From Pseudomonadota bacterium (lineage in GTDB: Bacteria; Pseudomonadota; Gammaproteobacteria; Acidiferrobacterales; Acidiferrobacteraceae): 64,000 bases of DNA. Positions 1 through 64,000 of this stretch are shown here, piece after piece (the first letter of the stretch is position 1; the number at the start of each line of letters is the position of its first letter). The DNA lies in assembly GCA_021784755.1 (NCBI GenBank), contig JAJYHM010000042.1, positions 1-64,000 of the forward strand, in the 5' to 3' direction. The translations under genes and the position numbers were made by a program. A model generated the notes under the pieces. That model was not told where the DNA came from. It saw only the letters and a program-made list of their open reading frames with translations, and searched no databases.

Positions 1-190
1 CTGGCCCTTTTATGTGGCCGAATTCAGAGCATATTCACGCCGCCACGCACCGTGGGTGTACCCATTGCCCTGCACGATGAGAAAGGACATGGTTTTGTGG
101 CGCGATATTCATTCATCGCGCCAATTGAATGGCGCGTATTGTACCGCACGGCTTTGCGAAGATTCATGGCTCTATTGTATGCTTGGCCTT

Positions 191-607
191 ATGGCCGATT
201 CAACCGAGATAAGGCATGGTAGGCACTGTTTTTTCAACCTGCATGTTCACTTGGTCTTTGTGACCAAATACCGCCGTGGCGTATTCACTGCAGAGGTTTT
301 AGCCGATCTGCGCGGCGTCTTCGGATCTGTCTGTGCCGACTTCGGGGCGGACCTGGTGGCGTTCGACGGGGAGGACGACTATGTGCATCTGCGGGTGAAC
401 TATCCGCCCCGGGTGTCCGTTTCGGCCCTGGTGAACAGCCTCAAGGGCGTCTCCAGTCGTATGATCCGTAAAAAGAATTATCCCAGCGTTCGCCAGAAAC
501 TCTGGGGCGGCGCGCTGTGGTCGCCATCGTACTTTGCCGGAAGCTGCGGCGGTGCGCCCCTATCCCTGATTCGCCAATACATCGCGCAGCAACAAACACC
601 GGTTTAG
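191..607 (+). CDS. tnpA: IS200-family Y1 transposase, probably inactive
   Basis: About 138 residues from the ATG at 191, the usual length of IS200/IS605 TnpA, a dimeric HUH nuclease that cuts single-stranded ends with a tyrosine. The fold is recognisable: a first strand around FNLHVHLVFVTKYRR, a central block VSVSALVNSLKGVSSR, then W-SPSYFAGS and a C-terminal helix with RQYIAQQ, whose tyrosine is the expected nucleophile. The metal-binding motif, normally D-H-V-H, reads D-Y-V-H: codon 64 is TAT where CAT or CAC is expected. That substitution should abolish metal binding. The reading frame is open upstream to position 14, but similarity begins only after 191, and no clear ribosome site is visible there. 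In this family tnpA translation is often weak or masked. A ggcc-ttat-ggcc mini-hairpin covers the start codon. Confidence 0.8.
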   Translation: MADSTEIRHGRHCFFNLHVHLVFVTKYRRGVFTAEVLADLRGVFGSVCADFGADLVAFDGEDDYVHLRVNYPPRVSVSALVNSLKGVSSRMIRKKNYPSVRQKLWGGALWSPSYFAGSCGGAPLSLIRQYIAQQQTPV

Positions 608-668
608 GCGTGCGCCCGGCAAGCGCGGGAAGACGGCCTCGAACCACCACCCCCCGCCGCGCTCTTGA

Positions 669-688
669 CCTCCCCCTGAACGGGGAGG
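669..688 (+). repeat. Right-end hairpin of the IS200-like element
   Basis: Perfect 7-bp stem cctcccc/ggggagg around a 6-base loop, 61 bases after the transposase stop. A single hairpin set back from the 3' end is the structure that IS200/IS605 transposases recognise. It has no following T-run, so it is a poor intrinsic terminator. Confidence 0.55.
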
Positions 689-871
689 TTTGCCGCGCAA
701 CTGATCAAACGGCACCTACACAGGGGCCAGAAACGCAAAAGCCCAACCGGGTGCGTTGGGCTATCTCCTGGAAGAAGAAAAAGGGACTTGCGGCATAACG
801 CTTTACCTCTCTTGCATTGGCGTTTTTTGAGGCTGATGATGCGACGTTCGATACGGTGATCCCTACACGAA

Positions 872-1162
872 TTACGAATGCAAAGATTTTATCGCCATCT
901 CCGGATTGGAAGCGACGATCTTGAGAAGGGCCGCGGCGGGGCCGGTCGGATGGCGTCGACCCTGTTCCCAGTTTTGCAAGGTCTTGATGCTCACCTGGAT
1001 CAGCGTGGCAAAATCCTGTTGTGAGAGATGGACGCGTTCCCGCACGGCCTTTACATCAGGCACCACCACTTCAAATCGACGCGAGGGGGTCGCGACGCCC
1101 TTGGCAATCGCCCCTGCTTCTTGGAGGCTTTGCAGAAGATCATCAAAGAGGGTCTTGTCCAT
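872..1162 (-). CDS. HigA/NadS-type antitoxin with XRE helix-turn-helix
   Basis: A 96-residue protein. The N-terminal segment (MDKTLFDDLLQSLQEAGAI) is the toxin-facing part usual for this group, and the C-terminal half is a Cro/C1-type DNA-binding domain (LSQQDFATLIQVS, then KTLQNWEQGRR, about residues 46-75). Antitoxins of this kind neutralise a RelE/HigB-like mRNA interferase and repress their own promoter. The gene is intact. It overlaps the end of the upstream toxin frame by 20 bases, with a good Shine-Dalgarno (aaaggag) ahead of the ATG at 1162, so it should still be made even though the toxin is interrupted. An operator-like palindrome lies in front of the toxin at 1486-1504. Confidence 0.85.
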   Translation of the reverse strand: MDKTLFDDLLQSLQEAGAIAKGVATPSRRFEVVVPDVKAVRERVHLSQQDFATLIQVSIKTLQNWEQGRRHPTGPAAALLKIVASNPEMAIKSLHS

Positions 1163-1475
1163 GGGATAACTCCTTTACATAGGTCCGTAATACGGCCGTC
1201 TCCCGAGTCGTCAAGTTGTCCTTTTTCGACTTAGGGTAGACGACCAGAAGGTAAATCTGATCCTATCTCGTAACCCAGTAATAAATCACGCGGATACCGC
1301 CACTTTTGCCGCCACCGGCTAGGGCGTAGCGCAATTTGCGGATACCGCCGCCGCCCCGGATGAGGGCGCCGCGTTCCGGGTCCTCCACAAGGATATTCTG
1401 TAAGAGCCGATACTCGTTGTCAGTCAAGAGATCCGTTATCAGGCGAGTGAATGTCGGAGTCTCGATGAATTCCAT
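1143..1475 (-). pseudogene. HigB/RelE-type toxin interrupted by an in-frame amber codon
   Basis: Translation from the ATG at 1475 gives a RelE/HigB-family start (MEFIETPTFTRLI), the conserved middle (GIRKLRYA, then GGIRVIYYWVTR), then TAG at 1265-1263. Reading on in the same frame immediately restores family sequence (DQIYLLVVYPKSKKDNL, then ETAVLRTYVKEL) and ends at TGA 1143. The whole frame is 110 codons plus stop, the normal length. In relatives a charged or polar residue occupies the stop position, so CAG or GAG to TAG is a likely single change. The truncated 70-residue product lacks the C-terminal strands that carry catalytic residues in this family, so the toxin is presumed dead unless the amber codon is suppressed. 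Confidence 0.85.
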
Positions 1476-1481
1476 AACCGT

Positions 1482-1510
1482 ATGGTATACGCCATTGGCG
1501 TATAAGTCAA
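1482..1510 (-). promoter_or_regulatory. Promoter and palindromic operator of the toxin-antitoxin module
   Basis: On the minus strand TTGACT (1510-1505) and TACCAT (1487-1482) are spaced by 17 bases, a good sigma-70 pair ending 7 bases before the toxin ATG. Between and overlapping them is a perfect 9-bp inverted repeat with one central base (tatacgcca/tggcgtata, 1486-1504). A palindrome straddling the promoter is where HigA-type antitoxins bind to repress the operon. Binding is inferred, the repeat is seen. Confidence 0.65.
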
Positions 1511-1770
1511 TGGCGAGCTCAGGATACCGGCTTGGAGTCGCGGCCTGCGGCTTGCCGGTAAGCGGGCTTTCTAAGTCCGACCGAACTTCCTCCTCGACCG
1601 ACGTCCTCGCGCGGCTGCCATTGCCGTGTAACCGGCGATGCGTAATGCGTCCCGGAAGCGGCCGAACCCCGGGTTCTGGTCGTGGATCAAACACGGTGGA
1701 CCAGATTTGGGCAAAAAATCAAATGCGTGGGTGTTCAGTGAGAGAGACGCCGCGTAAGTCTTGGATTTAT

Positions 1771-1846
1771 TGGCTCCCCGGGAAGGACTTGAACCTCCGA
1801 CCCGGTGATTAACAGTCACCTGCTCTACCGACTGAGCTACCGGGGA
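1771..1846 (-). tRNA. tRNA-Asn (GTT)
   Basis: A 76-base cloverleaf read on the minus strand. The acceptor stem tccccgg/ccgggga is paired, the D loop contains tagctcagtcggtagagc, the anticodon loop is ctgttaa (GTT), the T loop is ttcaagt, and CCA is encoded. Its 3' end faces the accessory patch at 1-1700, a common attachment site for integrating elements. Confidence 0.97.
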
Positions 1847-1904
1847 ACACAAGGTTCGCTATGCTACGAACCCAGGCCCCCGGCGTCAAGGACTAATCTC
1901 GACA

Positions 1905-3125
1905 TTAGGCGCGTTCGCCGTGGGCGAGGGCGCGCGGTGCGTTTTCGAGGAACCGCCGCAGACGGGCGACCGCTTCTCTTAGGATCTGGTCGCTCGTTGC
2001 GTAGGAGAGGCGCAGGTGTCCGGGCGAGCCGAAGGCCGACCCGGGAACGGCGGCGATGCCGGTTCTTTCCAGGAGCGCCTCGGCTAGGGCCTGGTCGTCC
2101 GCGAGCCCTAGGTTCTTCAGGGCCTCGGTGACCTCCGGGAACAGGTAGAAAGTGCCGTCCGCGGGCCGACAGCGCAGACCCGGCATGGCCGCAAGCTCGG
2201 CGTGCAGCCAGTCGTGACGGGCCTTGAAGGCGGCACACATGGGCGTGACGAGGGTAGTCCCGCTTCGTAGCGCCGCCTCGGCTGCTGCTTGCGACACGGA
2301 GGCCGGATTCGATGTGCTCTGCGACTGGATCTTGGTCATGGCCTTGATGAGTTCGACAGGGCCGGCCGCGTAGCCTATACGCCAGCCGGTCATGGCGTAG
2401 GCCTTGGAGACGCCGTTTAGGACGATGGTGCGATCCAGGAGATCGGGGCAGACGTTCACGATGTTGGCGAAGGGCTCGCCGCCCCAGGCGATGTGCTCAT
2501 ACATGTCGTCGCTGGCGATGAACACGTGGGGGTAGCGGCGCAATACCTCGCCCAAGGCGCCAAGCTCCGCGCGGGTATAGACGGTCCCGGTGGGGTTCGA
2601 GGGGCTGTTCAGGACGAAGAGCTTGGTTTTGAAGGCCAGCGCCGCATCCAAAGCCTCGGGGCTAATCTTAAAGCCTTGCTTGAGCGTGGTCGGGACGATC
2701 ACCGGGGAGGCGTCGGCCATGAGCACTATGTCGGCATAGGACACCCAGAAGGGGGCCGGAATGACGACCTCATCCCCGGCGTCGAGGAGCGCTTGCGCCA
2801 GGTTGTAGAAGCTCTGTTTGCCGCCGACCGACACGAGGACCTGCGACGTGGTAAAATGTAAAGCGTTCTCGCGCGCGAATTTCTCGACCACTGCCGCCTT
2901 TAGTTCCGGCGTGCCGTCGACCGCGGTGTATTTGGTGAAGCCGGCGCGGATGGCGCGGATCGCCGCCTCCTTTATGAGGTCGGGCGTATCGAAGTCCGGC
3001 TCACCGGCGCCCAGGTCCAGGATATCCCGTCCCTCGGCTTTGAGGGCCTTGGCGCGAGCGGTGACGGCAAGGGTCGGCGAGGGCTTGATTCGGCCTACGC
3101 GGGCCGATAATGTGAGTTTGGGCAA
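1905..3125 (-). CDS. aspC: Aspartate aminotransferase, class I PLP enzyme
   Basis: A 406-residue fold-type I aminotransferase that interconverts aspartate/2-oxoglutarate and oxaloacetate/glutamate in the cytoplasm. Family marks: [15 protein letters not shown] at the N-terminus, LNSPSNPTG in the substrate region, the PLP-lysine motif [16 protein letters not shown] around residue 235, and RLSYATS near the C-terminus with the carboxylate-binding arginine. This is the Ib type (about 400 residues), which in some bacteria also acts on prephenate. The start is TTG at 3125: an AAGG lies upstream and the first residues ([10 protein letters not shown]) match the family beginning. It is divergent from uvrB with 52 bases between the start codons, so the two promoters must lie close together or overlap. 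Confidence 0.93.
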
Positions 3126-3177
3126 GCTAAGGAACCTTTTCGGGCGTTTACTCGCGCGTATATTACCCTGGATATCG

Positions 3178-5211
3178 ATGCAACCAAAGCGGCACGCAGA
3201 GCGTCTTGAGATCGCAAGCCAATACGCCCCAGCCGGCGATCAACCGGCGGCGATCAAGGCCTTGGTGGAGGGCCTGCAGGCCGGGCTCGCCTTCCAGACC
3301 TTGCTTGGGGTGACAGGCTCCGGGAAGACCTTCACCGTGGCCAACGTGATCGCCGAGCTCCAACGCCCGGCCTTGATCCTGGCGCACAATAAGACGCTCG
3401 CCGCCCAGCTTTATTCGGAGATGCGCGACTTCTTTCCGCACAACGCCGTCGAGTATTTCGTCTCGTATTACGATTACTACCAGCCCGAGGCCTACGTCCC
3501 GGCGTCCGACACCTTCATCGAAAAGGACGCCGCGATCAACGAGCACATCGAGCAGATGCGGCTGTCGGCGACCAAGGCCCTCCTCGAGCGGCCGGATGCG
3601 ATCATCGTGGGCACGGTGTCGGCTATCTACGGCTTGGGCGATCCCAGCGCCTACCACGCCATGATCCTGCATTTAAAGAAGGGCGCCATCTTCGATCAGC
3701 GCGCCATCTTGAAGCGTCTCTCGGAGATGCAGTACACCCGCAACGATGTGGAGTTGAAGCGCGGTACCTTTCGGGTGCATGGGGATGTCATAGACATCTT
3801 CCCCGCCGAGTCCGAACAATTGGCAGTCCGCGTGAGCCTGTTCGACGAGACGATAGAGGATCTCATGGAATTCGACCCGCTCACGGGAGATATCGTGAGC
3901 CGGCTCGGACGCGCCACTGTCTACCCCAAATCCCACTACGTCACGCCGCGCGACACGGTCACAGGTGCGGTCGATCTGATCCGCGAGGAGTTGCGCGCGC
4001 GGCTCGAGGTCTTGAATGCGGCCAATAAACTCGTGGAGGCCCAGCGGCTTGCCGAGCGCACGCGCTTCGATCTTGAGATGATGAAAGAACTCGGGTATTG
4101 CTCGGGGATCGAGAATTACTCTCGCTACCTGTCGGGCCGCAAGCCCGGGGAGCCGCCGCCGACCCTGATCGACTATCTCCCGAAGAATGCCTTGCTCATC
4201 GTCGACGAGAGCCATGTGACCATGCCGCAGCTCGGCGGCATGTATCGCGGCGACCGCTCGCGCAAGGAAACCCTCGTCGAGTATGGTTTTCGGCTGCCGT
4301 CGGCGCTCGATAACAGGCCCTTAAAGCTCGAGGAGTTCGAGGCCATGATGCCGCAGACGATATTCGTGTCGGCGACCCCCGGCCCCTACGAAGCGGCGCG
4401 TTCAGCCACCGTGGTCGAGCAGGTCGCTCGGCCCACGGGGCTCGTGGATCCCGAGGTCGAGGTGCGCCCAGTGGGCCGCCAGGTCGACGATCTGCTCGCC
4501 GAGGTCCGGCTGCGCGCCGCGCGCGATGAACGGGTGCTCGTGACGACGCTCACCAAACGCATGGCCGAAGATCTGACCGAGTACCTGCACGAGCATGGCG
4601 TGCGGGTGCGCTATCTGCACTCGGATATTGACACGGTGGAGCGCGTCGAGATCATCCGCGACCTGCGCGCCGGGGCGTTTGATGTGTTGGTCGGCATCAA
4701 TCTCTTGCGCGAGGGGCTCGATATCCCCGAGGTGTCGCTCGTGGCGATTCTGGATGCCGACAAGGAAGGATTCCTGCGATCGACCCGTTCCCTGATCCAG
4801 ACCATAGGCCGGGCGGCGCGCAATCTGAACGGCCGTGCGATCCTCTATGCCGATCGCATCACCGACTCCATGCGCGCTGCCATAGACGAGACCGACCGCC
4901 GTCGCGAGAAGCAGACGCGCTTCAACGCGGAGCATGGCATCACGCCTCTCGGGGTGGTCAAGGCCGTGAAGGAGCTGATCGACGGGGTGCCGGGACGGGT
5001 CGCGCCGGGTGCGCCCCGTAGCCGCGAGGAGCGGGCAGAGAGTTTGTCCCCTGAGGCCTTGGGCAAGCTCCTGAAGAAGCTTGAAAAGGATATGTACAAC
5101 CATGCCCGCAGCCTGGAATTCGAGCAGGCGGCGAAGCTGCGAGATCGCATCCAGGCCCTGCGGCGCGGGGCCTTGAAGCCGGGGTCGGCCGAGCGCCTGG
5201 CCGATGTGTGA
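3178..5211 (+). CDS. uvrB: Excinuclease ABC subunit B
   Basis: A 677-residue helicase-like subunit of UvrABC nucleotide-excision repair. UvrA loads it at lesions and it then recruits UvrC. Seen: Walker [15 protein letters not shown] (about residue 42), the beta-hairpin [12 protein letters not shown] that clamps DNA, the DESH box ([10 protein letters not shown]), helicase motif V/VI ([14 protein letters not shown] and QTIGRAARN), and a C-terminal UVR motif ([13 protein letters not shown]) for UvrC contact. The start is ATG 3178. The open frame extends far upstream, but that part is antisense to aspC and lacks similarity. The length fits the family (about 670). Confidence 0.97.
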
Positions 5212-5763
5212 GGGGGGGCGATGGGGCCTTGCGCGGCCTGCGGACGGCTTCTTGGGGGCGCCGCACCCGTCGAGCACCCGCTTTATGAGGCGGCGGCGCC
5301 TTCGGTCGCGCGTTACTATGGCGAATAGTGTTGTCATCGCTCATAGACGGACCTTATACTGTGCGCCCGCAGGACTGGTCTAGACCTGTGATGCGGGCGG
5401 TGCGATCATGCCGCCCGCGGGGACCCACCAAGGCGACTCATCCGGGCTCGATGCCGGAGGGTGCCGCGGGAATCTCCGGCCATGAGCGATGGAGAGGGCG
5501 TCAATTGAACATTCGCCCGCGCATTCCCCTTCTTGGGCCGTAGGCCAGGAGGGGGTCAAGCGGGCGGTTTGGCAGTAGAAGTGATAGGGCCGGGGCGGTC
5601 CGAATTAACGCCTGGGGAGTCCATCGTAAGTCATGCCATCGGAAACGGTTTCATGCAGGGGACGGAGAACCAGGAAAGTCTCTTTGTGAGGAGAGAAACC
5701 CCCACTACAACCGCTTGTACGGTTTAGCGGCGGGAGAGTTCATTGATAAGGTTCGCACCCCGA
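5212..5763. other. Intergenic region, uvrB to tRNA-Val, no gene recognised
   Basis: About 550 bases without a convincing reading frame. The predicted frames are short and compositionally arbitrary. A small inverted repeat (aaccg/cggtt, about 5709-5724) and a segment beginning ggaaacggtttcatgcag (5640 onward) look structured, so an RNA is possible. I compared it by eye with RNase P, tmRNA, 6S, 4.5S and group II intron domain V and could not match it. A GC-rich discriminator-like gttcgcacccc lies just before the tRNA, as in stringently controlled stable RNA promoters. Confidence 0.4.
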
Positions 5764-5838
5764 AGGCGCGTAGCTCAGTGGTAGAGCACTACCTTGACAT
5801 GGTAGTGGTCGGTGGTTCGATCCCACTCGCGCCTACCA
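5764..5838 (+). tRNA. tRNA-Val (GAC)
   Basis: A 75-base cloverleaf with acceptor stem aggcgcg/cgcgcct, anticodon stem-loop cactacc-ttgacat-ggtagtg (anticodon GAC), T loop ttcgatc and encoded CCA. It lies 53 bases upstream of thrS on the same strand and may be co-transcribed with the translation operon. Confidence 0.96.
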
Positions 5839-5851
5839 ACTTTCATGAGAT

Positions 5852-5869
5852 GTCGGCCTTAAGGCCGAC
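5852..5869 (+). repeat. Perfect 18-bp palindrome ahead of thrS
   Basis: gtcggccttaaggccgac reads the same on both strands and lies between tRNA-Val and thrS. It can form a 7-bp RNA stem with a TTAA loop, 22 bases before the start codon. There is no T-run, so it is not a classic terminator. It could mark 3' processing of the tRNA or a leader structure for thrS control. Function is unproven. Confidence 0.4.
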
Positions 5870-5891
5870 GGACGAGTAGCCGCAAAAGCCC

Positions 5892-7811
5892 ATGCCTGTC
5901 ATTACGCTCCCGGACGGAAGTCAGCGGACCTACGATCGGCCGGTGACGGTGGGTCAAGTGGCCGCCGATATCGGCGCGGGCCTCGCGCGCGCGGCGGTGG
6001 CCGGGCGCGTCGACGATCAACTGGTCGACACCTCCTATCCAATTGGCACCGATGCGCGTCTTTCGATCGTGACCGACAAGGATCCGGAGGGGCTTGAGGT
6101 CGTGCGGCATTCGACTGCCCATCTCCTGGCGCACGCGGTCAAGACTTTATACCCCGAGGCGCAGGTCACCATCGGGCCTGTGATCGGCGACGGATTTTAT
6201 TACGACTTCGCCTATGCACCGGGTTTTAGCCCGGACGACCTGAAGCGCATCGAGGATAAGATGCGCGAACTGGCCCGCCAGGACATACCGGTGGCGCGCG
6301 AGGTCGTGGATCGCGATCAGGCGATCGCCTTCTTCGAGGGGCTGGGCGAGGCCTATAAGGCTGAGATCATCCGCGATCTGCCGCAAGGCGAGACGATCTC
6401 CCTCTACCGCCAGGGCGACTTCGTGGATCTGTGCCGCGGTCCCCACGTCCCGGCGACCGGAAAACTGAAACATTTCAAGCTGATGCGCTTGGCGGGTGCC
6501 TATTGGCGCGGCGATTCGCGTAATCCCATGCTGCAGCGGGTCTATGGGACCGCCTTTGCGAGCCGCGAGGCCCTGGACGAGCACCTTAAGCATCTCGAGG
6601 AGGCCGAGCGACGGGATCACCGGCGTATCGGACGGGCCCTCGATCTCTTCCATGTCCAGGAAGAGGCGCCGGGCATGATCTTCTGGCACGATCACGGCCT
6701 GCGCATCTATCGAGCCATCGAACAGTATATAAGGCAGCTCCTGCAGGCCCATGGCTACCAGGAGGTCCGTACCCCGCTCATCATGGACAAGAGTCTCTGG
6801 GAGCGTTCGGGACATTGGGATAAGTTTGCCGACGGCATGTTCACGACCTCGTCGGAGAAACGCGAATACGCGGTCAAGCCCATGAACTGCCCGGGGCACG
6901 TGCAGATCTTTAACCAGGGCCTTAAGAGTTATCGTGACCTGCCGCTGCGCTTGGCGGAGTTCGGCTCCTGTCATCGCAACGAGCCCTCGGGCACCCTGCA
7001 CGGTCTTTTGCGGCTGCGCAATTTTGTGCAGGACGACGCCCACATCTTCTGCGCCGAGACCGATATCCAGCCGGAGGTGAGCGCCTTTATCGATCTGCTC
7101 TACCGCGTCTATGCGGATTTCGGCTTCCGGGAGGTGCTCGTGAAGCTCTCGACCCGGCCGGCGCAGCGGGTCGGCAGTGAGGCGCAGTGGGACAAGGCCG
7201 AGGAGGCCCTGAGACAGGCCTTGTTGACCAAGGGTCTGGCCTTCGAGTTGCAGCCGGGCGAAGGGGCGTTTTATGGCCCCAAGATCGAGTTCGCCCTGAA
7301 GGATAGTCTTGCGCGGGTATGGCAGTGTGGTACGGTGCAGGTCGATTTTGCGATGCCCGAGCGCTTGGGCGCGAGTTTTGTGATGGCCGATGGCCGCAAG
7401 GCAGTCCCGGTGATGTTGCATCGCGCCATCCTGGGCTCGCTCGAGCGCTTCATCGGGATACTAATCGAGGAGCATGCGGGTGCCCTGCCGCTGTGGCTGG
7501 CCCCGGTCCAGGCGGTGGTATTGCCCATCGCCGAGCGCCATGGATCGGTGGCGCGTGGTGCGGAGGAGAAACTGCGTGCCAGCGGCTGGCGCGTCGAGTC
7601 GGACTTGAGAAACGAAAAGATAGGCTTTAAAATCCGCGAGCATACCCTGCAGAAGGTCCCGTATTTGCTCGTCGTGGGCGACCGCGAGGCCGAGCAGGGG
7701 ACGGTTTCGGTAAGAACCCGCGAAGGCGCAGACCTTGGTGGGATGAGTGTGGGGGCCCTCACTGCGCAGCTTGGCGCGGCGTTGGCCGGTCCTGAACGTG
7801 TGGAGGGGTAG
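5892..7811 (+). CDS. thrS: Threonyl-tRNA synthetase
   Basis: A 639-residue class II synthetase that charges tRNA-Thr. Domains in order: TGS (1-60, [11 protein letters not shown]), the editing domain with [12 protein letters not shown] (about 75-86) and the zinc-type editing residues in [13 protein letters not shown] (about 180), the class II core with motif 2 around [15 protein letters not shown] and zinc-binding MNCPGHV (about 334), motif 3 near [15 protein letters not shown], and the C-terminal anticodon-binding domain. The length equals E. coli ThrS (642). It heads the thrS-infC-rpmI-rplT-pheST-ihfA operon. The infC start lies only 3 bases after its stop. Confidence 0.98.
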
Positions 7812-7814
7812 GCT

Positions 7815-8330
7815 ATCGCTTCGGAACGGGAAACGCGGCTCAACGGGCAGATTACCGCCCCGCGTATAAGGTTGATTGGCGCCGATGGATCGCAGGTCGG
7901 TATTGTAGCGAACGCAGATGCCCAGAAGATCGCCGGAGAGGCGGGCCTGGATCTGGTTGAGATATCGCCGAATGTTTCGCCTCCAGTCTGCCGTATCATG
8001 GATTACGGCAAGTTCCAGTACGAGGAAAGCAAACGCCGCCACGTTGCCAAGAAGAAGCAGAAGCAGATTCAGATCAAAGAGGTGAAGTTTCGCCCCGGGA
8101 CCGATGTCGGAGACTACGAGGTCAAGGTGCGTAATCTCATTCGCTTCCTGGAAAACGGTGACAAGGCGAAGATTACGCTGAGATTCCGGGGACGCGAGAT
8201 GGCCCATCAGGATCTCGGCATGGAGCTCTTGAAACGGGTTGAAGGGGATTTGTTGGAATATGGTACCGTCGAGCAGCGTCCGCGGCTCGAGGGGCGGCAG
8301 ATGGTGATGGTTGTCAACCCGAAGAAGTAG
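7815..8330 (+). CDS. infC: Translation initiation factor IF-3 with a probable AUC start codon
   Basis: IF-3 binds the 30S subunit, blocks premature 50S joining and proofreads the initiation codon. The C-terminal domain is clear ([17 protein letters not shown], then [13 protein letters not shown]), and the N-terminal domain has [21 protein letters not shown]. No ATG, GTG or TTG stands at the expected N-terminus. The frame is open from ATC at 7815, which sits 6 bases after a strong ggagggg (7802-7808) and gives a 171-residue protein (E. coli 180) beginning with [14 protein letters not shown] at 7872 would delete the conserved N-terminal segment and has no ribosome site. In enterobacteria infC starts at AUU so that IF-3 represses its own synthesis. 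AUC here fits the same autocontrol. Confidence 0.9.
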
Positions 8331-8449
8331 GTGGGTCGAGATCCAGGGCCACAGGTGGTAGTAGGTGAACGACCGACTCAAGCCAAGCAAAAAGGCCAAC
8401 GGGCTGCTTGAGCGGGACGATGACAAGAGCGCACAGCGCAGAGGACGAT

Positions 8450-8644
8450 ATGCCGAAGTTGAAAACAAACCGCGGGGCCGCGAAGCGATTCAAAAAGGGT
8501 GCGGGCGGCTTCAAGTGCCGCCATTCGCATTTGCGTCACATCCTGACCACCAAGAGCACGAAGCGTAAGCGCCATCTGCGCGCCGATCGCATGGTCCATC
8601 CCTCGGATGTCGCGGGTGTCATCCGCATGCTTCCGTACGCTTAA
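8450..8644 (+). CDS. rpmI: 50S ribosomal protein L35
   Basis: A 64-residue basic ribosomal protein, the standard length. It begins [20 protein letters not shown] and ends with [16 protein letters not shown], typical of bacterial L35. The ATG at 8450 follows a gagga ribosome site, whereas the longer frame from 8408 adds non-homologous residues. It lies between infC and rplT as in most Gammaproteobacteria. In E. coli L20 represses rpmI-rplT translation through a leader structure. The 119-base infC-rpmI gap could carry such an element, but I did not resolve one. Confidence 0.97.
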
Positions 8645-8656
8645 GGAGGCCTATCC

Positions 8657-9019
8657 ATGCCACGAGTCAAACGCGGTGTAACGGCCCGAGCCCGCCACAA
8701 AAAGGTCACAGCGCTCGCCAAGGGGTATCGGGGCGCGCGCAAGAATGTCTTCCGGGTCGCGAAGCAGGCGGTCGCCAAGGCCGGGCAGTACGCCTATCGC
8801 GATCGTCGCGACCGCAAGCGTCAATTCCGGGCCCTCTGGATCGTCCGTATCAATGCCGCGGCGCGCGAGTGCGGGCTTAGCTACAGCCGTTTCATGGACG
8901 GGCTGCGCAAGGCCTCGATCGTCATAGACCGCAAGGTGCTGGCGGATATCGCAGTCGCGGATAAGGCCGCGTTCGCGGCGCTCGCCGAGAAGGCCAAAGC
9001 CACGCTCACCGCCGCTTAA
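8657..9019 (+). CDS. rplT: 50S ribosomal protein L20
   Basis: A 120-residue protein needed early in 50S assembly, and in E. coli the translational repressor of its own operon. The sequence is canonical: [17 protein letters not shown], then [16 protein letters not shown], and a C-terminal RNA-binding domain with [15 protein letters not shown] strong aaggagg site precedes the ATG, 12 bases after rpmI. Confidence 0.98.
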
Positions 9020-9036
9020 AGGGCGGGTTCCGGGAT

Positions 9037-10071
9037 ATGGACGAGCCGTTCGCAGAAAGGCTTGAGCGGCTCGAGCGCGAGGCCGAGGAGGGGCTTACCG
9101 CGGCGTCGGATGTAGCGGCGCTCGAGGCTTGGCGCGTGCGCGTCCTAGGTAAGAGCGGGGCGCTCACCGAAGAACTGAAGCGCATCGGCACTCTCGCCGC
9201 GGATGAAAGGCCGCGCGCGGGGCAGCTTGTCAATCAGATCAAGCGGCGCCTCGAGGAGGCGCTCGGCGTGCGGCGCGAGGGGCTCGATGCCGCCTTGCAG
9301 GAGGCGCGCCTGGCGGCCGAGGCGGTCGATGTGACGCTTCCGGGACGCGGCCTGGGCTTAGGGGGCCTGCATCCGCTCACCAAGGCCCTGCGGCGTATCG
9401 AAGATATCTTCGCGGCGCTCGGTTTCAGTTGGACGGAAGGGCCTGAGGTTGAGGACGAGTTCCATAATTTCGAGGCCCTGAATATCCCCGCCCATCACCC
9501 GGCGCGGGCCATGCACGACACCTTCTATCTGGCGACCGGCGGGCTTTTGCGCACGCACACGTCGACTGTGCAGATTCGCTTCATGGAGGCCCACGAGCCG
9601 CCGCTACGTATCATAGCGCCCGGGCGCGTCTATCGCTCGGATGCCCCCGATCCCACGCATAGCCCGGTGTTCCATCAGATCGAAGGTCTGGTGGTGGCCG
9701 AGGGTATCCACATGGGCCACCTGAAGGCGACCCTCAAGGCCTTCCTCGAGGCCTTCTTCGAGCGCCCGCTTGCGATGCGGCTGCGGCCCTCCTATTTTCC
9801 GTTCACAGAGCCCTCTGCCGAGGTGGATATCGGCTGTCTCCTCTGTGGTGGCCAGGGTTGCCGGGTTTGTAAGGGGACGGGTTTTATCGAGATCCTCGGT
9901 TGTGGGCTTGTGCACCCGGATGTGCTGGGGCGTATCGGGATCGATGCCGAGCGGTTTACCGGTTTCGCCTTCGGTATGGGGGTCGAGCGCCTGCTCATGC
10001 TGAAAGACGGGGTGCCGGATGTCCGGCTTTTTTATGAGAATGATCTGCGTTTCTTGAGGAGCCTGCGATAA
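9037..10071 (+). CDS. pheS: Phenylalanyl-tRNA synthetase alpha subunit
   Basis: A 344-residue catalytic alpha chain of the (alpha-beta)2 enzyme. It has an N-terminal coiled-coil arm that holds tRNA-Phe (residues 1-85), then the class II core: [17 protein letters not shown], motif 2 with [24 protein letters not shown] (about residue 210), the Cys-rich insert [16 protein letters not shown], and motif 3 [14 protein letters not shown]. In GC-rich Gammaproteobacteria the Cys-rich insert commonly has this C-x2-C-x4-C-x2-C form. The gene ends 4 bases before pheT and is translated with it. Confidence 0.98.
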
Positions 10072-10075
10072 GCCC

Positions 10076-12436
10076 GTGCGTATAGGCAAACAGTGGCTGA
10101 GTGAGTGGCTGGATTCGCGGTTGCCCTTCGAGGCGCTGGCCGCGGTCTTGACCCGCGGCGGCTTCGAGGTCGAGGGCGCGGGCATCGCGGGGCCCATGCT
10201 TCCGGGGGTCGTGGTGGCGCGCATTATGGCCACCACGGCGCACCCCAATGCGGAGCGCCTGCGGGTCTGCGAGGTGGAGGCGGGCGGCGAGCGGCGTACG
10301 GTCGTATGCGGTGCGCCGAATGCGCGCGTGGGTCTGAAGGCGCCGCTTGCCCTGCCAGGGGCGGTGCTCGGGGATCGGACCATCGCCGAGACCGAGTTGC
10401 GCGGCGTGCGATCCCAGGGGATGTTGTGCTCGGGCGGCGAACTGGGGCTGCCCGCCACCGAAGGGCTGTGGGAGTTGCCGGCCGACGCTCCAGTGGGTGT
10501 GGGGCTCGCGGACTATTTCCGGTTCGCGGATCCCTATCTGGATGTGGCGGTCACACCGAATCGAGGCGATTGCCTGAGCGTCAAAGGCATGGCGCGCGAG
10601 ATCGCGGCACTCACCGACGGTCGTTACCGGGCCCCGCGGCCCCGGGCCCTGAAGACGAGCGGGGTCACTCCGCGCGTGGCTGTGCAGGATCCGTCACGGT
10701 GTCCGCGGTATTGTGCGCGGCTTGTGAGTGGCTTGGAACCGACGGCCACGAGCCCCGGGTGGCTCGTCGAGCGTCTTCGCTTGAGTGGGGCCTCCGCGCG
10801 CCAAGCCGTCGTGGATGTCACCAATTATATTCTGTTTGATCTCGGCCAACCTCTGCACGCCTTCGATGCGGCGTCGATACGCGGCGATGTGGCAGTGCGG
10901 CTTGCACGCCCAGGCGAGGAGATCACGCTTCTCGACGGCCAGACGTGCGTCCTGCAGGCTACGGATCTCATCATCGCCGACGCCGAGGGGCCGCTTGCCA
11001 TCGCCGGCGTCATGGGGGGGCGGCGCGCGGCCGTGGGTCCTACGACGCGTAGCATCCTGCTCGAGGCGGCACATTTTCGTCCCGACACCCTCTCGCAGAC
11101 CGCGCGGCGCCTGGGGCTGACCACCGAGGCTGCCCTGCGCTTCGAACGCGGTGTCGACCCTGAGCTCTGCGGGCTTGCCCTCGAGCGCGCCACGGCCCTG
11201 ATTTTGAAGATCGCAGGCGGAGTCGCCAGTCCGGCCGCCGAACATCGCGCGCCCGACTATGGGCCGCGCCGCGAGCCAATCCGCCTGCGCCTGGAGCGCG
11301 TACGCCAGCTGCTCGGCGTGGCGGTACCGCGGGCCCGGGTCGCGCGCCTTCTGAAGGGTCTGGGGATGGCTGTGGCGGCCTCGCATGGGGGTTTGCTCGT
11401 GACGGCGCCGTCTTTCCGGTTCGATGTGCGTGGTGAGATCGATCTCATCGAGGAGGTCGCGCGTCTTCTCGGCTACGACGAGATTCCGACGGTCGAGCTC
11501 CCGTATACCCCGGGGGCGGCGCGGTCTGCGCCCTCGGGACGGCGTCGCGCCGCCGACTTGCTCGTGGACCGTGATTATCAGGAGGCCATAACCTTCAGCC
11601 TGGTCGATCCGGGGGAGCAGGCGCAGCTGGAGGTCTCCTCAAGCCTCGCCCTGCGTAACCCCCTGGCTGGCCCCTGGTCGGAGCTGCGCGCCAGTCTCGT
11701 TCCCGGCTTGCTCGCCACCGCACTCCACAATCGCCGGCGCCAACAGGGGCGGGTGCGGCTTTTTGAGATCGGGACCTGCTTTACGGCCGATCCCGCGGGC
11801 GCCGGCGTACGCGAGGAGATGAAGATCGCGGGCGTGGCCTTGGGCCCGGCCCTGCCTGAACAATGGGGGGCGCCGGCGCGGCCGGTGGACTTCTTCGATG
11901 TCAAAGGCGATGTCGAGGCCCTGTGCGCGCTGGTCGGGCAGACGGCTCGAGTAAGCCCGGACGGGGCCGCGCCGTTTCTGCAAAAGGGTCTGGGCGCGGC
12001 GATCACCGTCGCCGGGCACCCTGTGGGCTTTGTGGGTGGTCTCGCGGGCGGCCATCGCGAACGGCTCGGTTTCGAGGAGCCGGTGTTTGTTTTCGAGCTA
12101 TCGGCATCCCTTTTTGAGGCGCAGGCCGCAGGCGGCGCGGTTGAGCCGCCACGCTTCCCGTCGGTGCGCCGCGATCTGGCCGTGGTGGTGCCCGCTACGA
12201 CAGCTGCCGGGGACGTCCTGGATACCGTTCGTCGGAGCGCCGGGGCCCTTCTGCAGGGGCTCGTTGTGTTTGATGTGTATCAGGGCAAAGGTCTTGATTT
12301 AGGAAAGAAAAGTTTGGCCTTGGGCTTGACCTTGCAGGACTTCTCGCGCACTCTTACGGATGAGGTTGTAGAAGGGCTTGTGGCGCGCGTTGTGGAGTCG
12401 CTCGCGACCACTTACGGAGCGGTGCTCCGACAATAA
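10076..12436 (+). CDS. pheT: Phenylalanyl-tRNA synthetase beta subunit
   Basis: A 786-residue beta chain (E. coli 795) starting at GTG 10076, directly after pheS. It has an N-terminal tRNA-binding OB fold (PNAERLRVCEVEAGG), a B3/4 editing domain that clears Tyr-tRNA-Phe (DVTNYILFDLGQPLHAFD), B5, a catalytic-like module (about 470-680), and a C-terminal ferredoxin-like anticodon-binding domain (PSVRRDLAVVVP, about residue 700). No oddities seen. Confidence 0.98.
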   Translation: MRIGKQWLSEWLDSRLPFEALAAVLTRGGFEVEGAGIAGPMLPGVVVARIMATTAHPNAERLRVCEVEAGGERRTVVCGAPNARVGLKAPLALPGAVLGDRTIAETELRGVRSQGMLCSGGELGLPATEGLWELPADAPVGVGLADYFRFADPYLDVAVTPNRGDCLSVKGMAREIAALTDGRYRAPRPRALKTSGVTPRVAVQDPSRCPRYCARLVSGLEPTATSPGWLVERLRLSGASARQAVVDVTNYILFDLGQPLHAFDAASIRGDVAVRLARPGEEITLLDGQTCVLQATDLIIADAEGPLAIAGVMGGRRAAVGPTTRSILLEAAHFRPDTLSQTARRLGLTTEAALRFERGVDPELCGLALERATALILKIAGGVASPAAEHRAPDYGPRREPIRLRLERVRQLLGVAVPRARVARLLKGLGMAVAASHGGLLVTAPSFRFDVRGEIDLIEEVARLLGYDEIPTVELPYTPGAARSAPSGRRRAADLLVDRDYQEAITFSLVDPGEQAQLEVSSSLALRNPLAGPWSELRASLVPGLLATALHNRRRQQGRVRLFEIGTCFTADPAGAGVREEMKIAGVALGPALPEQWGAPARPVDFFDVKGDVEALCALVGQTARVSPDGAAPFLQKGLGAAITVAGHPVGFVGGLAGGHRERLGFEEPVFVFELSASLFEAQAAGGAVEPPRFPSVRRDLAVVVPATTAAGDVLDTVRRSAGALLQGLVVFDVYQGKGLDLGKKSLALGLTLQDFSRTLTDEVVEGLVARVVESLATTYGAVLRQ

Positions 12437-12466
12437 GAAAAACCGATTACGTCAAGGGAAGGCGCC

Positions 12467-12766
12467 ATGGCACTGACGAAGGCGGACCTCGCGGAAGCGT
12501 TGTTCCTTGAGCTTGGGCTGAATAAGCGCGAGGCCAAGGATTTTGTCGAGCTCTTTTTCGAGAAGATTTGCGAGACCTTAGGCCAGGGGGAGACCGTGAA
12601 GTTGTCGGGATTCGGGAATTTCGATATCCGGAAGAAGGGTCGCAGGCCGGGACGCAATCCCAAGACCGGCGAAGAGATCCCCATCGCCGAGCGCCGCGTG
12701 GTAACCTTCCGCGCCAGTCATAAGCTGAAAGAGCGGGTCGACGGCCATGCTCGATCCGGGGGATAA
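12467..12766 (+). CDS. ihfA: Integration host factor alpha subunit
   Basis: A 99-residue DNA-bending protein that pairs with IHF-beta. It has the family's alpha-helical dimer part ([22 protein letters not shown]) and the beta arm [22 protein letters not shown], with the proline that intercalates DNA. It directly follows pheT, as in E. coli and Pseudomonas. Its last 20 bases overlap the next gene, which suggests translational coupling. Confidence 0.98.
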
Positions 12767-13115
12767 CAGTGAACTGCCCCCGATTCCGGGGAAGCGCTAC
12801 TTCACCATCAGTGAGGTAAGTGAGCTCTGCCGGGTAAAGCCGCACGTCCTGCGTTATTGGGAGCAGGAATTTCCAAAGCTGCAGTCAGTGAAGCGGCGCG
12901 GTAACCGCCGCTACTACCAACATCACGACGTCCATGTCATTCGCGAGATCCGAAACCTTCTCTATATCGAAGGCTTCACCATAAGCGGGGCGCGCAATCG
13001 TCTCACGCAGGAGGCGGAGCCGGCACGCGAGGGGCGCGCCGAGGCGTTGGCCTTGCTCGCCGAAGGGCTCGAGGAAATACGCCAGCTTTTGACACTGGAC
13101 CCGGGTCCTCCCTAG
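12747..13115 (+). CDS. MerR-family transcriptional regulator linked to ihfA
   Basis: A 122-residue protein. The winged-helix MerR DNA-binding domain ([20 protein letters not shown], then [10 protein letters not shown], then [13 protein letters not shown]) fills residues 15-85. It is followed by a short coiled segment and no metal- or drug-binding C-terminal domain. A gene of this type follows ihfA in many Gammaproteobacteria, and its target is not known to me. The start at 12747 lies inside ihfA. The ATG could also be an internal coupling site. Confidence 0.88.
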
Positions 13116-13136
13116 AATCCCTAGGGGAGGTGGCTT

Positions 13137-14009
13137 ATGCCCCGTTACAGCGATCTCGTCACACCAGCCCTCGTGGCTGCGCATTTAAACGACCCGACAT
13201 GGGTCATTCTCGATTGCCGATTTATCTTGAGCGCGCCCGAGGCCGGGCTTGCGGCCTACCGCGAGGGACACGTGCCGGGGGCGCGCTATGCCGATCTGGA
13301 GCGCCACCTCTCGGGTCCGCGTGACGCGCGTTCCGGACGCCATCCCTTGCCGTCCGTGGAGGCCTTCGCGGAGACCTTGAAGGGGTTTGGGATCGGTCCG
13401 GCAACACAGGTTGTGGCCTACGACGAGGAGACCTCGGTGTACGCGAGCCGTCTCTGGTGGCTCTTGCGCGTTTGGTGGGGGCATGAGGCGGTGGCGGTGC
13501 TCGATGGCGGGCTCGCCGCCTGGTGTTCCGAGGAGCACCCGCTCACGACTGTGGTGCCGTCCGTTGCCGTGCAGGCCCCTTATCCTCGACCGTCGGGGCT
13601 CGCCGAAGGCAGCTGGCTTAATGACGCCGAGGTCGAGGCGGTGGTGGCCAATGGACATCGGCTGTTGGTGGACGCCCGGGGCGTGGCGCGTTACCGGGGC
13701 ACCACGGAACCGCTCGATCCCGTGGCCGGGCATATCCCTGGCGCGCGCAACCGGCCCTTCGAACAAAATCTCCGCGAGGACCGGACTTTCCGCTCGCCGG
13801 AAGAGTTGCGCCGGGATTACCTAGCGGTGCTGGATGGCCGGCCGGCAGCGGAGATCGTCCATTACTGCGGCTCCGGGGTATCGGCCTGCCACAATGTGTT
13901 GGCCATGGCGCGGGCGGGCTTTGGGTTTACAGCCTTGTATCCGGGCTCGTGGAGTGCGTGGGTGAGCGATCCGGCGCGGCCGGTGGCGACCGGAGACGAG
14001 GGGGCCTAA
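13137..14009 (+). CDS. sseA: Thiosulfate or 3-mercaptopyruvate sulfurtransferase (tandem rhodanese)
   Basis: A 290-residue two-domain rhodanese. The N-terminal domain is structural. The C-terminal domain carries the persulfide cysteine in HYCGSGVSACHNV (about residue 243). The loop CGSGVSA is closer to 3-mercaptopyruvate sulfurtransferases (CGSGV-T/S-A) than to thiosulfate rhodaneses (CRKGV-T), so mercaptopyruvate is the likelier donor. A gggaggtgg ribosome site precedes the ATG. No signal peptide is visible, so it should be cytoplasmic. Substrate remains an inference. Confidence 0.88.
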   Translation: MPRYSDLVTPALVAAHLNDPTWVILDCRFILSAPEAGLAAYREGHVPGARYADLERHLSGPRDARSGRHPLPSVEAFAETLKGFGIGPATQVVAYDEETSVYASRLWWLLRVWWGHEAVAVLDGGLAAWCSEEHPLTTVVPSVAVQAPYPRPSGLAEGSWLNDAEVEAVVANGHRLLVDARGVARYRGTTEPLDPVAGHIPGARNRPFEQNLREDRTFRSPEELRRDYLAVLDGRPAAEIVHYCGSGVSACHNVLAMARAGFGFTALYPGSWSAWVSDPARPVATGDEGA

Positions 14010-14150
14010 GGGACGCCCGGCCGCCTGTCGTAATAGGCGCTCCGGATGAAACGTGTTCCCCGGGGATGGCTTTTCAAAAAGATGCGTGGGGGGGGGGAGG
14101 CCTTGTCATGGGCTGCGCCATTTCTCCCGGGCATTCACACGAGGCGTGTT

Positions 14151-14777
14151 ATGAGACTCTACGATCTCGAACGATCGGGCAATTGTTACAAGATTCGTCT
14201 GCTGCTCTCGTTTCTCGGGCAGGACTACGAGCGTGTGCCCGTGTCCCTCGATGCGGGCGCGCAGCGCAGTCCTGAGTTTCTGCGCTTGAATCCTCGCGGC
14301 CAGATCCCTGTGCTGATCACAGACGAGGGCGAGGCGATCTGGGACTCGACGGCCATACTCGTCTATCTCGCGCGGCGCTATGGTGGGGAGCGCTGGTTGC
14401 CCGGGGATCCCCTGGGCATGGCGCGGGTCATGCAGTGGCTCGCGCTCGAACAGAATGAGGGGCGCTACGGCACGGCGCGGGCGCGGGTCATCGGCTTGAA
14501 CATCAAAAGCAGCTTGGGCCAGACCGGAACCTTGGAGGAATCGCGTCGCATGGCCGAGGCGGCATTTGCGGCCCTCGAGGGGCGTCTGACGGATCATGCC
14601 TGGCTTGCCGCGGATCATCCGACTATCGCCGACATCGCCTGTTACCCCTACACCGCGCTCTTCCCGGAGAGCGGTTTCCCTCTCGATGGCTATCCGGCGA
14701 TCCACGCCTGGTTTCGGCGCCTCGAGGAGTGGCCCGGTTATATCGCTGTGCCGAGACGGCCCGCCCCGCGATCCTGA
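14151..14777 (+). CDS. Glutathione S-transferase family protein
   Basis: A 208-residue protein from the ATG at 14151, preceded by gagg. The thioredoxin-like N-terminal domain (MRLYDLERSGNCYKIRLLLS, then NPRGQIPVLITDEG, then WDSTAILVYLARRY) contains the cis-proline of the glutathione site (QIPVL) and the glutamate/serine-type D-S-T. The C-terminal helical domain ends with PTIADIACYPYTALF. The catalytic Ser/Cys region SGNCYK suggests a Ser- or Cys-type enzyme. The substrate is unknown. The upstream frame to 14046 is rejected because it lacks similarity. Confidence 0.9.
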   Translation: MRLYDLERSGNCYKIRLLLSFLGQDYERVPVSLDAGAQRSPEFLRLNPRGQIPVLITDEGEAIWDSTAILVYLARRYGGERWLPGDPLGMARVMQWLALEQNEGRYGTARARVIGLNIKSSLGQTGTLEESRRMAEAAFAALEGRLTDHAWLAADHPTIADIACYPYTALFPESGFPLDGYPAIHAWFRRLEEWPGYIAVPRRPAPRS

Positions 14778-14787
14778 ACGCGGGGTC

Positions 14788-15270
14788 TTAGGTCTCGGTC
14801 CGCGGGCCGCACCGCTTGCCATCGTGTGCAGCCGCGCGCCCGTCAGGGACAAGGCCCGCCGCCACGACCTCTTTTTCGGAGATCGACCAGAGGGCGAGCG
14901 TGGCTAAGGTGGTGCTCAGGATCTGTGCGTCGATATACGCTTGGTGGGCGCGATAGTGCACGATATCGTGATCGAGGGTACGGAAGCGGGCCACGGACTG
15001 GCTCGCCGCCGAGACGACTCGTGCCGAGAGCACAAGCGACCCGAGCAGGAGGCCGATCATGTGCAGTGGCGCGGGCAGGGAACCGGCGAGGTGCCAGAGC
15101 GCGGAGGCGCCGAGGAGGACCATGCCCGCCTCGCCCAGGCCCATGACCCCCTCGCGCAGCCAGAAGCGGCGACGCCATTCCCGTGTTCCCGGGGTGTCGG
15201 CCGCCACGGTCGCGCGGCACTTCTCGAACTGAAAACGGACGGCGCGCGCAGGCGCAAAGTTTTGGCGCAT
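14788..15270 (-). CDS. Hypothetical membrane protein, about 160 residues
   Basis: Not recognised. From the ATG at 15270 (aggga ribosome site 5 bases upstream) it has a basic N-terminal tail (about 45 residues, REWRRRFWLREG), a first hydrophobic stretch (EAGMVLLGASALWHLAGSL), a second (MIGLLLGSLVLSARVVSAA), then a hydrophilic region and a weakly hydrophobic third stretch (TTLATLALWSI). Two inner-membrane helices are likely. It converges on the GST gene with a 10-base gap and stands 336 bases from the divergent galE start. Its position near the Pel locus is suggestive only. Confidence 0.6.
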   Translation of the reverse strand: MRQNFAPARAVRFQFEKCRATVAADTPGTREWRRRFWLREGVMGLGEAGMVLLGASALWHLAGSLPAPLHMIGLLLGSLVLSARVVSAASQSVARFRTLDHDIVHYRAHQAYIDAQILSTTLATLALWSISEKEVVAAGLVPDGRAAAHDGKRCGPRTET

Positions 15271-15606
15271 ATCATCCCTCCCGCCGAGCGGCGTCTTCTC
15301 TCTATCCGTAGAATACCGGCCGGGCCACACCATCGCCCAGGAAGCGTGAGTACTCCTCGCCATCGGCCGCGCGCGCCGGCCAGCCCCTGAAGACAGGTGA
15401 CGGGCGGGGCGCCCACGCCCGAGCCTCGGAGCTTAAGCCTTGGGCGGGCTCCCGTGCATCGGGCCCGTACGCGGGTCCATAGTGTTCGCGGCCACGGGCC
15501 TGGCCTTAAGGGGCGTTCTGCGCCGTGGCGGCGCGGATCGCCCTCGTGTACCTTAACGCGCTTTGAGCGGCACTGCGAGATCGGGGCTTTGAGGTCAGGG
15601 GGAGGT
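15271..15606. other. Intergenic region between the hypothetical gene and galE
   Basis: 336 bases between divergent genes, which must contain both promoters. The reading frame that extends galE upstream has no similarity to epimerases. No convincing operator or terminator was seen. Confidence 0.5.
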
Positions 15607-16623
15607 ATGAAGATATTGGTCACGGGCGGCACCGGGTATATCGGTTCGCATACCGCGCTCTGCCTCATGGAGGCGGGCCATGACGTGGTCCTTTGGGACA
15701 ATCTATCAAATAGCCGCGTCGCGGTCGTGGACCGCATGGCTATGATCGCCGGCGCCCGGCCCGTCTTCGTGCAGGGCGACGTGCGCGACGCTGCGGCCCT
15801 GGACCGTCTCTTGGGCGATCATGGCTTCGACGGCGTGATCCATTTCGCGGGTCTTAAGGCGGTGGGGGAGTCGGTCGAGAAGCCGCTTCTTTATTATGAA
15901 AACAATGTCCAGGGCACGGTGACGCTCCTGCGGGCCATGCAGAAGGCCGGCGTGAAGACCTTTGTGTTCTCCTCCTCGGCGACCGTTTACGGGAACCCGA
16001 CGAAGGTCCCCATACGCGAAGACTTCCCGCGTGCGGCCACCAACGCCTACGGGCGCTCCAAGATCATGATCGAGGACGTGTTAGCGGATATCGTCGCCGC
16101 TGATGCGCATTGGCGGATCGCCCGGTTGCGCTACTTCAATCCCGTCGGTGCTCATGAAAGCGGTCTCGTGGGAGAGGACCCGCAGGACGTCCCTAATAAT
16201 CTCATGCCCTATATCTGTCAGGTCGCTGTCGGCCGACGGCCGCTTTTGCGGATATTTGGCGCCGACTATGACACGCCGGACGGCACCGGTGTGCGCGACT
16301 ATATCCATGTCGTCGATCTGGCAGAGGGGCATGTGGCGGCGTTGCATTACCTCGCGGCCCATGAGGGCATGCTGACTGTGAACTTTGGGACCGGCCGCGG
16401 CTACTCGGTGCTGGACATGGTGGCAGCCTTCGGGCGCGCCTGTGGGCGGCCGATCCCCTACAGGATCGAGGCGCGCAGGCCGGGTGATATCGCGCAGTGT
16501 TATGCGGATCCCGAGGCCGCGCATCGGCTGCTCGGGTGGCGGGCGGTCTACGATCTTGATCGGATGTGCGCCGATGCATGGCGTTGGCAAGAGCGTAATC
16601 CGGAGGGTTACCGGACATCCTGA
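15607..16623 (+). CDS. galE: UDP-glucose/UDP-N-acetylglucosamine 4-epimerase (GalE type)
   Basis: A 338-residue extended short-chain dehydrogenase with tightly held NAD. N-terminal Rossmann motif VTGGTGYIGSHTA, catalytic Ser in FVFSSSATVYG (about residue 123), catalytic YxxxK in NAYGRSKIMIED (about 149-153), and C-terminal RRPGDIAQCYADP. At the substrate-size position of GalE enzymes (Tyr299 in E. coli, Cys307 in human) this protein has Cys298, so it should accept N-acetylated sugars too. Pel is rich in GalNAc, and GalE-like PelX enzymes accompany some pel loci. The EAL gene and pelG lie immediately beyond on the opposite strand. A ggagg site precedes the ATG at 15607. Confidence 0.93.
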   Translation: MKILVTGGTGYIGSHTALCLMEAGHDVVLWDNLSNSRVAVVDRMAMIAGARPVFVQGDVRDAAALDRLLGDHGFDGVIHFAGLKAVGESVEKPLLYYENNVQGTVTLLRAMQKAGVKTFVFSSSATVYGNPTKVPIREDFPRAATNAYGRSKIMIEDVLADIVAADAHWRIARLRYFNPVGAHESGLVGEDPQDVPNNLMPYICQVAVGRRPLLRIFGADYDTPDGTGVRDYIHVVDLAEGHVAALHYLAAHEGMLTVNFGTGRGYSVLDMVAAFGRACGRPIPYRIEARRPGDIAQCYADPEAAHRLLGWRAVYDLDRMCADAWRWQERNPEGYRTS

Positions 16624-16674
16624 GATCCGGGTCGCACGAAGGCCGCGACCCCTTCGCCCGGCGGTCGATCAGCC

Positions 16675-17961
16675 TCAGGGCCGTGGCGTGCCGCCGCCCT
16701 CGTAGGGCACGAGATCGCAACAGAAGACCCGGGTCGCGCCCGCGATCTCGTAGGCGCAGGCAAGCGTGACGCAAAGGGTCGCGTCGGCGAGCGAGAAATA
16801 CGGCCGCGTTCGTTGCATACGCCCCGGTTGCTCGAGGGCCCTGCGTACGTAGGGCCGCGAGAGGTGCTCGGTCCCCGAGGCATGGGCGAGCGGGGCATAG
16901 CGCGGATCGGTGCCGGCCACGCGCGATGCGGGAATGTAGGGGCTTCCGATTTCGCGTCCGTCCCGATCGAGAAGATAGGCGCGCAGCACGCCCTCTTGGC
17001 CGTCGAAGGCCGCGCACGCGTCGCCAAGTGGTAGGCCGTCTTTCAGGCGGGTGATCATGGCGGCGAACACCACGTCGACCGCCTGCGCGGGGTTCTGGGA
17101 GGACGCGGCTGCGATGCGCAAGCGGTCACAGAGTGTCGACAGCACCGCGGGCTCCTCTTCGGCGGGGGTCGAGCGTGGCCGTCCCAGCAGAAAGCCCTGC
17201 ATGAGATCCACGCCACTATCGAGGGCGATCAGCCCCTGGTCCTCGGTCTCTATCCCCTCCATGACGACCAGCGCTCCGATCTCGTGCAGGAGCGCGACCA
17301 AGTGCGGGAGGAGGTTGCGGATGCGCCGATTCCCGATGCTTTGTGCGATGAGGGACCGGTCGAGTTTGACGAACTCCGGAGACAGATTCCAGAGGCGATC
17401 GAAGTTCGAGTGGCCGGACCCGAAGTCGTCTATGGCGGTCAGGCAGCCGCGGCTTCGGAAGTAGGCGACCGCTTCCGCCAGACGCGCCGGATCGGCCACC
17501 GCACCCTCGAGGATCTCGACGACGAGCCTGCCCCCTTGGATCGCGAAGTGACGCAGCAGCCGACCGAGGAAGGGGCTGTGGTTTTCGCGGGAGATGATGG
17601 ACCGCATGTCGATATTGAGAAAGAGCCACTGTGTCTCGCACCCGAGGCGCAGGAAGTTTCTGACATGCAGGAAGCGCGTCAAGCGGTCGATATGGACGGC
17701 CTCGGCATCGGACCGCACCGCACCGAAGACCTCGAGGGGTGAGACTCGGTCGCCGTTGGGGCGGTGGGCGCGCAGCAGGGCTTCGTGACCGACTACGCGA
17801 CGTTGGGCGACGCTAAAAATCGGCTGGAAGACGCTTTCCATGACAAGCCCGTCGTGATGGGCCACGGCGGCCTCGCCATCCTGCGCAAGAAAGCTTTCCG
17901 GGGGGCCGAAGGGCGGGAGGGGATTGGTCTTTGGGGTCCATTGAAGTGCGGTATTCGTCAT
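16675..17961 (-). CDS. c-di-GMP phosphodiesterase: EAL domain plus C-terminal sensor-like domain
   Basis: A 428-residue soluble protein from the ATG at 17961 (perfect aggagg upstream). The EAL domain (about 40-270) retains each residue class needed for metal and c-di-GMP hydrolysis: E60 (GHEALLR), N116 (FLNID), E149 (VVEILE), D178-D179 (AIDDFGSG), K199 (VKLD), E235 (VMEGIET), Q255 (MQGF). The C-terminal 150 residues (LRAYLLDRDGREIGSPYIP, then RPYFSLADATLCVTLACAY) resemble a PAS/Cache-like ligand domain, an architecture like Bacillus YkuI. It is 138 bases downstream of pelG on the same strand with no visible terminator, so it may be the last gene of the pel unit and lower the c-di-GMP that PelD senses. 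Confidence 0.88.
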   Translation of the reverse strand: MTNTALQWTPKTNPLPPFGPPESFLAQDGEAAVAHHDGLVMESVFQPIFSVAQRRVVGHEALLRAHRPNGDRVSPLEVFGAVRSDAEAVHIDRLTRFLHVRNFLRLGCETQWLFLNIDMRSIISRENHSPFLGRLLRHFAIQGGRLVVEILEGAVADPARLAEAVAYFRSRGCLTAIDDFGSGHSNFDRLWNLSPEFVKLDRSLIAQSIGNRRIRNLLPHLVALLHEIGALVVMEGIETEDQGLIALDSGVDLMQGFLLGRPRSTPAEEEPAVLSTLCDRLRIAAASSQNPAQAVDVVFAAMITRLKDGLPLGDACAAFDGQEGVLRAYLLDRDGREIGSPYIPASRVAGTDPRYAPLAHASGTEHLSRPYVRRALEQPGRMQRTRPYFSLADATLCVTLACAYEIAGATRVFCCDLVPYEGGGTPRP

Positions 17962-18099
17962 GATGTCCTCCTGCCCGCCATCGCGACTGCGGACACCGAT
18001 CCGCTGCCGGGCCGGAATGTAGGCCACTTTCGATGTTTGTCGTGTCGTAGCGTCACTATCTCCCGACGCCATGAAGGCTATGTGACAGCCCGTTTGCGG

Positions 18100-19482
18100 T
18101 CAGCGGGTCCACGGTTGCAGCATGAAGGTCTGATATTCGACCGCTTCCATGTCGCGATCGAGCCACGCCAGCCCTACGAGAACCGTTACCAGCAACGAGA
18201 CTGAGAAACCATAACCATAGTAGTAAAGCCCGAGGTAGGTGCTTGCCAGCGAGAGTCCTAGATTCAGGGCAAGGAAGATCGCAGCGAGCCCCACCGCGCG
18301 CGATCGGCGATCGAGATAGAAGAAGATGTTGAGGATGCCCATGAGCGCCACCTGAAGCCCCGCGCCGACCACATCGATCTTGAAGAGCGGGACATAGAGG
18401 AGCGAAATCCCAAGAGACCGCAAGACCGAAGGCCCGATCACGAAGGCAAGAATCGTGGTGAGCGACTGGACCTTGATGATATCGAAGATGCCGCTCTTGG
18501 CGCTCGTCACCATGCCGTTGCGCATATTGCGTATATAGGAGAGGCTCCCGCCTTCGCGGACGCCTTCGTAGAAGCGGTCGTAATACTCGACGAAATCGGT
18601 CTCGACGCGCATGAGAAACACGGCCATGCCGGGGATGATGGAGAGGTAGGCCAGGAAGATGGGGAGGTCATATACGGCCGATGCCCGCAGGGGGCCTATG
18701 ATGGGTTGGCTCGTGGCAGGCGTGAACCAGAACACGGCCTTGTCGGCCCAGATGGCGGCGTTGTACAAGAGGCCGCAGGCGAGTAGCGAGGGATACATGC
18801 GCCCGCGCTTTAGAAAGTCGAAGGCGAGGAAGTCCGGAGAGGGGTAGTCGCGGTAGACGGCGGCGAGGAGGCCCGCGAACAACAGGCTCTGCCCCAACAG
18901 GAAGGCGAACAGCAGTCCGACGAGCCCGTAGGGGCGTAGTAGTAGCCCGACGCCGAGCGCCGTCGCGTAGGCGGCGGCGAAACTCGCGAGGATGGCGTGA
19001 TAATGCTTGAGCCCGGTCAACATGACCGCCACTACCCACACGCCGGTCAGGAGTGAAAAGAGCGCTATCATCAACAGCCGATAGACGAGGCCGGTACCCG
19101 TGAACAGGAAGAAACCGATTGGCACCGCCACCACCAGCGCGCTGCCCATGGCGACGATCAAAAGCCCGTTCAGATTGGGGAGCACGCGATCGTGTTCGCG
19201 CGCAAACACCCGGTCGGCGACGTAGCGTGTGAAGGCGAGCTGCCAGAGTCCCCCGAATATCAGACTTACGGCGATCAGGTAGGTGACCGACGTCTGAAAC
19301 TCGCTTATGAGGCGGGGTGGGAAGACGTGGTGCATGCTGAGGAACCCAAGGAGGATGACCCCAAGGATGGAGATCACCCACGGGCCCGCACCTATGATGC
19401 CGGCGTAGGAGTAGGCGCGCACGACGCCCAGGTAATCGTTGTGCCGCATGAGCTTGCGGAGCTCGAAGCCTATGCCTGCCAT
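18100..19482 (-). CDS. pelG: Pel polysaccharide inner-membrane transporter PelG
   Basis: A 460-residue polytopic membrane protein of the MOP/flippase-like PelG family (P. aeruginosa 456). Start MAGIGFELRKLMRHNDYLG is typical. About twelve hydrophobic segments follow (for example GAGPWVISILGVILLGFLS and IGPLRASAVYDLPIFLAYL). With PelD and PelE it forms the inner-membrane complex that works with PelF to polymerise and export Pel. The start lies 66 bases after pelF. Confidence 0.95.
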   Translation of the reverse strand: MAGIGFELRKLMRHNDYLGVVRAYSYAGIIGAGPWVISILGVILLGFLSMHHVFPPRLISEFQTSVTYLIAVSLIFGGLWQLAFTRYVADRVFAREHDRVLPNLNGLLIVAMGSALVVAVPIGFFLFTGTGLVYRLLMIALFSLLTGVWVVAVMLTGLKHYHAILASFAAAYATALGVGLLLRPYGLVGLLFAFLLGQSLLFAGLLAAVYRDYPSPDFLAFDFLKRGRMYPSLLACGLLYNAAIWADKAVFWFTPATSQPIIGPLRASAVYDLPIFLAYLSIIPGMAVFLMRVETDFVEYYDRFYEGVREGGSLSYIRNMRNGMVTSAKSGIFDIIKVQSLTTILAFVIGPSVLRSLGISLLYVPLFKIDVVGAGLQVALMGILNIFFYLDRRSRAVGLAAIFLALNLGLSLASTYLGLYYYGYGFSVSLLVTVLVGLAWLDRDMEAVEYQTFMLQPWTR

Positions 19483-19548
19483 GATCTGCGCCTCTTCGTG
19501 TCAGAGGGGCGATGGGTGCGCGCCCCGGGAAATCGTCCCCGATGCCGC

Positions 19549-21069
19549 CTATGGGTCATCGTGGGTCTGTGCGTATAGTGCCCGGTAGCGCTCGAATACG
19601 AGCGTATCGGCGTAATGGGTCTCGACGCGGGCTATGGCGGCCGCCTGCGCCGCGCGCCATCGGGCCGGGTCCTGGAGCAGGGCGATGGCGGCGTGTGCCA
19701 GCGCCTGCGGATCGGCGATGCCCGTGACGTCGCCGGCGGGCCCCAGGGCGTCGCCTTCGCCGCCAAGAACCAGTTGGCGACAGGCGCCGACGTCGGTGCA
19801 CACCGCCGGGACACCGGCGGCGAAGCCCTCGAGCACCACGAGCGGCAGGCCTTCGCTGATAGAGCTTAGGACCAGCAGGTGGACCTGCGGCAGAATGTCG
19901 GTCACCCGATGGAACCCCTTGAAGTGGACGTGCGCGGTGAGCTCGAGGGTGTCTACGAGGTTGTGGCATTCGACCGCGTATGCCGGGTCCTCTTCCTCGG
20001 GACCCACGATCCACCCTTGCGCGCCCGGGATCGTCTCGATCACGGCGCTCATGGCGCGTATGAAGGTCTTGATATCCTTGATCGGCGTGACGCGGCCGAG
20101 TAGACACAAGACCGGCGCGGCAAATGAGGTGTCGGGGCGGGGCGTGCGCACGGCTTTGAACGGAGCGACGGGCACGCCGTTTGGAATGATGAGGCTGCGA
20201 CGTGGGTCCGCGCCATCGGCGATCTGGCGGGCCTGCGCCTCCGGGTAGAGGGCGATGATGGTCTCCGAGGCCTCGTAGCAGATGCGCCCGAGCGATTCGA
20301 AAAAAGCGATCCAAAGTTCCCGCAAATAACTGATCTCGCTCGGATCACGTTCCAGGCGGCTGCGCCGATCCGCGACCCAGGGGGCATTCAGAAGGTCAAT
20401 GCGCCGCTCCTTTGTGTAGATGCCGTGTTCGCTCAAGATCAGCCGACGTCCTGTATGCCAGTGCAAGAGCGCCCCCAGGAGGCCCGCGTAACCTGTGGAC
20501 ACTGTGTGGTAGACGCGCGCTGGTATCAGGCTGCGGGCAATGTCGGCGAGCCGCCAGATGGGGAGGTGCATGTTGCGCACCGTCCAGAAGTAATCGACGA
20601 AGGAGGGGTCGGTGCAGCGTTCCTCATATGTCGCGGTGATATGGGCCCAGCTGTCCTCGCCATACAGGAATTCCTTGAGCGGGAGAGTGCCGCCTCGTTC
20701 GGCGTAGAACGCGAGGTTGCGCAAGGCCTCCGGTAGGGATTGTGGTCCTTTTTCACGCAACTTGGCATGGATGTCCCGTAGGCAGGCGGTCGTGCCTTTG
20801 ATACGCCGTGGGGTCTCGGGCGGAGGCATCTCCTCCGGGGCGAAGAGGTAATGCGTCTCGAGGTGCACGAGGTTCTCGGGGAGCGCGTAGCGCGCCTCGC
20901 CGTAGTCCTCGGGGCGGCTGCCAAGAAACACCACCGCGAAGCGGTATTCCGGCATACCGCGGATCATCTGATGGACCCATGAAGATACGCCCCCGCTCAC
21001 AAAAGGGAACGTGCCCTCGAGCAATAGGGCGATATCGGCGGAGTCGGCCTTGGGGAATGGGGAAGTCAT
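19549..21069 (-). CDS. pelF: Pel polysaccharide glycosyltransferase PelF
   Basis: A 506-residue GT4-family retaining glycosyltransferase (P. aeruginosa 507), cytosolic, using UDP-sugar (UDP-GalNAc/GlcNAc) to build Pel. Seen: the N-terminal LLLEGTFPFVSGGVSSWVH, the nucleotide-contact region LGRVTPIKDIKT (Arg/Lys pair), and the GT4 E-x7-E motif in SEGLPLVVLEGFAAG. The ATG at 21069 overlaps the pelE stop as ATGA, so translation is coupled. The longer frame upstream is inside pelE and is rejected. Confidence 0.96.
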   Translation of the reverse strand: MTSPFPKADSADIALLLEGTFPFVSGGVSSWVHQMIRGMPEYRFAVVFLGSRPEDYGEARYALPENLVHLETHYLFAPEEMPPPETPRRIKGTTACLRDIHAKLREKGPQSLPEALRNLAFYAERGGTLPLKEFLYGEDSWAHITATYEERCTDPSFVDYFWTVRNMHLPIWRLADIARSLIPARVYHTVSTGYAGLLGALLHWHTGRRLILSEHGIYTKERRIDLLNAPWVADRRSRLERDPSEISYLRELWIAFFESLGRICYEASETIIALYPEAQARQIADGADPRRSLIIPNGVPVAPFKAVRTPRPDTSFAAPVLCLLGRVTPIKDIKTFIRAMSAVIETIPGAQGWIVGPEEEDPAYAVECHNLVDTLELTAHVHFKGFHRVTDILPQVHLLVLSSISEGLPLVVLEGFAAGVPAVCTDVGACRQLVLGGEGDALGPAGDVTGIADPQALAHAAIALLQDPARWRAAQAAAIARVETHYADTLVFERYRALYAQTHDDP

Positions 21070-22058
21070 GGCGTGGCGTTCCAGAAGCGGACCACAGGCC
21101 CGATCGTGGGCACATCGCAAAGCGACGGATAGTCCCGCGCGAGCAATTTGAGGGCGGCGAAATCTCCGAGACGAAAGCGTGTTTCGGCGAGGTAGGGCAG
21201 GATCTGTCCGGGGGCCGCGTTCAGGTCCAGGGCGCGTTCGCAGTGCGTACGGGCCGCCAGATAATGCCCCTCGAGCATGGCGATGCGCCCCATGAGGACG
21301 TGGAGCGTGGGGTCATTGGGGCGGCGTTTCAAAGCGGCCAGGGCATGCGTCTGCGCGCGGCGAATGGCGTGCTGGCGGAGGTGGTCCCGGGAAAGGTCTT
21401 GATAGAGAAGCTCCCAGTAGAGAAAGGCCAGGCGTTTTTCGAGGAGGCCCTCGTCGTCCTGAGGCCCGGGCGATTGTCTGCGCGTCAAGGCCTCGCTGAT
21501 CGCCTCCGACAGGTTGCCCTCGCGCCGGTCGAGGAGTCCGTAGGCGAGCAGCCGCAGGTCTTCCTCCGGGTGGCGCAGGGCACTGCGTACGAGCGGGGAG
21601 GTCTGGCGCGAGAGCCGCGGGTCGAGCGAGAGCAAGGCGCGCACCCCGCGCGCCACCCCGGCATCCTTCGCGCGTAGGATCGCCCACGCACCCCCGGCCC
21701 CCATGTGGCGTTGTCGTCCCCGCATCTCGGCGCCGAAGGCCGGCAGCCCCAGGGTCTGCGGTTCTGGTAAAGAGGAATGGCTTGCAAGTCGGGTAATGCC
21801 GGCGGCGATGATGAGTGCGATCAGAAGCCCGAGGCCCGGAATGGCAGCGATGATCACGGCCAAGAGCCAGGAGGCCTGGTGTTCGCGGTAAGACGGGGGC
21901 AATAGGTGCGCCATAGGGCGCGCCAGCGCCAAGGCCAGAACGCCGTTTGCGATCACGATATACAGAAAGAGAAGCCGTGTCGGCAGCTCGTCGAACGGGC
22001 GTCCGACGCCAGCGCGCGAGGCGTGGGAGAGGACGTAGGATGCGATATCAGGGGTCAT
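21066..22058 (-). CDS. pelE: Pel inner-membrane protein PelE
   Basis: A 330-residue protein (P. aeruginosa 329). Two N-terminal membrane helices (FLYIVIANGVLALALA about 30-46 and WLLAVIIAAIPGLGLLIALI about 64-83) precede a cytoplasmic TPR-like helical domain (RALLSLDPRLSRQ, HVLMGRIAMLEGHYLAARTH). PelE joins PelD and PelG in the synthase complex. Its start overlaps the end of pelD by 11 bases and its stop overlaps pelF by 4. Confidence 0.92.
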   Translation of the reverse strand: MTPDIASYVLSHASRAGVGRPFDELPTRLLFLYIVIANGVLALALARPMAHLLPPSYREHQASWLLAVIIAAIPGLGLLIALIIAAGITRLASHSSLPEPQTLGLPAFGAEMRGRQRHMGAGGAWAILRAKDAGVARGVRALLSLDPRLSRQTSPLVRSALRHPEEDLRLLAYGLLDRREGNLSEAISEALTRRQSPGPQDDEGLLEKRLAFLYWELLYQDLSRDHLRQHAIRRAQTHALAALKRRPNDPTLHVLMGRIAMLEGHYLAARTHCERALDLNAAPGQILPYLAETRFRLGDFAALKLLARDYPSLCDVPTIGPVVRFWNATP

Positions 22059-23370
22059 GACGCACCCCCGCGGCCGCGTTCAAAAGGGTGAGCGCATCCT
22101 TGTTGCCGAATTCCCGGAGGGTCACGGAAAAGGTCGTGGGCCCGGGCTTGATGTTGAAGCGCTCCTCCAGGTAGGCGCTCACGCGCTCGATATAACCTTC
22201 GGCCACGGAACGGTTGCCAAACGGAATGAGGGTGACAAGTCGGTACGCGCCCGGTTCGCGGATGCGCCAGTTGTCGTCGAGGCCGCGTGCGAGCGTCGTG
22301 AGATTGTCGAGTATCTGGTCGCGCAGCGGCCCCTTGGCGATGGTGATGGTCACGAGACTGCTTTCGAGGCCAAGCTCGCGCGCGGCGCGTGCGAGCTTCA
22401 CCGTCTCAGCGGCGAAGCGGGGTGGACAGTGCGGCAGCGTGACCTGCGCCTCCTGCGCCACGCGTGTGGCATAAGCGTCGTCGGCGAAGTAGGCGAGCAG
22501 AACGCTCACCGTCAGGAGATTCTCGTCGTTTAGGAACAAGAAGGGCATGGACGCGACGACGAGCAGGCCGACCATGGTGCCGTCGGAGGCTGCAATGGGG
22601 GCGGTCACCAGGTAGGCGCTGTGCGCTCCGTCTTTGAGCGAATTTGCGGCCCAATAAGCCGTGCGTTGCTTTTCGAGGCAGCGCGTCACAAGGATATCGG
22701 TGCGATCCAAGGCGAATGCGGCGCCGATCGAGGCGCGCGGCGGTTCTTCGATGACACCCTCGGAGATTGCGTACAGCGCCGCCTGCTCGAAGCCGCCATG
22801 GTAGGCGGTCAAATGCAGGAGGCGCGCGGCGAGTCCTTCGGTGAGCGCTCCACCGTCGGTCGCCAGGGCGCGCCGCAGATCGAGGAGCGAATCGCGCAAG
22901 GTGACGGGCTTGCCGATGATGGTTTGTTCGAGCCTGTCGTGCGAGATGCGCGTCGCATGCAGCGTGCGTGTCAGGCTTTCCAGCTGTTGCGTGGCATACT
23001 GGCCCATTTGTTCCGCCCGCCGTAGCCGCAGGATCCATGTGGAGCCGTATTCACCCGCCAAGAGCGTGAGCACGACCCCACCCAGGAATTGTCCTTGCGG
23101 GAGGCCGCGCAGATGGAGTTCCGGTAGTCCCACGCGTGCCGCTACGAATGACAGGACGAGAATCCCGAGCGACAAGACCGCGGGTGCTAGCCCATAACGC
23201 AAGGCCACCAGGACCGGGGCGAACCATAGCCAAGGGAAGCTCGCGTTCAGAAGAAAGGGGTCACCTGGTCTGACCGCGAACGCCACCCCGATGGCAATTA
23301 CCGGTATCGCAACCGCCTCGCCCCAGGCGCGGGCCCGGAGGGAGGGTGCTAGGCGGTGGCGCAAATTCAC
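22048..23370 (-). CDS. pelD: Pel c-di-GMP receptor PelD
   Basis: A 440-residue inner-membrane receptor (P. aeruginosa 455). It starts at GTG 23370, which overlaps the pelC stop as GTGA. The long upstream frame is antisense noise. Four N-terminal helices (about 16-110) are followed by a GAF domain and a degenerate GGDEF domain with REPGA in place of GGDEF, so it cannot make c-di-GMP. The RxxD inhibitory-type site is kept as R362-G-L-D365 exactly five residues before that motif, with another arginine at 396. In P. aeruginosa the equivalent residues (R367, D370, R402) bind c-di-GMP and switch on Pel synthesis. Confidence 0.94.
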   Translation of the reverse strand: MNLRHRLAPSLRARAWGEAVAIPVIAIGVAFAVRPGDPFLLNASFPWLWFAPVLVALRYGLAPAVLSLGILVLSFVAARVGLPELHLRGLPQGQFLGGVVLTLLAGEYGSTWILRLRRAEQMGQYATQQLESLTRTLHATRISHDRLEQTIIGKPVTLRDSLLDLRRALATDGGALTEGLAARLLHLTAYHGGFEQAALYAISEGVIEEPPRASIGAAFALDRTDILVTRCLEKQRTAYWAANSLKDGAHSAYLVTAPIAASDGTMVGLLVVASMPFLFLNDENLLTVSVLLAYFADDAYATRVAQEAQVTLPHCPPRFAAETVKLARAARELGLESSLVTITIAKGPLRDQILDNLTTLARGLDDNWRIREPGAYRLVTLIPFGNRSVAEGYIERVSAYLEERFNIKPGPTTFSVTLREFGNKDALTLLNAAAGVRHDP

Positions 23371-23888
23371 GAAAGCAACCTGCGCACTATGGCGTTCAGG
23401 GTGTCCTCGGCGAGCACCCCCACGCTCTCGCGGGGCGAGCCGCTGCGGCTGCCGGTGGCCGTCCAGAGAACGCGGCCGCTCTTGGCGCTGATCAGGTTCA
23501 CGGTGACGGCCACCGCCGGCTGTCCATCCAGGCCTATGGTATAGCGCCATTCCTGGACCGCGCCCTCTACGACGTAGCGGGCGCCCATGGCGCGCGCCTG
23601 AGCGAGCCAGGCCGCCGGTTGGGGCGCGCGACCCAGGGGCAGGCGATCTTTCTGGTGCATCGTCATGGCATGCGCGCTCTTCAGGCCGTGGGCCAGCAAG
23701 AGGCTCGTCGTCATCGAGGCGGCCCGCGAACCTGCGCCGGGGGTGGTCGTATAGTTGGCGAACGGGGCAACGGCGATTATCGCACCGTGCGCAAAGCGCG
23801 GCGCGGGACTTGCGTGCAAGGCGGTGCTCGCGCAGCCCGATAAGGTGGTGGCCATCGTGATGCAAGAGATCCATTTCAAGGCATTCAT
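23367..23888 (-). CDS. pelC: Pel outer-membrane lipoprotein PelC
   Basis: A 173-residue lipoprotein with a signal peptide and lipobox (TTLSGC, cysteine 19). In P. aeruginosa PelC forms a 12-subunit periplasmic ring on the outer membrane that funnels Pel to PelB. The mature fold begins IIAVAPFANYT and contains YVVEGAVQEWRY. The C-terminal half has strand-helix segments typical of the family. The gene starts 9 bases downstream of the pelB barrel gene and its stop overlaps pelD. Confidence 0.93.
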   Translation of the reverse strand: MNALKWISCITMATTLSGCASTALHASPAPRFAHGAIIAVAPFANYTTTPGAGSRAASMTTSLLLAHGLKSAHAMTMHQKDRLPLGRAPQPAAWLAQARAMGARYVVEGAVQEWRYTIGLDGQPAVAVTVNLISAKSGRVLWTATGSRSGSPRESVGVLAEDTLNAIVRRLLS

Positions 23889-23897
23889 GTTCTGCTC

Positions 23898-26696
23898 CTA
23901 CGGTTTGAAGTGATAGCTGTAGCGCAAGCCGACGGCCTGCAAACGGTTCTCGATGCCGATCCCGCCTTGGCTGCGCATGTAATAGATCGCCAAATGGTCG
24001 GGCCCGATCACGGGCGTCGCGAGCCCGACGGTCACGTCGTAGCCGGCATGCGTAACGCTGTCCTCGAACACATCAAGGTCGAGGAACGGGCGCAGGTCGG
24101 GACTGTAATGGCGCCGATAGCGGTCCCCGAAGTGGATGCCGACCCCGGCCTGGGCATAACTTTGCAGGGCAAAGGGGCCCAGGCCGGTGCTGCCCGCGGG
24201 CAAGAGCGCTACCAGATCGGAAGGGAGCGTCTGAGCGGCCCGGTAGTGCGCGAACGACAGCGCGGCGTCGACAGTGATATCGGGATAGCTCCGCCAGATC
24301 TTGTGGTCGTAGCCCAGGGATGTGATAAGACCCGTGCCGAGATCGCCACCCCCTTGGCCACGGAAGCTTCGGTACGCGACTTTGGCGTCGAGGCTATCGC
24401 GGGCCGTAAGTGTATCGGTGTTCTCCAGGCTGAAGCCGTTTTTGACGCCTCCCAGGTATAAGGCGGGGAGGTCGGAGGCGCGCGCGTGGTAGTTCAGCCG
24501 TAGTGTCTGGCTGGTGTGAGGCCAGAGACTCGCGCGCAGGCTCGCCTGGGCGTAGGCGAAGCGTGTCACGGCCGATCGACGCCCCAGGGTCAACTGAGAT
24601 GCGCCGGACCGGCGCAAAAGACCGATGCGGAAGTATTCAGAGCGATCGAAGGGCGGAGTCGTTCCGATCAGGGTCGCGTCCGTGCGCTGGATCAGGTCAT
24701 CGCGCGCGCCCGCTTCGATCTCGGTGTCGGGGTTGACCATGTGGCGTACGTTGATCTCCGCCCCCATGACGCTAAAGCCCGCGCTCTGCAGGTATCGGGT
24801 CCGTTGGCTCACGCGGTCGGATTGGGCAAGCAATGGGTGCCGATAGTGGTGCGCGAGAGCCCCATCGGAGCGGTTCTGGTTGAGGCTCGCGAAGGCCTCG
24901 GAAATCGCCCGTGCCGGTTCCCCGATCGCGCTCGCCGCATCGACCTGGGCGCCGCGCGGGAGGGTACGCGGATGGCGGACCAAGAGTGCGCGCAGTTGGG
25001 CGCCGTTGCGTTCGGCAAGCGCTGTGGCAAGCATTGCCCATGCGGGCGCGTGGCCCCGATCGCGCGCGATGGCGCCGGCGGCGGGGGCGTAGGCGCCACG
25101 GGCGAGCGCATAGCCCAAGAGCAGGTCTCGACCCGCCTTCCCGTGCCCGGCGCGCGCGCTTGCGGGAAGCAGCGACAGGGCCACGGGTGCCGTGGCAAGG
25201 CTCATAGCGAGATCGGCGCGCATCCGGCGTTCGTGGCGCGGCGGTCTTACCTGCGGCCGGAAGAGTTCCGCGAAGGCCCGCCGCCGTACCGAGATTGCTT
25301 CTTGGCCGCGACCGCTGCGGGCCAGCGCGTCGGCGAAGGGCAGCAGCAGTTGCGGATCATCGGGGTGGCGCGCCAAGAGGGCCTTCAGATAAGGGAGTGC
25401 GAGGCGCGGCGCATCTATGCGCAAGAGACAAAGGGCATAAGGGAGCCAAAGGGGGCGGTTTGCGTCCACCGTGCGCGCCCATGAGGGCAGGGTCGCAGCG
25501 AGGCGCGGGGCCTTGTCGGTCGCCACGAAAAACCACAGATAGGATTCGAGGATGTTGGTATTTCCGGGAAAACGCCGCAAGGCCGTTCGATAAATACCCT
25601 CCGCCTCCGAGCCGTGCCCCTGAAGTGTCTGGTAGCGGGCGAATTGCGTCCAGTAATAAGGGTGAGTGACCAGGGCCGCGTCGTCGCGCCGACGTGTCTG
25701 GGCGAAAGCCTTTATGAGCAAGGCGGGCGAGTGAAGTCGTTCAGCCAGGTTCAGCATGGTGAAAAAGAAGGCCGCTGCGTGGTAGCGCCGGTAGCCCTCC
25801 AGGGCCAGCAGAAAAGAAGCCTGCGGGTGTTTCTTTTCATCGAGGAGTACGAGATGGATCAAATCCGCGCGGGAGGCGATTCCCTGGGCGTAGAGGACGC
25901 GCGCGGCCGTGCGCGCGACGGCAAAGTCCTGACGCGCCCAGGCGAGGGCACCCAGCGTATGATAATAGCGGAAATGTCGCTTCGAGATCTGGGCTGCATG
26001 CCGTTTCAGCAGATGATAGGCGCGCCCGGTGTGTCCGCCGCGATAGAGCAGCGAGGCCTCCGTGAGGAGCACCCGGGATGTGGGCCCATAGCGGCGCTCG
26101 TAGTCCCGCAAGGCCGCAAGTTCCCGCAGGCGTTCCCCAAGGCTGTCTTCGAGCGTGATGATAGCCCAAAGATAGCGCCGGTGGGGGTCTTTGCGCATGG
26201 CCGCCTCGAGCCATAGGATCGCCCGTCGCGGATGCCCCTGGATTTGATAGAGGCTGCTCATTTCTTCCACGAGGGCCGGCGCGTTCGGGTGGCGTTGCAG
26301 GCGCAGCGCAAGCAGTTGGGTCAGTCGCGTGAAGGCCGACAGGCCGCTTGCGAGCGTCCACGCAGGTTTGATGTACGAGAGATCGCCGTGACGTGCGAGA
26401 TAGACCATGGCGCGCAGCGCGACATGATCGTGCCCCGTCCAGAGAGCGGTCTGCGCAAGCCTGGCGCGCCAGGTCCGATCCTTAGGGCGGTTCTTGACCG
26501 CCACCAGGGCCACCTCGTAGGCATTGCGCACCTCTCCGGCGTTCAGGAAAACCTTGTAGGAGAGCGCGTAGTCGCGGCGATTATAGGGTTCGCGCGGTAC
26601 ACCATGCTCCAGGGCACCGGCATGGGCGGCCGGGCACGGGGCGGCAGTCGCCGCGATAGCGGCGCAGAGGGCCAGGAGTCGGGGCATGCGCGGCAT
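23898..26696 (-). CDS. pelB: PelB C-terminal part: secreted TPR array plus outer-membrane beta-barrel
   Basis: A 932-residue protein with its own signal peptide (MPRMPRLLALCAAIAATA, cleavage near AHA-GA). A long series of tetratricopeptide-like helices follows (for example RTWRARLAQTALWTGHDHVAL and RALLYAQ-type repeats to about residue 560). The last roughly 330 residues are beta-strand rich (TLRLNYHARASDLP, LITSLGYDHKIW, GLRYSYHFKP at the end), the Pel export porin. In P. aeruginosa a single 1193-residue PelB has an N-terminal membrane anchor, TPRs and a barrel. Here the anchor is a separate upstream gene (285 residues; sum 1217). The two frames differ, and the second has a real secretion signal, so this is a stable split rather than a sequencing slip. 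Confidence 0.9.
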   Translation of the reverse strand: MPRMPRLLALCAAIAATAAPCPAAHAGALEHGVPREPYNRRDYALSYKVFLNAGEVRNAYEVALVAVKNRPKDRTWRARLAQTALWTGHDHVALRAMVYLARHGDLSYIKPAWTLASGLSAFTRLTQLLALRLQRHPNAPALVEEMSSLYQIQGHPRRAILWLEAAMRKDPHRRYLWAIITLEDSLGERLRELAALRDYERRYGPTSRVLLTEASLLYRGGHTGRAYHLLKRHAAQISKRHFRYYHTLGALAWARQDFAVARTAARVLYAQGIASRADLIHLVLLDEKKHPQASFLLALEGYRRYHAAAFFFTMLNLAERLHSPALLIKAFAQTRRRDDAALVTHPYYWTQFARYQTLQGHGSEAEGIYRTALRRFPGNTNILESYLWFFVATDKAPRLAATLPSWARTVDANRPLWLPYALCLLRIDAPRLALPYLKALLARHPDDPQLLLPFADALARSGRGQEAISVRRRAFAELFRPQVRPPRHERRMRADLAMSLATAPVALSLLPASARAGHGKAGRDLLLGYALARGAYAPAAGAIARDRGHAPAWAMLATALAERNGAQLRALLVRHPRTLPRGAQVDAASAIGEPARAISEAFASLNQNRSDGALAHHYRHPLLAQSDRVSQRTRYLQSAGFSVMGAEINVRHMVNPDTEIEAGARDDLIQRTDATLIGTTPPFDRSEYFRIGLLRRSGASQLTLGRRSAVTRFAYAQASLRASLWPHTSQTLRLNYHARASDLPALYLGGVKNGFSLENTDTLTARDSLDAKVAYRSFRGQGGGDLGTGLITSLGYDHKIWRSYPDITVDAALSFAHYRAAQTLPSDLVALLPAGSTGLGPFALQSYAQAGVGIHFGDRYRRHYSPDLRPFLDLDVFEDSVTHAGYDVTVGLATPVIGPDHLAIYYMRSQGGIGIENRLQAVGLRYSYHFKP

Positions 26697-26701
26697 GGCT
26701 C

Positions 26702-27559
26702 TTACATGCGCAGCAGTCGCCGCGCGTATGCTGCGGCGATCTTGGGTTTATCCGCGGCTCGCGCCAGGACGATCAGGCGCCGGAGAATCGCAGGGTCATC
26801 GGCGAGCCGGCCGAGATGGCGGCCGCCTTCCCGCAGCGCGAGTAGCGGCTCATTATGGCTTTGCAGCACCTGTAGTGCGGCCAGAAAGTCCCGTGTCGCC
26901 GCCTTGCGGGTGGAGGCGTAGGTCTGCGCCAAGAAATACAGGCGTGCCGCCTCCCGTGGATGATGGAGGCCTTCAGCGGCGGTGGCCGCCAGCGCATAGA
27001 GCTTTGACCGCTGCGCGTGATTACGATGGGCGAGACCCTGATAGATGCTCATCGCCGCGCCCTCATCGTGCACCAGCGTCGCTTCTTGGGCGAGTCCGTA
27101 CAGCGCGCGCTCATTCGCGCCTGCGCGCAGTTGGCCTATGAGCAGCCGCAGGGCGTGCTCGTTGCGCGCCCGCGCGGGGCCGCCTTGCGGGGTGCGGTAG
27201 TTGATGGCAAGCAGGTCGCGATAGTAGAGCCAGCGCACCCGCTCTTGGAAGCCAAGGCTTGGTGTGGCTGCAAGCATCGACGCTAATAGGCGTAAGGCGG
27301 CGATGTTGTGCCCGGTCTCGACTTCGCGGCGCGCGAGCAGGAGCATGACACTGCGGTCGCGGGTTATGTGCGCGAGTGCCTTCACGAAATAGAGGTCGAC
27401 CGAGGCCGCGTGAGAATGTCGGATACGCTGCAAAAAGGACCGAGGGTCGAAGAGCAGCGCGAGCGCAAGGACGATGCCAAGCGCGAGACCGGCAATCAGG
27501 GCGGGGGGCGCAAAGCGCTCACGCACGATATCAGGGGCAGACGACCGCAAAGTGGCCAT
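26702..27559 (-). CDS. PelB N-terminal part: inner-membrane-anchored TPR protein
   Basis: A 285-residue protein with one transmembrane helix near the N-terminus (ALIAGLALGIVLALALLFDP, about residues 19-38) followed by periplasmic TPR-like helices (DRSVMLLLARREVETGHNIA, NAHALRLLIGQLRAGANE-type repeats). This matches the start of full-length PelB. It ends in TAA at 26702, 5 bases before the next start codon, and begins 29 bases inside the end of pelA. It should present TPRs to the periplasm from the inner membrane, where PelB TPRs are known to contact PelA. The name as a half of PelB is an inference from position and fold. Confidence 0.82.
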   Translation of the reverse strand: MATLRSSAPDIVRERFAPPALIAGLALGIVLALALLFDPRSFLQRIRHSHAASVDLYFVKALAHITRDRSVMLLLARREVETGHNIAALRLLASMLAATPSLGFQERVRWLYYRDLLAINYRTPQGGPARARNEHALRLLIGQLRAGANERALYGLAQEATLVHDEGAAMSIYQGLAHRNHAQRSKLYALAATAAEGLHHPREAARLYFLAQTYASTRKAATRDFLAALQVLQSHNEPLLALREGGRHLGRLADDPAILRRLIVLARAADKPKIAAAYARRLLRM

Positions 27560-30356
27560 GGCGAGCCTCCAGGTGATAGTCGATGAGGGGTCCGTGCCGG
27601 CGCCCGACGAGAGGTTGAGGCCCGTCGGTCACGCGACAGTCCACGGTATTGCCGAGTCGAAACGACAGGGGCGCGTTGCCCCGCAAGGCGAAGGCGAGAT
27701 CCGCGCCTCTGCGCGACGCGCTCGTGACGGTGGCGTTGGCATCGTGAAGATAGGGTTTATGCGGTCTTATACGCGTCAAGCGGATGCGCACGGCCTGCCC
27801 GGGGCTTGGGGGGACGACATGGATATAGCGCACCGCCCCATGGCGATCGAAGCCCACGACCCCTGAATCCGCGTCCAAGCGCGGGTAACCGAGGCGTGCC
27901 GGGATACGCCATTCCCGCACCGCGCCTGCGTCATGGACGATCCAGCCCTGCGCCCCGCGGGCAACCACCGCATGCCCGAAATCCACGGCGATGCGTGCGA
28001 AATGAGACGGAAAGATGGGGTCCGTCCTCTGGTGCAGCGCCCACACGATCACGCGCCGTAGGGCGCGCAAGCCGGCGATGCGGGCCCCCGAATAAAAGTG
28101 GTAATAGATATCGAGCGGCTTGAGGCGCCTGGGGGTGTCGGTCAGTTTGAACGTCTGGATTACGCGGATGTAGCCGTAGTAGTAAGGGCTTTTCCAACCA
28201 TGGGTGTAGACGTTCTCGTCTTGCATGGGTGCGTAGACCTGAAAATCGCGGCCCTTGTAGAGCCCCAGCCCACGCACCTTGGTGACGAAGGGGTCGGCAT
28301 CAGTCTCGGTGGCGCCGCCGCCATTGATGTTCAGGACATGGGCGCTATAGCTCAGAGCCAATACCCGCGCGTCCGGGTCACAGTTCCCGGACCACTGGAT
28401 GAGCGAGACGTGTTTACCGGGCGGCGCAATGTGCGTGTCGATCCAGTGATCGGCCCAGACGATTTCCTTGTGGGCGCTAAAGCGCGTGTAGCCCGGGACC
28501 TTGAGCGCGTAGCCATAGCGCATATCGCCCTTGTGTCCCATGAGCGCCGGGTCGTGCTCGAGGGCGGGCCAGTCGAAGGGATGCGAGAAGGTGTGCGAGG
28601 CGACCTCCACCCAGGGCAGGGCCGCTATACGTCGCGCGATCGCTGTGAGTTGCGGCGCCTGCTTTGGGAATAAGCCGTCGCGCGTAAAGTAGGACACGAT
28701 GAAGGAGGCCGACGTCGGGATGCGGTATTCGTCCAGGATCTGGCTCAGGATCACCTGCGCCGCGTACTGCCCGCGATAGCGATAGATCCAGGTCTTGTTG
28801 GCGAATCCATCGCCGTCGATCTGGGCCATGAGCAGGCGCCGGCCGCTCTCGGTCGTGGTGTCCGGGACAGGCATGGCCGGCAGCCGCAGGGCCTTGCGGA
28901 AAAATCGAAACGGGTTCAGCACCCAAGCCGCCGGCGCCCCGTGCCCGCCGCGCGATACGGCACCAAGGTTTGCCACCACGTCGGGCGCGAGGGCGTAGCC
29001 GCCCCAGGGGGTGAGCCCGACTGTGTCTTCGATGGGGCCTTGCGCGGCTCGCAGCGTGAGCAGGGCGTGCCCTTGGCGCAGCGTAAGCGGCAGGAAGTCG
29101 TCGGGCGCAGCCGGCGCCGGACGCGCCTCAAAGCCCATATACCGCGCGTCGCTTGCCGCCACGTGATTGCGGGTGAGGCCGTTGGGGACGCGTCCTACGG
29201 AAAGTCCCAGCGGGCGCAGGTGCGCGGCGTCGACGGGGAAGCCGAAATTTCCGAGGATGGCGACCGGTACGCCCTCGCGCATCTGCCGGCGCAGGAAGCG
29301 GTAGACCGCGTCCGCCTTCGGGATATGGTCGTCTTCGAACCATGTGACGATGCCGGCATAGCGGCCCGCCAAGGTGCCGTGCGGCAGGCCCGCAGCCACG
29401 TTTTGAATCCGCGTGCTATAGCCCAGATAATTGAGGGGCATGGCCGCGTACCAGTTGAGTGAGGTGTGCTGCGCATCCATAGGTCCGCTATAGAGCATGA
29501 GGATCTTGCGCGGCATGACACGGACGCGGCCTACGCCCAGCAGAGACAGGCGGCTGTTGGTGACATAAGGGATGACACCTAAGGCGCTTATGCGCCGCGC
29601 ATCGACGATCGCCTGACGCCGTTTGGCAGCCGGCAGGTAGTCGATGGCCACCACCGGCAAGCCGAGGTGCTGGGCGTCTTGAAGTTTTTTCAGTAGGCGT
29701 TGGCGCGTGGCGGCCGGCACCGGGACATAGTGTCCGCTGGCCTGGTCCCAACCGTCGAACAAGGATTCGGCCGCGACCGCCGATACCAGACTGTGAATCG
29801 TCGACAGAAGAGCGAACCCTCGATTCAGGATGATTTGGGTGCGCGGGTGGCGGGTCTTCAGGGTCTGAATCAGACGGATGAGGCCTTGTTGCTGCGCATG
29901 TCTTGCCGTCGGCGTCTTTGTGACCTGGCGGTAGGCGTCGAGGTTGTCGAGGAAAAAGGCGCGATATCCGCGTTTCCATAAAGGAGCGATCACGTGGCGC
30001 AACAGGGCCTGGCGGCATGTGCGCCGTGCCTCGTTGACGATGATCGTGTCCCAGGCCGGGTCCTTGCCGAGGCGGCAGCCTTGTGGCAGCCACGCGTGCT
30101 CATGGGCGGCGACCTCGCCTGCGCTGGCGTAGGCAAAGGCCAGGCGATCGCCGCGATCGAAGCGGCGCGGTGAAAAGTGGGCCTGAGGCTGGACGACCAC
30201 CCAACGAAAGGCGCGCAAGGATCGGTGGGGGGGATGGGCGCCGTAGTAGAAGGCGACGCTCAAAGGAAGCGCGCGCACGCTGAAGCTGAGCGCGAGCATC
30301 ACCGTGAGCACCGCTAGACGAATTGCTTGGCCGTACGCACGCATCAGGTTCGCCAC
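27531..30356 (-). CDS. pelA: Pel deacetylase and glycoside hydrolase PelA
   Basis: A 941-residue periplasmic protein (P. aeruginosa 948) that partially deacetylates Pel and can cleave it. Signal peptide MRAYGQAIRLAVLTVMLALSF; the ATG at 30344 is a sensible start, with GTG 30356 the alternative. The N-terminal TIM-barrel hydrolase spans about 32-285 with GYRAFFLDNLDAY and E197 in AAESLF, the probable counterpart of catalytic E218. A Rossmann-like middle follows. The carbohydrate-esterase domain has D513/D515 (QIDGDGF) and the H588-x3-H592 pair (SHTFSHPFDW), so its metal-dependent deacetylase site is intact. It is the first gene of the operon, behind a 788-base divergent control region. Confidence 0.95.
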   Translation of the reverse strand: MANLMRAYGQAIRLAVLTVMLALSFSVRALPLSVAFYYGAHPPHRSLRAFRWVVVQPQAHFSPRRFDRGDRLAFAYASAGEVAAHEHAWLPQGCRLGKDPAWDTIIVNEARRTCRQALLRHVIAPLWKRGYRAFFLDNLDAYRQVTKTPTARHAQQQGLIRLIQTLKTRHPRTQIILNRGFALLSTIHSLVSAVAAESLFDGWDQASGHYVPVPAATRQRLLKKLQDAQHLGLPVVAIDYLPAAKRRQAIVDARRISALGVIPYVTNSRLSLLGVGRVRVMPRKILMLYSGPMDAQHTSLNWYAAMPLNYLGYSTRIQNVAAGLPHGTLAGRYAGIVTWFEDDHIPKADAVYRFLRRQMREGVPVAILGNFGFPVDAAHLRPLGLSVGRVPNGLTRNHVAASDARYMGFEARPAPAAPDDFLPLTLRQGHALLTLRAAQGPIEDTVGLTPWGGYALAPDVVANLGAVSRGGHGAPAAWVLNPFRFFRKALRLPAMPVPDTTTESGRRLLMAQIDGDGFANKTWIYRYRGQYAAQVILSQILDEYRIPTSASFIVSYFTRDGLFPKQAPQLTAIARRIAALPWVEVASHTFSHPFDWPALEHDPALMGHKGDMRYGYALKVPGYTRFSAHKEIVWADHWIDTHIAPPGKHVSLIQWSGNCDPDARVLALSYSAHVLNINGGGATETDADPFVTKVRGLGLYKGRDFQVYAPMQDENVYTHGWKSPYYYGYIRVIQTFKLTDTPRRLKPLDIYYHFYSGARIAGLRALRRVIVWALHQRTDPIFPSHFARIAVDFGHAVVARGAQGWIVHDAGAVREWRIPARLGYPRLDADSGVVGFDRHGAVRYIHVVPPSPGQAVRIRLTRIRPHKPYLHDANATVTSASRRGADLAFALRGNAPLSFRLGNTVDCRVTDGPQPLVGRRHGPLIDYHLEARHGHFAVVCP

Positions 30357-30438
30357 TAATCCGAAAAAGCCGCCTTCCGAAGGCCACGAGGGCCGTACGA
30401 AGGCCGGCGAAGCCCGAGCGAGCCCGTCACGGCGAATC

Positions 30439-30454
30439 AGACGTTTTAACGTCT
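30439..30454. repeat. Inverted repeat in the pelA leader
   Basis: agacgtt and aacgtct are separated by two bases, with outer cgaat/attcg arms extending the dyad to 30434-30461. It lies about 80-100 bases upstream of pelA. It may be a regulator-binding site or a leader RNA hairpin. Confidence 0.45.
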
Positions 30455-30885
30455 CTATTCGTCGCGTCGGCCCGTCAGTCGGGCACTATTTTCCGTGTGT
30501 TTCCCTGATGGTTATCACGATGCGCGCGGACCAACCCCAGCCCGCCGTTTGCTGCGCTTCGGTTGCGCCCCGTCCTTCGCCTTTTATAGGACTTTATTAA
30601 GAATGCTTGGCGAACGACTGTCGTAATGACACGCCCATAGACCCATTCTACGGTAGCGTTTGTGCCTTGTCCATTTCCCGCGCCCCGTGGCTTTTTCCGG
30701 GCGATGGGCGCTTGCGCGGTTTTCTGCACCGAGGCTTGGGACAGAGACCTGCGCGTGTCATCGGGGTCGTGAACGTGCTGAGCCTGGGTGGTGGTGCGCG
30801 GCCTCGGCGGGCTTATCGCTTGTCCGTGAGGGTGGTTTTTCACGAAGCTTGAGGATCGACTGGGATAGGCGCGATCGCGGGCCGG

Positions 30886-30903
30886 CGGCCGACCGGTCGG
30901 CCG
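30886..30903. repeat. Perfect 18-bp palindrome between pelA and the divergent gene
   Basis: cggccgaccggtcggccg is fully self-complementary and lies roughly midway in the control region, about 240 bases from the barrel-protein gene. It could be an operator, or a terminator-like stem without a T-run. Confidence 0.4.
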
Positions 30904-31144
30904 TCTCGGGGGTTTTGTCGGGAAGCGGGCTCGCGATCCCGCAGGTCGCCTTGCCGGTGGCTCTTTGCATGTTATCGTAGTCGCCGACGACGGGGGTTGG
31001 GTCACGTTCCCTGTTGTGGGTGGGCCCCGAAGGGCCCGGCGTTTCCGCTTTCCGCTGATCCACGGAGCGTTTAGACTACCCCGTCCCGCGAGCCATGGTG
31101 GCGCGCGCAATAAGAAGAGCCATTCTGTCAAAGGAGATGATGAT

Positions 31145-31648
31145 ATGCGAAGCCGATTGGTAATGGCAGGCCTCATGGCCCTCAGTGTGTATCCGGCTAC
31201 AAGTCTTGCTCGGGTCTGGGTCGGTGGCGATCTGGGTCTGACTGGTGGGGCGCTGACGGGTACCTCGCCGATAGGTGTGTATGCCGGTCTGTCGACGCGT
31301 TCGTTTCCGCTCGGCGTCGAGGTCGGTTATCAGGCATTGAGCGCGAACCCGGGGAAGATCGGCATGTTCACAGCGACCGCCCTCTACCGGACGCCGATCA
31401 CGCAGGTCCGCGGCATGTACTTCCTGGCGCGCGGCGGTATCGCAACCATTTATAGCGATCCGAGCGTCAACATACGCAGCACCACGCGGCCGCTCATAGG
31501 GGCGGGTGTGAGCTATCGCCTCGCGCGCAACGTCAATCTTCGCGCCGAGTATGACCTGATCGTCGATCCGCGCACCACCTACGGGCCGAGCCAGAATGCC
31601 GACGAACTCCTGGCGGGAGTCAGCTATCAGTTCGGGGGGATGCGCTAA
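31145..31648 (+). CDS. Small outer-membrane beta-barrel protein, function unknown
   Basis: A 167-residue protein from the ATG at 31145 with a strong aaaggagatgat site. Signal peptide MRSRLVMAGLMALSVYPATSLA. The mature part is alternating strands (VWVGGDLGLTGGALTG, FPLGVEVGYQALS, ATALYRTPIT, FLARGGIATIY, LIGAGVSYRLARNVNLRAEYDL), ending ELLAGVSYQFGGMR with a near-terminal phenylalanine. The pattern suits an 8-stranded OmpA/OmpX-like barrel. It diverges from the pel operon across the shared control region, which hints at a cell-surface role, but no specific family is recognised. Confidence 0.75.
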   Translation: MRSRLVMAGLMALSVYPATSLARVWVGGDLGLTGGALTGTSPIGVYAGLSTRSFPLGVEVGYQALSANPGKIGMFTATALYRTPITQVRGMYFLARGGIATIYSDPSVNIRSTTRPLIGAGVSYRLARNVNLRAEYDLIVDPRTTYGPSQNADELLAGVSYQFGGMR

Positions 31649-31659
31649 GCGCTTTTGGG

Positions 31660-31687
31660 GTGCGGGGGCGCTTGGGCGCTCCCGCAC
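31660..31687. terminator. Hairpin between convergent genes, possible bidirectional terminator
   Basis: gtgcgggggcgc and gcgctcccgcac form a 12-bp stem with one G-U pair and a ttgg loop, between the barrel-protein stop (31648) and the TauE/SafE stop (31713). No T-run follows on either strand, so efficiency is uncertain. Confidence 0.5.
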
Positions 31688-31712
31688 GCCTCCACCAATC
31701 ATCGCTGAACCA

Positions 31713-32468
31713 CTATATAAGGTATTTGACGCCGACTGCGGCCAGGAGCGCGAGGGTGGCGCGCAGGAATAGCCGTTGGCTTATACGCATGTGGAGATGA
31801 TTGCCGAGATAGAGCCCGAGCGCGGCGGCTGGCGCCATGGTCGCAAAGACCAGCGTAAGCGGCCAGGTGAGCAGGCCAAAGACGATGTAGAGCCCGCCCC
31901 GTATGACGTTATCGGCCAGCGCTATGGCCTGAAACGTGGCTCGAAAGGCGCGTTTATCGAGGTGTCGCATCTGCAGATAGGCCACGAGCGGCGGTCCTCC
32001 GCCTCCGTAGAGGCTGCCGATGATGCCACCGAACACGCCCAGGGGAAGCGCCCAGGGTCGGCCGATGCGTGGCATACGTTCGGGTTTGGCCACGAGCGCG
32101 TAGACCACGTAAGCGAGAATGAAGACACCGAGGAAGAGCGTCAGGCTCTGCGCATCGGTGTGGACGAGGATCACCGCTCCGATGGCAAGCCCGACAAGCG
32201 AGCCCGGAATTAGCCAGGACAGCTCCCGCCACTGCATCTCGTGGAAGTCGTAGGCCCCAAGCAAGAGCGAGCCCAGCAGGTCCAGCAATAGCACCACGGG
32301 GACCACTTCCTTCACGGGAAAACTCAAAGACAGGAAGGCCACGGCGATGAGGCCGGATCCGAAGCCTATGGTGGCGCGGACGTAGAAGGCCGCGAATACC
32401 ACCATCTCGAGGAAGGCGTAAAGCCCCGGTTTCTGCAAGAGTTGTGCAAAGGTCAGGTGGATAGTCAC
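31713..32468 (-). CDS. TauE/SafE (TSUP) family membrane permease
   Basis: A 251-residue inner-membrane protein of the sulfite/sulfoacetate exporter superfamily. Eight or so hydrophobic segments include the two family repeats: ATIGFGSGLIAVAFLSL (residues 32-48) and VFGGIIGSLYGGGGPPLVAYL (about 145-165). Start GTG 32468. Known members export sulfite, taurine-derived or other small sulfonates, or act as general anion pumps. The substrate here is not identified. An export role for sulfite would suit a sulfur oxidiser, but this is speculation. Confidence 0.88.
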   Translation of the reverse strand: MTIHLTFAQLLQKPGLYAFLEMVVFAAFYVRATIGFGSGLIAVAFLSLSFPVKEVVPVVLLLDLLGSLLLGAYDFHEMQWRELSWLIPGSLVGLAIGAVILVHTDAQSLTLFLGVFILAYVVYALVAKPERMPRIGRPWALPLGVFGGIIGSLYGGGGPPLVAYLQMRHLDKRAFRATFQAIALADNVIRGGLYIVFGLLTWPLTLVFATMAPAAALGLYLGNHLHMRISQRLFLRATLALLAAVGVKYLI

Positions 32469-33138
32469 GGCTTAAGCACAGCTCCAGGGGCCCGAGGGCC
32501 AGCAAGAATTTCAGCGGCTGATCTTTTGCGGTTTCACGCAGGTGCGCCCCCGCGCTTCGCTGCGCCGGCGGAACCTGGCGGCGGCTCCGCGGGTGTGTTT
32601 TTGGTGGCCGAGGTGCGCCTCGCGGAGGCATCCCACATGGCCCTGCCGTAGGCAGACTCTCCGCTTCCCCCGCGTCATTAGAGAACGGCTCGACGTGAGG
32701 GGCTCGTAGCCCGCGCGGCATGGTAGTGCAATCCGGGAATACGAATCAATAGACGGAGATTGTGTACGGTCCTGCCGAATGGGCCGGTATTCCTCCAGGC
32801 TCGGCTATACTTAAAAAAACAAGAAGGGATGGGAGGCGGGTGAGGGGGGCCTATAGGGGCAACTCGGAGCACGCTTGGGCCTTTCGCGACTGTGTGGATG
32901 GGGGCATGAGGGTGGTATCGGCAGGGTCTACGCACGCGCCAGGGTTGATCGAGGCCCGGGGTGTCCTATGTCTTCACGCTGTATTCGCCTGGGGCTGGCC
33001 GCGACATCAGGGGGTCCGTATTGACTGCACGGCGCGACCGATGGGCCCTTGGGTGTCGATCGCCCCCCGGCGGCTCCTCGCGGATCGTCCGTTGGGCGGG
33101 ACGGCGCCCGTACGCCATCACGGCGCCGTCCTTACGCC
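32469..33138. other. Intergenic region between TauE/SafE and the GGDEF-EAL gene
   Basis: 670 bases between divergent genes. No reading frame has family similarity. The frame upstream of 33139 is open but reads as random basic sequence. The only strong structure is the hairpin at 33099-33131 described separately. A tract taaaaaaacaag (32811-32822) is unusually AT-rich for the region. Confidence 0.45.
33099..33131 (+). promoter_or_regulatory. 10-bp stem-loop just before the GGDEF-EAL gene
   Basis: ggacggcgcc (33099-33108) and ggcgccgtcc (33122-33131) pair perfectly around a 13-base loop, ending 7 bases before the ATG at 33139 and occupying the place where a ribosome site should be. As RNA this could restrict translation, or it could be a protein-binding operator in DNA. 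No Shine-Dalgarno is visible outside it. Confidence 0.45.
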
Positions 33139-35772
33139 ATGAGTGACAGGATGGCTCGACGACCGGGGCGATCGATTGTCGTAGTGTTCGGCGGGCTCGC
33201 GCTCGTTGCGATCTTCACGGTGGTTGTCTATGCCGTCACTTTCTGGGGCGATATGCGGCGCGAGGCCTGGAGCGAGCTCTCGGGGGCGGCGCGCTTCATG
33301 GCGACCACCACCGAGCTGCGCCTTAACGGCGACCGCTCCGCTCTGCGCTTGCTGGGTCGCGACATTGGCCGCTTGCCGGGTTTGAGTGCCGGCCAAGATA
33401 GCGCAGCCATCGACCGTCTCGGCCGGCGCTTCAGTCGTCGGCATCCGGAGATCGCAGGTCTTGCCCTGTTGGGTCCACACGGGTCGCTCTGGTGGCGGGA
33501 AGGGCTCGCCCCCCGCAGCGTCCGGCCTTGGGCGAGGGCAAGTGCTGCCGCGCAGCCCGGCATATTCAAGGTCGGGTCGGTTGATCGGTCGAATGCACGC
33601 GTCCCAGTGCTGCCTCTTTGGTCTACGATACGGGCGGGAGACCGGGTGCGATTTCGGATCTGTGCGCTTTTGTCCCTTGCGCGGCGGCAAGGATGGTGGC
33701 CGGGTCGTAAGATGGCACCCGGGACCGCGATTGGTCTCTTTGGGGTCGATGGGCGCGTCGAGGCCGTGTGGCCCGCCTCTCTCGGCGCTCCGGCCGTCAA
33801 GGCGGCCGCCGCCGTGGGTCCGGCCGGTGAAGGTCGTTTTGTCGCCCACCTGAAAGGGCGCGAGGGGACGTGGCTCGGGGTCGCGCGGCGCGTGCGACGA
33901 TACCCCTTCAGGGTATTCGCCCTTCGATCCATGCGTGCCGTGGATGCGCAGTGGTGGCACTTCGCCCGCCTGGGCCTGCTTTTGCTGGGCCTCGTTCTCG
34001 CGATCATCGCCTTTTTGTACAGGCGCACAGTGCACGGCCACACGCGCTTGGCCGAGGAGCGGGCCGTCACCGAGGCGCAGCTGTCCGCCGCCAGGGCACA
34101 TTTCGAGGGGACCCTGCAGTCTCTGGCGGAGGCGGTGATCGCGACCGACCAGGACGGTCGCGTAGAGTACGTGAATCGCGCCGCGGAGCGTCTCACGGGG
34201 TGGGCGGACCGGGAAATCCGGGGGCGCGCGCTCAATGACGTCCTGCCGTGCTTCGATGAATATAGCGGCGAGTCTATAGATCCGCTCGGGGCATGTCTGG
34301 CAGGGCAGGCGCTCGCCCCCGGGGACGCGTTTGTCTTTCACCGCGACGGCCGGGGGATTCCGGTGGAGTACAGCGGGGCCCCCAGGCTCGGTCCGCAGGG
34401 CGAGCTCGTGGGGGCCGTGCTATCGTTCCGCGATGCAGCCGAGAAGCGCCGGCTCGCGGAACGGCTCGTCCATCAGGCGACTCACGATCCGCTGACTGAG
34501 CTACCCAATCGCATCCTGTATAACGAGCGCCTGGAGCGGGCGCTGGTCGAGGCCAAAGAGAGCGGCAGTGTGGTCGCACTTCTCTTTCTCGACGTGGACG
34601 GTTTCAAGAGGGTGAACGACACACTCGGCCACAGCACCGGGGATCGTATCCTGGTGCTCATAGGGGAGCGCCTGAGGCGCGCGGTGCGTGCGGCGGATAC
34701 CTTGGCGCGCCTGGGTGGCGACGAGTTCGCGGTGGTTTTACCGGGGCTCAGGAGCCGTCAGGACGCGCTGCCGGTCGTGCACAAGATCATGGCTATTTTT
34801 CGCGAGCCCTTGGTGGTGGCGCTCGGCGAAGTCTCCTTGAGCGTCAGTATCGGTATTGCGGCGTATCCGGAAGACAGCGGCGATGGGCGCGCGCTCGTGC
34901 GGGCAGCCGATGCTGCCATGTACGAGGCCAAGGCCGCCGGCAAGGACGCTTATCGCTTTTTCGAAGGCCCTACCGCCGGCCGGTCCCAGGTGCATCCGTT
35001 GTCGGTCGCGACCACTCTGCGGCGTGCGCTCGAGCGCGAGGAATTTTGCCTTGTTTACCAGCCACAGGTGCGGGCGGCGAACCGCCGGCTCGTGGCGATG
35101 GAGGCCTTGTTGCGGTGGATGCATCCGGTGGAAGGCGTCAAATACCCCGGGGAGTTCCTCCTGGCCGTGGAGGAGGCGGGTCTCATGGCCGAGCTTGGCG
35201 TGTGGGTCTTGCGTGCGGCCTGTCGTCAGAATCGTGAGTGGCGCAACCTCGGCCTTGCCGCCTTCCCAGTGACCGTCAACGTATCGGGACATCAGTGTGG
35301 GGACGAGAGCTTGGCCTACGCGATCCGTGCGGTCTTGCGTGAGCACGATCTGACCCCCAACGATCTCGTCCTGGAGTTCACGGAGTCGGTTCTCGTGGGG
35401 GCTGCGGAAGTGTCGACGGAGGGGCTTCATGCCTTGCTGGATGAGGGCATCCAGTTTGCCGTCCAGAATTTCGGCGGCGCCTCGTCCTCGCTCGGCATGC
35501 TTCAGCAGTTGCGCGTGGGCATGCTGAAGATCGAGAGCGCGTTCATCGCCGGGATTGGTGAGAGCAGCAATGACGCGGTCATCCTGGCCATCATCGCCCT
35601 TGGGCATGCTCTCAACATGCGCGTGGTGGCCAGTGGGGTCGAGACCGCCGCCCAACATCGCTTCCTGGCAGATGCGGGCTGTGACGCTATGCAAGGCCAT
35701 TATATCGCAGCACCCCTTGATGCCGAGGCGGCGACCGCCTATCTCCGCACGCAGGAGGCCGCCGGGAGTTGA
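33139..35772 (+). CDS. Membrane diguanylate cyclase: sensor-PAS-GGDEF-degenerate EAL
   Basis: An 877-residue protein. Transmembrane helices at about 12-33 and 276-294 flank a roughly 240-residue periplasmic sensor of no recognised family. Then come a PAS domain (about 320-430, [20 protein letters not shown]), GGDEF (about 445-605) with an intact active site GGDEF 526-530 and I-site R517-A-A-D520, and an EAL domain (about 625-870). The EAL keeps EALL (655) and K797, but the metal-binding Asp pair of DDFG is Q776-N777 and the catalytic E of AEGVE is S832. It should therefore synthesise and perhaps bind, but not degrade, c-di-GMP. The start is chosen at ATG 33139 (ATG 33151 is possible). Confidence 0.9.
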
Positions 35773-35845
35773 TTTTTGGCGAGGCCACCCCCAAAAGGGG
35801 CCTGGGATTCCTGGAATACTGCGGCAAGAGAGGCCACGAGCAGCG

Positions 35846-37717
35846 ATGACGACGACTGAAAAACAGACATTGGGCTTTCAGACCGAGGTGCGCCAACTCC
35901 TCGATCTCATGATCCATTCGCTCTACAGCGACAAGGATATTTTCTTGCGGGAGTTGATCTCGAACGCCTCCGACGCCGCTGACAAGTTGCGGTTCGAGGC
36001 CTTACGCGACGAATCCCTGTATGAAGGCGATTCCGATTTGAAGATCCAGGTGCTGGTCGATCGGGACGCACGCACGCTCACGATCGCCGATAATGGCATC
36101 GGCATGACGCGCGAAGAGGTCATCGAGAACATTGGCACCATCGCCCGCTCGGGTACGCGGCGGTTCTTCGAGAGCTTGAGTGGTGATCAGGCCAAGGATG
36201 CGCGACTGATAGGACAGTTCGGCGTGGGGTTCTATTCGGCGTTCATGGTGGCCGACCGCGTGACCTTGCGTACCCGCCGGGCTGGCACGCCCGCCGATCA
36301 GGGCGTGATCTGGGAATCGACGGGCGCGGGGGAGTATACCGTCGAGGTCGTCGAGCGCCGCGAGCGGGGCACCAGTGTCGTGCTGCATCTGCGCGAAGGC
36401 GAGGACGAATTCCTTGACCAACACCGCCTGCAAGCCATAGTGCGCCGCTACTCGGATCACATCACCCTGCCGATCATCATGCTGGACTCCAATGGTATGC
36501 CGGAGACGGTCAACAAGGCCTCGGCGCTTTGGGTGCGACCGAAGAGTGAGGTCACCGAGCTCGAATACGACGAGTTCTACAAGCATGTGGCGCACGACAT
36601 CGATCCGCCCTTGGCGCACCTTCACAGTCGCGTCGAGGGCAAGCAGGAGTATACGGCCCTGCTCTTTGTCCCGCGCCGCGCGCCCTTCGATCTCTTTGAC
36701 CGCGATCGGCGCTATGGCGTGAAGCTCTACGTGCGCCGCGTCTTTATTATGGACGATGCTGAGCAGTTGATGCCGAATTATCTGCGCTTTGTCCGGGGCG
36801 TGATCGACGCGGCCGATCTCCCATTGAATGTCTCGCGCGAGATCCTGCAAAAGAGTCGCGATATCGACACCATCCGTAGCGGCGCCACGCGCAAGGTCCT
36901 GGACCTCCTGGCCGAATTGGCTGAGCGCGAGCCGGAAAAATACCGAACCTTCTGGACCGAGTTCGGCGTGGTGTTGAAAGAGGGTATTGTCGAGGATACG
37001 GCCAATCGGGATCGCGTGGCGAAGCTTTTGCGTTTTCGGAGCACGAGCGAGTCGGGCGATATGGTGTCGCTTGCCGATTATATCGGGCGCATGGTCGAGG
37101 GACAGGACACTATCTACTATGTGACCGGTGAGAGTCTGGCGGCCGCGCGGCGCAGCCCGCATCTGGAGATTTTCCGGCGCAAGGGGATAGAGGTCTTGCT
37201 TCTGACTGACCGGATCGACGAGTGGCTCGTGAGCCACCTTGCGGAGTTCGAGGGCAAGTCGCTACGTTCCGTCGCCAAGGGTGATCTCGACCTCAAAGGG
37301 GTCGGCAAGGGCGAGGACCCGGTCGATGTCCCTAAGGCTCAGGACGTCGAATGGAAGGCCTTCACCGAGCGCATGGCCCGGGTTCTGGGTGAGCGGGTCA
37401 AGGAGGTGCGCCTAAGCCACAGGCTCACCGAGTCTCCGGCCTGCCTGGTCGCAGGTGAGTATGACCTTGGCATCCATCTCGAGCGGCTTTTGAAGGCCGC
37501 CGGCCAAAAGACCCCGGGCAGCCAGCCAGTCCTGGAGATCAATGCCGGGCATCCCCTGGTTACGCGGTTGCGGGCCGAGGTCGCGGACGATCGTTTCGCG
37601 GATTGGGCGTTCTTGTTGTTTGATCAGGCGGTTCTCGCCGAAGGGGGGGCGCTTGAGGATGGGGCGGGCTTTGTGCAGCGTCTGAATGGCTTGTTGCTGG
37701 GTCTGCAGGGCGGATAG
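35846..37717 (+). CDS. htpG: Chaperone HtpG (bacterial Hsp90)
   Basis: A 623-residue ATP-dependent chaperone (E. coli 624). N-terminal GHKL ATPase: [52 protein letters not shown]. The middle domain has the catalytic arginine region ([13 protein letters not shown]). The C-terminal dimerisation domain follows. The start is ATG 35846. The frame further upstream runs antisense-free into the preceding gene's 3' end but has no similarity. Confidence 0.97.
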
Positions 37718-37827
37718 TATGGAATCCTTCAAAGAAGGGGCGCTGGGCGCCCGGAGGCACGAGCGCTTGAGGTCGTTGGCAGGTGGTACGGCGAGGGTAG
37801 CGGCCGCGTCCGGGACGGGCGCTTAAG

Positions 37828-38715
37828 GTGGAGGCGCTCTACGAGTCGCGTCTGAGTTTGCCCTTGTTGCATAGGGGTAAGGTGCGGGACCTTTATGATG
37901 CCGGCCCCGAGCACCTGCTGGTGGTGACGACCGATCGCCTGTCGGCCTTCGACTGTGTCTTGCCTGATCCCATTCCCGGCAAGGGCCGAATTTTGAATGC
38001 GATGTCGAGGTTCTGGTTCGGGCGGATGGGGGGCGTAGTCGCCAACCACCTCTCGGATCGACCCTTGGCCTCGGTCCTGCCCGACCCCGTTGAGCGGGCG
38101 ACGGTGGCCGAGCGGGTGGTGGTCGTGCGTCGATTGAAGCCTCTGCCGATCGAGGCCATCGTTCGGGGCTACTTGGCGGGCTCCGGCTGGAAGGAATATC
38201 GGCGGACGGGTGCCGTGTCCGGCATCCCTTTGCCGGTGGGCTTGAAGGAGGCCGATCGGCTCCCTGAACCCTTGTTCACGCCATCCACCAAGGCGGCGGT
38301 GGGGGCGCACGACGAGAATATCGATTTCCGGGCGGCCGAGGCCCTGCTCGGTGCGGATCTCGCGCGCCAAGTTCGGGAGACGAGCCTCAGGCTCTATTCC
38401 GAAGCCGCGGCCTATGCGGACTCGCGCGGGGTGATCATCGCTGACACCAAGTTCGAGTTCGCCGCCGATGCCCGCGGCGCGCTCGTACTGATCGATGAGG
38501 TTCTCACCCCGGACTCATCCCGCTTCTGGCCCAAATCCTTGTATCGGCCGGGAACGAGTCCGCCCAGCTTTGACAAGCAGTACGTCCGCGATTACCTGGA
38601 GACCTTGACGTGGGATAAACGCCCACCGGCACCATCCTTGCCGCCCGAGATTGTTGCGCAGACCGTGGCGCGCTACGAAGAGGCCTTGCGCGTGCTGACG
38701 GCCCCCGCCATCTGA
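37828..38715 (+). CDS. purC: Phosphoribosylaminoimidazole-succinocarboxamide synthase
   Basis: A 295-residue SAICAR synthetase that joins CAIR and aspartate with ATP in purine synthesis. It is the longer, yeast-like type. Seen: [12 protein letters not shown] (glycine-rich ATP loop), [44 protein letters not shown], and [15 protein letters not shown]. The start codon is GTG 37828. It is a single gene, not in a pur operon here. Confidence 0.96.
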
Positions 38716-38778
38716 GTGCCTCTTGGGCCGAGACTGGCCGGCGCAGCGGGGTTTGTGCTAACGTTCCGCCGACTGCGG

Positions 38779-38863
<85 letters not shown>

Positions 38864-38990
38864 AAACCACGCATTCATTCCGCGCCGCGGGTGGCGACGC
38901 GTTTTCGTCTTGGCCGTTTGCCAGCAAATCGGTATGATCAGCTAAACGACCACGTTCCCCATTGACCCCAATATTTCATGAGAAGGCAGC

Positions 38991-40283
38991 ATGCAGGTAT
39001 CCATTGAAGCAACGAGCGGGCTCGGCCGGCGAATGACGGTGGCGGTTCCGGCCGAACAGTTTGAGCGCGAGTTCGCGGAGCGCTTGAAGCGCGTTTCACG
39101 GACCGCGCGGCTTGCCGGGTTTCGCCCAGGTCGCGCCCCCTTGAAGATCGTGGAGGCCCAGTACGGCGACAAGTTGCTCGACGAGGTGGCACAGGATCTG
39201 ATCCGCGACAGCTTCTATGAAGCTTTGAATCGCGAGGGGCTGAAGGCCGCTGGTGGTCCTATGATCGAGCCCAAGGCCATGGTGCGGGGACAGGATGTGC
39301 AGTATGTCGCGGTCTTTGAGGTGTACCCCGAGGTCCCGCGGCTTGATCTGAAGGGTATCGATGTCGAGCGGCCGACATGTGTGATCGAGGACGCCGATGT
39401 CGAGCGGACCGTCGAGGTCATGCGCAAGCAGCGCCAGACCTTCGTGCCGACAGATCGGGCGGCGGCGGACGGCGACCGGCTGACCATCGATTTCACGGGG
39501 ACTCTGGATGGCGAGCGCTTTCCGGGTGGTAGCGCTGAGGGTCACACCTTGATTCTTGGGGCCGGAAACCTACTGCCTGATTTCGAGGCGGGTCTGAAGG
39601 GTGTCGCCGCCGGGGCGGCCGTCGATATCCCGGTCGCGTTCCCTGTGGGCTACGGCGCCGAGAACTTGGCCGGCAAGACCGCGCAGTTCCATGTGACCGT
39701 GCGTGAGGTTGGTGAGCCGGTGCTGCCGGCCCTGGACGATGCCTTTGCCGCCTCGCTCGGTGTTGCCGAAGGGGGCGTCGAGGCGTTGCGCGTGGAGGTC
39801 CGAAAGAATCTCGAGCGCGAGTCCGCCCGGCGGATTCGGGACCGGGTGAAAGGTGAGATATTCAAGCGCTTGCGGGAAGTCAACGCGATCGATCTCCCGA
39901 ACTCTTTGGTCGAGAACGAGGCGATCCGCTTGCGGGAGGCGGCGCGCAGCCAGCTGGCAAGCCAAGGTCTGCGCACCGAAGCCTTGCCCGCCGACAACGC
40001 ACCGTTCCGTGAGCGCGCGGCAGAGCGTGTGGCGCTCGGCATCATCATTTCGGAATTGATCCGCGCGCGCGACCTGAAGCCGGATGCGGGCCGAGTGCGT
40101 GCGCGTATCGAGGAGATGGCGGCCGACTACGACGACCCGGCGCGTTTCGTGGACTGGTACTACGGTGACCGCGAGCGGGTGGCGGAAGCGGAATCGCTGG
40201 TGCTCGAGGATCAGGTCGTGGAGCAGCTGTTGGGTGAGGCGCAGGTGACCGAGAAGGCCGTGCGCTTTGAGGAGTTGACCTAA
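38991..40283 (+). CDS. tig: Trigger factor
   Basis: A 430-residue ribosome-associated chaperone (E. coli 432). N-terminal ribosome-binding domain with the docking signature FRPGRAPLKIVE (GFRxGKxP in relatives), a central FKBP-type prolyl isomerase domain (DFTGTLDGERFPGG, about residues 165-240), and a long helical C-terminal chaperone domain. A gaagg site precedes the ATG. It starts the tig-clpP-clpX-lon group. Confidence 0.97.
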   Translation: MQVSIEATSGLGRRMTVAVPAEQFEREFAERLKRVSRTARLAGFRPGRAPLKIVEAQYGDKLLDEVAQDLIRDSFYEALNREGLKAAGGPMIEPKAMVRGQDVQYVAVFEVYPEVPRLDLKGIDVERPTCVIEDADVERTVEVMRKQRQTFVPTDRAAADGDRLTIDFTGTLDGERFPGGSAEGHTLILGAGNLLPDFEAGLKGVAAGAAVDIPVAFPVGYGAENLAGKTAQFHVTVREVGEPVLPALDDAFAASLGVAEGGVEALRVEVRKNLERESARRIRDRVKGEIFKRLREVNAIDLPNSLVENEAIRLREAARSQLASQGLRTEALPADNAPFRERAAERVALGIIISELIRARDLKPDAGRVRARIEEMAADYDDPARFVDWYYGDRERVAEAESLVLEDQVVEQLLGEAQVTEKAVRFEELT

Positions 40284-40301
40284 TATTATCTGGGACGGTG
40301 C

Positions 40302-40925
40302 ATGATTAAGTCGGAATTCCCGGACAACCTTTCGCCACGAGCGCAGCTCGTGCCGATGGTGATTGAGACGACGGGCCGCGGTGAGCGCGCCTATGACATT
40401 TATTCGCGGATGCTGAAGGAGCGTCTGATCTTCCTCGTGGGGCCAGTGGAAGATCATATGGCGAACCTCGTGGTGGCGCAGCTTCTGTTCCTCGAGTCCG
40501 AAAATCCGGATAAGGACATCCATATCTATATCAATTCCCCGGGTGGCGCGGTGACGGCGGGGCTTGCCATCTACGATACGATGCAGTTCATAAAGCCGGA
40601 TGTGAGCACCGTGTGTATCGGTCAGGCGGCCAGCATGGGGGCCTTGTTGCTCGCAGGCGGCGCTAAGGGTAAGCGTTACGCCCTGCCGCACGCGCGGATG
40701 ATGGTGCATCAGCCTTCGGGCGGGTTTCAGGGGCAGGCGACGGATATCGATATCCATGCCCGCGAGATCCTGCGGGTCCGCGAACGATTAAATGGCATTT
40801 TGGTCAAACATACAGGCCAGGAGCTCAAGCGGATTGAGCAGGACACTGAGCGGGACAATTTCATGGACGGCGGCGAGGCTGTCGCGTACGGTCTGATTGA
40901 CTCGGTGATCGACAAGCGTAAATAG
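40302..40925 (+). CDS. clpP: ATP-dependent Clp protease proteolytic subunit
   Basis: A 207-residue serine protease forming tetradecamers with ClpX or ClpA. Catalytic serine in [14 protein letters not shown] (about residue 111), histidine in [13 protein letters not shown] (about 136) and aspartate in [11 protein letters not shown] (about 185). The N-terminal propeptide region is short. It is 18 bases after tig and 86 bases before clpX. Confidence 0.98.
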
Positions 40926-41011
40926 GGGGTTATGCTAGACTGGAACGTAAGCGCGGGGTCTGCGTGCATGAAGCCGCGCAGGTCTGCGGTTCCCTTGAGC
41001 GAGGTTCAGTG

Positions 41012-42310
<1,299 letters not shown>

Positions 42311-42333
42311 CGCGGCGGCGATGTTTGTGGTTC

Positions 42334-42370
42334 GCCCGGCGCTGCGGCCGCCGCCGGGCTTGAATTCAAG
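42334..42370 (+). terminator. Stem-loop between clpX and lon
   Basis: gcccggcg/cgccgggc (42334-42341 and 42352-42359) is an 8-bp stem, directly followed by a 12-bp palindrome cttgaattcaag (42359-42370). It lies 24 bases after clpX and 88 before lon. It may partially terminate the clp transcript and separate lon expression. The T-run is weak. Confidence 0.45.
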
Positions 42371-42457
42371 TCGGGCCGGGCCCATTTACCGATTGTGGAT
42401 CCCCGGGCCGCTCCGGGGTCCCTTCACTTCGGCGCTAATCGTCACGAGGGCCACCTA

Positions 42458-44875
<2,418 letters not shown>

Positions 44876-45056
44876 GCCATCGAGCGCGCAACGGTCGCGA
44901 CAATCGTGTACCATTTCGACGCGTGATGCAGGGAAGCGCACCTCCCCCGGCTTTCCTTGACAGCGGGATGGGGCGGCTTGTATAAGACCAGTCTGATCAT
45001 AAGGCCGGCGCCTAAAGACCGGCATTTTGGGACCACTAGCAGGAAGGGAGCATCAG

Positions 45057-45329
45057 GTGAATAAATCCGAACTGATCGAGAAGGTGGCGGAACGAGCCGA
45101 CCTCAACAAGGCCTCGGCCGCCCGCGCGGTAGATGCCGTGTTTGACGCCATTACGCAGGGTCTGCGCAACGGCGAGACCGTCAATTTGGTGGGTTTTGGC
45201 ACCTTCTCTGTCGGAGAGCGTGCGGCCCGCAGCGGCCGCAACCCGCGAACCGGCGAGACCATAAACATCGCCGCCTCGCGTAATCCGCGTTTCAAGGCTG
45301 GCAAAGGTCTCAAGGATGCCGTAAATTAG
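45057..45329 (+). CDS. hupB: DNA-binding protein HU-beta
   Basis: A 90-residue nucleoid protein, the exact family length. It starts at GTG 45057 ([18 protein letters not shown] read as Met), with the DNA arm [21 protein letters not shown]. It follows lon, as in most Gammaproteobacteria. The frame upstream to 45027 is discarded because the family N-terminus begins at NKSEL. Confidence 0.97.
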
Positions 45330-45354
45330 CGACCCTTGGTGGGAGTCGCCGCCC

Positions 45355-45430
45355 GGGTGCTTAGCTCAGTTGGTAGAGCGTCGCCCTTACAAGGCGAATG
45401 TCGGGGGTTCGAATCCCTCAGCACCCACCA
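45355..45430 (+). tRNA. tRNA-Val (TAC)
   Basis: A 76-base cloverleaf with acceptor stem gggtgct/agcaccc, anticodon loop cttacaa (TAC), T loop ttcgaat and encoded CCA. It is 25 bases after hupB and 9 bases before tRNA-Asp. Confidence 0.96.
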
Positions 45431-45439
45431 ATCGATCAT

Positions 45440-45516
45440 GGAGTGGTAGTTCAGTTGGTTAGAATACCGGCCTGTCACGCCGGGGGTCGCGGGTTCGAGT
45501 CCCGTCCACTCCGCCA
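45440..45516 (+). tRNA. tRNA-Asp (GTC)
   Basis: A 77-base cloverleaf with acceptor stem ggagtgg/ccactcc, anticodon stem-loop ccggc-ctgtcac-gccgg (GTC), T loop ttcgagt and encoded CCA. It is probably transcribed with the adjacent tRNA-Val. Confidence 0.96.
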
Positions 45517-45561
45517 TCTTTCCGACGACGGGTCGTATCACACGAGGCCTGTCTTAAAATC

Positions 45562-47478
45562 ATGTTAAATGCGCTTAGAGAAAAGACCCAGGGTTTGATC
45601 GGCGGTGCTTTGCTTGTCGTTCTGGTGGTTCCCTTCGCGCTCTGGGGTATCAGTTCCTACTTCGGCGGGGGATCGCAGGTCTATGTGGCACGCGGGCACG
45701 GTCTGCGTATCACCGAGGCGCAATTCCAGCGGGCGCTCGCGCAGCAGCGTGCCGCGCTCCAACACGCCTTCGGCAAGAATCTGAATCCCGCGGTTCTGAG
45801 CGGCCGTAAATTCAAAAAGGCCGTCCTGAAGGGGCTCATCGACAAGACGCTATTGGTTCATGCTGCCGTCAAGGCGGGCTATGTGGTGAATGAGGACCAG
45901 CTCGGCTACGAAATTCGCCAGGTCCCCGCGTTTCGCGTGAAGGGTCACTTCAGTCCCTCGCGCTACCGCGAACTACTCGCCGGCCAAGGCTTCACGGTGG
46001 CGGGCTTCGAACGGCGCGTGCGCGACCTCATGCTCCTGAATCAAATGAAGGCGGGACTGCTCGCGAGCGCCTTCGTGCCGCAACAGCAGATCGCGCTCGC
46101 GGCCGCCTTGTTCGGGCAAAAGCGTGCCTTCGCCTACGTTACCCTGTCACCGCGGTCCACGGGCCCCAAGCCCCCCGTGAGCGCCGCCCAGATCTCCCAC
46201 TATTACGCGCAGCACCCCAAGGCCTTCCGCCTGCCCGAACAGGTCCGGGTCGCCTATGTGGTGCTCTCCCCTCAGGCGGTCATGCGTAAGATGTCTCACA
46301 AGGTCGGCATGGCGGCCATGCAAAAGGCCTACCAGAGCCATATCGCGCAGTTCACGCAGCCACAACAACGCCTGCTCCGTCATATCATGATTGCGCTCCC
46401 GCCGCACCCGAGTGCACAGGACGTGGCGCAGGCGAAAGCGAAACTGATCGCTTTGCGTGCCCAGATCGCGCACGGCGCTTCGTTTGCGGCGCTCGCCAAG
46501 CGCTACTCCCAAGACGCTGCATCGGCCGTCAACGGGGGAAGTCTGGGTTTTGTGACCGAGGCGGATCTATCGAAACCCGTAGGCCAGGCGGCGTTCGCGT
46601 TACCGTTGCGCACCGTGAGCGCGCCCATCGTCGGGCATTCCGGGGTACACCTTTTGGAGGTAACCGCCGTGCGGCCGGCTTCGGTGACGCCGTTTGCGAC
46701 CGCGCAGCCCGCACTTCAGCGCATGGTGCTACGCAAACGGGCGCGCCGACGCCTCTACCATCTCTCCGAGCGGCTGCGCAGTGTGGCCTACGAACATCCG
46801 CATAGCCTTGCACCGGCTGCCTCCAAGCTGGGTCTCACGCTCCACAAGAGCGACTGGTTTACGCGTGCCGGAGGTGTTGGTATTGGCGCCTTGCCGCAGG
46901 TCGCAAAGGCGGTGTTTGCGCCCAAGGTTTTGGCCGGTCGACGCAACACCCATGCGATCACACTGGGGGCCGACGCGCTGCTCGTGGCGCACGTCATCGG
47001 GCGCAAGGCGGCGCGCGTGGAACCCTTGGCGCTGGCGCGACCTACGGTCATCCGGGATATCCGCGCTGCCATCGCCCGCGACCGCATGAAGGGCGAGGAG
47101 GCTTTGCTCCTCAAGGAGCTGCGCAAGGGTGCGTCGCTACGCGCGCTCGCGCGTCAGATGCATCTCGTGCTCGAGGTGCCGGCACCTGCCGAGGCGGTGG
47201 CGCCGGGCCTACCCAAGCCCCTGATCACGGCCGTGTTCCGCACGCCTGCGCCAGCGGCAGGCGGTCACCCGGTGGCAGGGAGTGCGCGCCTGGGTGACGG
47301 CCGCCGTGCGGTGTTCGTGCTGCGCCAGGTGATTCCGGGGACGGTGAAGAACGGCGGTGCGCGTGAGACTAAGCTTGCGCAGTCGTTGATAAGCGATAGT
47401 GGTGTCGGCGCCTACCTCGCCTATATGAAGAGCCTACGCGAACGCGCCGACATCCATATTCGCGCTCGGGCGCTCTGA
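45562..47478 (+). CDS. ppiD: Inner-membrane-anchored peptidyl-prolyl isomerase PpiD
   Basis: A 638-residue periplasmic chaperone (E. coli 623). One N-terminal membrane helix (LIGGALLVVLVVPFALWGI, about residues 12-30) anchors a SurA-type N-terminal chaperone domain and a central parvulin domain (about 265-370: LLRHIMIALPPHPSA, FAALAKRYSQDAASAVNGGS, LGFVTEADL). The C-terminal part is helical. It follows the lon-hupB genes, the standard location. Confidence 0.94.
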   Translation: MLNALREKTQGLIGGALLVVLVVPFALWGISSYFGGGSQVYVARGHGLRITEAQFQRALAQQRAALQHAFGKNLNPAVLSGRKFKKAVLKGLIDKTLLVHAAVKAGYVVNEDQLGYEIRQVPAFRVKGHFSPSRYRELLAGQGFTVAGFERRVRDLMLLNQMKAGLLASAFVPQQQIALAAALFGQKRAFAYVTLSPRSTGPKPPVSAAQISHYYAQHPKAFRLPEQVRVAYVVLSPQAVMRKMSHKVGMAAMQKAYQSHIAQFTQPQQRLLRHIMIALPPHPSAQDVAQAKAKLIALRAQIAHGASFAALAKRYSQDAASAVNGGSLGFVTEADLSKPVGQAAFALPLRTVSAPIVGHSGVHLLEVTAVRPASVTPFATAQPALQRMVLRKRARRRLYHLSERLRSVAYEHPHSLAPAASKLGLTLHKSDWFTRAGGVGIGALPQVAKAVFAPKVLAGRRNTHAITLGADALLVAHVIGRKAARVEPLALARPTVIRDIRAAIARDRMKGEEALLLKELRKGASLRALARQMHLVLEVPAPAEAVAPGLPKPLITAVFRTPAPAAGGHPVAGSARLGDGRRAVFVLRQVIPGTVKNGGARETKLAQSLISDSGVGAYLAYMKSLRERADIHIRARAL

Positions 47479-47500
47479 GGGCGTAGGTGCGGTGGGCCCG

Positions 47501-47529
47501 GGGCGGGTGGCTTTATAAGGCCCCCGCCC
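47501..47529. terminator. GC stem-loop between convergent ppiD and fabI
   Basis: gggcggg (47501-47507) pairs with cccgccc (47523-47529) around a 15-base loop containing ctttataagg. It sits 22 bases after ppiD and 18 bases before the fabI stop, where both transcripts end. No long T-run. Confidence 0.5.
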
Positions 47530-47547
47530 ACTGGATGCTAAGGCCGC

Positions 47548-48339
47548 TCAGCCTTCCCCTTCACCCATGCCTACCATGTGGTAGCCGGAGTCAACGTAGA
47601 GGATCTCGCCTGTGATGCCGGAGGCCAAGTCCGACGACAGGAAGGCGGCGGCGTGGCCGACCTCTTCGATGGTGACACCGCGCCGCAACGGCGCATTGCG
47701 CTCGTAGTAGTCGAGCATCTTGCGAAAATCACTGATACCTGCCGCCGCCAAGGTCTTTATGGGTCCCGCCGAGATGCCGTTGACGCGGACCCCGTGCGGT
47801 CCCAGGCTCTGCGCGAGATAGCGGACATTGGCCTCGAGGCTTGCCTTGGCAAGCCCCATCACATTGTAGTGCGGCACGACACGCACGGCGCCCAGGTAGG
47901 AAAGGGTAAGGAGCGAGCCCTTGCGCGGGACGATCGCATCGCGGGCGCCCTTGGCGAGCGCGGCAAAGCTGTAGGAGCTGATGTTGTGGGCCTCGAGGAA
48001 GCCTTCCCGGGTCACGGCGTCCAAATAGCCCCCCTCGAGCTGTTCGCGTGGGGCGTAGGCCACGGAATGGATGAGGCTATCGAATCCGTCCGGCCACGCT
48101 TTGCGCAGCTCCTCGAACAAAGTTGCGATATCCTGGTCGCGGCCCACATCGCAAGGCAGCACGATGTGGCTTCCGGTAAGGGCGGCCAGCCCCTCGACAC
48201 GACTTTGGACCTTATCGTTTTGGTAGGTGTAGGCGATCTCCGCGCCCTGGGCGTGCATGGCCTGGGCGATTCCCCAGGCGATTGACCGTTCGTTCAGTGC
48301 TCCAACGACAAGGGCACGCTTACCCGCCAGAAATCCCAT
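47548..48339 (-). CDS. fabI: Enoyl-[acyl-carrier-protein] reductase (NADH), FabI
   Basis: A 263-residue short-chain dehydrogenase performing the last step of each fatty acid elongation round. Start ATG 48339 with a ggagaga site. The frame extends upstream by 160 residues without similarity. Nucleotide site [15 protein letters not shown], catalytic Tyr/Lys in the Y-x6-K motif [12 protein letters not shown] (about residue 156), and [14 protein letters not shown]. Triclosan-sensitive FabI proteins share this layout. Confidence 0.96.
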
Positions 48340-48607
48340 GAGACTCTCTCCATTGCTGTGTGGACTGACCCCAATCGTACTCGGGGCTTGTTGGCCGTAA
48401 GACCCGCGACGACCCGTTCTCGCAAGACCGGATCCCATAACGGCGGTCATAGCCCCCCGTGATGCTGATGGACTCGCATGATGTCGCAGGGGTGCCGGTG
48501 ACGGACCGCAGTCTAACGCTATTCCTTGTCCGACAGAAGCCACGCCATCCTCAGGTGCAGCGCATCGGCCGGCTGCGGTCGCCAGCCGGGCTTGAGATGG
48601 TTGGGTG

Positions 48608-50107
48608 TTATTCCGTGATGCGCGCCTTGGCCACCGCTTGCGGCACCATGGCGGGAGATGCCCAGATGAGGATGCGTTGGCCGAGTCGCAGGACATCGTG
48701 CGCGTTGAGGACGTTCCAGCGCTCGAGCTGTCCAACATAGACGCGATAGCGTGCCGCGATGCTCCAGAGGGTATCGCCGGGACGCACGCGATGGATGATC
48801 TTGACGCGTCGTACGCCACGGCGCGCTAAGGTCACCTCGGGGCGCGGGTGTTGATTATGAAGCCGCGACACGACCAAGCGGCGCCCGGCCATCGGGATGA
48901 GGAGGCTTTGGCCCACATGCAGGAGGTTGCCGTAGAGGTGGTTGGTGGAGCGTATCGACGCGATGCTCACGCCGTACTCGCGGGCGATTTGATACAAGGA
49001 ATCGCCCGGCACGACACGGTGTCGGGCCCACTGCATGCGATCCTGCGGCGGCAGTTGACTCAAGCCTTCAATGAGGGCGGCCTTGGTGGCCACTGGCACG
49101 AGGATGGTGTGCGGGCCGTTTGGTGCGGTCGCCCACTGCGTAAAGCCCGGGTTGATGGCGTAGAGCTGTTTCAAGGACATGTTGGCCAGTCGCGCGATTA
49201 CGCTCAAATCCACCTGGGAACCCGTATTCACGCGCACGAAATAGGGGCTGTCGGGGATGGCGCGTAGCGTCAGGCCGTATTTCGCGGGATCGCGCACGAT
49301 GTTCACGAACGCCATGAGCTTGGGCACATAGTGTTCGGTCTGAAGCGGTAGTCTCAGATCGCGGTAGCGGGTGCCGAGCCCCAGGGCCTTGTTGTGGGCA
49401 ATGGCATTGGCGACCGTGCCCTGGCCCGAATTGTAGGCCGCAAGCGCCAAGTTCCAGCTATGGAATTGATGGTGGAGCGATTGAAGGAAGTCGAGCGCGG
49501 CATTCGTTGATGCGATGATGTCGCGTTCGCCGTTGTACCACCAGTTATTCTTGAGGCCCCAGAGTCGGCCCGTCGAGGGCTCGAACTGCCAAAGCCCGAT
49601 CGCTGCGGATCGCGAGTAGGCGTTCGGGGAGTAGCCGCTCTCAATCGCTGGCAGCAGCGCGATCTCCATCGGCATATTGCGTTTGCTGACATCCTCGACG
49701 ATCTGGTAGAGATAGAGGTTGGCGCGCTGCAGCATGCGGTTCACGTACTGCGGATTGTTCGCGAACCACTGTTCGTACCGCGCCACGCGGGGCCCTTCCA
49801 TACGCGGCAAGCGCAGGCCGGCGCGGATGCGGTTCCAAAGGTTTGAGTATTTCTCGTCACTCGTGTCCACGGCGTGCGCTATGGGCGCATTTTTTATGGC
49901 CGGGACCGGGCATTCCCCCACTTTCACGACCGTCGGGACTGGCGCGGCGGGCGCCGCGGGCTGCGTTTGGGCGGTGTTTGATATGGGGGAGGGTGCGGGG
50001 CTGCTCGACGCGAATTGCGCCATGGGAGCCGTGGCGCATCCTACCAAGCTCGTGAGCAAGATGCCGAGCCCTGCGTATCGAAACGCTTTATTTGCCGCGA
50101 TTGCCAT
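48608..50107 (-). CDS. mltD: Membrane-bound lytic murein transglycosylase D with LysM domains
   Basis: A 499-residue lipoprotein: signal and lipobox TSLVGC (Cys 24). A lysozyme-like SLT domain (about 125-270) holds the catalytic glutamate in [13 protein letters not shown] and the signatures [14 protein letters not shown] and [17 protein letters not shown]. Two C-terminal LysM repeats ([17 protein letters not shown] about 365, [17 protein letters not shown] about 440) bind peptidoglycan. It cleaves glycan strands to 1,6-anhydro ends. It lies beside gloB, as in E. coli. Confidence 0.95.
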
Positions 50108-50169
50108 GTAAGAACGCCGTGATCATAAGCCCGAACTATAGGAGGTGCCAGGCTCTGCGTCAACGATGC

Positions 50170-50943
50170 TTATCCTTTAAAATCATCCTTCCAGCGGCGT
50201 AGTGTAGCGAATACGGACGCGTCCGTATCGGACTTTTGGTGGCTTTGGTGCGTGGCGGCCCGGCGCACCGCCGGTATCGCGGTCCGTAGGAAGGGATTGA
50301 TAGCCCGTTCGTCTGCCATTTTGGTGGGGATGGTCGGCTGACCCGCGGCAAGTCTGCGACGACAGCGCCGCTCGAAGGCCAGGATGTCGGCATTGTCCGG
50401 TTCTACCATGCGGGCGAAGGCAAGATTCGCCAGGGTGTATTCGTGGCCGCAGTAGACCAGGGTTTCGGGGGGGAGTGCCGCGAGCTTCATGAGTGAGGTG
50501 TGCAACTGAAAGGCCGTGCCTTCAAAGAGGCGGCCGCAGCCCGCAGAAAAGAGCGTGTCGCCGCAAAAGACGCGACCGGCCCCCACATAGGCCACGTGCC
50601 CGCGTGTATGTCCGGGCACCGCCAGTACCTGGTATCGGCCCCCTAAGTCGGATCCGACGATGTCGCCTTCCACGACGGGATGGGTGACGCCGGGGATCGA
50701 TTCGGCGGCCGGCCCGTACACGGGGATTCGGTAGCGCCGCGCCAGGGCTTCGACGCCGCCCACATGGTCGCCGTGGTGGTGTGTGCAGAGCACAAAGGCG
50801 GGCGCAAGCCCTCGTGCCGTAAGGGTCGCGATGACGGGATCGGCGTCCCCGGGATCCACGACCGCGACGATACCGGGTTCCGATCCGGGGGCAAGCCATA
50901 TATAGTTGTCGCGAAAGGCTTGGACTGCTATGACGTCGTCCAT
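50170..50943 (-). CDS. gloB: Hydroxyacylglutathione hydrolase (glyoxalase II)
   Basis: A 257-residue metallo-beta-lactamase-fold enzyme hydrolysing S-lactoylglutathione to lactate and glutathione. The binuclear-metal motif THHHGDHVGG (about residues 54-63), further ligands in PGHTRGHVAYV and GCGRLFEG, and YCGHEYTLANL in the substrate-binding region. The start is ATG 50943. The upstream frame overlaps the divergent methyltransferase leader and is rejected. Confidence 0.96.
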   Translation of the reverse strand: MDDVIAVQAFRDNYIWLAPGSEPGIVAVVDPGDADPVIATLTARGLAPAFVLCTHHHGDHVGGVEALARRYRIPVYGPAAESIPGVTHPVVEGDIVGSDLGGRYQVLAVPGHTRGHVAYVGAGRVFCGDTLFSAGCGRLFEGTAFQLHTSLMKLAALPPETLVYCGHEYTLANLAFARMVEPDNADILAFERRCRRRLAAGQPTIPTKMADERAINPFLRTAIPAVRRAATHQSHQKSDTDASVFATLRRWKDDFKG

Positions 50944-50990
50944 GCGACGCAGTGTGGGGGTTAGCCGTGGGGGAGTCAACGGACGAGGGC

Positions 50991-51719
50991 ATGGAGGCGC
51001 GCGTCGTGCGACTGCGCGAGTGGTTCTCGGGGCCACTCGGCGAGTCCCTACAGGCCTTGGAGGCGCATCGGCTACGCGAGATCCTGCCGATGTTGCCCGG
51101 CACCTTCGGGGTCCAGTGTGGGTGGCTCGGGCGCCGCAACCTGCTCGAATCGAGCCCCACGGCCGTGCATCTCGTGGTCGATCCCAAACCCGCCATGAGT
51201 GGACCCCAATGGGTGGCTGGGCGCGCGGAGGCCTTGCCGTTTGACGGCAAGTCCGTGCAGGTCGTGCTGTTGCCGCATACGCTGGATGTATCGGCTATGC
51301 CCCATCAACTGTTGCGCGAGGCCTACCGCATCCTCGTGCCGGAGGGGCACGTCGTGATTCTGGGTTTCAATGCCATGAGCCTCTGGCGCGTGCCCTGCCT
51401 GCTGCGTCGGGCTTCTGCGCGCGCCCCCTGGTGCGGCGATTGGATAGGTGTGCGGCGGTTGCGCGATTGGCTGTCTCTGCTCGACTTCGAGCTGACGCAG
51501 GGCAGCATGCTCTTTTATCGGCCTCCGTTCCGGGGTCAGCGCTGGATGGATCGTCTATCCTTTATGGAGCCCATGGGCGACCGCTGGTGGCCCCTGGGGG
51601 GTGCTGTGTATGTGCTCGTGGCGCGCAAGCGCGTCGTTGGTATGACGCCCATCCTTGCCACCCGCAGGCAGGCGCGCATGCGCGCCCTGTCGCAGCCGGC
51701 AGGGGCACGTTATGGCTAA
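50991..51719 (+). CDS. Class I SAM-dependent methyltransferase, YafS-like
   Basis: About 242 residues from the ATG at 50991 (gagg just upstream). GTG 50967 or 50952 would add 8 or 13 residues. It begins with [20 protein letters not shown], which resembles the YafS group. The methyltransferase core is weakly conserved at motif I (VQCGWLG, no canonical GxGxG), followed by [20 protein letters not shown] and [19 protein letters not shown], the type 11 methyltransferase layout. It lies between divergent gloB and rnhA, the usual yafS slot. The substrate is unknown. It overlaps rnhA by 8 bases. Confidence 0.8.
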
Positions 51720-52170
51720 GGTATTGATCTATACGGACGGGGCGTGCCGCGGTAATCCCGGGCCCGGGGGCTGGGGCGCGGTTCTGCGGGCGGGCGCTCA
51801 TGAACGTGTGCTAAGCGGCGCTGAAGCCATGACGACCAATAACCGCATGGAGCTTATGGGGGCGATCTCGGCTTTGAAGGCCTTGAATCGCGCTTGCGAT
51901 GTCGAGCTCGTCACAGATTCGCAGTATGTGCGGCGCGGCGTCACCGAATGGCTTGCGCAATGGAAGCGACGGGGCTGGCTCACGGCATCACGCCAGCCGG
52001 TTGCCAATGCGGATCTGTGGCGGGAGTTAGAGGCGGCGGCGAGTCGCCATAATGTGCATTGGCGATGGGTAAAGGGCCACTCCGGCGATGCCGGGAACGA
52101 GCACGCGGACCGTCTTGCCAATGAGGCTATAGATCGGCTCCAAGGTATAAGGCGTAAGGGGGTATCATGA
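51712..52170 (+). CDS. rnhA: Ribonuclease HI
   Basis: A 152-residue RNase H that degrades RNA in RNA-DNA hybrids. Catalytic residues by family position: first Asp in [17 protein letters not shown], Glu in [12 protein letters not shown], Asp in [11 protein letters not shown], and the last Asp in [15 protein letters not shown]. The start is ATG 51712. Its stop overlaps the dnaQ start as ATGA. Confidence 0.97.
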
Positions 52171-52886
52171 TACGGCAAATCGTTCTGGATACCGAAACCA
52201 CGGGCCTCGAGCCCGCGGAGGGGCACCGCATTATCGAGGTGGGCGCCATCGAGCTCATCGATCGGCGGGTCACGGGGCGGCGGTTCCACCAGTACCTGAA
52301 TCCTGATCGGGAGATCGATGCGGCGGCGGTTGAGATCCACGGCATCACCAACGCGATGCTGGCCGACAAGCCGCGCTTTGCGGATATCGCCGCAGAATTC
52401 GTCACCTTTGTCGAGGGCGCTGAACTCCTGATCCATAACGCCCCGTTCGATGTCGGCTTTCTGAACGCCGAGTTCGCCCGCGCCGCGGCGCAGGGCTGCG
52501 CGCTACCGGTTACCCAGATCGGGCAGTGCTGTACGATCCAGGACACCCTGAAGCTCGCGCGTACCCTCCATCCGGGCCAGAAAAACAACCTTGACGCCCT
52601 CTGTCGTCGCTACAGCATCGACAATAGTCAGCGCGTGGTCCACGGCGCGCTCTTGGATGCCGAGATCCTGGCCGATGTCTATCTGGCCATGACCGGTGGG
52701 CAGACGCCCTTGTTTCTCGAGGAGACCGCCAAGGTCGAGTCGGTAGCGGGTGAGGGTTTTAGCTTCGAGGGGGGTGAAGCGCTTGTGATCAAACCATCGT
52801 CGGAGGAACTTGCCGCCCACGAGGCCTACCTCGAAATGCTCGACAAAAAAAGTGGTGGCCGCAGCCTCTGGAAGTTGCTCGGCTAA
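52167..52886 (+). CDS. dnaQ: DNA polymerase III epsilon subunit (proofreading exonuclease)
   Basis: A 239-residue DEDDh-type 3'-5' exonuclease. Exo [11 protein letters not shown] (D9, E11), Exo II around [15 protein letters not shown], Exo [20 protein letters not shown]. The C-terminal tail ([14 protein letters not shown] onward) corresponds to the part that binds the polymerase alpha subunit. It is translationally coupled to rnhA, the common gammaproteobacterial pair. Confidence 0.97.
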
Positions 52887-52901
52887 GGCCCGCGCCCGCC
52901 G

Positions 52902-54194
52902 TCAGGGCTTTGCGGCGGCCACTCGGCCGTATCCTGAGAGCGCGAAGGCGCAGGCGCCGATCACAAGGAGTGCCGCGAGCGTGAGGAAGGCCAAGCGGTA
53001 GCCGCCTGCGCCTATGAGCGCGCCGGTCACGACCGGCCCGGTTGCCTGCCCGATATCCATGATCGAGCGCAGTACGCCCATGTTGGCCCCAAAGCCTCCC
53101 GAGCGTGCGCGGTCGGCCACGAGCGCCCCGGTCGCCGCAGTGGTCGCCGCGAATCCGAGACCGAACAGCGCATTGATCAGCAAGAGTGCCCAGACGCGGG
53201 CGGTAAACGGTAGAGCTGCGATGGCCAGCGTCCCGATCAAGAGGCCCGCGAGGATGACCGGACGACGCCCGAACCGATCGGATAAGGCGCCCAGTCGTGG
53301 TTTGAAGAGCACGACGATGCCCAATTGGATCCCAAGCAGCAGGCCTATGGTCCAAGGGGGCAGGTGGTGGTGAGCGGCGTAGACGGCCAGAAAGGCCTCG
53401 ACCGACCCGAACACCAAGTATTGCAGGGCCTCTACCAGGCTTGTGACCATCACGACGCGATCGCGGAGTACGGCCAACGTGGGGCTCGTCCCGGAGGCAG
53501 GGCGCTCGCGTGCCGTCGTCGGTGCGTGGAAGGCACTCGCGCGCAGCCCAAAGCTCAACGCCAGCACCCCGGCCACCGCGCACCCCAGAAAGACGCCCGG
53601 AAAGTTCGCCTCGGAGATCAAGACGCCGCCCAGGAAGGGCGCAATGGAGCGCCCCACCGTGCTTACCGAGCTGTAAACGCCGAGCGCGTGGCCGCGATTC
53701 TGGGGGTAGCGGGCGGCGATCTCGGCGCCGACGACGGTGCCGAAGATTGCTGTGGCAAAGCCGTGGTAGAAGCGCACGATGGCGAGTTCCCCTATGGTTT
53801 GCACAAGCAGATACAGGAACGGGGCGGTGGCGAACACGAAGAGTGCCGCAACCAGAAGCGGCCGGGCGCCCAAGCGGTCACGCAAGAGGCCCGCCGGCAG
53901 GCTTATGAGGATGCCGGGTACGGTCGAGGCCATGACCGCCCAACCTATGAGCTGCGGGGACGCCCCGAGCGATCGTGCAAAGAGCGGCAAGGCTGGGGTC
54001 TTGGCCATAGTCGAACTCAAAAGCGCGAGCGCGCCGGTGAGCGCGATGGCGGTCAGAAACGAGAGTTTGCGCACGAGCGGCTTTAAGGTGTTGCCGAAGG
54101 CATGATGGGAAGCCGAACCTCTTTGGGGCGAGTATGCGTTGGAGGATAGCGCGAAACGCGCTTCCAGGGGAACCCGGGCAGGTTCAATGATCAC
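52902..54194 (-). CDS. Major facilitator superfamily transporter
   Basis: Up to 430 residues with twelve predicted helices. Conserved MFS loop 2-3 motif GLLRDRLGARPLLV after about residue 103 and the second-half copy GALSDRFGRRPVIL near 285. The first 40 residues (MIIEPARVPLEARFALSSN) look non-membrane. The first helix begins with LSFLTAIALTGALALL, so the true start may be a GTG near 54074. The general drug/sugar-proton antiporter-like shape gives no substrate. It is convergent with dnaQ with a 15-base gap. Confidence 0.8.
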   Translation of the reverse strand: MIIEPARVPLEARFALSSNAYSPQRGSASHHAFGNTLKPLVRKLSFLTAIALTGALALLSSTMAKTPALPLFARSLGASPQLIGWAVMASTVPGILISLPAGLLRDRLGARPLLVAALFVFATAPFLYLLVQTIGELAIVRFYHGFATAIFGTVVGAEIAARYPQNRGHALGVYSSVSTVGRSIAPFLGGVLISEANFPGVFLGCAVAGVLALSFGLRASAFHAPTTARERPASGTSPTLAVLRDRVVMVTSLVEALQYLVFGSVEAFLAVYAAHHHLPPWTIGLLLGIQLGIVVLFKPRLGALSDRFGRRPVILAGLLIGTLAIAALPFTARVWALLLINALFGLGFAATTAATGALVADRARSGGFGANMGVLRSIMDIGQATGPVVTGALIGAGGYRLAFLTLAALLVIGACAFALSGYGRVAAAKP

Positions 54195-54414
54195 GTCTCG
54201 CAGCTCCCGCTGGCGAAGCGATTACTCACCGCCGTCGACTCGGTGTGGAGCCCTAAGGGCGGCCGCAATCGAGGTATAAGGCGCGTCCGATTCCGGGGAT
54301 GGCTGGGCCTGCGCCATAATGATATGAGCGGCGTCGGAGGCTTGGCGGCCGCGGCCCGCCAGGGTGCTCGCCATCGCGGGCTCTGCCATCGGGTCGCTCT
54401 ATTGAGGATGTCTC

Positions 54415-55398
54415 ATGTCTATTGACTGGAGTCGCAAAGATGCCCGGACCACAGCCGATACGGGAGGGGTCGGGGGCGGCGCGCGAGCGCTTCGGAGGTA
54501 TGGGATTGTCATCCCGTCGGGTGCGTCCTTTGGGTCCGTGACGCTGCCGGACGGCCGCCTGCTCGCTTATGCGGATTACGGCCCACCTTCCGGGACACCG
54601 ATCCTCTATTGTCACGGCTTCCCGAGCTGCTCGCTCGAGGCGGGCCTCCTTGCCCCCGTGTTGGCCGCCGAGGGCGCGCGCATCATCGCCCCGGACCGGC
54701 CGGGCTACGGACGGTCGAGTCCCCTCAAGGGGCGCACCTTGAGAAGTTTTGCTGATGATGTCGCGGTGCTGCTCGATACGCTCGGGCTCGGTTCCGTCGC
54801 GGTCGTTGGGGTGTCGGGTGGTGGACCTTACGCCCTGTCTTTGCTTGCGCACATGCCGCAGCGTGTCACGCGCAGCGCCTTGGTAGGCGCCCTTGGACCC
54901 CCGGAGGCGCTCAGGGCGTGCCGCGACGACCTGTTTCCGCTCGTGCGCGGGGCCTTGCATCTCGCCGATCTTGGACCGGTCTTGGCCCCTCTGGTAGCAT
55001 GGCCCGTGACGCGCTTCCTGCGTTTGCGGGGTCGTTTGAGGTTGGGCGCCCGTCTTGCCTCGGCCGCGGATTGCGAGGTGCTGGCCGATCCCGCCGTGCT
55101 CGATGTTCTGGTAGCCGCACAGTACGAAGGCATGCGTCGCGGCGCGCAAGCGGCAGTGCAGGATCTCCTGTTGTATGTGCGGCCTTGGGACTTCTCCCTG
55201 GCCGAGATCTCATCGGAGTGCGCGCTCTGGCAGGGTGCAGCCGATCGCATCGTGCCGGCGCGTATGGCGCTCGAGATCGCCGCGCTGCTCCCGAGGGCCC
55301 GTCCACATCTGATCGAGGGCGAAGGACACTACTCCCTGCCTATTCGGTATCGGACCACTATCATCCGCGATGTCATAGGGCAGGGAGACCGTTCTTGA
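54415..55398 (+). CDS. Alpha/beta hydrolase
   Basis: A 327-residue hydrolase from ATG 54415 (gaggatg site). A roughly 45-residue N-terminal extension precedes the fold. Oxyanion region YCHGFPSCSLEAGLL, nucleophile elbow GVSGGGPYALSLLA (serine at about residue 143), acid in WQGAADRIVP and histidine in GEGHYSLPI complete a Ser-Asp-His triad. The substrate is unknown. Its last 26 bases overlap the end of the convergent GGDEF gene. Confidence 0.85.
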   Translation: MSIDWSRKDARTTADTGGVGGGARALRRYGIVIPSGASFGSVTLPDGRLLAYADYGPPSGTPILYCHGFPSCSLEAGLLAPVLAAEGARIIAPDRPGYGRSSPLKGRTLRSFADDVAVLLDTLGLGSVAVVGVSGGGPYALSLLAHMPQRVTRSALVGALGPPEALRACRDDLFPLVRGALHLADLGPVLAPLVAWPVTRFLRLRGRLRLGARLASAADCEVLADPAVLDVLVAAQYEGMRRGAQAAVQDLLLYVRPWDFSLAEISSECALWQGAADRIVPARMALEIAALLPRARPHLIEGEGHYSLPIRYRTTIIRDVIGQGDRS

Positions 55399-57151
55399 GC
55401 CAAAGCGCGAGCGCCGGGGCGTCGAGTTCGGGCGCGAAGGCAAGCCCCTGACCGTAGTCCCAGCCGATGGCATCGACCACCGTGCGGGCGGGAAGGGTAT
55501 CGATGCCGTCGACGTACACCGCGAGCCCCAGAGCGGTCATGCCTGCGCTGAGGGCACGCAGGAGGCGTGAGCCGCGCGCGTCGGCGACGGGATCGCACTT
55601 GACGCCATAGAGAGGCGTGGCGGCGATATGGGCCAGATCCGCGCGCTTGTACGCTTGGTATTGATCGACGATGAGACGCAGACCGCGCTCCTCCAGGGCC
55701 AAGGCAAGCCGCGCGCCGGCCTGGGGATGGGACGCGAGTACGTCATCTGGAACTTCCACGACGATGGTGCCGCTTTCGGCCCCGTAGATCTCGTTGCGCC
55801 AATCCGAGAGCCGGGTGGGCAGCCGTCGGTCATACAGTTCGGCGGCGTGGATATTGATGTGCAGGGGCGCGGGTGGGCGGCCGTAGCTTAGGCAATCACG
55901 TCGGGTCGCCGCGAGCAGGCATTCGAGAAGGCCGGTTCGCGCGGACGCTTCGACAAGTTCAGACGCCGTCTCTTCGCATACCGTTGTGCCATCGGATCTT
56001 TGCCAGCGCAGGCGGACCTCGATCCCGGCGGGGCGACCCGCGCGATCGAGAATGGGTTGGTAGCGAGGTTCCCAGAGATTATGCGATATGGCCGTCTCGA
56101 TATCGCGGCGCAGTTGCGAGCGCTGGGCGAGCCGCGCGGTATTGGCGCGCTCGAAGCAGCGGTAGCGGTCGCCCCCGGCGCGCTTGGCCTCGTACATGGC
56201 CTGATCCGCGTGCTGCAGCAAGACATCGGGCGGCTGATCGTCGAAAGGGTAGATCGTGAGGCCCACGCTTATGGTGACACCAAGAGAGTGCCCTTCAAAC
56301 GGGATCGGCTGGCGGACGGCGAACAGCATGCGGTCGAGCATGCCCTCAATTTGCTCGAGATGCGTTATGTCTTCCATGAGGATCACGAACTCGTCGCCGC
56401 CGTATCGGCTCACGGTATCGGCCAGGCGAACAGAATTCGCCAGCCGCCCGGCCACGGTCGCGAGCAGATGGTCGCCTGCTTCATGCCCAAGTTCGTCGTT
56501 GATGCCTTTGAAGCTGTCCACATCGAGGAGCGCGATGACAAGCAAGTGGTTGTGCCGCCCGGCCCTGCGACAGCCATGGGCGAGGCGATCCATGAGGACG
56601 CTGCGATTGGGTAGCCCCGTGAGCGGATCGTACCTTGCATCGCGGGTAAGCGCCGCTTCGACGGCCGAGCGGTAGCTGGCATTACCCATGAAGGCCACCA
56701 AGGCCTCTACGAGGCGCAGTCTGCGTCGCGTCGGCGGCCGCCGCGGCCGATGCCGCCAGGCGAGCACCAGCGCACCTTCAACGCGCCCCGCCACACGCAT
56801 GGGTACGACGAGGTGCGAGGCGAGGTCTATGCCCGGTGCGGGGGTGACAAAGGCGCTCTCAGTCGCATATAGGGTTTGGCCAAGGATAAGGACCTGCCCG
56901 ACGGTGTCGGCGTTTGCAATCAGGATCTCCGGCGTGGGGGGCTGTTCGCCCGCGGGGTCTAGGGCGAAAAAGAACTCGTAACGCAACGGATTTCCGGGCC
57001 GCCGGATGAGACCGGCGTAATCTGCATTGACCGCAAGCCCCGCGGCGCGCGCCGCATTGCAGAAGAAGCGGTCGAATTCCAGCGTGTTTGCAAGTTCGTG
57101 GAAAAGCTGTTCCGGAAGAGGCGGCGATATAGGGTTCTTGTACGCGGCCAT
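55373..57151 (-). CDS. Cytoplasmic diguanylate cyclase: GAF-like-GGDEF-degenerate EAL
   Basis: A 592-residue protein with no membrane segment. A GAF-like sensor (about 15-160: LVVPMRVAGRVEGALVLAW), GGDEF (about 165-335) with active motif GGDEF at 251-255 and I-site R242-L-A-D245 five residues before it, then a C-terminal EAL-like domain (about 355-592). In the latter EAL is EVR (378-380), DDFG is VDQY (495-498, first Asp lost), and AEGVE is VDGID (both glutamates Asp). It is thus predicted to make c-di-GMP but not hydrolyse it. The ORF end overlaps the convergent hydrolase by 26 bases. Confidence 0.87.
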   Translation of the reverse strand: MAAYKNPISPPLPEQLFHELANTLEFDRFFCNAARAAGLAVNADYAGLIRRPGNPLRYEFFFALDPAGEQPPTPEILIANADTVGQVLILGQTLYATESAFVTPAPGIDLASHLVVPMRVAGRVEGALVLAWRHRPRRPPTRRRLRLVEALVAFMGNASYRSAVEAALTRDARYDPLTGLPNRSVLMDRLAHGCRRAGRHNHLLVIALLDVDSFKGINDELGHEAGDHLLATVAGRLANSVRLADTVSRYGGDEFVILMEDITHLEQIEGMLDRMLFAVRQPIPFEGHSLGVTISVGLTIYPFDDQPPDVLLQHADQAMYEAKRAGGDRYRCFERANTARLAQRSQLRRDIETAISHNLWEPRYQPILDRAGRPAGIEVRLRWQRSDGTTVCEETASELVEASARTGLLECLLAATRRDCLSYGRPPAPLHINIHAAELYDRRLPTRLSDWRNEIYGAESGTIVVEVPDDVLASHPQAGARLALALEERGLRLIVDQYQAYKRADLAHIAATPLYGVKCDPVADARGSRLLRALSAGMTALGLAVYVDGIDTLPARTVVDAIGWDYGQGLAFAPELDAPALALWLKNGLPAL

Positions 57152-57636
57152 GGACTCTCCTCGATAGCCCCCGATCGACGTCGGACAGAACTTGGCGACG
57201 CTGATCGCGGAAGGCGGACCGGTCCGGTCTCGCAGGGACGATCATAGACGCTCAGCCTTGGCTGATGGCACACGGGGGGCATGAGCGGGTTACGAGGGGC
57301 GATGTACGGGCGCAGTCGTGGGCGACGGTCGCACGCTAGTATCCCACAGAGGCAAGAATGCCACCCGAGCGCGGGAAATGCCCTTTCATTCCGTGGGGCC
57401 AGAGTCGAGGGGGTCGCCTGTGACGGAACAGTGGGTGCGCGCGGTGGCCCGGGTCTGCGGGGTCTTCATGGAGGGTGGCCGGGCGGGTGCTCATCGCCAT
57501 CGCAGCATTCTATAAGCGACAAAGCCATCGCGCGACGTGCCGTGCAGGATGTGCAGCGTGCCTTAAGGGGCGGATATCGGGGCGTCGTGCGCTGCCATGG
57601 GGTCGCACGACACGGCGGTCGTGGGACCGGGGGTCG
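57152..57636. other. Intergenic region between the GGDEF gene and ybiB
   Basis: 485 bases on the path between the ybiB stop (minus strand) and the start of the GGDEF gene. Competing frames are compositionally random. It contains a 10-bp palindrome ggaccggtcc at 57216-57225 and no recognised RNA. The GGDEF gene promoter must be here. Confidence 0.45.
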
Positions 57637-58707
57637 TCACGATCGCCGTCCGACATGTTTCGGTGACGAATCGAGCGTGGCCCACGCTTGTGCCAAGTTG
57701 GGCGCAGCCCCACTCATGACGAGCAGGCAGGCCGCTTGGTCACGAATAGGGTCAGGGATGGGCCGGTGGCCGGTCAGCGTCTCTTCGATGAAAAGACAGG
57801 TTGCGGCCGCGCCCCGGTCGGTCGGCAATTCGGTTATGTGAGTTAAAGGCGCGCGATCCTCACTGAACCACTCGCGTTCAGAGCCGGCGTTGATACCGAT
57901 CAGGGCTGGACGGCGCCGGGCGTGGGCTACGGGCTCCCCTTCGGTGCCGCGTAGCACGAGGGCCGTGGATCCGGCGGCGACGAAAAATGCGCGCATGCGC
58001 TCGAGATAGGGTGGATGGGTCACGGCCGCGCACTGCACGACGGGGGTTTTGAATGGATTGAAAAGCTTGATCACCGTGTGCGCGCTCGAGCGCACGCCGA
58101 GCGTGCGGCGTAGCGACAGAATGGAGGCGAGCCGCGGATGGAGTATGTCCAGAGGCACATAGGCCAGATGGTGACGCCGGAGTTGATCGTGCAGGGCGTG
58201 GCGCGTGGCTACCGGAGGAAACCCCAGGTGGGCGAGGATCTCGCCGGTCGTCGTGCGCGCGCTCGGATCGTGTTGCGGCAAGGCGAGCGCCGTTTCCTCG
58301 GCGGGGCCGCCGTAGGAACCATGAATGAGCACGGGCACGCCCTCGCGGGCGAGCAGCAAGGCCAGCAAGGGTAGGAGGTTTGCATGTCGTCGCGCCCCAT
58401 TGTAGGAGGGGAGGACAACGGGCTTGGGACCCGGCGGGGCCGTGATGGTCGCCAGGCACTCTTCGGTGGCGGCCACGAAACCGAGCAGCTCCGCTAGGGT
58501 CTCGCCCTTTAACCGAAAGGCGACCCAGAGCGCGCCTTGGGCGACCGAAGGAAGCTGGCCACTCAACCATTCGGCGAACAGGGCGTGGGCAGCCTCGCGA
58601 CTCAAGTCGGAGGAACCGTCCGCGCCGCGCGCCACTACACTCAATATCCCCGGTATGTCTTGGGCCGGGATCATGGTTGTCATCTCCAGGGATCGGTCGA
58701 GGCTCAT
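57637..58707 (-). CDS. ybiB: TrpD2/YbiB-type DNA-binding protein of the anthranilate phosphoribosyltransferase fold
   Basis: About 356 residues from the ATG at 58707, whose ATGA overlaps the nirD stop. An internal ATG at 58674 with a ggag site would give 345. It has the nucleoside phosphorylase/TrpD fold: a helical N-terminal domain (REAAHALFAEWLSGQLPSVA) and the TrpD2 signature SYNGARRHANLLPLLALLL with HGSYGG. Motifs for phosphoribosyl transfer typical of true TrpD are not evident. E. coli YbiB binds single-stranded nucleic acid. A gene of this type is often linked to nitrite reductase in other bacteria. Its role here is unknown. Confidence 0.83.
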   Translation of the reverse strand: MSLDRSLEMTTMIPAQDIPGILSVVARGADGSSDLSREAAHALFAEWLSGQLPSVAQGALWVAFRLKGETLAELLGFVAATEECLATITAPPGPKPVVLPSYNGARRHANLLPLLALLLAREGVPVLIHGSYGGPAEETALALPQHDPSARTTTGEILAHLGFPPVATRHALHDQLRRHHLAYVPLDILHPRLASILSLRRTLGVRSSAHTVIKLFNPFKTPVVQCAAVTHPPYLERMRAFFVAAGSTALVLRGTEGEPVAHARRRPALIGINAGSEREWFSEDRAPLTHITELPTDRGAAATCLFIEETLTGHRPIPDPIRDQAACLLVMSGAAPNLAQAWATLDSSPKHVGRRS

Positions 58708-59036
58708 CGCGGCAAGCGCAGGAGTATACGGTCCCCCTCGATGCGTACATCCCAGGTTCGGACCAAGCCGCAGTCGGGGTCGCGCACCTGTCCAGAGGAG
58801 AGATCGATGCGCCAGCCGTGCAAGGGGCAATGAACGGTGTATCCGGTCACCGTGCCCTCGGCCAGTGGACCCCCTTTGTGGGGGCAGCGGTTGTCGAGGG
58901 CGAATACCTCCCCGTCCTCATTGCGCAGAAGGGCGATCTCGCCTGTTGCGGTCACGAGGACCCGGCCCCCGAGGGGCGGTATATCGGCGAGCCCTGCGAC
59001 GTCCCGCCAAATCATGTCATCCGTCGCTGTCCTCAT
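58704..59036 (-). CDS. nirD: Nitrite reductase (NADH) small subunit, Rieske type
   Basis: A 110-residue ferredoxin-like protein carrying a Rieske motif: CPHKGG (C-x-H) and CPLHGW (C-x2-H), the four ligands of a [2Fe-2S] cluster. It joins NirB in the cytoplasmic NADH nitrite reductase that produces ammonium. Its ATG at 59036 overlaps the nirB stop as ATGA, and its stop overlaps ybiB the same way. Confidence 0.94.
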   Translation of the reverse strand: MRTATDDMIWRDVAGLADIPPLGGRVLVTATGEIALLRNEDGEVFALDNRCPHKGGPLAEGTVTGYTVHCPLHGWRIDLSSGQVRDPDCGLVRTWDVRIEGDRILLRLPR

Positions 59037-61477
59037 GGGAGGGCCTCTGTCGCACGCAGGGGTTCGGCATGGATGGTGATGGTGCCTGCCAGGGCCGCGG
59101 CCCACGGGTCGCGCTCCTGGCTGATCGCGGTCCTCAGTTCCTCGGCGAGTTGCTTGCGGGTCTCGGGTTTGGCGATGATCCGGTCCTTCACATGATCCAG
59201 GCCGACCCGCTCGATCCATGGCGCGGTGCGCTCGAGATAGTAGGCTTCTTTTCGGTAGAGTTGCATGAATGCTTCGGCGATCTCGACGACCTCGTCCTCA
59301 GTTTTGACTTTGGCCAGCAGGTCGCCGCCGCGCAACTTCATTCCCCCATTTCCGCCGACATAGATCTCCCAGCCGGAGTCCACGCCTATGACGCCGAAGT
59401 CTTTAATCGTGCTTTCGGCGCAATTGCGCGGGCAGCCCGAGGCCGCGAGTTTCACCTTGTGCGGCGACCACATACGCTCCAGGCGCTTTTCGAGGGTGAT
59501 GGCCAGATGTGTGCTGTCTTGCGTCCCAAAGCGGCAGAATTCGGTGCCCACGCACGACTTGCAGGTCCGCAAGGCCTTGCCGTAGGCGTGCCCGGATGGC
59601 ATCCCGAGGTCGGCCCAAATCGCCGGGAGGTCGCTTTTATTGACTCCGAGCAGGTCGATACGCTGTCCGCCAGTGAGCTTGACCATGGGGACGTCATAGC
59701 GTTCGGCCACTTCCGCGATGCGCTTGAGCTCGGCGGGTGTGGTCACGCCGCCGTACATGCGCGGTATGACCGAGTAGGTGCCATCCTTCTGGATGTTGGC
59801 ATGCACCCGTTCGTTGACGAAGCGCGCCTGGGGATCGTCCGAGGCCTCTATGGGCCAGGCGGCGCGCACGTAGTAATTTACAGCTGGCCGGCAAGTGGGG
59901 CATCCACCCTGGGCCTTCCACTCAAGAACTCGGAAGACCTCGCGCGCCGACAAGAGCTTGCGTGTGACGATGGCGTCGCGGACCTCGTCATGAGTGAGAT
60001 CGGTGCAGGTGCACAGGGCCCGTTTTTGCGGCGGCGTTTCATAAAGCCCCCCGAGGACGCTGGAGAGTATCTGTTCCACGAGTCCGCTACACGAGCCGCA
60101 GGAGCCACTCGCCTTGGTGCAGCGACGAACGTCGTCTACGGTGAAGAGTCCCTGGGCTCGGATCGCGTGCACGATCGTCCCTTTGCTTACGCCGTTACAG
60201 CCGCACACTTCCGCCGTATCCGGCATTTGTGCGATAGCGCGTTCGCCGCCGTGACGCGCATCGCCGGCGGGTTCGCCGAATAAAAGGTGGTCGCGCAGGT
60301 CGGTGATGTCGTTACCATTGCGCAGCAGCTGAAAGAGCCAGGGGCCGAGCGAAGTGTCGCCGTACAGGAGCATACCCGCGAGTTTGTGGTCGCGGATTAC
60401 CGCTTTCTTGTAGACACCGGCCGCGGGGTCGAGGAGGGAGACCTCTTCGCAGCCCGTGCCGCCCGCGAAATCCCCCGCCGAGAATAGGTCGATCCCGGTG
60501 ACCTTGAGTTTGGTGCTCGTGATCGAACCCGTGTAGCGCAGCCTTCCGTAGCATGCTAGGTGATTGGCCGCCACCTTGGCTTGCTCGAAAAGTGGCGCCA
60601 CGAGTCCATAGGTCGCGCCGCGATGCTGGACGCATTCCCCCGCTGCGTAGATGCGCGGGTCATAGGTCTGGAGCGTGTCGTCGACGATGATGCCGCGATC
60701 GCAATGGAGCCCGGCCTCGCGGGCCAGGGCCGTGCGCGGCCTGATGCCGACCGCGAAAACCACGAGATCGGCTTCGAGGAGGCGCCCGTCTTTCAGGCGT
60801 ATGGCCTCGACGCGCTCGCCGCCGAGTATCGCCTCAGTCTCCGACGATAGACAAAAGCACAATCCGCGCTCGATGAGGCTTCGCGCCAGGAGGTCGCCCC
60901 CGACCCGGTCCATCTGGCGCTCGAGCAGCCAGGGATGGCGATGGACGACGGTCACCTGCACCCCTTGGGAGAGGAGGCCGTAGGCCGCCTCGAGGCCCAA
61001 GAGACCACCGCCTATGATGACGGCCCGGGCGCCTGCTGGCAGGGCCCGCATGATGTTGACATCCTCGATCGTGCGATAGCTCATGACGCCGGGTAGTCGC
61101 GCCCCTTCGATGTCGGGGACGAAGGGGTGCGAGCCCATGGCGAGGAGCAGCCGGTCGTAGGGGGCGACGGTGCCGTTCGCCGCGATTACCTGACGGCGGA
61201 CCCGATCGATGGTCGTGACAGGGGCGGTCGTATGCAAGGAGATGCCGTGTTGCTCATACCATGCCCGGCCGTTCAGGATGGTGTCCTCGAAGGTCATCTC
61301 GCCGGCGAGCACCGGGGACAGCAGGATGCGATTGTAGTTGGGGTGGGGCTCGTCCCCGAACACGGTGATGTCATAATGGTCGGGGGCCATTTTCAGGAGT
61401 TCCTCGATGGTGCGCATACCGGCCATGCCATTGCCGATCACCACCAGCCGGGGTTTCACTGAAACCGTATTGTTCAT
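59033..61477 (-). CDS. nirB: Nitrite reductase (NADH) large subunit
   Basis: An 814-residue sirohaem flavoprotein reducing nitrite to ammonium with NADH. FAD/NAD domains: VVIGNGMAGMRTIEEL (residue 11 on) and AVIIGGGLLGLEAAYGL. BFD-type [2Fe-2S] motifs CGCNGVSKGTI and CTKASGSCGSC, and CPTCRPAVNYY. The sulfite/nitrite reductase half-domain contains GGQRIDLLGV and the [4Fe-4S]/sirohaem ligands CKSCVGTEFC and SGCPRNC. A perfect palindrome acctcgcgaggt (61485-61496) sits over the Shine-Dalgarno region just before the ATG. No nitrate reductase or transporter is in the window. Confidence 0.96.
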   Translation of the reverse strand: MNNTVSVKPRLVVIGNGMAGMRTIEELLKMAPDHYDITVFGDEPHPNYNRILLSPVLAGEMTFEDTILNGRAWYEQHGISLHTTAPVTTIDRVRRQVIAANGTVAPYDRLLLAMGSHPFVPDIEGARLPGVMSYRTIEDVNIMRALPAGARAVIIGGGLLGLEAAYGLLSQGVQVTVVHRHPWLLERQMDRVGGDLLARSLIERGLCFCLSSETEAILGGERVEAIRLKDGRLLEADLVVFAVGIRPRTALAREAGLHCDRGIIVDDTLQTYDPRIYAAGECVQHRGATYGLVAPLFEQAKVAANHLACYGRLRYTGSITSTKLKVTGIDLFSAGDFAGGTGCEEVSLLDPAAGVYKKAVIRDHKLAGMLLYGDTSLGPWLFQLLRNGNDITDLRDHLLFGEPAGDARHGGERAIAQMPDTAEVCGCNGVSKGTIVHAIRAQGLFTVDDVRRCTKASGSCGSCSGLVEQILSSVLGGLYETPPQKRALCTCTDLTHDEVRDAIVTRKLLSAREVFRVLEWKAQGGCPTCRPAVNYYVRAAWPIEASDDPQARFVNERVHANIQKDGTYSVIPRMYGGVTTPAELKRIAEVAERYDVPMVKLTGGQRIDLLGVNKSDLPAIWADLGMPSGHAYGKALRTCKSCVGTEFCRFGTQDSTHLAITLEKRLERMWSPHKVKLAASGCPRNCAESTIKDFGVIGVDSGWEIYVGGNGGMKLRGGDLLAKVKTEDEVVEIAEAFMQLYRKEAYYLERTAPWIERVGLDHVKDRIIAKPETRKQLAEELRTAISQERDPWAAALAGTITIHAEPLRATEALP

Positions 61478-61721
61478 CCCCTACACCTCGCGAGGTTCGA
61501 TAAGTACGGCCGCCGGGACGGCGATCGCGTCCAGTCGACCCATGAGCAACCATCATGCCAGGCACCTTAGGCGCAGAAATGGGGCATTCCGGGGATCCGC
61601 CCTGCACCAAGCTTGTGTGACGGCCAAAAAAACGCACCACGGCGGGCCTCTTTGCGCGCGGCCTTGACCTGGGCGCGATGCGACCCCATATAAGGGCCCA
61701 ACTGGAGAGGTCGGGGGTGCG

Positions 61722-61895
61722 ATGGTGAAGGATATCAAGCGGACTCTCATGGGTGTGGGCTTGAGCCTGCTCGTGATTTGGGCTGTGTTGTTCATCATGC
61801 ATATCCTGCTGGCGCTGGTATGGGTATTCTTTTGGGTCGGGCTTGTCGGCATCCTGGTCGCCGTGGTCCTGCACGCGCTGGAGGAGTCCGCCTGA
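61722..61895 (+). CDS. Small membrane protein of 57 residues, unannotated
   Basis: A short frame with good gene signals: ggagagg and ggggg tracts 5-20 bases before ATG 61722, then TGA at 61893. A basic start (MVKDIKRTL) leads into one long or two tight hydrophobic segments (GLSLLVIWAVLFIMHILL and VWVFFWVGLVGILVAVVL) and an acidic tail (HALEESA). Positive-inside rules give a hairpin in the inner membrane. It lies 80 bases upstream of a BI-1 family gene on the same strand and may be co-transcribed with it. No family recognised. Confidence 0.65.
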   Translation: MVKDIKRTLMGVGLSLLVIWAVLFIMHILLALVWVFFWVGLVGILVAVVLHALEESA

Positions 61896-61974
61896 ACCTG
61901 CTTGCGGGAATGTGTTATCGTACGGAAGGTTGGTATCATCGGTTTGCACCGTCATCACGGTAAGGAGGGCCAGA

Positions 61975-62664
61975 ATGGCTCGTTCTAATTGGTATGCGGA
62001 TGTCCCGCCCACGGGCGCTCAAAGCGGTTACGCCGCCACGACGGTCATCCACAAGACTTATTTGTTGCTCGCCGCGACCTTGCTATTCAGCACGTTCACG
62101 GCGACGTTTGGCATGCATTCGCTGTTTGCCTATCAGCATCCGATCATGGTCATGATCGCAGCCTTCGTGAGTTTGTTTGCGGTCGAATGGACGGGGGGCC
62201 GCGGAAGCCCGATGGCCGTCCCGCTGATCTTCGCGTTCACCGGGCTCATGGGCTACTCATTAGGCCCCGCGATCGCCATGTACCTACGGCTGCCGGCGGG
62301 TCCGAACATCGTGGCCGAGGCCTTGCTCGGCACGGCCGTCATATTCGGGAGCCTCTCGATCTACGCGCTGATATCACGCCGCAACTTCAGTTACATGGGC
62401 GGTTTTTTGATGACGGGGCTCGTGATCGTGGTGTTGGCGTCGCTCGCCAACATGTTCTTCCATCTGGCGGGTCTGCAGCTTGTGGTGGCGGGCATGGCCT
62501 TGATCGTGTTCTCGGGGCTTGTGTTGTTCGACACGAGCCGCATGATCAACGGTGGCGAGACGCGCCCCGTGATCATCGCCGTGAGCCTCTACCTCGACGT
62601 CTTGAATATCTTTATGGCCTTGCTCCAGATCCTGGGGGCCCTTCAGGGGGGACGCCGCAACTAA
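61975..62664 (+). CDS. Bax inhibitor-1 / YccA family membrane protein
   Basis: A 229-residue protein with seven hydrophobic segments (for example TYLLLAATLLFSTFTATFG, FLMTGLVIVVLASLANMFF, LQLVVAGMALIVFSGLVLF) and the conserved tail signature FDTSRMINGGETRP then ALYLDVLNIFM-type ending, here SLYLDVLNIFMALLQILGAL. Bacterial members include E. coli YccA, which interacts with FtsH protease, and pH-gated calcium-leak channels. The start is ATG 61975 with a perfect aaggagg. Confidence 0.92.
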   Translation: MARSNWYADVPPTGAQSGYAATTVIHKTYLLLAATLLFSTFTATFGMHSLFAYQHPIMVMIAAFVSLFAVEWTGGRGSPMAVPLIFAFTGLMGYSLGPAIAMYLRLPAGPNIVAEALLGTAVIFGSLSIYALISRRNFSYMGGFLMTGLVIVVLASLANMFFHLAGLQLVVAGMALIVFSGLVLFDTSRMINGGETRPVIIAVSLYLDVLNIFMALLQILGALQGGRRN

Positions 62665-62674
62665 GTCCCCATCT

Positions 62675-62704
62675 CCAGGGCGGCCGCCTTGGCGGCTGCC
62701 CTGG
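62675..62704 (+). terminator. Terminator-like hairpin after the BI-1 gene
   Basis: ccagggcggccgcc and ggcggctgccctgg form a 14-bp stem with one G-U pair and a tt loop, 11 bases past the stop codon. The following tract is gattgaccctttt, a short T-run. Confidence 0.65.
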
Positions 62705-62902
62705 GATTGACCCTTTTCCGATACCTCACGGCTTCATCTCCGACTCGCCCGCAAGCCTGCGACTGTGGTGCTTTTGCCGCTCTCCGCGAACGATAGTATA
62801 GTGACCCGGTCTTGAAAGCCCCGGTCGCAGCCCGCATAGCCGGACGGGCAGCGGGTTTTTGGCGGATACTTTGATCACGGTCTTTACATGGGGAGACGGG
62901 TT

Positions 62903-63415
62903 ATGGGGGGTCAAAGGATGGCACGCTGCGGATGCAAGGTTTTGGCAATGGCGGCTCTGGTCATCGCCGGGCCCGCGGTGGCCGCGCCTTTACCGCCCGC
63001 TTTGCAACAGGCCGTGGCGCGTGGCGCGCATATCTTCAATGACGACAGCTTCGGTAGCCACGTAAAGCCCGTTCCGGATGCCGCGAGCGCATTTGCGGCC
63101 CTGGACGGGGCGCCGCATGGCGGACCCCGCTTCATGACATGCGCAGCCTGCCATATCCATGGGGGGCTGGTCCGCGGACGTCTCCCCGATGGACGCCGAA
63201 TCGCGAGCCTGCGTAACGCCGCTGCCGTGTTCCCGCGCTACAACGTGAAGTCACATCGCGTCATGACCCTGGAAGCCCAGATTCGGCACTGCGTGAGAGA
63301 CGGGATCGTGGGTCGCGCACCGGCCTATGGGAGTTCGACTATGGTCGATCTCGTGAGTTATTTAAAGTCCATTGCTGCAGGTCAGCGGATTGCCATCGGC
63401 GGACCGACCCATTAA
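62903..63415 (+). CDS. Periplasmic monohaem c-type cytochrome
   Basis: About 170 residues, with start candidates at ATG 62888, 62903 and 62918. A signal peptide CKVLAMAALVIAGPAVAA precedes the mature domain. Haem-binding motif CAACH in FMTCAACHIHGG (about residue 77 of the 170), with later segments NVKSHRVMTLEAQIRHCVRD and STMVDLVSYLKSIAAGQ, reminiscent of SoxA/TsdA-type cytochromes where a Met or Cys supplies the second ligand. Only one CxxCH is present. Electron transfer in sulfur-compound oxidation is possible but unproven. Confidence 0.78.
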   Translation: MGGQRMARCGCKVLAMAALVIAGPAVAAPLPPALQQAVARGAHIFNDDSFGSHVKPVPDAASAFAALDGAPHGGPRFMTCAACHIHGGLVRGRLPDGRRIASLRNAAAVFPRYNVKSHRVMTLEAQIRHCVRDGIVGRAPAYGSSTMVDLVSYLKSIAAGQRIAIGGPTH

Positions 63416-63427
63416 AGGTTGGGCGTG

Positions 63428-64000
63428 ATGGCCCGTGGGCGAAAGGCAGCGAGCGTACAAACCATGAATGGTCGGTCTTTACGCGTCTTGTTCGTTGCCT
63501 CGGAATGCGCGCCCTGGGTGAAGACCGGCGGGCTTGCGGATGTCGTGGCAGCTTTGCCCCCGGCGCTGGTAACGGCGGGCCTCGATGTGCGGGTCTGTTT
63601 GCCCTATTACCGGTCGCTGCGTCCTGAGGTGGGCGAGGCGCCGCCGGTGGCGACGGTCGTGGGCGCACTCGTACGCAAGGCGCGCCTCCCTTCAGGCATC
63701 ATCGCTTACCTGATCGATGCCCCCTGGCTCTTCGGGCGCGATGGCGGGCCCTACCAGGATGCCGATGGGAGCGATTGGCCGGATAATGCTCAGCGTTTTG
63801 GGCTCTTCGCGCGTGCCGCAGCCATCCTGGCCTCCGACGAGACACCGCTTTTGTGGCGGCCGGATGTCTTTCACGGTCACGACTGGCAGGCGGGCCTTGG
63901 GCCTTTGTGGCTGAAGACGAGTCTGCCGAAGCCCGCCCCTTCGATCATGACTATCCACAATCTGGCTTTTCAGGGGGTATTTCCAGCGCAGACCATGGAG
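63428..64000 (+). CDS. glgA: Glycogen synthase, 5' part (runs off the window)
   Basis: 191 codons from ATG 63428 (aaagg site), or ATG 63464, with no stop before the end. It is the N-terminal half of a GT5 ADP-glucose starch/glycogen synthase: LRVLFVASECAPWVKTGGLA with the KTGGL substrate motif, DVVAALPPAL, CLPYYRSL, DVFHGHDWQAGLGPLWL and TIHNLAFQGVF. The enzyme elongates alpha-1,4-glucan. The remainder lies outside. Confidence 0.93.
   Translation, partial: MARGRKAASVQTMNGRSLRVLFVASECAPWVKTGGLADVVAALPPALVTAGLDVRVCLPYYRSLRPEVGEAPPVATVVGALVRKARLPSGIIAYLIDAPWLFGRDGGPYQDADGSDWPDNAQRFGLFARAAAILASDETPLLWRPDVFHGHDWQAGLGPLWLKTSLPKPAPSIMTIHNLAFQGVFPAQTME

Follow-up and report, generated by a model that had tools for sequence, protein, structure and literature searches.

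The gene for an EAL-type c-di-GMP phosphodiesterase that lies directly behind pelG in the 64,000-nucleotide stretch of DNA analysed here (the window) raises the question of whether it belongs to the pel operon or answers to a signal of its own. A sequence-only reading of this locus had placed the gene 138 bases behind pelG, on the same strand and with no evident terminator in between, and had proposed that its transcription together with pel would give negative feedback on Pel production. The distance and orientation were confirmed (gap 17962-18099), and no terminator-like site was detected in these 138 bases. Additionally, no sigma-70 -35/-10 pair was found in the gap, and its predicted RNA fold is not unusual (z -1.4). 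A Pho-box-like element followed by a -10-like hexamer was identified there (Table 1), and the reading that we consider likely is that the gene encodes a soluble, PhoB-induced phosphodiesterase with its own promoter, which would lower c-di-GMP under phosphate starvation and affect Pel indirectly. A longer ORF for the same gene, starting at 18072 (465 aa), was discarded, since its ATG falls inside the promoter element and the start at 17961 is preceded by a good Shine-Dalgarno sequence.

Table 1. Features of the EAL locus and of the adjoining pel and galE genes, in window coordinates
Feature	Position	Strand	Basis or remark
EAL phosphodiesterase gene, 428 aa, YkuI-like layout (EAL plus C-terminal Cache-like domain)	16675..17961	-	ORF (ATG at 17961, stop codon ending at 16675), PF00563, AlphaFold model, PDB matches to YkuI (2bas/2w27)
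EAL catalytic domain, residues 42-262, catalytic residues all present	17176..17838	-	Pfam PF00563, alignment
C-terminal YkuI_C/Cache-like sensor domain, ~residues 295-417, predicted cytoplasmic	16711..17079	-	Conserved motifs, weak Pfam matches, YkuI as best PDB match
Shine-Dalgarno AGGAGG, five bases upstream of the 17961 start	17967..17972	-	Sequence
-10-like hexamer GATAGT, separated from the box by exactly 10 nt	18055..18060	-	Pho promoters of pstS and the porin in the genus have the same spacing
Pho-box-like element CTGTCAC-ATAG-CCTTCAT, matching CTGTCAT-N4-CTGTCAT at 11/14 positions	18071..18088	-	Conserved ahead of the orthologous genes of G011, G009, G004 and G008
pelG, last gene of pelABCDEFG	18100..19482	-	PF16933, E=4e-150
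pelD ORF, c-di-GMP receptor, RGLD motif kept	22048..23874	-	PF16963, alignment to P. aeruginosa PelD (4etx)
galE, convergent neighbour	15607..16623	+	TIGR01179/PRK10675; synteny (G011 and G009 lack pel upstream and still have it next to the EAL gene)

The element begins 11 bases past the pelG stop codon and follows the layout of PhoB-activated promoters, in which two 7-base repeats separated by 4 bases stand in place of the -35 hexamer (PMC4415409). The corresponding sites upstream of the orthologues read CTGTCAT-ACGG-CTTTCAT-N10-GATAGT in G011 (box 13/14), GCGTCAT-GATC-GAGTCAT-N10-GATAGT in G004, GCGTCAT-AATA-GAGTCAT-N10-GATAGT in G008 and CCGTCAT-CAAA-ACTTCAT-N10-CATAGT in G009 (box 10/14 in each of the last three). 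A box, 10 nt and (G/C)ATAGT are found ahead of the EAL gene in five species from three lineages, the hexamer opening with G or C and not with T. A MAFFT alignment of the five upstream regions misaligned G004 and G008, and the element was consequently read ungapped and scored separately. The neighbours upstream of this conserved element differ, being pelG, a heptosyltransferase-like ORF in G009 or a divergent beta-barrel gene in G011; two of the five species (G009 and G011) have no pel genes upstream of the EAL gene. The sequence-only reading had itself listed an independent promoter in this gap, along with a terminator, as speaking against its proposal; such a promoter is present at the level of sequence. 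In G008 (L079), a long stem (CCCACCATGGGCGCC...GGCACCCATGGTGGG) was observed at ~11100-11200, within the predicted leader that runs from the Pho-like promoter to the EAL start; G004 holds this stem only in part.

With no stop signal for transcription detected between pelG and the promoter, read-through from pelG is possible. Basal read-through from pel combined with PhoB induction, by which the gene would integrate pel expression and phosphate status in the species that carry it behind pelG, is a variant of the preferred reading and compatible with it. The lack of a terminator and the closeness of the box to the pelG stop codon favour this variant; however, the arrangement is unconserved in most pel-bearing relatives, and we regard it as possible without being the expected outcome.

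Genuine Pho sites of the genus offer a standard for the predicted promoter. The 10-nt spacing was observed for the pstS Pho box in 13/13 genus genomes and for the box of the porin-pstB-phoU operon in 12 of the 13 genomes examined, the ten bases leading to TANNNT in every case. The window genome has this architecture at its pst genes; its phoR (on L144), phoU and pstB sit together, and a PhoB-like response regulator gene, named by sequence reading and context, lies directly upstream of phoR. Because the five upstream regions are related, the p-values are not fully independent, and they are to be read in the knowledge that the element was spotted before scoring: with a matrix trained on pstS and porin promoters only, the element ranked first upstream of the EAL gene in each of the five species (p 0.0004-0.014), and with CTGTCAT-N4-CTGTCAT plus the A and T of the hexamer, the chance per species ranged from 5e-5 (G011) to 2.6e-3 (G008), combining to ~1e-7 (Fisher, three lineages). 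On this matrix, the five EAL sites fell well short of the sites used for training; the window box reached 5.9 versus 28-38 for the pstS and porin boxes. Across both strands of the window, 13/16 was reached at one position only, that of the element, and the G011 site, with 1 mismatch over 16 positions, equalled pstS as the best in its genome. Genome-wide counts, which derive from pattern searches, gave approximately fourfold more sites with the Pho pattern (<=3 mismatches) than with a reversed control in 14 genomes. As a negative control, no significant box was found upstream of 13 distant homologues in the class (p 0.1-1.0), which indicates that the statistic is not inflated; likewise, no significant Pho-like box was found for G034, G036, L010 and L011. 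The gap looks to hold a Pho-type promoter of the gene's own, with a predicted PhoB site whose box is imperfect in the window itself.

OmpR-family regulators bind tandem repeats with similar spacing, and the second half-sites are degenerate in several of the species. The conserved promoter might be real and yet answer to another regulator of this family instead of PhoB. We consider this unlikely, since the element fits the Pho box, its -10 spacing equals that of pstS and porin in the same genomes, and the G011 box departs from the consensus at a single base.

Under the preferred reading of a PhoB-induced phosphodiesterase, the EAL gene would owe most of its transcription to a PhoB-activated promoter of its own, sited just past the pelG stop codon. 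Under phosphate scarcity, PhoR-PhoB would turn the gene on and the induced enzyme would linearise c-di-GMP; c-di-GMP-dependent outputs would then fall, including Pel synthesis via PelD where a pel operon is present, and cells would detach. Given its own PhoB-like promoter, the gene probably serves to shut biofilm formation down as phosphate runs out and not to provide pel feedback. The identities of PelG, PelF and PelD were confirmed in the window, and the role of PelD as a c-di-GMP receptor, assumed in the sequence-only reading, agrees with its intact RGLD motif. Pel would be one output of lowered c-di-GMP, as the window PelD keeps this motif of the P. aeruginosa receptor. The listed pelD ORF overlaps pelC (23367-23888) in another frame, and its true start probably lies well inside. 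A guess based on neighbourhood, operon feedback, is replaced here by a specific prediction, namely that phosphate starvation induces the phosphodiesterase.

The distribution of the gene in the genus bears on whether it tracks pel. The EAL gene is absent, wrecked or located elsewhere in 7 of the 10 pel-bearing species. It adjoins pelG in the window genome (G000), G004 and G008, and as a wreck in G005. Reading of the pelG-galE stretch revealed pel without the EAL gene in five species: pelG and galE are direct neighbours in G003, G007 and G013, and other sequence lies between them in G001 and G012. In the G005 remnant (L086, G005:C11, 10551-11470), the first ~147 codons are lost and the frame is broken, next to intact pel genes 80-94% identical to those of the window and a galE 92% identical; the frame break may be partly technical because of the low coverage (2.4x), the deletion less so. 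G009 (99% complete) encodes the EAL gene with no pelG; the gene has the same galE junction, is split over two contig ends and lies behind the heptosyltransferase-like ORF. In G011, the gene is found between galE and tauE, and pel is on another contig. These G011 pel genes (L081, G011:C19) occupy a separate 6.7 kb contig and are 70-86% identical to those of the window, and most genes beside the G011 EAL gene are 85-99% identical to their window counterparts; a diverged pel operon may have displaced an earlier one, or the contig may be misbinned. Transposase-like ORFs were observed downstream of the EAL gene in G004 and G008 (L078, L079), with galE ~7 kb from it in G008, and represent a possible means of rearranging this neighbourhood.

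In a tree of PstS, porin and PstB, G009 branches apart from the clade that holds the other EAL-bearing species, with a support of 99, support at other nodes being uneven. This placement suggests that the EAL gene is probably older than its position behind pelG and was lost several times; transfer between species may be an alternative history. Beyond the genus, an EAL-Cache homologue was identified in 14 of 274 class genomes, the window's included. Among the other 13, only G195 also appeared among the pelG-bearing genomes identified, with the two genes on different contigs, and a general link of EAL-Cache genes to pel was rejected. Furthermore, 19 further pelG loci in the class showed no EAL relative within the fetched flank (~1.5 kb in most). 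Linkage with the pel genes is not conserved across the relatives, and the presence of the EAL gene is independent of pel. The literature, to the extent that its texts were available, yielded no description of a phosphodiesterase gene behind pelG.

These distributions weigh on the proposal that the EAL gene closes the pel operon, is transcribed along with it and exerts negative feedback on Pel via PelD. The short same-strand gap with no terminator, the repeated adjacency to pelG in G004 and G008 and the intact PelD motif would all fit such an arrangement. Against it, the gap holds a conserved promoter of its own, five pel species lack the gene, G005 retains a wreck, the G011 gene stands apart from pel, the G009 gene occurs without pelG, and the further pelG loci of the class add no case. 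The feedback role is not supported, and we consider it quite improbable. The simplest account is a self-contained unit of Pho-type promoter and predicted phosphodiesterase that happens to sit behind pelG in some species. A position behind an exopolysaccharide operon does not by itself make a phosphodiesterase gene part of it.

The preferred reading also requires a working enzyme. The window protein matches PF00563 with E = 1.2e-42 (146 bits versus a cut-off of 31.3), and its predicted structure shows EAL fold matches (AlphaFold model against the PDB). An alignment with eight relatives bore out the earlier observation that every catalytic residue class is kept: E60 (EALLR), N116, E149, E152, D178-D179 (DDFGSG), K199, E235 and Q255, the positions used by active EAL enzymes, are all present, and the full set is retained in every same-genus orthologue. 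As had been claimed, both GGDEF-EAL proteins of the window have degenerate catalytic motifs, with QNFGG in place of DDFGTG and ASGVET in place of EGVET in one (33049-35772), and VDQYQ in place of DDFG and DGIDT in place of EGVET in the other (55373-57151). The gene behind pel most likely makes a working c-di-GMP-destroying enzyme. Intact residues are not proof of this activity, because YkuI, the closest architecture, is to our knowledge not known as an active phosphodiesterase. That the protein instead binds c-di-GMP without hydrolysing it, as an effector or trigger enzyme of the kind suspected for YkuI, would be in line with this likeness and with the changed metal-ligand position (E149K) of the G034 homologue, but runs against the intact catalytic positions of all same-genus orthologues and seems to us a poor prospect. 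The lysine at this position in G034 (L084) suggests an inactive relative. Stops and frame changes mark a homologue from another genus of this family (L087, G015:C9, 5023-6158) as a pseudogene, and pelG was not found in G015.

A sensor-like C-terminal domain had also been suggested, and a YkuI/Cache-like identity is suggested by the fold match. The region is conserved from the window's genus to Nitrosomonadales and Salinisphaera, with the motifs R-Y-LLD, RPYFRRA, PG, RPY-S and C-T (alignment A2). The top PDB matches of the AlphaFold model (pLDDT 78.9) are B. subtilis YkuI 2bas and 2w27, covering both domains over ~410 columns, with a different domain packing (TM about 0.5, rmsd 17). Weak Pfam matches were each confined to a single orthologue: YkuI_C at E=0.022, with no YkuI_C match for the window protein, and dCache_1 at E=0.11. 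According to PMC4822843, YkuI_C is a Cache family that is mainly intracellular. Together, this conservation, the fold match and the weak Pfam matches suggest that the C-terminal ~125 residues are most likely a cytoplasmic Cache-type sensor, which may respond to a ligand. A more ambitious picture, in which promoter, pel read-through and Cache ligand converge on one PelD-silencing phosphodiesterase as a previously undescribed phosphate-starvation switch on Pel, is speculative and in our view rather doubtful.

Compared with known systems, YkuI of Bacillus subtilis has the domain order predicted for the window protein, with a cytoplasmic Cache-like domain behind the EAL domain. However, it is only ~20-22% identical to the window protein, in which YkuI_C lies below the reach of Pfam, and it is not known as Pho-regulated or pel-linked. 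The pel cluster of Acidithiobacillus thiooxidans and A. caldus (PMC5852609) resembles the window in that a UDP-glucose 4-epimerase gene follows pelG at the end of pelABCDEFG; its description mentions no EAL gene between the two, whereas in the window the EAL gene separates pelG from a convergent galE. In the CdgE/PelD circuit of Bacillus cereus, a phosphodiesterase likewise lowers Pel production through PelD; CdgE differs in that it resides in the membrane and combines GGDEF with EAL domains, and its gene is treated in PMC7112168 as part of a global c-di-GMP network and not as a gene behind pel. The closest counterpart in regulation is RapA of P. fluorescens Pf0-1, a phosphodiesterase that is induced by PhoB, draws down c-di-GMP when phosphate is low and leads to detachment (PMC3032545). 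The window gene similarly encodes a predicted c-di-GMP phosphodiesterase behind a Pho-box-like element and would be expected to deplete c-di-GMP at low phosphate and undo the biofilm. This likeness, drawn by description, extends to regulation and predicted activity only; the window protein combines EAL with a C-terminal Cache-like domain, and its neighbour is the pel operon instead of the Lap system. If the prediction holds, the locus would represent a RapA-like link from phosphate to c-di-GMP, built on a different enzyme architecture and able to act on Pel.
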